Shown here piece after piece: positions 1 to 40,282 of a stretch of 40,282 nt of DNA. The position numbers and the translations under genes were made by a program. The notes beneath the pieces are model-generated. The model searched no databases, was not told the origin of the DNA, and saw only the letters and a list, made by a program, of their open reading frames with translations. Source of the stretch: Pseudomonadota bacterium (GTDB lineage: Bacteria > Pseudomonadota > Alphaproteobacteria > Rickettsiales > UBA3002); NCBI GenBank assembly GCA_963205305.1, contig CAUJIC010000080.1, forward strand, positions 1 through 40,282, given 5' to 3'. How positions within the stretch are numbered: position 1 is the first letter of the stretch; every line of letters begins with the position of its first letter.

Positions 1-1
1 C

Positions 2-331
2 GCCGCGCGGGTTGGTTTCGATTGGCCAGATGTGAGCGGTGTGATTGCGAAAATTAAAGAGGAACTTGCAGAGGTGGAAGCCGCGATTGCCAGTGGTGAT
101 AAGGCGCATACCGAGGAAGAACTGGGCGATGTGTTGTTCGCCGTCACCAACCTCGCCCGCTTTGTGGGGGCGGATGCGGAGACGGCACTGCGTGGCACGA
201 ACGCGAAATTTGTGCGGCGGTTCGAATTTATCGAAGATGCGCTGAAGGCGGATGGTAAACACATCAAGGATGCAAGCTTGGATGAAATGGAAACGCTTTG
301 GAACGCGGCAAAAGAAAAGGAGCGCGCATGA
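2..331 (+). CDS. mazG: MazG nucleoside triphosphate pyrophosphohydrolase, C-terminal part (5' truncated by window edge)
   Basis: MazG hydrolyses (d)NTPs to NMP and pyrophosphate and clears non-canonical nucleotides in the cytoplasm. The reading frame is open from base 2, and the residues before the first possible start codon (ARRVGFDWPDV) already match the family, so the GTG at 32 is internal and the gene is cut by the window edge. The metal-binding helix motif EEELGDVLF is present, followed by a typical MazG C-terminal helix (FVRRFEFIE). The stop overlaps the next start as ATGA, so mazG and the dehydrogenase gene are probably translationally coupled. The family call is firm; the N-terminal half is not visible. 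Confidence 0.9.
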   Translation, partial: AARVGFDWPDVSGVIAKIKEELAEVEAAIASGDKAHTEEELGDVLFAVTNLARFVGADAETALRGTNAKFVRRFEFIEDALKADGKHIKDASLDEMETLWNAAKEKERA

Positions 332-1080
332 AGACCATCCTGATCACCGGAGCAAGTGCAGGCATTGGCAAGGCGACAGCGGAGTTGCTGGCGCAGGAAA
401 AAGGCACGCGGCTTATCCTCACCGCGCGGCGGGAAGAAAAGCTCAAGGAGTTGGCCGCAACATTGCCGTGTGAAACGCACCTGCTGACGTTTGATATTCG
501 CGATAAGGCAGCGACGCTAGCCGCGATTCGTGGGCTGCCTGATGATTGGAAAGACATCGATGTGCTGGTGAACAATGCTGGTCTCGCGCTTGGCCTAGAA
601 TCATTCGACACCGCCAACCCTGAGGATTGGCAGGTGATGATTGAGACGAACATCCTCGGCCTGCTAACCCTCACCCGCGAAATCCTCCCTGCCATGAAGG
701 CGCGCGGGGTGGGACATATCGTCAACCTCTCCTCCATCGCGGGCACGTATCATTACGCGGGCGCGCATGTCTATGGCGCGAGCAAGGCGTTCGTCACCTA
801 TCTCTCCCTCGCCATGCGTTCGGATTTGCTGGGGACAGCCATTCGCGTGACGAACATTGAACCAGGCATGGTGGATACAGAATTTTCGATAGTGCGCTTT
901 AAGGGTGACGAGTCGCGCGCTGATGCGGTCTATGCCAACTCAGAGCCACTCCACGCTGAAGATATTGCGGAAACGATTCGCTGGGCGATTGCTCAGCCTG
1001 CGCATGTGAACATCAATCGCATTGAGCTGATGGCCACATGCCAAGCCCCCAGTGGGCCAAAAGTGTGGCGGCAAGAGTAG
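328..1080 (+). CDS. ydfG: Short-chain dehydrogenase, YdfG family (NADP-dependent 3-hydroxy acid dehydrogenase)
   Basis: Classical SDR of 250 residues. The Rossmann motif TGASAGIG is at residues 7-14, the structural NNAG at 82-85, the catalytic Ser in NLSSIAG near 135-136, and YGASK with Tyr149 and Lys153. It closely resembles E. coli YdfG in IDVLVNNAGLALG, in the RFKGD segment and in the AHVNIN segment near the C-terminus. YdfG oxidises L-allo-threonine, serine and 3-hydroxy acids and also reduces malonic semialdehyde. The ATG at 328 is chosen over the in-frame TTG at 298 because the Rossmann fold begins right after it and it overlaps the mazG stop. The exact substrate in this organism is inferred. 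Confidence 0.88.
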   Translation: MKTILITGASAGIGKATAELLAQEKGTRLILTARREEKLKELAATLPCETHLLTFDIRDKAATLAAIRGLPDDWKDIDVLVNNAGLALGLESFDTANPEDWQVMIETNILGLLTLTREILPAMKARGVGHIVNLSSIAGTYHYAGAHVYGASKAFVTYLSLAMRSDLLGTAIRVTNIEPGMVDTEFSIVRFKGDESRADAVYANSEPLHAEDIAETIRWAIAQPAHVNINRIELMATCQAPSGPKVWRQE

Positions 1081-1087
1081 TATCCAA

Positions 1088-1855
1088 CTATCTTGAACGC
1101 ACTTCATCCTTAGCAGTCGGATTTCGTAGCATCGCTATATGAGCCTCTTTGTCACGCGCAATGGTTTCCAAAAAGTTTCGCCCAGCATCAGTCTTGATTT
1201 TGCTCTTAGTATATGGGTAAAATTCTGGCCACAGATTTGTCTTTTCTGGATACTTAGCCTCATAGAAAATACACCCAACGACTGCATGAATTTTATCTAA
1301 ATCGTGCAACAATTGCGACGCCGCCGATTTTTGCTCGTGGAATTCTTGATACAGCGTCATCAATTCAGGCTTATCTTCAAAAATAACGCGTGCGGCCAAT
1401 AATTCTAACCTCTGCTTATCTGCACTACTAATTTTTCCACTTGTATGGTCATGGTGAGTAAAATCACTGGCTATTGCTTCGGGAATATCATGCACCTTGG
1501 CCATCCCTTGCATTCGTCTACCCATGCGAATGGTAGTTTCACGATCTTCTCCATTGAGATGCGGCAAAAAGCGGCTGAGATAGTTATCGACCAAACTGGA
1601 TAGCCCATGCAAATGGTCATACACAGATTCAGGATCTTTAATTCCCTTCAACACCCACCCCGTGCGCGCAATATCCATTACCTCGACTTTTGCCATTGGA
1701 AAACGCAAGCTCGCGGGAAAGCCAAGATATTTATCGAAATTTTCGATGATTTTTGGGTGCTTACTTGCAATGCGCGCCAAAAACTGGCGATCATCCGTAT
1801 CGAATAAGGCAAACTTTTCATCGGCTGTAGGGTTTATAGTCACAGCGCCTCTCAA
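1088..1855 (-). CDS. HD-domain phosphohydrolase, HDDC2/YfbR-like
   Basis: A 255-residue protein resembling the HD_3 (HDDC2/YfbR) metal-dependent hydrolases, many of which act as 5'-deoxynucleotidases. Visible signals are RTGWVLKGIKDPESVYDHLHG near residues 65-85 (family pattern RTGWV..G...PES..DH), a VHD that would be the HD pair, and a later DLDK. The sequence diverges from characterised enzymes, so the substrate is unknown. The region is visibly AT-richer than its neighbours, with many AT-ending codons, which suggests later acquisition. The TTG start at 1855 is preceded by GAAGGG at a good distance. A GTG at 1843 behind GAGAGG is an alternative. The gene ends 8 bp from the convergent dehydrogenase gene and looks monocistronic. 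Confidence 0.65.
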   Translation of the reverse strand: MRGAVTINPTADEKFALFDTDDRQFLARIASKHPKIIENFDKYLGFPASLRFPMAKVEVMDIARTGWVLKGIKDPESVYDHLHGLSSLVDNYLSRFLPHLNGEDRETTIRMGRRMQGMAKVHDIPEAIASDFTHHDHTSGKISSADKQRLELLAARVIFEDKPELMTLYQEFHEQKSAASQLLHDLDKIHAVVGCIFYEAKYPEKTNLWPEFYPYTKSKIKTDAGRNFLETIARDKEAHIAMLRNPTAKDEVRSR

Positions 1856-1977
1856 GCATTAACCCTTCTATTATAAGATTTCTTTGGCTCGAAAGTATGA
1901 CAATTGTGTGAAATTATAACCTTCCGACCAATTGATCGGGCTAGCGCTGCGTTCCTGATAGACCGCGAGAACTAGCG

Positions 1978-3171
1978 CTACTCGCTGGGGCCAACAATCA
2001 AGCCCGCAGGCTTATCGGTAACGGGAGCTGGCGCGGCGCTTGGCGCGGGCGCTGCATCAGGCGTCACGGGCTGGCTGATGGCTGGCTCAACCTCGACAGG
2101 CGATGATTCAGTAGCAGCCGCGCGTGATTTGCTGCCACGTTTCCATTTCTTAGGTTTTGCGGGCGCTGGCTCGGGCGCCACTAATGCATCCGTTTTAGGC
2201 AGTGCGGCGCGGGCAGCGGGTTTTGGCTCCGCTTTTGGCGTGGCATCCGTGCTATCGCTACGCCCTGCATTATTCAGCGCATCGAGATTTTCCCACGCGC
2301 GCTCGTAATAGGTTGGGCTTTGAGTGAGCGCCATGTTGAGGTAACTTTTCGCCAGCGCATCATCCTTCGCGAGGTGGGCATAAAGGCCGAGGTTATTTTC
2401 AAGCGCGGGCCCTTCGAGGTGTTTGCCCGCCACATCGCGCGCGGTATCAAAATCGCCCGAAACGCCGTAGATGAGCGCGAGATTCAACTCCACCTGCTTA
2501 CGCTGCAGCGGCGATTTGCTAGCGCGCGAGGCATGCTGCAACGCCTCGATGGCGCGCGGAAAATTACGATCGACCGCAAAGGCAAGCCCTGCATTGTTCA
2601 GCACAGCTGGGTTATCAGGGCTTTGGTTATTGGCTTCGGTAAAATAAGCGGTCGCCTCGGGCGTCATGTTTTTGGTGACGAACAAAATACCCAGCGCATT
2701 CAGCGTGCGCCAGCGTTTGGGTTCTTTCTCGATCACCTCGGAGAATAACTGTCCCGCATCGGAAATTTTTCCACTGGCCATGAGGGTGAGGCCAAGCCCC
2801 TCGCTCACATCCATATTCGCGGGCTGTTTGCTATGTAAATCCTGATACATACGCAGTGCGGCTTCGGTATCGCCCAAGCGGCGCGCGGCTTCCGCCATGC
2901 CCAGTTTATAGCGTAGCTGCTGTTCAGGTGTACCCTTTTCACTGCCAATAAGTTGCTGGTAAAACTGCGCCGCGCGGCCAAAATCGCCGTTTTGCATAGC
3001 TTCCTTGGCCATATCTTCCTGCGTATCGTTAATGCCCTTGATGGTGGGCTGACCGGCCGCCGCGAAGGTGGTATCAGGGTTAAATAGCTGGTTGCCCATA
3101 TAGCCCATTTGGCTGCAAGCGCTGAGGGACAGGGCGGTTGAGAGCAATAAGGCGGGTGCGAGCTTTTTCAT
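1978..3171 (-). CDS. TPR-repeat lipoprotein (TadD-like)
   Basis: Predicted outer-envelope lipoprotein. A short positive N-terminus (MKKLAP) and hydrophobic stretch end in the lipobox LSAC, so Cys is lipidated and the rest is periplasmic. Residues from about 50 to 300 are TPR helices (GDFGRAAQFYQQLI, GDTEAALRMYQDL, NPAVLNNAGLAFAVDRNFPRAIEAL), which usually hold protein partners together. The last ~90 residues are Ala/Pro-rich with a basic patch (KPKKWKRGSK), likely disordered. The layout resembles TadD of tight-adherence pili, but no other tad gene is nearby, so that role is only a possibility. ATG 3171 gives the cleanest signal peptide; an in-frame ATG at 3183 is possible. Confidence 0.7.
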   Translation of the reverse strand: MKKLAPALLLSTALSLSACSQMGYMGNQLFNPDTTFAAAGQPTIKGINDTQEDMAKEAMQNGDFGRAAQFYQQLIGSEKGTPEQQLRYKLGMAEAARRLGDTEAALRMYQDLHSKQPANMDVSEGLGLTLMASGKISDAGQLFSEVIEKEPKRWRTLNALGILFVTKNMTPEATAYFTEANNQSPDNPAVLNNAGLAFAVDRNFPRAIEALQHASRASKSPLQRKQVELNLALIYGVSGDFDTARDVAGKHLEGPALENNLGLYAHLAKDDALAKSYLNMALTQSPTYYERAWENLDALNNAGRSDSTDATPKAEPKPAARAALPKTDALVAPEPAPAKPKKWKRGSKSRAAATESSPVEVEPAISQPVTPDAAPAPSAAPAPVTDKPAGLIVGPSE

Positions 3172-3267
3172 GCGACCATGCATAGCACGCACCACGGGGG
3201 GAATAAATAGGTAAAATTTGCACGCCGCCACTTGCAATTCTGCCCATATGCGCTATTGCTGGCCGCG

Positions 3268-4218
3268 ATGTCGCAAACGATGAAGAGCCAGTCCCTCGCT
3301 TGGCCACGCCATTTGATCCAGATCGAAGGCATGGCAGCAGCCGATATTCAAAAAATTCTCGATACCGCCGAAACCTATGTGGCGCGCAACCGCGCGGTGG
3401 ATAAGAAACACAAAATCCTCGGCGGGCGTACGCTGATTAATCTGTTCTTCGAGAACTCCACCCGCACCCGCACCAGTTTCGAGCTGGCGGGCAAGCGACT
3501 GAGCATGGATGTCATCAACATCAGCGCCAGCACCTCCTCCACCAGCAAGGGCGAAACCTTGCTCGACACCGCAATGACCTTGAACGCCATGCAGTGCGAC
3601 GCGATTGTGGTGCGCCATGCATCAGCCGGTGCCGTGCAACTGATTGCCGAGAAAGTGGATGCGCATGTGATTAATGCGGGTGACGGCGCACACGAACACC
3701 CGACGCAAGCATTGCTGGATGCGCTGACCATTCGGCGCGATAAGGGCAAAATCGCTGGCCTCAAGGTCGCCATCTGTGGCGATATTGCGAACAGCCGCGT
3801 GGCGCGTTCCAATATCTACTTGCTCAAAACCATGGGCGCGGAAGTGACGCTGATTGCACCCCCCACCCTGATGCCCACCGGCGTGGCAGGGTTTGGTGTG
3901 AACCACACCACCAACATGGCGCAAGGGTTGAAGGATGCGGATGTGGTGATGATGCTACGCATCCAGAACGAGCGCATGGCAGGGCGCGGCATTGCCAGCG
4001 TGCGCGATTATTTCATGAATTACGGCCTGAGTTACGAGAAGCTAAGCCACGCCAAACCCGATGCGCTGGTGATGCACCCCGGCCCCATGAACCGCGGGGT
4101 GGAGATTGACACCGACGTGGCGGATGACATTGGCCGCAGCGCCATCCTCGACCAAGTGGAGATGGGCGTGGCCGTGCGCCAAGCGGTGCTGGAACTTTTA
4201 CTCGCGAGCAAATCATGA
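3268..4218 (+). CDS. pyrB: Aspartate carbamoyltransferase catalytic subunit
   Basis: Catalyses carbamoyl phosphate + aspartate to N-carbamoyl-aspartate, the committed step of pyrimidine synthesis. The carbamoyl-phosphate loop [13 protein letters not shown], the HPTQALLD motif and the C-terminal HPGPMNRG are all intact. About 316 residues, the usual length. ATG 3268 is preferred; ATG 3280 is also possible, and neither has a clear Shine-Dalgarno. No pyrI regulatory subunit is seen nearby. The stop overlaps the pyrC start as ATGA, the first of two such overlaps in the pyrBCF operon. In several bacteria PyrB binds a neighbouring PyrC, and the coupled translation would fit that. Confidence 0.96.
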
Positions 4219-5540
4219 CCACATTTCAAAAACCCACCCGCAAAAATGACGGCCAACGCGTTGCCTATGTGAACGCGCGGCTAATTGACCCCGAGAGCGG
4301 CCTCGATGCCAAAGGCGCACTGCTGACGGAGGGCAATGCAATCGTCGATTTCGGTGAGCGGTTGTTTAATGATGGCAAAACGCCCGAAGGCGCCGAGGTG
4401 GTAGATTGCGGCGGCCATGCGCTAGCCCCGGGATTGCTCGATATTCAGGTGCATTTCCGCGAGCCGGGGCAGGAATATAAGGAAACGATTGAAACGGGTA
4501 GCAAAGCAGCAGCCGCTGGCGGTGTGACCACTGTCGCCACCATGCCCAACACCAAACCCGTGGTGGATGATATTACCGTCCTCGCCTTTTTGCAAAAGCG
4601 CGCGGCGGAAACCAGTTATGTGAATATCCGCCCCTATGCCGCCATCACCAAAGGCCAAAAGGGTGAAGCCCTGACGGAAATGGCGATGCTGGTGGAAGCG
4701 GGCGCATGTGGGTTTACGGATGATGGCTTACCCGTGATGAACGCGCAGATTATGCGCCAAGCACTCACGCTGGGCAAAGCGCTCGGCGTGCCGATTGCAC
4801 AGCATGCGGAGGACCATAACCTCAGCTGCGGCGGCTGCATGAACGAGGGCTGGGTGGCCACCAAGCTTGGCCTCAAAGGCATTCCGAATGTAAGCGAAGC
4901 GGTCATTGTCGCGCGGGATATCCTCCTCGCAGAGCTGACGGGCGCGCATTACCATGTGCTGCATATCAGCACCAAAGAAGCGGTGGAGCTGGTGCGCTGG
5001 GGCAAAGCCAAGGGCGTGAACGTGACGGCCGAGGTGGCGCCGCACCACTTCACGCTGACGGATGAAGCGGTGATGGAATACCGCACCTTCAGCAAAATGA
5101 ACCCGCCACTACGCGCGGAAAAAGACCGACTGGCGCTAATTGAAGGCCTGCGCGATGGCACGATTGACGCGATTGCGACCGACCACGCGCCACACGACAG
5201 CGAAACCAAACGCGTGCCGATGGATGCGGCAAGCTTTGGCATTGTGGGGCTGGAGACCATGCTCTCGCTTTCGCTCTCCCTCGTCCACCAAGGCCTTGTG
5301 CCGCTGAGGGATGTGCTGGCGAGCATGACCTATAAAGCCGCCGATGTGATTCATGCCAACGCTGGCCGCCTGAAAATTGGTGCGCCTGCGGATTTGGTGC
5401 TGATTGATTTGAACCATGATTGGACCGTGACCAACGACACGCTGCACAGCAAATCAAAAAACTCGCCGTTCGATGGCCTTGCCACCAAAGGCCGCGCCGT
5501 GCGCACGGTGGTGGGTGGCGAAGCGGTGTTCAAACTATGA
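4215..5540 (+). CDS. pyrC: Dihydroorotase, type I, with Gln in place of the first metal-ligand His
   Basis: Cyclises N-carbamoyl-aspartate to dihydroorotate. A 441-residue amidohydrolase with most active-site motifs: MPNTKP, the bridging Asp in GFTDDGLP, His in AQHAEDHNL, His in VLHIS, and the catalytic Asp in IATDHAPHD. The N-terminal metal motif, normally HxH, reads Gln78-Val-His80 in IQVHFREPG. The rest of that loop (REPG) is kept, so this looks like a subfamily variant rather than a dead enzyme. It is unlike the degenerate PyrC homologues that lose the whole motif. Start and stop overlap pyrB and pyrF by ATGA. Catalysis in the native setting may depend on PyrB contact; that part is inference. 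Confidence 0.93.
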
Positions 5541-6247
5541 CCAACACCAACCCCATCATCTGCGCGCTTGATACGCAAGAGGTGGATGTGGCTACCCAAA
5601 TCTCGCGCGAGGTGATGGGGCATGTGGGCGCGGTGAAATTGGGGCTGGAGTTCTTCACGGCCAATGGCGCGGCGGGCGTGAAACAAATTACGCAACTGGG
5701 TGTACCGCTGTTTTTGGACCTGAAATTTCACGACATCCCCAACACGGTGGCCAAGGCCATTGCCGCGACGGCGGGTATGAATATGTTCATGATGACGGTG
5801 CATACAAGTGGCGGGCAACACATGCTGCGCGCGGCGATGGATGCGAGCGACCGCGTGGCGCAGGTGACAGGCAAAGAGCGCCCGCTGGTGATTGGCGTGA
5901 CGCTGCTGACGAGCCTCGACCAAGATGATATATCGCTGATTGGTTTTAACGCCACGGTGCAGGAGCAAGTGCTGCGATTGGCCGACCTTGCCCAAAGCGC
6001 GGGGCTGGATGGTGTGGTGTGCAGCCCATTCGAGATTGCGCCGATTCGCAAAGCCTGCGGAACTGACCTTGCGCTTGTGGTGCCTGGCATCCGCCCTGAA
6101 GGTGCGGATGCAGGTGACCAAAAACGTATTATGACGCCCAAAGAAGCTCTCGCCCGTGGTGCGGATTATTTGGTGATTGGAAGGCCGATTACGGATGCGA
6201 GCGATAGGGCAGCGGCAGCGAAGAAGATTGTGGAGTCGCTGCAATAG
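5537..6247 (+). CDS. pyrF: Orotidine 5'-phosphate decarboxylase
   Basis: Last step of UMP synthesis, OMP to UMP + CO2. A 236-residue TIM-barrel protein with the catalytic signature FLDLKFHDIPNTV (Lys and Asp of the K-D tetrad), the phosphate-binding VVPGIRPEG and the C-terminal DYLVIGRPIT loop. The start is the ATG at 5537 overlapping the pyrC stop; the reading frame stays open upstream, but that part is pyrC read in another frame. Last gene of pyrBCF. The inverted repeat at 6391-6434 is its likely terminator, about 145 nt downstream. Confidence 0.96.
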   Translation: MTNTNPIICALDTQEVDVATQISREVMGHVGAVKLGLEFFTANGAAGVKQITQLGVPLFLDLKFHDIPNTVAKAIAATAGMNMFMMTVHTSGGQHMLRAAMDASDRVAQVTGKERPLVIGVTLLTSLDQDDISLIGFNATVQEQVLRLADLAQSAGLDGVVCSPFEIAPIRKACGTDLALVVPGIRPEGADAGDQKRIMTPKEALARGADYLVIGRPITDASDRAAAAKKIVESLQ

Positions 6248-6390
6248 GGCGGGACAGATGTCGGCCTACTGGCCTCCACCTCTTCGGGCGGGACTTTCTC
6301 AGGCTAAGGCCTTCGTGTTATTTCCTAAATTCGCTACGCTCATTAAGTAAATAATCGAACTCAGGTTCGTGCCAGAATCACCCATTTCAA
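6248..6390. other. Intergenic stretch with repeated GGGCGGGAC word
   Basis: Non-coding space between pyrF and its terminator. It holds two copies of the 9-mer GGGCGGGAC (6247-6255 and 6286-6294); a third lies in the T-arm region of tRNA-Lys (6441-6449). It also has a short hairpin CGAAC-TCAG-GTTCG at about 6356-6369. No open frame or recognised RNA was seen. Confidence 0.4.
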
Positions 6391-6434
6391 CCAATAAAAA
6401 AACCCGCCAGAAAACTGGCGGGTTCTTTTATTGG
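6391..6434. terminator. Bidirectional Rho-independent terminator between pyrF and tRNA-Lys
   Basis: A near-perfect 20-bp inverted repeat with an AAAA loop. The GC core is CCCGCCAG/CTGGCGGG, flanked by A-rich and T-rich arms. On the plus strand the stem is followed by TTCTTTTATT and would end pyrBCF. On the minus strand it is followed by a run of seven T and would end tgt/tRNA-Lys transcripts. The outermost bases of the right arm (TGG) are the complement of the CCA end of the tRNA, so tRNA and terminator overlap by three bases. Confidence 0.9.
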
Positions 6435-6507
6435 TGAGCCGGGCGGGACTCGAACCCGCGACCATTCGATTAAAAGTCGAATGCTCTACCAACTGAGCTA
6501 CCGGCTC
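6432..6507 (-). tRNA. tRNA-Lys (anticodon TTT), CCA encoded
   Basis: 76-nt cloverleaf on the minus strand. The acceptor GAGCCGG pairs with CCGGCTC, with discriminator A and an encoded CCA end. The D-arm begins TAGCTCAGTTGG, the anticodon loop is CTTTTAA with anticodon TTT, and the T-loop is GGTTCGAGTCC. It lies 87 nt downstream of tgt on the same strand and directly ahead of a strong terminator, so it may be transcribed from its own promoter or by read-through. Confidence 0.98.
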
Positions 6508-6594
6508 ATACATGCTCTAGGCGAAAAACGAAGGGCGAACTTACGGATTATCAGTCGATTGTCAAGCGCTTGCCGCAGAATATCTACATGTTGG

Positions 6595-7716
6595 CTAGAG
6601 AGCCGCCAAATCCCCACGTTTCCAGCCCTCGCGCAGGGCTTGGGCATGGCTTGAAAGCTGGTTTTTTTCAATCGCGGCGCGAATTCCTACCATCAATTCC
6701 TGATAATAATGCAAATTATGTTGGGTCAGCAGCATGGGCCCTAGCATTTCATCGGCCTTGAAGAGATGGTGCAAATAGGCGCGGGAATAGCGATTAATGG
6801 GTGAATTCGTGGCCTCATCCAGCGGGCGCGGGTCATCGGCGTGCCTTGCATTCCGCAGGTTGATTTCGCCCATGGAAGTATAGGCGCGGGCGTTGCGGCC
6901 GCTGCGCGTGGGGATGACACAATCGAACATATCCACGCCCCGCTCCACCGCGCCTAAAATGTCGTCGGGCTTGCCCACACCCATCAGGTAGCGCGGTTTA
7001 TCGGCGGGCATCGCGGGGGTGGTGTAATCCAGCACCTCGAACATCATTTTCTGCCCCTCGCCCACGGCTAAACCGCCAATCGCATAACCATCGAAGCCGA
7101 TGCTGGTGAGTGCCTCGATGGAACGGTGGCGGAGTTTTTCATACACCGAGCCCTGCACAATGCCAAACAGACCATAACCCTCGCGCTTTTGGAACGCGTC
7201 CGTGCTGCGCTGTGCCCAACGCATGGAAAGTTCCATGCTGGTGCGCGCCACGTCCTCCGTCGCGGGGAACGGCGTACATTCATCGAGCGCCATGGTGATG
7301 GTACTACCCAGCAGATGCTGAATTTCCATCGAGCGTTCGGGAGAAAGCACGTGCTTGCTGCCATCGATATGCGATTGGAAGGTGACGGCATGTTCGTCCA
7401 TCTTGCGTAACTGGCTGAGCGACATGACCTGAAACCCGCCTGAATCGGTGAGGATTGGCTTATCCCAATTCATGAACTTGTGGAGGCCACCGAGGCGCGC
7501 AATGCGCTCCGCAGTTGGCCGCAGCATGAGGTGGTAGGTATTACCAAGCAGAATATCTGCGCCCGTTTCAGCCACGGCTTCGGGGTGCATGGCCTTTACC
7601 GTGGCGGCCGTGCCAACCGGCATGAAGGCAGGCGTGCGGATGTCGCCATGCTTGGTGGAAAGCGTGCCTGTGCGGGCTTGCCCCTCGCGGGCATGGATGG
7701 TGAAGGTGAGTGTCAT
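6595..7716 (-). CDS. tgt: Queuine/preQ1 tRNA-guanine transglycosylase lacking the zinc cysteines
   Basis: Exchanges G34 of GUN-anticodon tRNAs for the queuosine precursor preQ1. A 373-residue TIM barrel with the base-recognition Asp in [17 protein letters not shown], and the nucleophile Asp in [14 protein letters not shown]. The family zinc motif CxCxxC is here Thr303-x-Ser305-x-x-Asn308 (TNSPIN), just before the conserved SRAYLHHL; only the His (about residue 333, TQHN) is left. The fold core is otherwise complete. Starts at ATG 7716, overlapping the queA stop as ATGA, so the two are coupled. The enzyme is probably active with a metal-free or differently stabilised subdomain (inference). Confidence 0.95.
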
Positions 7717-8744
7717 GAGGCGCGTTCTAGCAGCGAAGTATCACCATAGGAATAAAATCTGTAATCACTCGCAATGGCGTGGGCATAGGCCGCGTGCATG
7801 CGCTCCAGCCCTGCAAAGGCGGAAACCAACATAAACAGGGTGGATTTGGGCAAATGGAAGTTGGTCATCAGCCTATCCACCAGCTTGAAGCGATAGCCTG
7901 GGGTGATGAAAATGCCCGTATCGCCCATGAAAGGCGCGAGGTGGCCCATATCATCCGCTACGGATTCCAAAATACGTAAGCTGGTTGTGCCCACTGCCAC
8001 CACCTTGCCACCTGCAGCGCGCGCGGCGTTGATGGTGTCGCATGCAGCCTGCCCTATCTCGATCTGCTCGCGGTGCATGATATGCTCATTCGTATCCTCC
8101 ACCTTCACGGGCTGAAAGGTGCCAGCGCCTACATGCAGCGTGACAAACGCGGTGTGGATGCTTTTTGCTGCTAGCGCGGCCATGAGTTCAGGCGTGAAAT
8201 GCAGCCCCGCCGTGGGCGCGGCGACGGAACCATCATGCGCCGCGTAAATGGTCTGGTAATCGGCCTTATCCTGAGTGTTATCCTCACGCGTGATATAGGG
8301 TGGAAGCGGCATGTGGCCATGGGCACGAAGTTTATCGAACAGCGTAGCGGCATCATGCGGGAAGCCAAGCTGCACCTGCCCATCCTCGGTGCGACCCAGC
8401 ACATAGGCCTCGAAATCAGCGGCGAAATTGAGTTTCATGCCCTGCTTCAGTTTTTTTGCGGGGCGCGCGAACGCGAGCCATTGGGTGCCCTCGCCGCGAA
8501 TGGGCTGGTGCAGAAGCACCTCCACTTGGCTGCCGTTTACCTCGGCAAACAGCCGCGCGGGGATGACGCGTGAATTATTGAACACCACCACATCGCCTGC
8601 ATTCAGCAGGCTTGGCAAATCGCGCACGGTTTTATCGCTGAGCGTATCCGTCACATGTAGCAGCTTCGCCGAATCACGCGGGTGCGCGGGCGCATGGGCA
8701 ATGCACCAATCAGGCAATTCAAAATCGAACAGATCAACGCGCAT
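7713..8744 (-). CDS. queA: S-adenosylmethionine:tRNA ribosyltransferase-isomerase
   Basis: Adds the cyclopentene-epoxide ring to preQ1-tRNA using the ribosyl group of AdoMet, giving epoxyqueuosine. A 343-residue protein with family landmarks FDFELP at the N-terminus, [32 protein letters not shown] and [17 protein letters not shown]. Normal length. The stop overlaps the tgt start by four bases. It lies 31 bp downstream of the cytoplasmic cyclophilin gene on the same strand, so the run from the exported cyclophilin through queA to tgt may be one operon. Confidence 0.96.
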
Positions 8745-8775
8745 GGCATGTTATCCTGTCACACGCGTGGGCGCG

Positions 8776-9324
8776 CTAGAGCACCTGTGCAATGGCGTCG
8801 GGCGTTTCGGCCGATACTTCGGAGAGCGTATCTGCCAGCACTTTCACACTGATCATTTTATCAGGGTTTGCGGGTGGCTCGCCGCGCGTAATTTTATCGA
8901 CATACCCCATGCCATCGATCACCACGCCCCACGCAGTGTACTGGCCATCGAGGAAGCCCGCGTTTTTGAAGCAGATGAAAAACTGCGAGTTTGCACTATC
9001 CACGTTTTGCGAGCGTGCCATGGAGCATACGCCGCGATCATGCGATGCCTTGTTGAACTCGGCCTTGAGGTTGGGCTTGCTGCTGCCGCCCATGCCGGTG
9101 CCGGTTGGATCCCCCGTTTGGGCCATGAAACCTTCGATGACGCGGTGGAAGATGATGCCGTCATAAAACCCTTCGCGCACCAATTCCTTGATGCGGGCAA
9201 CGTGCTTGGGCGCCCAATCGGGGCGCAGTTGGATGGTCACCACACCGTCTTTCAGCTGCATCAACAACTTGTTCTCGGGCGATTGCAGATCTACAGGTGC
9301 TGCTTTTTTGTCTTTCTTGGCCAT
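8776..9324 (-). CDS. Cytoplasmic cyclophilin-type peptidyl-prolyl isomerase
   Basis: Cis/trans prolyl isomerase of about 182 residues. The cyclophilin core is complete: FHRVIEGFMAQTGDPTGTG with the catalytic Arg, LKAEF, MAR, NSQFFICF and FLDGQYTAWG. There is no signal peptide; it begins with the lysine-rich MAKKDKKAAP and should stay in the cytoplasm. The ATG at 9324 is preceded by GAGAG at a good distance, and the longer upstream frame is rejected because it is arginine/glutamine-rich non-homologous sequence. It lies 13 bp from an exported paralogue, with which it shares most core motifs, pointing to a tandem duplication. Confidence 0.92.
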   Translation of the reverse strand: MAKKDKKAAPVDLQSPENKLLMQLKDGVVTIQLRPDWAPKHVARIKELVREGFYDGIIFHRVIEGFMAQTGDPTGTGMGGSSKPNLKAEFNKASHDRGVCSMARSQNVDSANSQFFICFKNAGFLDGQYTAWGVVIDGMGYVDKITRGEPPANPDKMISVKVLADTLSEVSAETPDAIAQVL

Positions 9325-9337
9325 GGTTCTCTCGGGT

Positions 9338-10024
9338 CTAGTGGGTTGCTGGTGCAGCGGCAGCGGCTGGCTTAGCCGTTGTTGCAGGGGTAATCGCTTC
9401 CGATTTCGGCGCGATAACATCTGCAGGCGCTTTGGTCGATGGGTTGGCTGGAGCCGCAGCAGGTGCAGCCGCCTTCGCTACATCCGCAGCCACTTTCAGG
9501 CTGATGATTTTATCGGGGTTGCTCACCGAACCATTGTTTGCCGCATCACCTTTTTTGATGTTGTTCACAAACTGCATACCATCAATCACTTGGCCGAAGG
9601 CGGTGTATTGGCCATCGAGGAAGCTGGCGGGCTTGAAGCAAATGAAGAACTGCGAGTTCGCACTATCGGGCGAGCCAGCGCGCGCCATGCTGAGTGTACC
9701 TGTCACGTGCTTGGTGCTGTTAAATTCTGCTTTCAAATCGGGCAAATCCGAACCGCCCGAGCCCGTGCCCGTTGGGTCGCCCGTTTGCGCCATGAAGCCC
9801 TCAATCACGCGGTGGAACACAATGCCGTTATAGAAGCCCTTGCGGGTGAGTTCTTTGATGCGTTTTACGTGGTTGGGTGCCACTTCTGGCTTCAGCTGAA
9901 TTACCACCGTGCCATCCTTGAGCTGCAACAGCAGCGTGTTTTCAGGATCTTTAATCTCCGCCGCATTGGCAGTGGAAACGCTGAGCATCATGGCAAGGCC
10001 AAGAATCAGGGAACGAATACGCAT
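9338..10024 (-). CDS. Exported cyclophilin-type peptidyl-prolyl isomerase with Ala/Pro-rich tail
   Basis: Periplasmic folding factor. A signal peptide (MRIRSLILGLAMMLSVSTANA, cleavage before AEI) precedes a cyclophilin domain with FHRVIEGFMAQTGDPTGTG, LKAEF, SMARAGSPDSANSQFF and FLDGQYTAFG. The last ~50 residues are Ala/Pro/Thr-rich and probably unstructured. ATG 10024 is preceded by CGGAG seven bases away. It is the first gene of a probable operon with the cytoplasmic cyclophilin, queA and tgt. The gene name (ppiA-like) is not assigned because the E. coli names do not map cleanly onto alphaproteobacterial paralogues. Confidence 0.92.
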   Translation of the reverse strand: MRIRSLILGLAMMLSVSTANAAEIKDPENTLLLQLKDGTVVIQLKPEVAPNHVKRIKELTRKGFYNGIVFHRVIEGFMAQTGDPTGTGSGGSDLPDLKAEFNSTKHVTGTLSMARAGSPDSANSQFFICFKPASFLDGQYTAFGQVIDGMQFVNNIKKGDAANNGSVSNPDKIISLKVAADVAKAAAPAAAPANPSTKAPADVIAPKSEAITPATTAKPAAAAAPATH

Positions 10025-10159
10025 GGTCAAACTCCGTTGGTTTATGATGGGGGTGGTTTAGCGGGGTTTCAGGCGGCTTGCAACTAGCAAACGTAGCTTC
10101 GGGGGTTGAATTTCGGCCACAATTCTGCTAAACACACGCTAAACCTTTGGAGCTTGTTT

Positions 10160-10618
10160 ATGCGCGCTATTCACCTCGCTGTTGCACTTATGCTGACCAT
10201 GCCGTTTGCTGTTCAGGCAAAATCGATGGATCGCGCAGTGCTCGGCCACGCCGTGAACCCCTTTCAGCAGCCGCCATGCGTGGATGGCATGACCAAGACC
10301 GCAAACATCTCCATCAATTTTAACGGGCAGGAAGAAACGCTTGCCAAGGCCCGCGCAGCGTTCGATACGCAGAAAAAAGCCATGGAGGCCGAATCGACCA
10401 AACTTGGCGGCAACCAAATCCAACTTTCTAACTACAGCTACAATGTTTCGGCCAATTCCAACTACAACAACGGCACGCCGAGCATGACCTATAACTTCTC
10501 TGGCAACTTGAACTATCAGGTGGCGAGTGAGGAGGTGGCACAAAAACTAAGTGACCGACTGGTGGAAATGAAGCGTCAGTTCAACATGAACCTGAACGCC
10601 AATCGCTGTCAAAATTAG
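10160..10618 (+). CDS. Secreted hypothetical protein, possibly SIMPL (DUF541)-like
   Basis: A 152-residue exported protein. The signal peptide is MRAIHLAVALMLTMPFAVQA, followed by a mature region with alternating polar/hydrophobic strands (ISINFNGQEETLAKARAAF, an Asn/Tyr/Ser-rich stretch, then a helix SEEVAQKLSDRLVEMKRQF). A helix after a beta strand starting ANISINFNGQEET is reminiscent of SIMPL domains, but I would not rely on it. Two Cys remain in the mature protein. ATG 10160 has GGAG seven bases upstream. It is transcribed divergently from the cyclophilin and ends 10 bp from coaD, tail to tail. Confidence 0.7.
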   Translation: MRAIHLAVALMLTMPFAVQAKSMDRAVLGHAVNPFQQPPCVDGMTKTANISINFNGQEETLAKARAAFDTQKKAMEAESTKLGGNQIQLSNYSYNVSANSNYNNGTPSMTYNFSGNLNYQVASEEVAQKLSDRLVEMKRQFNMNLNANRCQN

Positions 10619-10627
10619 TCAGCCCAG

Positions 10628-11131
10628 CTAGCCGCGCGGCAGCAAATACTCTTGGCTAATCATCTCCGCCACATCGGGCGAAACGAACTTACTTACATCG
10701 CCACCCAAGCGGCCAATTTGTTTTACAAAGCGCGATGAAATGAAGTGCGTGGCGTCGCTGGCGGTGAGGAATACGGTTTCAATTTCCGCCGCGATTTTAT
10801 TGTTCACCGAGGCCATTTGGAATTCATATTCAAAATCAGAAACTGCGCGTAAGCCACGGATTAATAACGTTGCCCCCTCCTCGCGCGCGAAGTTGACAAG
10901 CAGGCCCGAGAAAGGCTTCACCTTAATGCGCGTTTCATCAACACCGAGTGCATTGCTGATGTCTTTTTCAACCATCGCTGCACGGGTCTTCACATCGAAC
11001 AAGGGCTGCTTCGCCGAATCGAGCGCCACACCAATGACCAGCTTATCCACCACATTCAGCGCACGGCGAATGATGTCCATGTGACCGAAGGTGATGGGGT
11101 CGAATGTTCCTGGATAGATACCTGTACGCAT
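10628..11131 (-). CDS. coaD: Phosphopantetheine adenylyltransferase
   Basis: Penultimate step of coenzyme A synthesis: 4'-phosphopantetheine + ATP to dephospho-CoA + PPi. A 167-residue nucleotidyltransferase with the N-terminal GTFDPITFGHMDIIRRA ((T/H)xGH motif, His17), LIRGLRAVSDFEYEFQMA and the C-terminal ISSRFVKQI, close to the usual ISST/SS..R motif. Normal length. Its position between gyrA and the cyclophilin/queA/tgt block matches the alphaproteobacterial order, although the luxR-type gene intervenes here. Confidence 0.96.
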   Translation of the reverse strand: MRTGIYPGTFDPITFGHMDIIRRALNVVDKLVIGVALDSAKQPLFDVKTRAAMVEKDISNALGVDETRIKVKPFSGLLVNFAREEGATLLIRGLRAVSDFEYEFQMASVNNKIAAEIETVFLTASDATHFISSRFVKQIGRLGGDVSKFVSPDVAEMISQEYLLPRG

Positions 11132-11281
11132 GGACTGAACTTATTGAATTTATGTATACTTGCAAGGTTAAAGTGGTCTGCCGAACCATCCAGAATAACG
11201 CATTGTCATCAAATCTTAATACTTCTCAACAATATCGCTGTTACATTTACATATTCAATGTTCGATCATGGATTTACAACT

Positions 11282-12103
11282 ATGGCCCACTACACCAAAA
11301 ACAAAACCTCTTCCCTAAACTCTACGCAAGAATGGTTCGAAGCTTTCGCGAAAACAGCGCCTTATCAGCACAAGCCCGTTGATTTGTCGTTATTAACCCA
11401 ACAGGAAATACGGGCGCTTGAGTTATTGTGCAGCGGAAATACCCTTAAGGAAGCCGCAAAAGAAATGTTTTCTGCCAAGGGCGAGCGTTTGTCCCACTTT
11501 ACTGTAGGTGATTATGAGATCGCTATACACACTAAATTGCATGTAAAAAACCGCACAGAGATGGTTAAAGCCGCGCTAGCTGCTGGAGTAATAAAGCCAA
11601 TCGAAGGTTCGGATCTGACAACCTTAATACAAAAATACGCGACTCTCTCAAAACGCGAACACGAAGTATTTGAGCTAATCGCAAACGGTAAAACAGCAGA
11701 AGAGACGAGCAAGGAGCTCTGCATGTCGGTAAATACGAGTAGTGATTATAAAAAGAAAATCTACTTAAAACTCGGAATAACTAATATTGCGGATGCAACG
11801 CGGAGCTACGTTTCCCTGAAATTGGAAGCTGACAGGCTGATTGCGGCGAAGCAGGCGACACCAGAAATGGAAACGCCAGTGGTACTTGAAACGCCGCAAC
11901 CTTCATCAGAAGTGGCAGACCACTTCGCGCCTACACCTGTGGTGCATTCTGTAACCAGAGACCTGCCGCCACTTTCTGCAGTGGGATTAGCAGCAGCTCG
12001 TCGCAGTTATGACGATGAACTTGTGGTCGGTCGCCCCGACAGCCAAGCAGCCAGATTACTTGAAGGTAGATACTATCGCTCAGGAGAGCTGACTAGTTTA
12101 TAG
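11282..12103 (+). CDS. Regulator with two tandem LuxR/GerE-type helix-turn-helix domains
   Basis: About 273 residues with no sensor domain. Two GerE-like DNA-binding domains stand in series. The first runs from LLTQQEIRALELLCSGNTLKEAAKEMF to KNRTEMVKAALAAGVI (about residues 30-105). The second runs from ATLSKREHEVFELIANGKTAEETSKEL to NIADATRSYVSL (about 118-180). The first carries a short insert (SAKGERLSH) before its recognition helix. The last ~85 residues are Pro/Glu/Ser-rich and probably disordered. The region is AT-richer than its neighbours. The start is uncertain: ATG 11282 is chosen, ATG 11258 is in frame, and neither has a strong Shine-Dalgarno. Ends 4 bp from the convergent gyrA stop. 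The target is unknown. Confidence 0.75.
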   Translation: MAHYTKNKTSSLNSTQEWFEAFAKTAPYQHKPVDLSLLTQQEIRALELLCSGNTLKEAAKEMFSAKGERLSHFTVGDYEIAIHTKLHVKNRTEMVKAALAAGVIKPIEGSDLTTLIQKYATLSKREHEVFELIANGKTAEETSKELCMSVNTSSDYKKKIYLKLGITNIADATRSYVSLKLEADRLIAAKQATPEMETPVVLETPQPSSEVADHFAPTPVVHSVTRDLPPLSAVGLAAARRSYDDELVVGRPDSQAARLLEGRYYRSGELTSL

Positions 12104-12107
12104 GCAA

Positions 12108-14822
12108 CTATTCGGCTGCAGGAGTTTCGCCCTCAGCTTCAACTGCCCCATCCTCGACCAGCAACTCGCCCTTAATCCGCACGGCGGAGATAACTTGTTC
12201 CTTGCCTTCGGTGCGGAAGGTGATGACGCCTTGGCTGGTGCGGCCACAGATGCGGATATCCTCGACAGGCGTACGAATCAGCGTGCCCTTGTTGGTCATC
12301 AGCATAATCTGGTCGCCATTTTCGACAGGGAAGCTGGCGATGATGTTGCCGTTCTTTTTGCTGATGCCCATGCCCGTGACGCCCGAACCACCACGCCCCG
12401 TGACGCGGTATTCAAACGCGCTGGTGCGCTTGCCATAACCATTCTCGGTGATGGTGAGGAGCATCTCCTCGGCCTTGCTCATCTCGGCGATTTTCTCTTC
12501 ACTGATGGTGATGTTGGATAGGTCAATGGCTTCACCATCGGCCTCCTCCTGCCCTGCCGCGCGGCGGCGGGCGGATGCGACTTTGCGGTAATCCTCGCGC
12601 TCCTCAGCCGTTGCACGAATGCCGTGCAGGATGGAGATGGAAACCACGCGGTCTTTATCGGCGAGTTTCATGCCGCGCACACCATCGCTCGTGCGGGATT
12701 TAAACACGCGCACCGCATCCACAGGGAAGCGCATGGCCTTGCCCTCGTATGACGCTAGCAGCACATGGTCTTCCTCGTTACAGGTTTTCACGCCGACGAG
12801 TTTATCGCCTTCATCCAAACGAATGGCGATTTTGCCGTTGCTTTGAACCGATTTGAAATCGCTCAGATCGTTACGGCGTACATTGCCTTGCGCGGTGGCG
12901 AAGAAGATGTTGAGTTTGTCCCAATCTTCCTCGTTTTCGGGCAGTGGCATGAAGGTTTCAATCGTCTCGCCAGCCTTCAGCGGGAAGATGTTCACGAGTG
13001 CCTTGCCGCGCGCTTGTGGCGTGGAAAGCGGCAGGCGATAGACTTTGAGTTTATAGACCTGACCCGTGGAGCTGAAGAACAGAACCGGCGTGTGCGTGCT
13101 CGTCACAAACAATTCCGTCGTTGCGTCTTCATCGCGCAGATCAATCCCTGAACGGCCCTTGCCGCCGCGTTTTTGTGCACGGTACGTGGCGAGTGGCACG
13201 CGCTTGATGTAGCCACCTTGGGTGACCATCACCACCATTTCCTCACGCGCGATGAGGTCTTCGATGTCGATTTCGGCTTCGGATTCTTGAATCTCGGTGC
13301 GACGTGGCACGGCGAATTGGGCTTTCACTTCCACCAACTCATTACGCATCAATGCATAGAGTTTCTCGCGGCTGCCGAGGATGGAGAGATACTCTTTAAT
13401 CTCGACCGCTAGCTCACCCAATTCACCATCAATCTTCTCGCGCTCCAACCCAGTGAGGCGTGCAAGGCGCAGTTCGAGGATGGCTTTGGCTTGTGCCTCG
13501 GTGAAGAAAATCTTGTCGCCATTCAGCACGTTGCCCGAATCTTCTACCAAGTTAAGCAAAGCAACAATGTCGCCCGCTTTCCACTCGCGGCGCATCAATT
13601 CTTCCTTCGCCACTACAGGATCAGGCGAGTTACGAATCACCGCAATCACTTCGTCGATGTTCGCTACGGCAATCGCCAGACCAATCAACACATGGGCGCG
13701 GTCGCGCGCTTTATTGAGCTTGAATTGTGTGCGGCGCGAAATCACTTCTTCGCGGAAGGCGATGAAGGCCGTGAGCACTTTACGCAAATCGAGCAACTCA
13801 GGGCGGCCACCATTGAGCGCCAACATGTTCACGCCAAAGCTGGTTTGCAGCGGGGTGTAGCTGTAAAGTTGGTTCAGCACCACCTCACCCATCGCATCTT
13901 TTTTGATTTCGATGACGACGCGCACACCCGATTTGTCGGACTCATCGCGCAGATCGCTAATGCCTTCGATTTTCTTTTCCTTCACCAGTTCCGCAATGCG
14001 CTCGACAAGGCGCGCTTTGTTCACTTGGTACGGCACTTCGTGAATGATAATCGCCTCGCGGCCTTTTTTATCGACCTCGATTTCGCACTTACCGCGCATG
14101 ACAACCGAACCACGGCCCGTATGCATGGCCGAGTGCGAACCCGTGCGGCCAAGGATGATGCCGCCGGTTGGGAAATCAGGCGCGGGACACGCGGCCATCA
14201 GCTCATCAATCGTCGCCTCGGGGTTGTCGATGAGCATGCAGGTGGCATCCACCACCTCGCCAAGGTTGTGCGGCGGAATGTTGGTGGCCATGCCCACCGC
14301 AATGCCGCTGCCGCCATTGACCAGCAAGTTCGGGTAGCGCGCAGGGAGCACGGTAGGTTCTTGCTCCGCACCGTCGTAGTTTTCTTGGTAGTTCACGGTG
14401 TCGAACTCGATATCGTTGAGCAGCGCGTGTGCGGCTTTGCTCAAACGTGATTCGGTGTAACGCATCGCGGCCGCGTTATCGCCATCCATGGAGCCGAAGT
14501 TCCCTTGGCCATCCACCAACATCAGGCTCATGCTAAACGGTTGCGCCATACGCACCAACGCATCGTAGATCGCGCTATCGCCATGCGGGTGGTATTTACC
14601 CATCACATCACCGACGATACGCGCCGATTTTTTGTAAGGCTTGTTATATTCAACGCCCAGCTCCAACATGCCGAACAAAATGCGGCGATGCACGGGCTTC
14701 AAACCATCGCGCACATCCGGAATCGCACGCGAAACGATGACGCTCATGGCGTAATCGAGGTAGGATTTACGCATTTCCTCTTCAATGGAAATGGGAAGAA
14801 TTTCGGCGATGTTGCTGCTCAT
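12108..14822 (-). CDS. gyrA: DNA gyrase subunit A
   Basis: ATP-dependent negative supercoiling, breaking and rejoining DNA through Tyr122 (AAMRYTE). 904 residues: winged-helix and tower domains, then a six-bladed C-terminal beta-pinwheel with the GyrA box QKRGGKG and a short acidic tail. The quinolone-resistance region reads [13 protein letters not shown] with Ser83 and Asp87 in E. coli numbering, the sensitive-type residues. ATG 14822. A one-mismatch CtrA-type box and an exact DnaA box lie upstream, so cell-cycle-linked expression is possible. The gene converges with the luxR-type gene with 4 bp between stops. Confidence 0.98.
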
Positions 14823-14862
14823 GGACTAACCCTTTAGTTTTAATGTGGGTTAGTTGTAGCGG

Positions 14863-14877
14863 ATAAGGCACGATTAA
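14863..14877. promoter_or_regulatory. CtrA-type box upstream of gyrA (one mismatch)
   Basis: ATAA-N7-TTAA followed by CC, against the CtrA consensus TTAA-N7-TTAAC. It lies 40 nt before the gyrA start codon, a distance seen for the other boxes in the window. One mismatch in eight means it could be chance; it is listed because of its position. Confidence 0.35.
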
Positions 14878-14894
14878 CCAGCCGCGAGGCGCAG

Positions 14895-14903
14895 TTATCC
14901 ACA
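14895..14903 (+). promoter_or_regulatory. DnaA-box match upstream of gyrA
   Basis: TTATCCACA, an exact match to the bacterial DnaA box, lies 72 nt upstream of the gyrA start. It is a single copy without neighbouring boxes or an AT-rich unwinding element, so it is not an origin. It could be a regulatory or titration site, or chance. Confidence 0.35.
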
Positions 14904-14957
14904 GGTTGGGGACGGTTTTAGGGGGTAAAAAGGGAATGGCTGTGCTTGGCGCGAAAC

Positions 14958-15590
14958 TTAGGCAATATGAGCGCCTTCAGCCCCGCGTTTCTGGCCAGTA
15001 TCGGCAATACGAGTGACAGACGAGCTATCGTTATACTGGCGCATACTCTCAGGAACTTTAAAGTCAGCATTTGCAAGCAATGCGGCGAAGGGGTTGGCGG
15101 GTGCAGCCGCGGGCGCTTCACGCCCTTCCACTTTTGCCACGGTTTCTTCGTGCATGGCCTTTGTGTTGTTTTGGCCATCGAGCTGCTGCGCTTGTTTTTG
15201 CTGCTCTACGGCTTGGGTGGCCACATTCTGAGCGAAGGCAGCGCCGCCTACATCCGCACCAATTCTTTGCGTAATGGCACCGACATTTTCGCCCTTGGCA
15301 GCGGCTTCTTTGGCAATATTCTGTGCCTCAGCAATTTGGGTGGAGGCACTGCGCTCGGGCTCTGGCTGTTTTAAAAGCTCTGCCAACCGTTCCGCAGCGG
15401 GCGACACGGGAGCAGGCGAAGCCGCCTGTAGATTATCAATCGCGGCTTGAACAGTGCTTGCAACTTCTTTGTCCGGTTTTTTGGTCATCAAAGCAATGCG
15501 TTCGGCAAGGGCGACCTGCTCCTCGGGTGACATGCCCTTGATAGCTTCAAACAGCTTTTCATGATTCGCGGTATCTGCCTGAGTGACCAT
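14958..15590 (-). CDS. Orphan Ala/Gln-rich cytoplasmic protein
   Basis: 210 residues, family not recognised. There is no signal peptide or membrane segment. An N-terminal helical part contains GMSPEEQVALAERIALM, then Ala/Gln/Glu-rich sequence with likely coiled-coil character (IAEAQNIAKEAAAKGENV, then ATQAVEQQKQAQQLDGQ), an Ala/Pro hinge and a polar C-terminus. The neighbour at 15665-16459 has a comparable LSPDQQVAIVQHAQ motif, so the two may be distant relatives. ATG 15590 has AAAGG five bases upstream. A perfect TTAA-N7-TTAAC box sits 39 nt before the start, suggesting CtrA control. Function unknown; the open frame, ribosome site and promoter box make the gene real. Confidence 0.7.
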   Translation of the reverse strand: MVTQADTANHEKLFEAIKGMSPEEQVALAERIALMTKKPDKEVASTVQAAIDNLQAASPAPVSPAAERLAELLKQPEPERSASTQIAEAQNIAKEAAAKGENVGAITQRIGADVGGAAFAQNVATQAVEQQKQAQQLDGQNNTKAMHEETVAKVEGREAPAAAPANPFAALLANADFKVPESMRQYNDSSSVTRIADTGQKRGAEGAHIA

Positions 15591-15629
15591 ACTAACCTTT
15601 ATCTACCCTAGAATCTTATCAGCTAATAA

Positions 15630-15644
15630 TTAACAACCTATTAA
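15630..15644. promoter_or_regulatory. Perfect CtrA-type box (TTAA-N7-TTAAC)
   Basis: TTAA CAACCTA TTAA followed by C, an exact fit to the CtrA full-site consensus. It lies 39 nt upstream of the start at 15590 and just after the stop of the other Ala-rich gene. Its placement in a 74-nt intergenic gap at core-promoter distance argues against chance. Confidence 0.65.
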
Positions 15645-15664
15645 CTTTTGTCGCACGAAACATG

Positions 15665-16459
15665 TTACGCCCTACTCCAGCCTTCTTGCCCTCTGGTCTG
15701 CTCAGCAGTACGCACATCGGGCACTTCTGGGCGCGCTAGCAACCCAAGCGATGCAAGTGATGCCGATGCCACGGGCAGACGATCCGACTCGATGCCATAT
15801 TCATTGGGTTCACGCTGCGCAGGCGCTGATGCGCTTAGCAAGGGCGCGACCGCCGCTGCACCACCAAGCACTGCTGCGCCACCAACCAATGCGCCCAGCA
15901 TGCCTTGAATAGCTGCCCTATCACGCGCGGCTTCTTCTGCTGCCTTTTGGGCAACTTGCTCGGCAGTGGTGCCTTGCTGCTGCGCCACTTGCTCGTAAAT
16001 CGCTTCTTTAGCTGCATCTGTTAGAGCAGGGTCATTAAAGCGCACCTGATCAAGTGGCTGGCCATTCGCGACTGCTTGCGCTGCCATGCGCGCATAATCG
16101 GCCGCGGCCTGCTGCGTGGCTTGGGTATCGCCACCCACACCGACCGACTCCGCCACTGCGCGTGCAACGCCAGCATCATAGCCACCTTGCAGCAGCGACG
16201 CCTCGGCGTTGACGCTTTGCTGGTTGATGTTCGTTTCGATAAATTCACGAAGCGCTTCACCCGTGAGACCATTCGCTTGAGCATGCTGCACGATAGCAAC
16301 TTGCTGGTCGGGCGATAGTTGGTTGATGAGGCTGGCCACATCGGGCGCTGCCACTGGCGCGGCCTCGACAACTGTTGGCGCAGCAGGCGCTACCTCAGCA
16401 ACAGGTGCTACCGCAGGAGGCACATAACCATATAGATTGTTCTCTTGACCTTCGCTCAT
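15665..16459 (-). CDS. Orphan Ala-rich protein with a C-terminal hydrophobic Gly/Ala segment
   Basis: 264 residues, family not recognised. An N-terminal Pro/Ala/Val-rich stretch is followed by INQLSPDQQVAIVQHAQANG (about 46-65), a helical Ala/Gln-rich middle, and a hydrophobic Gly/Ala stretch (MLGALVGGAAVLGGAAAVAPLL, split here only by description) near residues 195-217 that could insert in a membrane or pack as a glycine zipper. No N-terminal signal peptide. ATG 16459 has GAGG eight bases upstream and is preferred to the GTG at 16489. A near-perfect CtrA-type box lies 53 nt upstream. It shares the (L/M)SPxxQVA motif and gene order with the next gene, so it may be a partner or paralogue. Confidence 0.68.
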   Translation of the reverse strand: MSEGQENNLYGYVPPAVAPVAEVAPAAPTVVEAAPVAAPDVASLINQLSPDQQVAIVQHAQANGLTGEALREFIETNINQQSVNAEASLLQGGYDAGVARAVAESVGVGGDTQATQQAAADYARMAAQAVANGQPLDQVRFNDPALTDAAKEAIYEQVAQQQGTTAEQVAQKAAEEAARDRAAIQGMLGALVGGAAVLGGAAAVAPLLSASAPAQREPNEYGIESDRLPVASASLASLGLLARPEVPDVRTAEQTRGQEGWSRA

Positions 16460-16512
16460 AGGGGCGCCTCGAACCTGAGATAATTCCACCCTCTTACCTT
16501 ACCATAAAACCA

Positions 16513-16527
16513 TTAATGAAATATTAC
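16513..16527. promoter_or_regulatory. CtrA-type box upstream of the Ala-rich gene (one mismatch)
   Basis: TTAA TGAAATA TTAC on the plus strand, one mismatch to TTAA-N7-TTAA. It lies 53 nt before the start at 16459 in the argG/Ala-rich gene gap. The equivalent position carries a perfect box before the next gene. Confidence 0.45.
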
Positions 16528-16559
16528 AGTTTTATGACAATTTTAGTAATCAAAGGATA

Positions 16560-17768
16560 TTACTTCGCCCCTTGATGACGCAGACGCAGGCGTAAGGCAT
16601 TGAGTTTTATGAACCCTTCGGCATCGCGCTGGTTATAGACGCTGTCGGCCTCGAAGGTGACATGCGCCATGGAGTAGAGCGATGTGGGCGATTTACGACC
16701 CACCACCGACACCGAACCTTTATAGAGCTTGAGGCGGACGATACCCGACACATTCTCCTGCGATTTATCAATCAGCGATTGCAGCATTTCGCGCTCTGGC
16801 GAGAACCAATAGCCGAAATAGACGAGCTCGGCATAGCGCGGCATTAGCTCTTCTTTCAAGTGCATAGCGCCACGATCTAAGGTGATGGATTCAATGCCAC
16901 GGTGCGCAGTGTGGAGGATGGTACCACCGGGGGTTTCATACACGCCGCGTGATTTCATGCCCACGTAACGGTTCTCGACCAAATCCAAACGACCGACGCC
17001 ATGACGACCGCCGATGCGGTTCAACTCGGCAAGCAAATTCGCTGGCGAAAGCTTCTGGCCATTCACGGCGACGGCATCACCCTTTTCAAATTCCACTTCG
17101 ATATATTCAGGTGTGTCGGGCGCCGCTTCGGGGTTCACCGTCAGGCGGAACATGGACGTATCAGGCTCGACCCACGGATCCTCGAGCGCTTTGCCTTCGT
17201 AGGAAATGTGGAGCAGGTTGGCATCCATGCTGTAGGGCGCCTCGCCCATTTTATCTTTCGCCACGGGGATTTGGTTCGCCTGCGCGTATTCAATCATCTG
17301 CGTGCGGCTGTTCAGCTTCCACTCGCGCCATGGGGCGATGACGTGGATATCGGGCTGGAGCGCATAATAGCTGAGCTCGAAGCGCACTTGGTCGTTGCCC
17401 TTGCCCGTTGCGCCGTGGCATACCGCATCTGCCCCCGTTTCGCGGGCAATTTCGATTTGGCGTTTAGCAATCAGCGGGCGGGCGATGGAGGTGCCGAGCA
17501 GGTAGACGCCCTCATACAGCGCGTTGGCGCGGAACATGGGGAACACATAATCGCGCACGAATTCTTCGCGCAAATCATCGATAAAAATTTGCTTCACGCC
17601 CATCAGTTCGGCCTTGGCGCGCGCGGGCTCCAGCTCCTCGCCTTGGCCGATATCGGCTGTGAACGTCACCACCTCGCAGTTATATTCCTGCTTCAACCAT
17701 TTGAGAATAATGGAGGTATCGAGCCCGCCTGAATAGGCGAGGACTACTTTTTTGATGGGCTTGCTCAT
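16560..17768 (-). CDS. argG: Argininosuccinate synthase
   Basis: Citrulline + aspartate + ATP to argininosuccinate, the penultimate arginine step. 402 residues, normal for the family. The N-terminal PP-loop [10 protein letters not shown] binds [29 protein letters not shown] and the C-terminal [12 protein letters not shown] region are typical. A strong ribosome site, AGGAGG, stands seven bases before ATG 17768. Transcribed divergently from ppa, with which it shares a 147-nt promoter region. No other arg gene is in the window. Confidence 0.97.
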
Positions 17769-17915
17769 GCGCTTCCTCCTAATGGTGCGCCTCCTTTACG
17801 GCAGGCGCGCCACTCTCGCAAGAATTATTGAAAACTTCTACAAAAGCAGTTGCATCCACCTATCATTTTACGCATAACGCGGTGCAACATAATCTTCTAA
17901 GTACAAGGGTGAATA

Positions 17916-18443
17916 ATGGACGTTTCTAAAATCAGCATTGGTCGCAACATTCCCGATGATGTGAATGTCATCATCGAGGTGCCGATGGGCTCCGAGCCGA
18001 TTAAGTATGAGCTCGATAAGGATTCTGGCGCTATTTTTGTCGACCGCTTTTTGCACACGGCGATGACCTACCCCTGCAATTATGGCTTTATTCCTCACAC
18101 CCTCTCGCTGGATGGCGACCCTGTGGATGTACTCGTCGTTGGCCGTCGGCCGCTGATGCCTGGGTGTGTGGTTGGCGTACGTCCCATTGGTGTGCTGCTG
18201 ATGGAAGACGACAAAGGGCAGGACGAAAAAATCCTCGCCGTTCCTGCCGCGCGCTTGCACCCGTTCTGGGATGAGGTGGAGGAATATACCGACCTGCCGA
18301 AAGTGCTCATCGACCAAATCCGCCATTTCTTCGAGCATTATAAGGATTTGGAAGAAGGCAAATGGGTGAAAGTGACGGGCTGGGGCAACAAAGCCAAAGC
18401 GGTAGAGCTTATTCACGCAGGCATTAAAAACGCGAACAAATAA
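17916..18443 (+). CDS. ppa: Inorganic pyrophosphatase, soluble family I
   Basis: Hydrolyses PPi to two Pi, pulling biosynthetic reactions forward. 175 residues with the family signature DGDPVDVLV, the substrate site [15 protein letters not shown], the conserved YPCNYGFIP and the C-terminal helix with [14 protein letters not shown] 17916 has an AAGGG about seven bases upstream. It ends 3 bp from the convergent orphan gene. A membrane PPase is encoded less than 1 kb away, so this locus supplies both ways of using PPi. Confidence 0.97.
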
Positions 18444-18446
18444 GGC

Positions 18447-18965
18447 TCAGCGTTGGCTGCTCTGCCCTGTTGACCGCCTGCTTGTTGGGGCAGCGGGTGC
18501 CGCGGGTGGCGCAATCTTACATTCGCCCTGCGCAAGGACCCCGCCTACCTCACTGCATTGCTGTTTGGCGCGCTGGACAAACTTCTCATTCACGTATTCT
18601 GTGAATGGCAACGAAGCCTCCGGTTTCTTGTTCAAAATATCGGTAGCATAGGTTTCAAGAATATCTGGAAACCCCTTAGCGACCGCTGACTTCAACTCAC
18701 CCGCTGTTAGTTTGCCAACCGTGTCATCGAATAAACCCATGATGCTCCCCTGCCGTACCAATTCAATAACCGCATGGTCATCCTTAATCATGGTGGGAAC
18801 AAACGGCAGTGGCCGTTCTTCATAGTGTGAGGGCTTACCGCCTGCCTGCTTGGTTTCGATACTTATGAAGCTCGTGCCTGCGGCACGCACATCCGAGAGC
18901 TTAACCTCATATGGGCCAGTGCCAGCTGAAGGCGTAATATCAATGACGTAGTTAGGCTGAGACAT
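18447..18965 (-). CDS. Orphan cytoplasmic protein with Pro/Ala/Ser tail
   Basis: 172 residues, not recognised. No signal peptide. The first ~50 residues look like beta strands (NYVIDITPSAG, YEVKLSDVRAAGTSFISIET). A helical part follows (LTAGELKSAVAKGFPDILETYATDIL), then two Cys (QQCSEVGGVLAQGECK) and a Pro/Ala/Arg/Ser-rich tail. ATG 18965 has GAGG five bases upstream. The 202-nt gap to divergent hppA contains TTAACCAT, a CtrA half-type motif, 37 nt upstream. It sits between ppa and hppA, but nothing in the sequence ties it to pyrophosphate. Confidence 0.65.
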   Translation of the reverse strand: MSQPNYVIDITPSAGTGPYEVKLSDVRAAGTSFISIETKQAGGKPSHYEERPLPFVPTMIKDDHAVIELVRQGSIMGLFDDTVGKLTAGELKSAVAKGFPDILETYATDILNKKPEASLPFTEYVNEKFVQRAKQQCSEVGGVLAQGECKIAPPAAPAAPTSRRSTGQSSQR

Positions 18966-19002
18966 AGGAACCTCATAAGTGAATCATTATCGTACACTCG
19001 TC

Positions 19003-19010
19003 ATGGTTAA
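19003..19010 (-). promoter_or_regulatory. TTAACCAT motif (CtrA half-type) upstream of the 18447-18965 orphan
   Basis: Read on the minus strand this is TTAACCAT, the short motif reported alongside full CtrA sites in Caulobacter-type promoters. It lies 37 nt before the start codon at 18965. On the plus strand a TATAAT follows at 19017-19022, which could be a -10 element for hppA, but I see no good -35. Confidence 0.4.
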
Positions 19011-19167
19011 TTTTTCTATAATGCCATCCCAAATGCAAAGCTGTTGTTTTTCATCGCATTGGCGCAATTAATCCCCCTACTATCGCACCGCACAAACGGA
19101 TTTCCTTGCAATCCGGCAAAAAATGCATCCTAACCGATGTAATTCAAACTTTTCACGAGGTTAATCC

Positions 19168-21315
19168 ATGGAACTCTACGGCTTTCAGATCCACGACATC
19201 ATTCTCGCCTGCGGTGGCCTTGCCATTGTATATGGCCTGCTTACCATTCGCTCCATCCTTGCCCAGAGTAAGGGTAATGCGGAAATGATTGAGATTGCCG
19301 ATGCGATTCAAATCGGCGCGAAAGCCTACCTTAACCGTCAATATACCACCATCGCCATGGTCGGCATCGCGATTTTCGCGTTCCTGAGCTGGAAACTGAG
19401 CCAACAAGTAGCCATCGGCTTCGCCATCGGGGCGATTATGTCGGGCGTGGCAGGCTATATCGGCATGATGATCTCGGTACGCGCCAACGTGCGCACGGCC
19501 GAAGCGGCGCGTAAAGGTATGCAAAAAGCCCTCACCATTGCGTTCCGTTCGGGCGCGGTGACCGGTATGTTCGTGGTTGGCCTTGGGTTGCTGGGCACCG
19601 CGGGTTACTATTTCTTCCTACAAAGCAAAGGCACCGAGCCACGCACGATTCTTGAGGCACTGGTTGCCCTGTCGTTCGGCGCATCGCTGATTTCGATTTT
19701 CGCACGCCTTGGCGGCGGTATCTTCACCAAAGGCGCGGATGTGGGCGCTGACCTAGTGGGTAAAGTGGAAGCTGGCATCCCCGAGGATGACGCGCGTAAC
19801 CCTGCCGTGATTGCCGATAACGTGGGCGATAACGTGGGCGACTGTGCGGGTATGGCTGCCGATTTGTTCGAAACCTATGTGGTGACCATTGTAGCCACCA
19901 TGCTGCTCGCCGCGATTTACTTCACGGGTGCCACGCAGGAAATGTTCATGCTGCTGCCCCTCGCCCTTGGTGGCGTGTGCATTGCTGCTTCGGTAGTGAG
20001 CACATTCTTTGTTCGGTTGGATGCAAGCGGCAACATCATGCGTGCCTTGTATAAAGGCTTGGTGGTGAGCGCTGTACTTTCGGCAGCACTGATTTACCGC
20101 CTCATCGAGAAAATGGTTGGCTTTGAGACCACCTACAATGTGGGTGGCACCTTGAAGAAAGCCGCCACCAAAACGGCGGCCGCTGCCTATAACGGTGGCA
20201 TCACCTTCACGGGCATGGAACTGTTCTACTGCTCGATGGTTGGCCTTGGCGTAACGGGCTTGCTGGTGTGGATTACCGAATACTACACCTCGACCTCTTA
20301 CCGCCCTGTGAAATCCATCGCGCAAGCGAGCAGCACTGGCCACGGCACGAACGTGATTCAAGGCCTCGCCGTGTCGATGGAAGCATGCGGCATGCCTATC
20401 ATCGTCATCTGCGGTGGTATCCTGATTCCGTACCTGCTGTGCGGCCTGTTCGGCGTTGCCATAGCAGCCACCACCATGCTTGCGCTTGCAGGTGTGATTG
20501 TGGCGCTTGATGCCTATGGCCCTGTGACCGATAACGCAGGTGGCATTGCTGAAATGTCGGGTCTTCCTAAGGAAGTGCGCGTGACGACCGATGCACTCGA
20601 TGCCGTGGGTAACACCACCAAAGCCGTGACCAAAGGTTATGCTATTGGTTCGGCAGCACTTGCATCGCTGGTGCTGTTCACCGCTTACGTGCAAGACATC
20701 AAACACTACTTCCCTGACCTTGATGTGCAGTTCAACCTTGCTGACCCATACGTGCTGGTTGGCTTGTTCATCGGTGGTTTGTTGCCTTACTTCTTCGGTG
20801 GCATGGCGATGATGGCTGTTGGCCGCGCGGCAGGTGCTGTGGTGGTGGAAGTGCGTCGTCAGTTCCGCGAAATCCCCGGCATCATGGAGCGCAAGGCGAA
20901 GCCTGATTACTCCAAGGCCGTGGATATGCTGACCAAAGCCGCCATCCGCGAGATGGTGCTGCCGTCGCTGCTGCCTATCCTTACCCCTGTGGCGCTTTAC
21001 TTCGCCATCAACGCTATCGGCGGTCAGGCCTCGGCCTTTGCTGCGGTGGGCGCGATGCTGATTGGTATTATCGTGACAGGTCTGTTCGTTGCTATCTCAA
21101 TGACCTCGGGCGGTGGCGCATGGGATAACGCGAAGAAATACATCGAGGAAGGCCACCATGGCGGCAAAGGTTCGGAAGCGCACAAAGCGGCCGTAACTGG
21201 CGACACCGTGGGCGACCCTTACAAAGATACTGCTGGCCCAGCGGTGAACCCACTCATCAAGATTGCCAACATCGCGGCCATCCTGATGCTGGCGTTACTC
21301 TCACACGCTGCATAA
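19168..21315 (+). CDS. hppA: Membrane-bound proton-translocating pyrophosphatase, K+-independent type
   Basis: Couples PPi hydrolysis to proton pumping across the inner membrane. 715 residues with about 16 hydrophobic segments. The catalytic loop is present: [20 protein letters not shown], then [18 protein letters not shown], and at the C-terminus the [14 protein letters not shown] motif. The [10 protein letters not shown] segment has Lys485 where K+-dependent enzymes have Ala, the residue known to mark K+-independent PPases. ATG 19168 has GAGG seven bases upstream. The proton (rather than sodium) specificity is the usual partner of this class, but I infer it. The FIST gene follows 22 bp downstream and may be co-transcribed. 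Confidence 0.97.
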
Positions 21316-21337
21316 AGAGCAGCTTAAAGGTAGACCC

Positions 21338-22492
21338 ATGAAGGTTGAGCTACTGCAATGGACAGCCGCGGCTGGGTGGAATACCAAGCCAAAGCTCTCC
21401 ACTGCGGCGCTCGTGATTTATTTTGGGGAACGAGCGGCGCTTCAATCCAGCCAATGCTATACCACGCTGCGTTCGTTTTACCCACAGGCACATATTGTCG
21501 GCTGTAGCACAGGTGGCGAGATTTATGGTGCAGATGTTCTCGATAATAGTATCAGCGTCAGCGCCATCCATTTTGACCAAACACCGCTGCGCACAGCCTT
21601 CACCACCGTGAACACTGCCGCTGATTCCTTTACTGCGGGCACGGCACTTGCTCAACAATTGAACCAGCCCGATTTACGCTATGTGCTGGTATTGTCGGAT
21701 GGTACGAACGTCAATGGCAGCGACCTTATTCGCGGCCTCTACAGTGTTCTCGACGAGCGCGTGATCGTAACGGGTGGCCTTGCAGGCGATGGGGCAGATT
21801 TTAAGCATACTACCGTCGGCCTAGATGGCGAACCTGCCGCCAAGCAAATCGTTGCCATCGGATTTTACGGCGAGGCACTACAGATTGGTTATGGCAGTGT
21901 GGGGGGATGGCGAACGTTTGGCCCCACTTGGACAATCACCCGATCAGACAGTAACATCCTCTACGAGCTGGATGGCAAACCTGCACTCGACCTCTACAAG
22001 ATATATCTTGGTGATGCCGCACTACAATTACCCAAAAATGCATTACTCTTCCCGTTCAACATGCGTTCCGATGCCAATTCCGAACATGATATTGTGCGCA
22101 CCATTGTCGGCGTGGATGAAGCCACAAAAAGCCTCGTCTTCGCAGGTGATGTGCCTGAAGGATCGATTGTTCGCCTCATGCGTGGCGAATTCAACCACTT
22201 AATCGAGGGCGCTGCAAACGCCGCCACCCTTGCAAACCAAAAGGTTCCTGCATCTGAGTCACTGGCCATCTTGGTTAGCTGCATTGGCCGCAAGCTGTTG
22301 CTTGGTATGTCGATTCACCATGAAACCCATGCCATTGCCGATATTTTCAAACACGCGGTACCTACCATCGGTTTTTATTCGTACGGTGAAATCTGCCATC
22401 AGGAATTCTCTGGCAAATGTGGTCTGCACAACCAGACCATGACCGTCACTACGCTGTATGAGAGCTCATCGGTGGCAGCCACCCAAAACTAG
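21338..22492 (+). CDS. Stand-alone FIST-domain sensory protein
   Basis: 384 residues covering FIST N and FIST C domains, with no attached kinase or methyl-acceptor output. FIST N hallmarks are AHIVGCSTGGEIYG and VIVTGGLAGDGA; FIST C includes ALQIGYGSVGGWRTFGP and the C-terminal GFYSYGEICH. FIST domains are proposed small-molecule (perhaps amino-acid) sensors in signalling. No signal peptide, so cytoplasmic. It begins 22 bp after hppA with GGTAGACCC before ATG 21338, and a strong hairpin terminator follows. A functional link to PPi energetics is possible by operon position only. Confidence 0.85.
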   Translation: MKVELLQWTAAAGWNTKPKLSTAALVIYFGERAALQSSQCYTTLRSFYPQAHIVGCSTGGEIYGADVLDNSISVSAIHFDQTPLRTAFTTVNTAADSFTAGTALAQQLNQPDLRYVLVLSDGTNVNGSDLIRGLYSVLDERVIVTGGLAGDGADFKHTTVGLDGEPAAKQIVAIGFYGEALQIGYGSVGGWRTFGPTWTITRSDSNILYELDGKPALDLYKIYLGDAALQLPKNALLFPFNMRSDANSEHDIVRTIVGVDEATKSLVFAGDVPEGSIVRLMRGEFNHLIEGAANAATLANQKVPASESLAILVSCIGRKLLLGMSIHHETHAIADIFKHAVPTIGFYSYGEICHQEFSGKCGLHNQTMTVTTLYESSSVAATQN

Positions 22493-22520
22493 CGATATCG
22501 CGCCTTCTTATTACCCACGT

Positions 22521-22583
22521 AAAGCCTAGCCATTTGCTGTAAAAACAGCAAACTCCACGTGTAGAGCTAGAGGCTTTTTTATT
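22521..22583 (+). terminator. Rho-independent terminator after the FIST gene
   Basis: A nested hairpin: the inner perfect stem is TTTGCTGT-AAAA-ACAGCAAA (22533-22552), and the outer arms are AAAGCCTAGC and GCTAGAGGCTTTT, ending in a T-rich tail (TTTTTTATTT). It lies between the FIST stop and the convergent nnrD stop and should end the plus-strand transcript. Confidence 0.75.
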
Positions 22584-23409
22584 TCAGGCTACGCAGCGCT
22601 TGGGGAATACTCGCAATCACATCCTCGGCAATCATGCCTCGCCCATGGAGGCTTGCCGCGTGGGCATGCAGCCAAACACCTGCAGCCGCGGCGTCGAACA
22701 ATGGCATGCCCTGCCCCACCAGCGCAGTAATGGCACCCGCTAGCACATCGCCTGTGCCTGCGGTGGCCAGCCACGCGGGTGGACGTGATACAAGAATGTG
22801 CTTTGCATCAGCAATGATGGTATCGGCACCTTTGAGCACCACCACGGCATTGAACCGTTTGGCAAGCGCTTGGGCGAATTCTGCCCTATCGAGTTTCTTT
22901 GAGAGTTTAAGTGCTGCTTTCAAGCGCGCTGCTTCGCCCTCGTGCGGAGTAAAAATTTTCGGTACCGATTGCAGCGCCTCGCGCAAGCTGGCGTCCTTCG
23001 CCAGTAACGTTAGTCCATCCGCGTCGATCACGAGGGGCTTCCCCGATTTCGCCACTGCCAGCATTGCGCTTTTGGTTCGCGCGTTGATGCCGCTGCCCGA
23101 ACCCACGAGTACGGCGCGAACACGATTATCGGTAACGAGTGTGCCCCACTCCTTCGCGCCACACGCTCGGGCGATGACACTGAGCACGGAGGCAGCATAG
23201 ATTGGCCATGTTTTTGGGGTGGCAGCAATGGTCACCAACCCCGCGCCCGCGCGCTGCGCCGCAAGTGCTGCAAGGCGTGCTGCACCAGTCATCACCTCGC
23301 CACCCAGAATAACCACACTACCACGTGTATATTTGTTATCCTCGGCGCAAAGTGGTGGAATGCACCACGCGCTTGGGGTATTTTCTTTGACATTCGTGCG
23401 CGACTTCAT
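22579..23409 (-). CDS. nnrD: ADP-dependent (S)-NAD(P)H-hydrate dehydratase, stand-alone NnrD
   Basis: Repairs hydrated NAD(P)H. 276 residues of the ribokinase-like fold: KYTRGSVVILGG at the N-terminus, then a nucleotide site, FTPHEGEAARL, VVLKGADTII and the ADP-site motif ATAGTGDVLAG. In many bacteria it is fused to the NnrE epimerase; here the N-terminal epimerase domain is absent and no nnrE is seen nearby. ATG 23409 is chosen because the frame upstream would overlap the divergent transglycosylase start, and the conserved fold begins only after residue ~25. The ribosome site is weak. Confidence 0.9.
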   Translation of the reverse strand: MKSRTNVKENTPSAWCIPPLCAEDNKYTRGSVVILGGEVMTGAARLAALAAQRAGAGLVTIAATPKTWPIYAASVLSVIARACGAKEWGTLVTDNRVRAVLVGSGSGINARTKSAMLAVAKSGKPLVIDADGLTLLAKDASLREALQSVPKIFTPHEGEAARLKAALKLSKKLDRAEFAQALAKRFNAVVVLKGADTIIADAKHILVSRPPAWLATAGTGDVLAGAITALVGQGMPLFDAAAAGVWLHAHAASLHGRGMIAEDVIASIPQALRSLK

Positions 23410-23444
23410 AAGCACATACTTAGACCCATTTTTTGGATTCTCCA

Positions 23445-25280
23445 ATGCTTCGTTTGCTGATGGTTATAGGTGTACTGGGCTGGGCGTTGCCGACGCAGGC
23501 CGCCGATATTTCCAATACCTTCGCCCAGTGGCAACGCCTGCGTGACCCTGCCACCATCAGCGTAAGTTTTATCGAAGGCGCGAGCTTCCTCTACGAGTTC
23601 CCCAATTGGCCCGATGAAAACACCATCCGCCTGCGTACCGAGGCAGCGGCGCTTTATGAGCGCCCAAGCAACGAGCTGATGAGTAAATTCTGTACCGATT
23701 TCCCGCCCATTTCGGGGCGTGGCATGGTGGCATGCGCCAGCAACGGCGTGAGTGATAAAGCGAAGCAAACCGCATGGGTTAAACAAGGCTGGGCACAAGG
23801 CGATTTCAACGAGGATGAAGAACAGCGCATTTTGAAAGCGTATGATGGCACCCTCACCAGTGCCGACCACGCCGCACGTGCCGAGCGTTTGCTGTACGAA
23901 GGCAGGCTCGGCGCAGCCAAACGCGCTATTGCACTTGCCCCTGCCGATAAGCGCAAACTCTATGCGGTGCGTGTGGCACTCATCGCGGGCGATAAAAAAG
24001 CCCCCGCACTGCTCAAAACATTAAGCGCTGCCCAGCAACGCGAAGCGGGAATTTTATTCGACCGCGCCCGCTGGCAAATCCGCCGTGGCAGCGACAGCTA
24101 TGCCGACCTTGTCGCCGCCGCGCCTGCCGATGCGCCCTACGCCAATTTGTGGTGGCCGTTGCGCCTGCGCGCCGCGCGCGAAGCTATCAGCACCCGCAAC
24201 TATACCCGCGCGTTAGCGCTTGTTTCGCACCATGGGCAAATCGATGATGACGAAGATATGGCCGAAGCCTTGTGGCTTAAGGGGTGGCTGCTGCTGCGCC
24301 ATCGTGGCGATGCGGGCGGGGCGTATAAGGAATTCTTCAAACTCTATACCACCACCAGCACCCCGGTCAGCAAGGCACGTGCCGCTTATTGGGCGGGGCG
24401 CGCCGCCGAGAAAAATGGCAACCGCAGCATCGCCCGCGATTGGATGGAAAAAGCCGCCGAGCGCCCCACGGTGTTTTATGGCCAGTTGGCACAAAGCTGG
24501 CTGAAGCCCAAATCGACACTCGAGCTGCCAAAGGCGCCGCGCGCTAGTGATGCCGAGGAAAAACAATTCGATGCGAACCCGCTCATACGCACTGCAAAAT
24601 TGATTGATGCCTCGAATGGCGATAGCCAGCTGCGCGACCGCTTCATTTCGGCGGCGGCAAAACGCCTAAGCGATGGACAACTTGGCTTACTTGCCGAGTT
24701 CGCGAAAAAAATTGGTGGCACAGCTACAGGGGTCGAGGTTGCAAAGCTGGCACTGCGCAAAGGCGTGGCTCTCATCCCCCATGGTTGGCCGCGCACCAGA
24801 CTGCCCGATAATTTACCCATAGAACCTGCCCTTGCCCTAGCCATTACACGGCAAGAAAGCCAGTTTAACCCTACTGCACGCAGCCCTGCCAACGCACAGG
24901 GGCTTATGCAGCTTTTGCCGACGACTGCCAAGCATGTGGCTAAAGGGTTGGGCATGAAGTTCGAGCGCAATATGCTCAATGAACCCAATACTAACCTCAC
25001 CCTTGGCTCACGCTATTTGGGGCAAATGATCGCAGGATTTGATGGATCCTACATCCTTGGCATCGCTAGTTATAATGCAGGACCCGGCAATGTTCGTAGC
25101 TGGATAAAAACCATGGGTATGCCCCCCAAGAAGCTGGATGCCGCGATTGATTGGATTGAATCCGTCCCCTTCACCGAAACGCGCAATTACATTATGCGTG
25201 TTCATGAAAATCTGGGTGTATACCGCACACTCGCCGATGATAGCACGCCACTAATGATCGAAAAAGACTTGGTGCGCTAA
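23445..25280 (+). CDS. Soluble lytic murein transglycosylase, Slt family 1
   Basis: Cleaves the MurNAc-GlcNAc bond of peptidoglycan with 1,6-anhydro formation. 611 residues. A signal peptide (MLRLLMVIGVLGWALPTQA) precedes a helical superhelix domain of several hundred residues made of TPR-like helices, then a C-terminal lysozyme-like domain. Its catalytic Glu471 lies in TRQESQFNPTARS, followed by GLMQLLPTTAKHVA and ASYNAGPGNVRSW. The shape is that of E. coli Slt70. It may serve wall turnover or make gaps for envelope machines. ATG 23445 is 35 bp from the divergent nnrD start. Confidence 0.93.
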   Translation: MLRLLMVIGVLGWALPTQAADISNTFAQWQRLRDPATISVSFIEGASFLYEFPNWPDENTIRLRTEAAALYERPSNELMSKFCTDFPPISGRGMVACASNGVSDKAKQTAWVKQGWAQGDFNEDEEQRILKAYDGTLTSADHAARAERLLYEGRLGAAKRAIALAPADKRKLYAVRVALIAGDKKAPALLKTLSAAQQREAGILFDRARWQIRRGSDSYADLVAAAPADAPYANLWWPLRLRAAREAISTRNYTRALALVSHHGQIDDDEDMAEALWLKGWLLLRHRGDAGGAYKEFFKLYTTTSTPVSKARAAYWAGRAAEKNGNRSIARDWMEKAAERPTVFYGQLAQSWLKPKSTLELPKAPRASDAEEKQFDANPLIRTAKLIDASNGDSQLRDRFISAAAKRLSDGQLGLLAEFAKKIGGTATGVEVAKLALRKGVALIPHGWPRTRLPDNLPIEPALALAITRQESQFNPTARSPANAQGLMQLLPTTAKHVAKGLGMKFERNMLNEPNTNLTLGSRYLGQMIAGFDGSYILGIASYNAGPGNVRSWIKTMGMPPKKLDAAIDWIESVPFTETRNYIMRVHENLGVYRTLADDSTPLMIEKDLVR

Positions 25281-25504
25281 CCGCCACCGCATGAAGGCGC
25301 GTCATTAATCACCGCACAACCTTTATAGGTGGTGGGCTGCGTGTAGTAGCTGTCGTAATCGACATTCACTGGGTGTCCCGATGCAGGATTGGGGACGTCG
25401 TACATGTCCATCACATTGGATTTTTTGGGAGCGCCCCCACAAGCCGCAACGCCCGCACACAAAAGTAGAACACACGTGGAATGTAGAGAAAAAGGCTTTG
25501 TCAT
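25277..25504 (-). CDS. Small hypothetical lipoprotein
   Basis: 75 residues. The N-terminus MTKPFSLHSTCVLLLCAGVAACGG carries a hydrophobic core with lipobox AGVAAC, so it is a likely lipoprotein. The short mature part ends with two Cys (GCAVINDAPSCGGG) that may form a disulfide. Family not recognised. ATG 25504 is the reasonable start; the upstream extension lacks signal-peptide sense. Its stop overlaps the transglycosylase stop by a few bases, convergently. Confidence 0.6.
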   Translation of the reverse strand: MTKPFSLHSTCVLLLCAGVAACGGAPKKSNVMDMYDVPNPASGHPVNVDYDSYYTQPTTYKGCAVINDAPSCGGG

Positions 25505-25606
25505 AGTCAGCCTGTAGCACAAAATCATGTGCATTGCAGCAAAAAACCTAGCAAAATCATCACTACACATGTCTGCACCCGATTTAGTTAATACACTGCA
25601 TCAATT

Positions 25607-25621
25607 TTAACTAAATATTAA
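25607..25621. promoter_or_regulatory. Perfect CtrA-type box upstream of the pseudokinase gene
   Basis: TTAA CTAAATA TTAA followed by C, an exact fit to TTAA-N7-TTAAC. It ends 31 nt before the start codon at 25653, where it could overlap the core promoter. The surrounding 148-nt gap is AT-rich and holds no other recognised element. Confidence 0.68.
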
Positions 25622-25652
25622 CTTACGGCGGCTAATGATAGTATGACCCCCC

Positions 25653-26786
25653 ATGAAGGTCACATCCCCAATGCCCCCCACTCGCTATAAGTATGCCGAG
25701 TATTTCCAACGCTATCGAATGGAAATACTGCTGGTGGCAATGCTGGTCATTCTCCCCAATGGTATGTTTGCCTACACCCTTCCTGCTTGGCCTATCGCAC
25801 AGCTTGTAGTGGTATGGTCTTCCCTAAATATACTTGTAATCGCTGCCCTATACGTCTTGCACCAATGGTTACTGATACCCCTTCACTCGATAGCACACCA
25901 ACTGCACCAGCTTCGTACTACCTACAACGAAGAGACTAGCTTTGGCGTAACTTCTCCGCTGCAAATTACCCGTATTGCGGGTGAGGTTGGCCGATTTATT
26001 GGCTTTGCGCGCGAACAATACCGTAAACATACTGAAACCCTTCAGGAACTTGAACAATCACGACATATTATTGCCCAATTCGCGATGGAGCAGGAAACCC
26101 TGCTGACCAGCACTAATCGCGAGATAGCCATACAATATCGTTCGGTTCTCTCGTATGCGAATTACCTTGAAGAGCAAATCACCACCAATAAGCTCGACCC
26201 CAGCATACGTTATGACCTTGATGATGTCTGTGAATCAAGCTTCAATCTTAAGCTCATCGCGGGGGCGCTTAGCATGCTAAGCCATGGGCGTATGCCCGAG
26301 CTTAGCAATGTGCCCCTTGCCCCGCTGCTGCAACAGACCATGCTTGCCCTCGCCCCCGCACTCGACCGACGAAGCATGAAGCTCACCACAGCGGAGGTGG
26401 ATATGTCAGTTGCAGCCTATGGCCATGGGGGAACCCTCGCCCATATTCTATGGATGATGCTACTGGGCATGGTTCGTTATGCCGCCGATGAAAGCACCCT
26501 TCGTATCCGTAGTCTCTATAGCCGTGATGGCACACAGGCTATGATGAGCATTGTGGTCAGCGAATTATCTGCAGGACGCATGACTGAGGATGAACGAGAG
26601 GAACATCTAATCCGCCAATTGCAACACCTTACCCCGCCCATGTTCGCTGAGACTATTCGTATCCACGCCAACGTGCAGTTGGCGGATTTGCTGATTCAAC
26701 GTTTAGGCGGGCTGATTCATGTGCAAGCACTTACTACTACCTCGTGCGAGGTATGCGTTAACCTTCCCTCGGCGAAAATAGATTAA
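25653..26786 (+). CDS. Membrane histidine-kinase-like pseudokinase without phospho-acceptor His
   Basis: 377 residues. Two hydrophobic segments (about 24-42 and 48-70) run into a HAMP-like linker (LIPLHSIAHQLHQL) and a helix (about 115-150). Then comes a two-helix DHp-like domain: where kinases have SHELRTPL this reads NREIAIQY, with Arg156 at the position of the phosphorylated His. The helix hairpin (IRYDLDDVCESSFNLKLI, ALSMLSHGR) looks kinase-like. The C-terminal part resembles an ATPase domain, but the N-box reads ILWMMLLGMVRYA and I find no DxGxG. It is probably a scaffold or a phosphotransfer-dead regulator. It lies next to pleD-divK and has a CtrA box upstream. Confidence 0.72.
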   Translation: MKVTSPMPPTRYKYAEYFQRYRMEILLVAMLVILPNGMFAYTLPAWPIAQLVVVWSSLNILVIAALYVLHQWLLIPLHSIAHQLHQLRTTYNEETSFGVTSPLQITRIAGEVGRFIGFAREQYRKHTETLQELEQSRHIIAQFAMEQETLLTSTNREIAIQYRSVLSYANYLEEQITTNKLDPSIRYDLDDVCESSFNLKLIAGALSMLSHGRMPELSNVPLAPLLQQTMLALAPALDRRSMKLTTAEVDMSVAAYGHGGTLAHILWMMLLGMVRYAADESTLRIRSLYSRDGTQAMMSIVVSELSAGRMTEDEREEHLIRQLQHLTPPMFAETIRIHANVQLADLLIQRLGGLIHVQALTTTSCEVCVNLPSAKID

Positions 26787-26891
26787 ATACCAGCTGTTAA
26801 AATCAGTTTCGCATCACCATGATTGGCTATAGTCTGCGTTAGTTAGTTCATTTGTTTGTTCATATTTCACCCTTAAATAGGAGCCTACCCA

Positions 26892-27263
26892 ATGAAAAAG
26901 ATGACACTTTATTCGCTCAGCCTGATTTCTGCCTTTGCCGCAACGAGCGCCTTTGCAACAGAAGCGCCAACACCACCCGTAGGTGAAAAAAATCAAGCCG
27001 AAAAGAAACTTAACGAAAACGATACCAACAACGATGGCTTCATCTCGAGAGATGAATGGCGCACGAAAGGCGACCAAGTATTTGGTGAAATAGACACCGA
27101 TAAAGACGGAAAACTGAGCAAAGATGAACGTAAATCCCATCACGAAAAGAAACGCGCTGAATGGAAAGAGCGCCGGGAAGACCGCAGAGAAAAGATGGGG
27201 AAAATGAAGGAAAAAATGTCGGAGCGGGCCGCAGATAAGGCCGCACCAACAGAGAGCCACTAG
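26892..27263 (+). CDS. Periplasmic EF-hand calcium-binding protein
   Basis: 123 residues. The signal peptide MKKMTLYSLSLISAFAATSAFA is followed by two canonical EF-hand loops, DTNNDGFISRDE and DTDKDGKLSKDE, with all Ca2+-ligand positions filled. A long, highly charged Lys/Glu/Arg helix makes the C-terminus. The mature protein is probably periplasmic and may buffer or sense Ca2+. ATG 26892 has AGGAG about eight bases upstream. A strong bidirectional terminator follows directly. The partner protein is unknown. Confidence 0.85.
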   Translation: MKKMTLYSLSLISAFAATSAFATEAPTPPVGEKNQAEKKLNENDTNNDGFISRDEWRTKGDQVFGEIDTDKDGKLSKDERKSHHEKKRAEWKERREDRREKMGKMKEKMSERAADKAAPTESH

Positions 27264-27270
27264 CCACATT

Positions 27271-27315
27271 AAAAAAGGGTGCACATGATGAATGTGCACC
27301 CTTTTATTTTTTCTT
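27271..27315. terminator. Bidirectional Rho-independent terminator (EF-hand gene and pleD)
   Basis: Stem AGGGTGCACAT / ATGTGCACCCT with GATGA loop, flanked by A6 on the left and T-rich sequence (TTTTATTTTTTCTTTT) on the right. It ends the EF-hand gene rightwards and, with A-run pairing to T on the other strand, the pleD transcript leftwards. Confidence 0.9.
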
Positions 27316-28884
27316 TTAGAGCTTGCTCTGGTCTTTGAATTTTACCACAAACGGAAAGCCTTCGTTTTCCTTCGAATCGCTGCCTGTATCTGGGATTACT
27401 CCACTCGCACCAGGGACAGCCAGTTTAATCGTCACTTCTCCCGCAGGAACATTCGTCACACTTAATTCCTCGCGCGCGACTTGGCGGCTTGGCGGCAATT
27501 CATAGCCCGCCCCACCAACCAGCGGCAGCACTTTATTGCGTCCGGAATTCTTCGCTTCGTAGAGCGCTAAATCCGCACGCTTGAGCAATGTTTCTGGGGT
27601 ATCGTTCGGTTCCATCGTCGCATAGCCAATGCTGATGGTTTTTTTGATGGGGCTATCGGGGTGCGGAATCACAAATTCAGCATTCTCCACCTCTTTGCGT
27701 AAACGCTCGGACGCTTCATAGGCGCGCGCCGCATCAGTCTCAGGCATCAGCACCACAAATTCCTCGCCACCATAGCGCGCGGCCAAATCTGCCGAGCGGA
27801 TGATTTGAACAATGATGGCCGCCAGTGATTTCAGCACTTCATCGCCCGAGGCGTGGCCATAGGTATCGTTCACTTTTTTGAAGTGATCCATATCCATAAT
27901 CACTACCGAAAGATTACGGCCTTGCTCCGAGGCTTGGCGCACAAGGTTTTTCAAGTGGGTATCGAGGTAATGGCGGTTATAGAGCTTGGTCAGGCCATCC
28001 GTCACCGCCATGCTCACCGATTCTTGATAATTCGATTTCAGCGCTTCCTGATATTTCTTCCGGCGAATTTGGGTTTTAATGCGCGCGAACATCTCGTTGA
28101 AATCCACAGGCGTCAGCAAATAATCGTTCACGCCCAGCTCAAGCCCCTTCAGCATCAAATGCTGCTCGTCTTCATCCACCAACATGATGATGGGAACATG
28201 GCGCGCCTGTTCAATAGCTTTAAATTGCGTGGCAAGGCGCAAACCATCCATATCCGCCAGTTGCGTGGAGATGAGAATGAGGTCGAGCGCCGAATTATCG
28301 CGTGCATATTCCAGCGCTTCTTTGTGGTCGCTGAAATGGCTGAGTTTATAGCCACCCGCCACCAGTTTTTCGGTGATACGGCGCACCTGCACCACATCAT
28401 CATCGATCAGCATCAGGTTGCTGCCCGTTACATCGAGGTTGAGCGAGTAATCGCTCGCGCTCATACCAAGCTGGCTGCCCGATTTATCGCGCAAGCGCAG
28501 CTCATCGATAAGAACCTTGATACGTACTAGCGAGCGCACGCGCGCAAACAGCGCAGTATCGTTAATGGGTTTGGTGATGAAATCATCCGCCCCTGCCTCT
28601 AGTCCCGCCACGCGATCGGAGGGGTCGGAAAGCGCGGTCACCATCACCACAGGGATGTGCGACACTTCAGGGTCTTGCTTCAAACGGCGGCAGGCCTCGA
28701 ACCCATCAATCCCTGGCATCATCACATCGAGCAGAATCAGATCAGGTTTTTTTGCCTTGGTTTGCTCAATCGCCTCGAAGCCATCCTTGGCGGTGATGAC
28801 ATCGTAATATTCGTTCGTCAGCTTCGCTTCGAGCAACTTAATGTTCGCAGGCACATCATCCACAACTAACACTAATCCAGTCAC
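27316..28884 (-). CDS. pleD: PleD-type diguanylate cyclase response regulator
   Basis: Makes c-di-GMP on phosphorylation; in Caulobacter PleD drives the swarmer-to-stalked transition. 522 residues: REC1 with phospho-acceptor Asp53 (LILLDVMMPG); REC2 lacking it (LILISTQL, Ser instead of Asp), as in other PleD proteins where it serves as a dimerisation adaptor; and a GGDEF domain with active GGEEF at 372-376 and the inhibitory I-site RSAD at 363-366. The C-terminus extends about 70 residues past the domain with a Pro/Ser-rich stretch and a short FPFVVKFKDQ. Starts 10 bp downstream of the divK stop, so the two form one operon. Confidence 0.95.
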   Translation of the reverse strand: MTGLVLVVDDVPANIKLLEAKLTNEYYDVITAKDGFEAIEQTKAKKPDLILLDVMMPGIDGFEACRRLKQDPEVSHIPVVMVTALSDPSDRVAGLEAGADDFITKPINDTALFARVRSLVRIKVLIDELRLRDKSGSQLGMSASDYSLNLDVTGSNLMLIDDDVVQVRRITEKLVAGGYKLSHFSDHKEALEYARDNSALDLILISTQLADMDGLRLATQFKAIEQARHVPIIMLVDEDEQHLMLKGLELGVNDYLLTPVDFNEMFARIKTQIRRKKYQEALKSNYQESVSMAVTDGLTKLYNRHYLDTHLKNLVRQASEQGRNLSVVIMDMDHFKKVNDTYGHASGDEVLKSLAAIIVQIIRSADLAARYGGEEFVVLMPETDAARAYEASERLRKEVENAEFVIPHPDSPIKKTISIGYATMEPNDTPETLLKRADLALYEAKNSGRNKVLPLVGGAGYELPPSRQVAREELSVTNVPAGEVTIKLAVPGASGVIPDTGSDSKENEGFPFVVKFKDQSKL

Positions 28885-28893
28885 GCTCTACCC

Positions 28894-29277
28894 CTATGCC
28901 GATACGCTTTGCGGCTCTAAAAACCGACGAATCGTACTCAAAAATACATCAATGGCGATGGGCTTGCTTAGGTAAGCCTCGCACCCCGCCGCTAAAATCT
29001 TGTCCTCATCATCCTTCATCGCGAAGGCGGTTACTGCAATCACAGGAATATGCTTAATCGCTGCATCTGCCTTGATTTTTCGGGTAATATCGAGCCCTGA
29101 AATTTCGGGCAGCTGAATATCCATCACAATCAAATCGGGCATCACGTTACGCGTCAGGCTAATGGCTTCGATCCCCTCTTTTGTCTCGAACGTCAGGTAG
29201 CCATTCGCGCCCAGAAGGTCGCGAAAAAGCTTCAAGTTCAGGTCGTTATCCTCGACAATGAGTATCTTTTTGGCCAT
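28894..29277 (-). CDS. divK: Single-domain response regulator DivK
   Basis: Cell-fate regulator that, phosphorylated, controls the DivL-CckA-CtrA path and also PleC/DivJ signalling. 127 residues, a bare REC domain. It has Asp53 (IVMDIQLPE), acidic Glu9/Asp10, Thr in AVTAFAM and Lys in LSKP. The stretch IQLPEISGLDITRKIK and the AVTAFAMKDDEDKI segment match Caulobacter DivK closely. ATG 29277; an AGGAG lies a little far (12 bases) upstream. First gene of divK-pleD. Confidence 0.95.
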   Translation of the reverse strand: MAKKILIVEDNDLNLKLFRDLLGANGYLTFETKEGIEAISLTRNVMPDLIVMDIQLPEISGLDITRKIKADAAIKHIPVIAVTAFAMKDDEDKILAAGCEAYLSKPIAIDVFLSTIRRFLEPQSVSA

Positions 29278-29373
29278 AGGCAGCGTATTCTCCTGTGCTG
29301 CCCCAATATAATGGTTTATTTGGCAATTACCACGAAAATTCATAGCGCTGTGTGCAGCATTTGCCCAGTGCCG

Positions 29374-32253
29374 CTAATGCGCCACACCCCAATTGGCGCC
29401 TTGCCCCACTTCCACCGTGAGGGGCACACTCAAGCTGGCCACCTGCTCCATCGCCCGCTTCACCTGCGGAATAAGGCTGGCAGCCTGTTCGGTTGGACAC
29501 TCGATAACGAGTTCATCGTGCACTTGCAGTAGTAGCCGCGCTTGCTTGGGCAGAATGTTATACACCTGAACCATGGCGAGCTTGATGATATCCGCTGCCG
29601 TGCCCTGAAGCGGGGCATTGATTGCCGCGCGTTCCGAGAATTGGCGGAAGGCACCGTTTTTAGAATTAATATCCTTCACATGCACGCGGCGGCCATAGAG
29701 CGTTTCGACATAGCCATGCTCGCGCGCGAACTGAATAGTCGTATCCATATATTCGCGGATACCAGGATACTGCTCGAAATATTTGGCAATGTAGTCCGCT
29801 GCCTCCGCCCTGCTGATGCCAAGCTGAACCGAAAGCCCATGCGCGCTGATACCATAAATGATGCCGAAATTAATAGCCTTGGCGCGGCGACGAATTTCGC
29901 TAGTCATTTCACTCAGCGGCACGCCGAACATTTGGCTGGCCGTGAGGGCGTGGATATCCACCCCATCACGAAACGCGTTTTTGAGAGAATCCATATTCGC
30001 CACGTGGGCGAGCAAGCGCAGCTCAATCTGCGAATAATCCGCCGAAAGCAGCGTGAAGCCCTCGGGCGCGACAAACGCCGTGCGGATGCGCCGCCCCTCC
30101 TCGGTACGGATGGGAATGTTCTGCAAATTCGGGTCGCTACTCGACAGCCGCCCTGTTGTCGTCAGCGCCATCGCGTAGCTGGTATGCACCCGCCCATCAC
30201 GCGCGGAAATGGCGCGCGGCAAAGCATCCGTATAGGTGCTGCGTAGCTTGCTGTATTGACGCCACTCTAGCACCTTGGCGGCAATTTCGTGCCCCTCTTC
30301 GGCCAGCGCCTCCAATGTTTGGGCATCGGTGGTGTAAGCCCCAGTTTTGCTCGATTTTTTGGCACCACCGAGTTGTAATTTATCGTACAACACTTCGCCC
30401 AATTGCTTGGGTGAACCCACCGAAAATGGCATACCTGCGAGGGCGATAATTTCCTTCTCAAGCGTATCAATCTTCACCCCAAATTGCGATGACATGCCCG
30501 CAAGTGCGGCGGGGTCGATTTTAATGCCTGCACATTCCATCGCCACAATCACGGGAATCAGCGGGCGCTCGATGGTTTCATAGACGCGCGTGACATGGTT
30601 GGCGGGCAGTTGTAGCTTTAACGCTTCATATAAACGCAACGTGAAATCCGCATCCTCGGCGGCGTAATTCGTGGCGGCATCGAGTGCGATTTCGGAAAAA
30701 TTCTTTTGGTTTTTCCCAGTGCCACACACTTCGGTGAAGGCAATCATTTTATGGCCGAAATAACGCTCTGCCAAAAAATCCAGCCCCTGCCCATGCAGAC
30801 CAGCGGAAACGCAGTAGGACATCAGCATGGTGTCGCCGAGCGGCGCAATATTCACGCCATATTTTTCGAGCACCACTAAATCGTATTTAATGTTGTGACC
30901 AACTTTGAGCACGCTTGGGTTCATCAGCAGCGGCGCCAATAATTCCAGCACACGCGCAAGCGGCAATTGCCCCGCGACGAGTTTTTTCTCGAGTGTTTTT
31001 GGCGCATCGAACAACCCGCCTTGGGCAAGTGGTGCCGCCGCGAGTTCACTCACATGCTGAAGCGGAATGTAACACGCGCGACCCGCCTCTACGCTGAGCG
31101 AGATACCCACCAATTCGGCATCCACCGCGTTGAGTGAGGTGGTTTCCGTATCAATCGCCACCAGCCCACGCGCAGTGGACTCTGCAATCCACTTATTCAG
31201 CGTTTCTTCGCTCGTTACACATTCGTAAGTGGCGGCGATTGCTGGCGCGCGATTGATTGTGGGTGTGGATTCGCGCACAGACGAAGTACCACCTGCATAG
31301 GGTGAGAATGCACTCGTGTTTTTTATGCCCTCGGCGGCGTCCGCCTGCTCAATCGCGCCTGAGCTAGCCAGCCCCATTTTTTTGGCGAGGGAATTGAAAT
31401 TCTGCGTTTCCAAAAATGCCATCAGCGCGGCGCTGTCGAACGGTTTGGTTTCAAGCTCGGGCAGTGCCATGGGCAACGGTAAATCGCATTTCAACGCCAC
31501 CAGTTGCTTCGACAAACGTGCGGCCTCGGCATGGGTCGTCAGCACCTCGCGTCGCTTGGGTTGTTTGATGTTGTTGAGGTTCGCGAGCACACCTTCGAGG
31601 TCACCGAATTGGTTGATCAACTCCGCCGCTGTTTTGGGGCCAATGCTTGGCACACCGGGCACATTATCGACCGAATCACCAATCAGTGATTGTACCTCAA
31701 CCACTTTATCGGGCATCACACCGAACTTTTCCATCACCTGTGCGGACTCGATTTTTTTGTTCTTCATCGGATCCATCATGCTGATTTCACCATCGACGAT
31801 GAGCTGCATCAAATCCTTATCGGATGAGACAATCACCACCTCGCGCCCCTCGCCCCGTGCCGCATGGGCGTAGCTCGCAATCAAATCATCCGCCTCGTAA
31901 TTCTCCATCTCGATCGCGGGGATGTTGAGCGCGCGCGTGGCCTCCCTCACCAGTGGAAATTGGGGGATTAAATCCTCCGGCGTTTCGCTGCGATTCATTT
32001 TATATTCAGGGAAAATGGTGCTGCGGAACGTGGCGCGGCCATGGTCGAAAATCACCGCCAGCATGTCGTGTTTATAGGTCTCACGCAGGCGGATGAGCAT
32101 GTTGGTGAAACCCAGCACCGCGCCCACGGGAGTGCCATCGCGCCGTGTGAGGGGCGGCAGCGCATGATAGGCACGAAAAATGTAGCCCGAGCCATCGACA
32201 AGGATGAGGCGTTGCTTGTAATCTGACTTTTCCATTGCTGCCTGCGTATTCAT
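29374..32253 (-). CDS. polA: DNA polymerase I
   Basis: Repair and Okazaki-fragment processing. 959 residues with all three activities. The N-terminal 5'-3' exonuclease has LILVDGSGYIFRAYHALPP and SLIGDSVDNVPGVPSIGPKTA. The proofreading 3'-5' exonuclease keeps AIDTETTSLN, HNIKYDLVVLEKYG and the YAAEDADF motif. The polymerase domain carries SADYSQIELRLLAH (motif A), RRRAKAINFGIIYG (motif B) and LLQVHDELVIECP (motif C). The exonuclease acidic residues are present, so proofreading should work. ATG 32253 is used; an in-frame ATG at 32235 (MEKSDYK) is possible. Shares a 47-nt divergent promoter gap with the esterase gene. Confidence 0.98.
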   Translation of the reverse strand: MNTQAAMEKSDYKQRLILVDGSGYIFRAYHALPPLTRRDGTPVGAVLGFTNMLIRLRETYKHDMLAVIFDHGRATFRSTIFPEYKMNRSETPEDLIPQFPLVREATRALNIPAIEMENYEADDLIASYAHAARGEGREVVIVSSDKDLMQLIVDGEISMMDPMKNKKIESAQVMEKFGVMPDKVVEVQSLIGDSVDNVPGVPSIGPKTAAELINQFGDLEGVLANLNNIKQPKRREVLTTHAEAARLSKQLVALKCDLPLPMALPELETKPFDSAALMAFLETQNFNSLAKKMGLASSGAIEQADAAEGIKNTSAFSPYAGGTSSVRESTPTINRAPAIAATYECVTSEETLNKWIAESTARGLVAIDTETTSLNAVDAELVGISLSVEAGRACYIPLQHVSELAAAPLAQGGLFDAPKTLEKKLVAGQLPLARVLELLAPLLMNPSVLKVGHNIKYDLVVLEKYGVNIAPLGDTMLMSYCVSAGLHGQGLDFLAERYFGHKMIAFTEVCGTGKNQKNFSEIALDAATNYAAEDADFTLRLYEALKLQLPANHVTRVYETIERPLIPVIVAMECAGIKIDPAALAGMSSQFGVKIDTLEKEIIALAGMPFSVGSPKQLGEVLYDKLQLGGAKKSSKTGAYTTDAQTLEALAEEGHEIAAKVLEWRQYSKLRSTYTDALPRAISARDGRVHTSYAMALTTTGRLSSSDPNLQNIPIRTEEGRRIRTAFVAPEGFTLLSADYSQIELRLLAHVANMDSLKNAFRDGVDIHALTASQMFGVPLSEMTSEIRRRAKAINFGIIYGISAHGLSVQLGISRAEAADYIAKYFEQYPGIREYMDTTIQFAREHGYVETLYGRRVHVKDINSKNGAFRQFSERAAINAPLQGTAADIIKLAMVQVYNILPKQARLLLQVHDELVIECPTEQAASLIPQVKRAMEQVASLSVPLTVEVGQGANWGVAH

Positions 32254-32300
32254 TGCGCTAGAGCATACCGCAATTCATTCCATTAGAAAGCAATACCACG

Positions 32301-32951
32301 ATGTCACCCACAATGCTCAACGGCCCCGAGCTGCCCTCGCGCAGCGGCACCACCAAGCGCCTTGTTATTTTCCTCCATGGCCTCGGCGCGGATGGTAACG
32401 ATTTGCTGAGCCTCGCGCCCATGCTGGATTTGCCCGATACGCATTTTGCCTCGCCCAACGCGCCCTACCCGTGCGACATGGCGCCCTATGGCTATCAATG
32501 GTTTTCACTACAAGACCGCGACCCCACGCGGATATTGCCAGAAATTCGCCGCGCAGAACCTATCCTCAATACCTATATCGATGCGCAAATGGCTAAGCAT
32601 AAACTGACACCGAAAGATGTGGCGCTGATTGGTTTTTCGCAAGGCTCCATGATGTCGCTACACACCGCGCCGCGCAGGGCGGAACCCATTGCAGGCGTGG
32701 TTGGTATTTCAGGCGCGCTATTTGGCGCGGAGTTATTAGCTGCTGAAATCAAATCGCGCCCGCCGATTTGCCTCATCCATGGCACGCACGATGAAGTGGT
32801 GCCGTTTGTGGCGATGGGTGCAGCAGAAACCACCCTGCGCGCCGCCAATGTCGGCGTAGAAGCCCATGCGCGCCCGCGCCTAGGCCACGGGATTGACGAA
32901 GAAGGCATCGACATCACCGCCGCGTTTTTACGCCGCGTTTTTGGTTTGTAA
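32301..32951 (+). CDS. Carboxylesterase/phospholipase family alpha/beta hydrolase
   Basis: 216 residues, cytoplasmic. Serine hydrolase of the YpfH/acyl-protein-thioesterase-like group. Oxyanion-side motif FLHGLGADGNDLLSLA, nucleophile elbow GFSQGS, catalytic Asp in GTHDEVVPF and His in RLGHGIDEEG, all in family order. It cleaves short acyl esters, but the native substrate is not shown. Starts at ATG 32301 without a clear ribosome site and is followed 7 bp later by the orphan membrane protein gene, probably one transcript. Confidence 0.9.
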   Translation: MSPTMLNGPELPSRSGTTKRLVIFLHGLGADGNDLLSLAPMLDLPDTHFASPNAPYPCDMAPYGYQWFSLQDRDPTRILPEIRRAEPILNTYIDAQMAKHKLTPKDVALIGFSQGSMMSLHTAPRRAEPIAGVVGISGALFGAELLAAEIKSRPPICLIHGTHDEVVPFVAMGAAETTLRAANVGVEAHARPRLGHGIDEEGIDITAAFLRRVFGL

Positions 32952-32958
32952 GACCCTC

Positions 32959-33540
32959 ATGCGCCGCATTATTTACAGAGTCATTTTACTTACACTCATA
33001 ACCGCCACATCGCTGGTGGGTTATTTGGTGCATTACCATAACCTCACGGAAGAAATCATTGTCAGTGAACATATCGATGGTGAGCAGGCCAATGCCTTAA
33101 AGCACACCTATGCCGCGGCGCAACTTTATGAACTACTCACATCCATACTCCCGGATGAAGCGGCGGAAGATATGGTCGTATGGCTTGGCCATATGAACGA
33201 ATATGCTGAGCAATGGATGCGCTCCTATCCCAAAAATCGTGTGGCTGGAACGCAGCCCGATACGACTATCGAGATTATCAAGGATTTGCACAACAATCGC
33301 GCTGGCATCGCCGCTGCGCGCTGGAAATTGGCACATACCCCTAAAGATATCACAACTTTAGCGATGATTTTACGCCTTGTGAGAATGGATGCCGTGGTGG
33401 TGTGGGCGAATAAACTCGGCATCCCCAAAAACGAACTTGATGCCCATGTGCGCGATGTGGCGTTTGCCAACGCGTGGGTGGAGCAGCGCCGCGAAAAAAT
33501 TGCACATCACACGCAAGAAACATTGAGTAAACTTTATTAG
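32959..33540 (+). CDS. Orphan single-pass membrane protein
   Basis: 193 residues, family not recognised. Short basic MRRIIYR, one transmembrane helix (about residues 8-26, VILLTLITATSLVGYLV), then a mostly helical extramembrane domain, probably periplasmic (QANALKHTYAAAQLYELL, GHMNEYAEQWMRSY, AMILRLVRMDAVVVWANKL). The start at 32959 is chosen because it places the helix at the N-terminus; the longer frame runs into the upstream esterase gene. Its stop overlaps the pyrD stop by four bases, convergently. Confidence 0.6.
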   Translation: MRRIIYRVILLTLITATSLVGYLVHYHNLTEEIIVSEHIDGEQANALKHTYAAAQLYELLTSILPDEAAEDMVVWLGHMNEYAEQWMRSYPKNRVAGTQPDTTIEIIKDLHNNRAGIAAARWKLAHTPKDITTLAMILRLVRMDAVVVWANKLGIPKNELDAHVRDVAFANAWVEQRREKIAHHTQETLSKLY

Positions 33541-34601
33541 CCTATGCGGTGGGCGCTGCCTACGGCATCGCTCACATTTGCGAATCCATCGCGCGCGAGA
33601 AGTTCGCTAAGCCCATCATTGATAGAACTCACCAGCCCGAACCCCTGATAGATGAGTGCCGAATAAAGCTGCACCAGCGATGCCCCCGCACGAATTTTCT
33701 CGTACGCATCCGCCGCACTGGCAATACCACCCACACCAATGAGCGGGATTTTACCACCCGTAAGGCGATAGATTTTTCGTAGTATTTCTGTCGAAAGCGC
33801 AAAGAGCGGCTTACCACTTAGGCCGCCTGCTTCTTGGGTGTGCGGGCTATTGACCACGGCCTCGCGCGAGAGCGTGGTGTTGCCGACAATCAAGCCATCG
33901 AGCCCTGTGGCGAGCGCGGTTTGCGCGATGGCTTCGAGCATCGCATCATCGCAATCGGGTGCAATCTTCACGAAGGTGGGGCGATGTGGCGCGCCCTCGG
34001 CCACTAACGCTGTGCGCAACTTTTGCAGCGCCTCAATCAGCGCTTTCAGCTCATCTGCCGCTTGTAGTGCGCGCAAACCGGGCGTGTTGGGCGAGCTGAT
34101 ATTGGCGGTGATATAATCTACATGTGGGTAAAGCGCGCGCATGGCGGCGGTGTAATCGGCCACCGCATCTGCACTCTCTTTGTTCTTGCCAATATTGCCG
34201 CCGATGATGCCACGCCCACTACGTTTTGCTAGACGCGCGGCGGCTGCATCCATGCCCTCGTTGTTAAACCCAAGGCGGTTGATGATAGCCTCGTGCTCCA
34301 CCAAGCGGAACACGCGCGGTGTGGGGTTGCCCGCTTGCGCGCGCGGAGTGACCGTACCGATTTCGACAAAGCCGCAACCAGCGTTCAGTGCGCCCTCGAA
34401 GCACTCGGCATTCTTATCGAACCCTGGCGCGAGGCCGACGGGGTTCTCGAAACTTAACCCAGCCACGGTGGTTTTTAAATTTGCGTGCGTGCTGCGTGCG
34501 GGTGGCACCAACCCGCGCTGAAGCGCACAAATGGCCGCGCGGTGCGCCTTTTCTGGCGGCAATAAAAACAACGCAGGACGAAGTGTGGAATAAAGGCTCA
34601 T
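33537..34601 (-). CDS. pyrD: Dihydroorotate dehydrogenase (quinone), class 2
   Basis: Oxidises dihydroorotate to orotate, passing electrons to quinone at the inner membrane. 354 residues. The N-terminal helices (LRPALFLLPPEKAHRAAI) form the class-2 quinone-access hood. Catalytic Ser in NISSPNTPGLRAL, FMN motifs NPVGLAPGFDKNAE, FVEIGTVTP, RLGFNNEG and LIGVGGIASA. Together with pyrBCF this supplies four pathway steps in the window. It lies 42 nt downstream of the M23 gene on the same strand and may be read through from it. Confidence 0.97.
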   Translation of the reverse strand: MSLYSTLRPALFLLPPEKAHRAAICALQRGLVPPARSTHANLKTTVAGLSFENPVGLAPGFDKNAECFEGALNAGCGFVEIGTVTPRAQAGNPTPRVFRLVEHEAIINRLGFNNEGMDAAAARLAKRSGRGIIGGNIGKNKESADAVADYTAAMRALYPHVDYITANISSPNTPGLRALQAADELKALIEALQKLRTALVAEGAPHRPTFVKIAPDCDDAMLEAIAQTALATGLDGLIVGNTTLSREAVVNSPHTQEAGGLSGKPLFALSTEILRKIYRLTGGKIPLIGVGGIASAADAYEKIRAGASLVQLYSALIYQGFGLVSSINDGLSELLARDGFANVSDAVGSAHRIG

Positions 34602-34643
34602 GCAATTTGTCTAACGAATCTGCACCAAGATGGGAAGCATGAA

Positions 34644-35690
34644 TCAGCGCACCTGAATCACCATAGGGCGTTTAGGTGTTGGGTTGCTCGCCACTGCGCC
34701 ACGGTAGATATTGACCGCAGAGGGAGCGCCCGCAGTAGCCGATGCCATGCGCCCCATGTTGGACGCCTTCACGGTGATGTTGGATGGAATGGTGAGAATT
34801 GAAAGTGGATCATACTTTACACCATTTTTGCTCACGCGGTAATCGAGATGCGCGCCCGTTGAGCGCCCGCTTGAGCCAACCGCACCGATGAGTTGCCCTG
34901 CCCGCACGCGTTGCCCCACGCTCACCGATTGCGAACTTAAATGGCCATAACGTGTGATGGTATCATCCGCATGTTTGATAGAAACATATTTTCCGTAACG
35001 TGCATCCTCGGTCACTTGTGTTACCTCGCCTGCGGCGGTTGCCAGCACAGCGGTGCCAGCATCGGCCGCAATATCGATGCCCCCATGAAAGGTTGGGCGG
35101 CCATGGAATGGGTCATTCCGTACGCCATAGCCTGAGGAAACATATTGCTTCGCAGCCAGCGGGATGGGCCACATTAAATGCCGTGCAAGACCCGCAAAAG
35201 AACCTGCACCACCACCGCGCATCACATCGCGGAACGAACCTAACGGCCCGCTACTTTCTGAACCATAGAGCGCAATGACAGGGTTGATGGTTTCGGTATC
35301 ACCCTCGATGCCATCGCTCTCTGGCTCTAGCTCGTGGGTCACTTTAACATCGTTCACGATGCTGGATTTTTCAGCCCCACGCGAGGCAACATCGACCGTT
35401 TTTGCAATGGGCGCCGCCACTGGGTTCCCGCCTGCACGATCGACCACTAAATTGCCATTCGACATCGCGCTTGCATCCGTACGCAGTGGGATAAATTTTT
35501 TCTCGTTAATAATGGTCACGCCATTTTGGCTATCGGCCGATTGCGCCCGGGTGCCATTGAGTGGAATAAAACGCTTCGGCGATTGAAACGAATCTTCTCT
35601 GGGTAATATCAATGGCTCCGCCGCGAGCAACTCACTCGGCAATAGCATCGACATAATGAGCAGAACATTTCGAATCACATCATCCATCAT
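34644..35690 (-). CDS. Exported M23 (LytM-like) peptidase with altered HxH motif
   Basis: 348 residues. A signal peptide (MMDDVIRNVLLIMSMLLPSELLA) precedes ~130 residues of low-complexity linker and a LytM domain. HxxxD is intact (His202, Asp206 in FHGGIDIAA), and YGHLSSQSV is present. The HxH motif reads His281-Leu-Asp283 (GAHLDYRVS), so the last metal ligand is Asp rather than His. It may still bind metal, or it may be a non-catalytic LytM activator of amidases. ATG 35690 gives the signal peptide directly; a reading of the next Met is equivalent. Confidence 0.86.
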   Translation of the reverse strand: MMDDVIRNVLLIMSMLLPSELLAAEPLILPREDSFQSPKRFIPLNGTRAQSADSQNGVTIINEKKFIPLRTDASAMSNGNLVVDRAGGNPVAAPIAKTVDVASRGAEKSSIVNDVKVTHELEPESDGIEGDTETINPVIALYGSESSGPLGSFRDVMRGGGAGSFAGLARHLMWPIPLAAKQYVSSGYGVRNDPFHGRPTFHGGIDIAADAGTAVLATAAGEVTQVTEDARYGKYVSIKHADDTITRYGHLSSQSVSVGQRVRAGQLIGAVGSSGRSTGAHLDYRVSKNGVKYDPLSILTIPSNITVKASNMGRMASATAGAPSAVNIYRGAVASNPTPKRPMVIQVR

Positions 35691-35836
35691 TCATTCGTGG
35701 TTACGCGCGGACAATTCCGCACAACTTCTTAGAGTAATCGCTCACCATCGTTACTAGAAGAAAGTGAGTTATCCACCATGAATCGCAAACCTATTTACAT
35801 TGGGGTGCAAATATTGTCAGAGTTACTACGAATTTT

Positions 35837-37213
35837 ATGGGCTTGCTCTGCATGTCATTTGGTCGACGCATTTTTTACACGAGCTTACGTAGCACCGCGT
35901 TGTGCAGCATCGCGCTCGCGTGTTTCTTGCCGCTAACCACCCATGCTTTCGACCCCAACGAAGGTGCCAGTAAATCCTCAAGTAGCAAGGCGCGACCACG
36001 TCTTCCCTCTACCGCACCACTCATTGCACCGATGCCGCGCCTTACTTTTTCTAGCGTTGAAGACACGTCTGCAAAACCTGAGTCGCCACGCCCTAAACTT
36101 GTTTTTCCTGAAGTGGTCAGCGTTCCACAAACACCTATCGAGAACCCTGCACCTGTAGCCGTTGCGGCAGCACCCGCGTTACCGTCTTTGCCACCTGTCG
36201 ACGCTGTTGTAGAGCAGCGCGCGCGCCAAGAAATTGCTGCACTACCACCTGCTTTAATTGAACCCGCCACATCATCGGCTCGCGTTGCGGCGCTAACGCC
36301 GTCTGCTGCTGGAGCCATTGAAGTTGCAGAAGTTGCGCCCGAAAAACTGGCAGAGACTCCAATTGCTCCTATACCGCCAACCCTATCGGCGCTGCCTAAA
36401 GACGAGCCCGCTATCGCGGAAAGCCTCTTGTCAGATGATTCAAAAAAGATATTGAGCGGATTGCCCTCGAAACTTGATGAAAAACATCCACCCAAGGGGG
36501 GCAAGTTAGCCATCTCGCGCGCGCGTCAAGAAGCTTATCCGCTTGTACAGAATCCGAAAGTTGAAAGTTTTGATTCTGGGGGACTTAGTATCAAAGTTCA
36601 GCGCCCAGGATTAGACGCAAATTTTGAGCTTAACCGAGCCTATACATCGCTCATGGGCGGAGAATCTTCTGTTGCCATTGATACGTACAAAAACATTCTC
36701 TCGAGCGAACCCTCGAATGAGGATGCCCTTTTTGGATTGGCTTCTACCTATCACCGCCTTGGTGATATTGAGCATGCTCGCCCCTACTACGCGACACTGC
36801 TCAAGTTGAACCCCAATCACCGCGATGGGCTGAATAACTTTCTGGCCCTGATTAGCGACGAATCGCCTCAAGAAGCCCTCGCAGAGTTGGAGCGTCTCGA
36901 GCAGCGTAACCCAGATTTTAGTCCCATTCCTGCCCAACAAGCAGTTCTACTCGAAAGGCTAGGGTATGTAGACAAAGCACGCGATAAAATTTTGCGCGCT
37001 ATCGAGTTGGCTCCCGCCAACTTAACCTACAAGTATAACCTAGCGATTATGATGGATAAAACAGGCAACTACGCAGAGGCTAGTGCGCTCTATCGCTTGC
37101 TCATTGATGCGGCACTAAATGGCGAAAAAATACCTGCCCCCGCTGCTTCACTTCAAAAACGCCTCAATTATATAGCAGCCATTCGAGCAAACACAGCACC
37201 TATTGGCAGTTAA
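35837..37213 (+). CDS. Exported TPR protein with long Pro/Ala linker, upstream of pilT
   Basis: 458 residues (or 453 from the second Met at 35852). Signal-like N-terminus (FGRRIFYTSLRSTALCSIALACFLPLTTHA), then ~200 residues of Pro/Ala/Ser-rich, probably disordered linker, and C-terminal TPR helices from about residue 260 (GESSVAIDTYKNIL, EDALFGLASTYHRLGDIEHA, GYVDKARDKILRAIELAP, GNYAEASALYRLLI). It may be a periplasmic scaffold for the pilus or a wall-associated protein; the pairing with pilT-pilU suggests the former. No recognised pilus protein family. A 72-nt gap separates it from pilT. Confidence 0.7.
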   Translation: MGLLCMSFGRRIFYTSLRSTALCSIALACFLPLTTHAFDPNEGASKSSSSKARPRLPSTAPLIAPMPRLTFSSVEDTSAKPESPRPKLVFPEVVSVPQTPIENPAPVAVAAAPALPSLPPVDAVVEQRARQEIAALPPALIEPATSSARVAALTPSAAGAIEVAEVAPEKLAETPIAPIPPTLSALPKDEPAIAESLLSDDSKKILSGLPSKLDEKHPPKGGKLAISRARQEAYPLVQNPKVESFDSGGLSIKVQRPGLDANFELNRAYTSLMGGESSVAIDTYKNILSSEPSNEDALFGLASTYHRLGDIEHARPYYATLLKLNPNHRDGLNNFLALISDESPQEALAELERLEQRNPDFSPIPAQQAVLLERLGYVDKARDKILRAIELAPANLTYKYNLAIMMDKTGNYAEASALYRLLIDAALNGEKIPAPAASLQKRLNYIAAIRANTAPIGS

Positions 37214-37223
37214 AGGCTGATTG

Positions 37224-37238
37224 TTAATAAAATCTTTA
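37224..37238. promoter_or_regulatory. CtrA-type box upstream of pilT (one mismatch)
   Basis: TTAA TAAAATC TTTA followed by C, one mismatch to TTAA-N7-TTAAC, 47 nt before the pilT start. CtrA is known to drive pilin genes in Caulobacter, so a pilus target is sensible, but the match is imperfect. Confidence 0.4.
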
Positions 37239-37285
37239 CTGTCATATGCCTATGGTAGTTGGCAGCACGACGAGGACTTAAAGCC

Positions 37286-38380
37286 ATGGAAATCTCTGAA
37301 CTATTGATCGCCACCTGTAAGAACAAGGCATCAGACCTTCATATTTCCACTAAAAATCCGCCGCTTATGCGGGTTAACGGCGACATGCTACCGTTGGATA
37401 TGCCCCCTCTTTCCGCTGAAGACGTCAAACGGATTCTTTACTCAATCATGACTGAACATCAGCGCAGTGATTACGAAAAAGAACTGGAGCTCGATTTCTC
37501 AATCTCGATTTCCTCGGAAATGCGCTTTCGGGTCAATACGTTCAATACCATCTATGGCGCGGCAGCAGTGTTTCGTACCATTCCTACTAAAATTTTGTCG
37601 CTTGATGCACTCGGCACGCCCGACGTTCTCAAACGCCTATGCCATTTGCACAAAGGGCTTATTCTTATCACTGGCCCTACCGGTTCCGGTAAATCCACCA
37701 CACTGGCCGCCATGGTAGATTACATCAACCAGAACTTTAACAAGCACATTCTAACGATTGAAGATCCAGTAGAATTTGTACATACGTCACGTCGCTCGCT
37801 CGTGAATCAACGTGAAGTTGGCGGTTCTACACGATCCTTTGCTAAAGCACTAAAATCGTCCCTGCGCGAGGACCCCGATGTCATTCTTGTCGGCGAGCTT
37901 CGAGATTTGGAAACCATTCAACTCGCGATGACTGCTGCCGAAACAGGGCACTTGGTCATGGGCACATTGCACACCAGCTCCGCCGCAAAAACCATCGACC
38001 GTATTATCGATGTCTTTCCATCCGACGATAAAGAGATGGTGCGCGCCATGCTTTCCGTTTCGCTGGAGGCAATTATCGCGCAGACGCTGGTCAAGCGTGC
38101 CGATGGCAAAGGACGTATCGCCGCGCACGAGATAATGCTGGGCACGGCTGCCATTCGCAACCTCATCCGTGAAGCGAAAATACCGCAAATCACTTCGATG
38201 ATTCAAATGGGCAGCAAGCAGGGCATGATTCTCATGCGTGATTCGCTAAATAAACTCTACGAAGACGGCGAAATATCGGCTGAAACATTACGCGAGATGC
38301 TCGTGACGGGCTCACAAACAGATGAAGAAGCAATGCCACAGACCGCCGCCAAGCGCCCCACACATAATTCATCATTTTAA
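37286..38380 (+). CDS. pilT: Type IV pilus retraction ATPase PilT
   Basis: Cytoplasmic hexameric motor that depolymerises type IVa pili. 364 residues: N-terminal PAS-like domain with SDLHIS and RVNG, then RecA-like core with Walker A GPTGSGKST (130-138), Asp box LTIEDPVEFVH, Walker B PDVILVGELRD and His box GHLVMGTLHT. The AIRNLIREAKIPQI segment is the PilT-specific retraction motif. Full length. ATG 37286 has a GAGG upstream; the longer frame from 37259 is less likely. Ends 8 bp before pilU, so they are co-transcribed. Confidence 0.96.
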   Translation: MEISELLIATCKNKASDLHISTKNPPLMRVNGDMLPLDMPPLSAEDVKRILYSIMTEHQRSDYEKELELDFSISISSEMRFRVNTFNTIYGAAAVFRTIPTKILSLDALGTPDVLKRLCHLHKGLILITGPTGSGKSTTLAAMVDYINQNFNKHILTIEDPVEFVHTSRRSLVNQREVGGSTRSFAKALKSSLREDPDVILVGELRDLETIQLAMTAAETGHLVMGTLHTSSAAKTIDRIIDVFPSDDKEMVRAMLSVSLEAIIAQTLVKRADGKGRIAAHEIMLGTAAIRNLIREAKIPQITSMIQMGSKQGMILMRDSLNKLYEDGEISAETLREMLVTGSQTDEEAMPQTAAKRPTHNSSF

Positions 38381-38388
38381 GTAGTTTT

Positions 38389-39519
38389 ATGGCAATCGAC
38401 ATCAACCTTCTCCTACAAGAAATGGTCACACGCAGTGCCTCTGATTTATATCTAACATTTGCTAGCGCGCCTGCGTTTCGCGTAAACAACGCCATCCAGC
38501 ACCATGATTCTGCACCCTTAACCGACGCAGATATAACGCTATACCTTAGCAGTATCCTTAGCCCAGAACAGTTGGATGAGTTTCAATCTACCTTCGAACT
38601 TAACATGGCGCTGAATTTTGATACCAAAGCGCGGTTCCGCATCAACGTGCTGCGCCAGCAAACGCACGCCGCCATTGTGATCCGTCGTATCGAGACCAGC
38701 ATTCCAACACTGAATGATCTTAATCTTCCGAAGGTGTTCGGCGATCTAGCATTGCTTAAACGCGGACTTATTCTTATCTCGGGACAAACAGGATCAGGTA
38801 AATCGACCACGCTGGCGGCCATGGTGGGGCATCGCAACCAATTTGGCGAGGGTCATATTCTTACCATCGAAGACCCTATCGAATTCATCCATTCGCACGA
38901 CAAATGCATTATTACTCAACGCGATATCGGCCTCGACACCTATTCCTATTCATTGGCGCTCAAGAACGCGCTGCGCCAGCGCCCCGATTTAGTTGTTATC
39001 GGTGAGGTGCGCGACCGCGAAGTAATGGAACAAGCCATCCATTTTGCTGAAACAGGTCACCTTTGCATTGCTACCATCCATGCCAATAACGCCAGCCAGA
39101 CCATTGAGCGCGTCATTAACTTCTTCCCCGAAGAACAACATGCGCAAATTTTGCTCAATCTCGCCCTCAACCTGCGTGCCACGCTATCGCAACGTCTGCT
39201 GCCAACTGTGGATGGCAAGCGCACCCTCGCGTTAGAAATCTTGCTCAATCGCGGCTTAATCCGACAGCATATTGAACAAGGTAAGATTCGTGAATTACGC
39301 GAAATGATTGAAAAAGGGGTGGCCGAAGGAATGCAAACCTTTGACCAGCATCTGTTTGAACTATTCCAAAACCAGATTATTAGCGAGCAAACTGCTATTG
39401 GGGAATCGGACAGCGCACCGAATTTGCGCATGATGATTCAGAACAAAAAGATGAGCTCTACGATGAACGATTTACCTTCTGCCGCCGCATTGGCGCCGCG
39501 CAGAACTTCTGAATTCTAG
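38389..39519 (+). CDS. pilU: Type IV pilus retraction ATPase accessory PilU
   Basis: PilT-dependent second retraction motor. 376 residues; N-terminal SASDLYLTF, RIETSIPTLNDLNLPK (a PilU-typical stretch), Walker A GQTGSGKST (132-140), IEDPIEFIH, Walker B-like PDLVVIGEVRDRE, His box ETGHLCIATIHANN. The sequence follows PilU rather than PilT in NASQTIERVINFFPEEQHAQ and the GMQTFDQHLFELF region, and lacks the AIRNLIRE motif. ATG 38389. A strong ABC transporter gene converges 12 bp after the stop. Confidence 0.94.
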   Translation: MAIDINLLLQEMVTRSASDLYLTFASAPAFRVNNAIQHHDSAPLTDADITLYLSSILSPEQLDEFQSTFELNMALNFDTKARFRINVLRQQTHAAIVIRRIETSIPTLNDLNLPKVFGDLALLKRGLILISGQTGSGKSTTLAAMVGHRNQFGEGHILTIEDPIEFIHSHDKCIITQRDIGLDTYSYSLALKNALRQRPDLVVIGEVRDREVMEQAIHFAETGHLCIATIHANNASQTIERVINFFPEEQHAQILLNLALNLRATLSQRLLPTVDGKRTLALEILLNRGLIRQHIEQGKIRELREMIEKGVAEGMQTFDQHLFELFQNQIISEQTAIGESDSAPNLRMMIQNKKMSSTMNDLPSAAALAPRRTSEF

Positions 39520-39531
39520 GCGCTATTTCTA

Positions 39532-40278
39532 TTAGGCCGCAGTCTTCAACTCTTGTCCAATCGCTTTGAGGAATGCACGCTCAAGGCTTTCCTCTTTAAA
39601 GGTTGGTTTGAACTCTGCAGCCGTACCCAAATACACCAGCTTACTATTGTGAATAATGCCGATACGGTCGCAGATCTCATCAATATCTGAAAGAATATGC
39701 GAGCTAAAGAACAGCGTCTTGCCTTCACGCTTGGCGTTTAGCATCACTTCCTTCAAATGGATCCGCGCACGTGGATCAAGGCCGCTCATCGGTTCATCCA
39801 GTATCATGAACGGCTGATCCACCATAAACGCTCCGATCAGGCCCAATTTCTGTCCCATACCCTTCGAATACGAGCCAACTTTACGCTGCAATACATCGGG
39901 GTCGAGATCAAGGCTTGCTGCTAGATTCTTGGCTTTCTCCAAATCGAGTTTTTTGCCATAATAGGATAAGCAAAGCGCTAAATATTCGCTTCCCTTCAGA
40001 TAGCGCGATGGCGAGAACTTCTCTGGTAAATACGATAACTGCTCGCGCGCCTTCACGCTGTTGCTCGGCTCGCCAAATATCGTTGCCTCTCCTGAATTGG
40101 CAGTGGCTAAATCTAGTAAGATTTTGATGAGCGTCGTCTTTCCCGCACCATTGAGCCCGACCAGCCCAAAAATTTCGCCTGCACGAAGTTCGAACGAAAC
40201 ATCATCAAGCACAACTTGTTTGCCATAGGATTTTGAGATGTTGCGGATAGTAAGTGGACTCAAAGCTGATGGCGACAT
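39532..40278 (-). CDS. ABC transporter ATP-binding subunit (exporter type)
   Basis: 248-residue ATPase, cytoplasmic face of the membrane. Walker A GLNGAGKTT, Q-loop region YLPEKFSPS, signature YSKGMGQK (variant of LSGGQ), Walker B FMILDEPMSGLDPRA and switch His in FSSHILSD. It resembles the ABC-2/CcmA-like group (drug, polysaccharide or gliding-type exporters). No permease gene is in the window; it should lie upstream or downstream beyond the edge. The ATG at 40278 lies four bases from the end of the window, so the start is close to the cut and cannot be confirmed with a ribosome site. Confidence 0.88.
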   Translation of the reverse strand: MSPSALSPLTIRNISKSYGKQVVLDDVSFELRAGEIFGLVGLNGAGKTTLIKILLDLATANSGEATIFGEPSNSVKAREQLSYLPEKFSPSRYLKGSEYLALCLSYYGKKLDLEKAKNLAASLDLDPDVLQRKVGSYSKGMGQKLGLIGAFMVDQPFMILDEPMSGLDPRARIHLKEVMLNAKREGKTLFFSSHILSDIDEICDRIGIIHNSKLVYLGTAAEFKPTFKEESLERAFLKAIGQELKTAA

Positions 40279-40282
40279 GTTA

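Follow-up and report, generated by a model that had tools for sequence, protein, structure and literature searches.

Caulobacter DivL, an atypical kinase of the DivK/PleD circuit, has Tyr in place of His. To our knowledge, few naturally conserved pseudo-histidine-kinases have been described, with DivL as the textbook example. The DNA analyzed here, a contig stretch of 40,282 nucleotides from a bacterium of the Rickettsiales (UBA3002) and referred to in its full length as the window, contains a gene for a membrane protein that resembles a histidine kinase, has Arg at the His position and lies next to pleD and divK. A first-pass annotation, made from the letters alone, suggested that this pseudo-histidine-kinase (PK) could be a second regulator of DivK or PleD. 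This raises the question of what is left of a kinase in PK, and whether its position ties it to that circuit.

Architecture and predicted fold of PK

The PK gene (25653–26786, + strand) starts with ATG, encodes 377 residues and is present in a single copy in the source genome. Kyte-Doolittle analysis places two membrane helices in the protein with few residues in between, at residues 25–43 (25725–25781, +) and 51–69 (25803–25859, +). The AF2 model contains a helix at residues 11–41 for the first and reproduces the second, which is followed by a linker with P76. A Pfam search at E ≤ 10 gives no match for PK, HAMP included, and this linker is therefore called HAMP-like only. The protein would be filed as hypothetical. 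A search of NCBIfam gives a weak PhoQ match (2e-4) to the membrane/linker part.

The AF2 model was obtained from a 14-row family alignment without templates and has a mean pLDDT of 80 and a pTM of 0.59. Two predicted helices form a DHp hairpin: helix 1 (residues 105–177; 25965–26183, +), for which PDB matches agree with the model, and helix 2 (residues 183–210; 26199–26282, +). The α/β domain that follows (residues 218–373; 26304–26771, +) has the strand and helix order of a kinase CA domain and is assigned, from the model and its PDB matches, to the Bergerat fold, with the ATP boxes missing. Foldseek aligns the model to 341 PDB chains at E ≤ 0.001, reaching 4e-12, and the best 50 of the 341 are all of histidine-kinase type, comprising kinases, phytochromes and the kinase-derived LvrB. 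RetS structures are also found among the PDB matches.

VIA-align 2 ranks DivL (PDB 4q20) first, with a Z of 17.5 over 213 residues and an rmsd of 4.3. Rows within 1 Z unit are counted as ties, and VanS, ThkA and CusS tie with DivL, so the fold indicates a histidine kinase core rather than DivL. The top solved-structure match by sequence profile, a KDO transferase (0.004), is unrelated and chance-like. The membrane kinase-like protein proposed by the first-pass annotation is thus borne out by the hydropathy profile and by the AF2 fold. Both the DHp hairpin and the Bergerat-type domain that this proposal implied are present in what is a predicted model and not a solved structure.

Loss of the catalytic motifs

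With an E of 3e-5, BLASTP aligns PK to L014, a kinase from the same order that has an intact motif (SHELRTPM). TNREI lies on MSHEL in this alignment, which puts R156 (26118–26120, +) at the position of the acceptor His, where it had been placed by eye. In the same alignment M268 falls on the first N-box Asn and G272 (26466–26468, +) on the second; the region of DxGxG reads SELSAG by eye.

The family alignment extends these losses to the relatives. At the acceptor position its 13 rows have R, R, R, R, Q, G, S, R, S, D, T, A and S; L061 adds a further D, and none of the 13 has His. One caveat concerns a single row, that of the distant member L008 (G010), where the alignment is gapped at the acceptor and a His stands in the preceding column. 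The column varies freely, and Arg is one of the residues that such an unconstrained site can have: the first-pass annotation was right that the His is gone, but the Arg itself is not conserved. The Glu beside the acceptor position is mostly kept. The Arg at His+3 and the Pro at His+5 are lost in all rows, and the phosphatase residue at His+4 (Thr/Asn) is kept in one row only, as Thr in L003. Most members retain a Tyr at His+12, and their residues at His+8 and His+11 are small. The N-box columns contain M, L, A, G or S at 268 and G, L or T at 272, with Asn at neither, and DxGxG is found in no row, which confirms the reported absence of both ATP-site motifs. PK therefore has neither the His in an HE motif nor the N-box Asn and DxGxG of an active HisKA kinase.

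Another His as acceptor is rejected by the same alignment. The DHp has no conserved His, and the sole well-conserved one, H338, is located in the CA domain, so no intact His motif turns up elsewhere in the protein.

Kinase ancestry remains detectable. Family members match the models of PnpS, PhoR and VanS, at best at 1.5e-6, and a class-wide search with the family profile yields kinases, at 1e-11 to 1e-19, whose SHELRTP or SHEIRTP motif is intact. The class-wide matches that were read, L094 not among them, are ordinary kinases and were rejected as PK relatives outside the order. Most matches from a viral library searched with the family are ordinary histidine kinases of viruses and phages. Sequence and model together confirm PK as a membrane relative of HisKA kinases that has a coiled input helix and an apparently intact core fold but lacks the acceptor His and the ATP site, and from the missing motifs we infer that it does not autophosphorylate.

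Conservation of PK in its family

Of the 14 family genomes, 13 have a PK orthologue, and the 8 with a completeness of 90% or more are all among these 13. In the 14th genome (70% complete) a contig breaks off inside a gene whose N-terminus is Cache-type, as in a long form of PK (see below), and whose gene order is the same; position and 27% identity to the long form suggest that this fragment is PK as well. Beyond the family, PK was detected in one of 217 searched genomes of the order (G048), likewise without the His. A contig profile search with a seven-row PK alignment recovered five named MAG loci, and the public labels of PK relatives are those of uncultured alphaproteobacterial MAGs (Rickettsiales, Rhodospirillaceae or Alphaproteobacteria).

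In a tree of DHp-CA regions the 13 members form one clade (100/100), apart from the DivL and other kinases of the genome, on a branch of more than one change per site. In all 13 family genomes with PK the reading frame is open (in one it is split over two contigs), and pN/pS is 0.35–0.68, with synonymous sites near saturation. The best conserved segments by mean pairwise identity are DHp helix 1 past the His site (0.39) and DHp helix 2 (0.41), as compared with 0.25 around the His site and 0.15–0.20 in the membrane part and input helix. DHp helix 2 carries a family signature, Y-D-F-D-D-V-x-E, in which D190 and E194 are nearly invariant, and the region of the former ATP site has conserved residues of its own (R275, D279-E280, S303, H338 and N340).

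A descriptive definition of a pseudo-histidine-kinase combines the fold, conservation across species and absence of the catalytic residues, and all three are found here. On sequence comparison and the predicted fold, PK represents a clade of conserved pseudo-histidine-kinases and belongs to the core genes of its family. Acceptor His, phosphatase residue and ATP site have been lost together, yet essentially every sampled genome of the family retains the gene, which makes PK a clean subject for the study of what a kinase fold does without the chemistry.

Short and long forms

Four family members, of about 550–596 residues, and the G048 protein represent a long form with a large domain between the membrane helices. 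In three of the four this insert has a weak similarity to dCache_1 (2e-5 to 9e-4, under the Pfam cut-off), as has the contig-end fragment of G007 (4e-4), and the AF2 model of the long-form protein L009 shows a confident α/β domain at this place. The short forms, from the genus of the window and its relatives, make one clade, and the loss of the sensor domain therefore looks like one event. The older members of the family have a large Cache-like periplasmic sensor that was lost in the lineage of the window, where the input to PK would come from the membrane or from a cytoplasmic partner.

A protein of about 520 residues, with no Pfam match above chance, is encoded next to the long, Cache-bearing form in divergent orientation (L024:5499–7043, −; L025:6947–8509, −; L026:6053–7639, −; L028:8222–9784, +; L089:3462–5054, −). 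It is absent in 9 of 9 genomes with the short form. It is possibly a partner of the sensor-bearing PK, for which a distribution that reflects one evolutionary event is weak evidence.

Gene neighbourhood

PK and pleD (27316–28884, −; PleD equivalog, 621 bits) are convergent, PK ending at 26786 and pleD at 27316, and a 14-bp terminator-like hairpin (27273–27305, a consensus match only) lies between them. A divK-like gene for a single receiver domain (28894–29343, −) is adjacent to pleD. In relatives, PK closes a gyrA-argG-H-PPase-SLT-PK block, pleD closes an esterase-polA-divK-pleD block, and only in the window do the two blocks meet. About 126 kb of one contig separates PK from divK-pleD in G001, a genome of the same genus, and in the remaining genomes they are located on different contigs. 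Judging from gene order, the blocks were joined in the window by rearrangement or assembly, and the adjacency of PK to divK-pleD is a quirk of one genome. We therefore rejected it as evidence of function.

The most constant neighbour of PK in the family is an SLT lytic transglycosylase, encoded upstream in the window (23433–25280, +). The two genes do not form an operon, as a small minus-strand ORF lies in between. No response-regulator gene was found as a conserved neighbour in the gene-order comparison of the family.

Several further genes were observed around PK. An ORF of 161 codons between PK and pleD (26814–27299, −) starts within the hairpin, has no family match and is probably not a gene. 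A FIST/NosP-like protein (FIST and FIST_C; 21338–22492, +) is encoded between the H-PPase and the lytic transglycosylase of the window and is not at that place in the relatives examined. In two genomes of the same genus, unlike in the window, PK is followed by an ECF sigma factor (L017:10765–11346; L020:1719–2300), and in L020 an apparent anti-sigma factor and a CnrX-like protein come next.

Comparison with DivL, ChpT and other systems

Like Caulobacter DivL (PDB 4q20), PK has a DHp-CA fold with a replaced phospho-acceptor and no expected kinase activity. The differences are that PK has no PAS domains, has lost the whole HExRTP motif and not the His alone, has fully lost the ATP boxes and belongs to a separate clade. 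DivL retains xELRSPL around its Tyr or Ala; the corresponding stretch of PK, REIAIQY, does not.

The mutations R553A, T557N, Y562A and H579E disrupt the binding of DivK to DivL, in which the DivK-contact residues R553 and T557 are found at His+3 and His+7 (PMC4211667). PK has A159 and R163 at these positions, in columns that vary freely in the family, while the DivL of the same genome keeps both equivalents. The aromatic residue at His+12 is the only DivK-binding feature of DivL present in PK, and ordinary kinases have one too.

This DivL (SYELRSPL; L068) is a separate gene at G000:C61; another candidate for DivL, at G000:C56, turned out to be NtrB/NtrY. With a separate DivL in the genome and PK outside the DivL clade, an identity with DivL is rejected. 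ChpT is likewise a separate gene (PF10090; G000:C21:8732–9100), and PK, which has two membrane helices, no HPTransfase (PF10090) match and no His, is not ChpT, as the first-pass annotation had already judged.

With ChpT, PhyT and Spo0B, PK shares a DHp and a degenerate CA domain, but these proteins keep the phospho-acceptor His. A degenerated ATPase domain has been described for PhyP/PhyT, and PhyP has been described as membrane-anchored (PMC5898713). RetS and the ChrS pseudokinase variant are kinase-like as PK is and act by contact with another kinase; the membrane part and DHp of PK are unrelated to theirs in sequence. Layout and detectable homology connect PK to HisKA sensor kinases of the PhoR/PnpS/VanS type, from which it differs in the absence of all catalytic motifs in every member.

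Proposed role and alternatives

Our leading reading, which we hold tentatively, is that PK is a kinase-dead membrane relative of HisKA kinases that binds a partner via its conserved DHp, with a response-regulator receiver domain as the likeliest partner. Since the His and the ATP site are lost and the gene is retained family-wide, signalling probably proceeds by partner binding and not by phosphate transfer. PK would form a homodimer, would neither autophosphorylate nor dephosphorylate a regulator, and would tether or read the regulator at the membrane in the manner of DivL and DivK~P. In DivL and HK853 the DHp surface is where the dimer forms and receivers dock. It comprises the best conserved segments of PK, and catalysis has been lost in every member while the reading frame was kept. 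On the other hand, the DHp conservation could reflect dimer packing alone, the Arg at His+3 and the Pro at His+5 that most docking kinases keep are lost, and the neighbourhood offers no conserved response regulator. A precedent for a dead kinase that reads a phosphorylated regulator is DivL (PMC4211667). As the partner of PK, DivK is no likelier than other regulators. We rank receiver docking above both a mixed dimer of PK with an active kinase and a scaffold outside two-component signalling.

Alternatively, PK could pair with one of the cell's active histidine kinases in a mixed dimer and so alter the activity of that kinase, which we consider somewhat unlikely. The ChrS pseudokinase acts on HrrS (PMC9491836) and RetS on GacS (PMC12189002), the latter with structures among the PDB matches. 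The genome encodes at least 12 HisKA kinases, and the DHp hairpin through which such dimers would form is the best conserved part of PK. The PK DHp is, however, very far from those of the genome's kinases, and a mixed four-helix bundle is accordingly less likely.

It is possible, from the residues conserved there, that the region of the former ATP site has acquired a new ligand. A broader proposal, which we regard as doubtful, is that an alphaproteobacterial lineage with a small genome keeps, besides DivL, a core family of membrane pseudo-kinases with a rebuilt pocket and DHp. Such proteins would act as a phosphate-free layer that reads a regulator or a new ligand, and a second family, with a dCache sensor and Gln for His in most members, may have arrived at the same independently. 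The new conserved residues of this rebuilt core would be D190, E194, R239-R240, R275, D279-E280, S303 and N340.

A membrane scaffold without a two-component role, for instance in the cell envelope, with the kinase fold as a dimeric platform, is rather improbable. The constant lytic transglycosylase neighbour and the loss of the whole catalytic core, including motif residues that DivL keeps, are consistent with it. The minus-strand ORF that splits the two genes argues against an operon, and their synteny may be passive; the long-form relatives, moreover, keep the layout of a sensor kinase with a Cache-like periplasmic domain.

We give still less credence to the idea that PK is another DivL-like pseudokinase and controls DivK or PleD. 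It adjoins pleD-divK in the window, DivL is tied for the best structural match, and DivK, PleD, DivL and ChpT are all encoded in the genome. But this adjacency, between convergent genes of different blocks, is seen in the window alone, unrelated kinases have a structural Z within 1 of that of DivL, and PK lies outside the DivL clade without the R553 and T557 equivalents. Neither gene order nor the contact residues support the regulator suggested by the first-pass annotation, and PK does not reopen the DivK/PleD circuit.

Decay to a pseudogene, which the lost motifs and missing Pfam match might suggest, is refuted by the reading frame open in 13 of 13 genomes, the single copy, the pN/pS below 1 and several invariant non-catalytic residues.

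A second conserved pseudo-kinase family

Nearly all genomes of the family also encode another conserved group of pseudo-kinases (L079 at G000:C21:13574–15361; orthologues L075–L086). It has a dCache sensor, and its ATP boxes are largely lost. The His is replaced by Gln in most members (FFAYVGQELTEPVE) and kept in G007 (SHELMAPINAIL). These proteins form a clade of their own (99/98).
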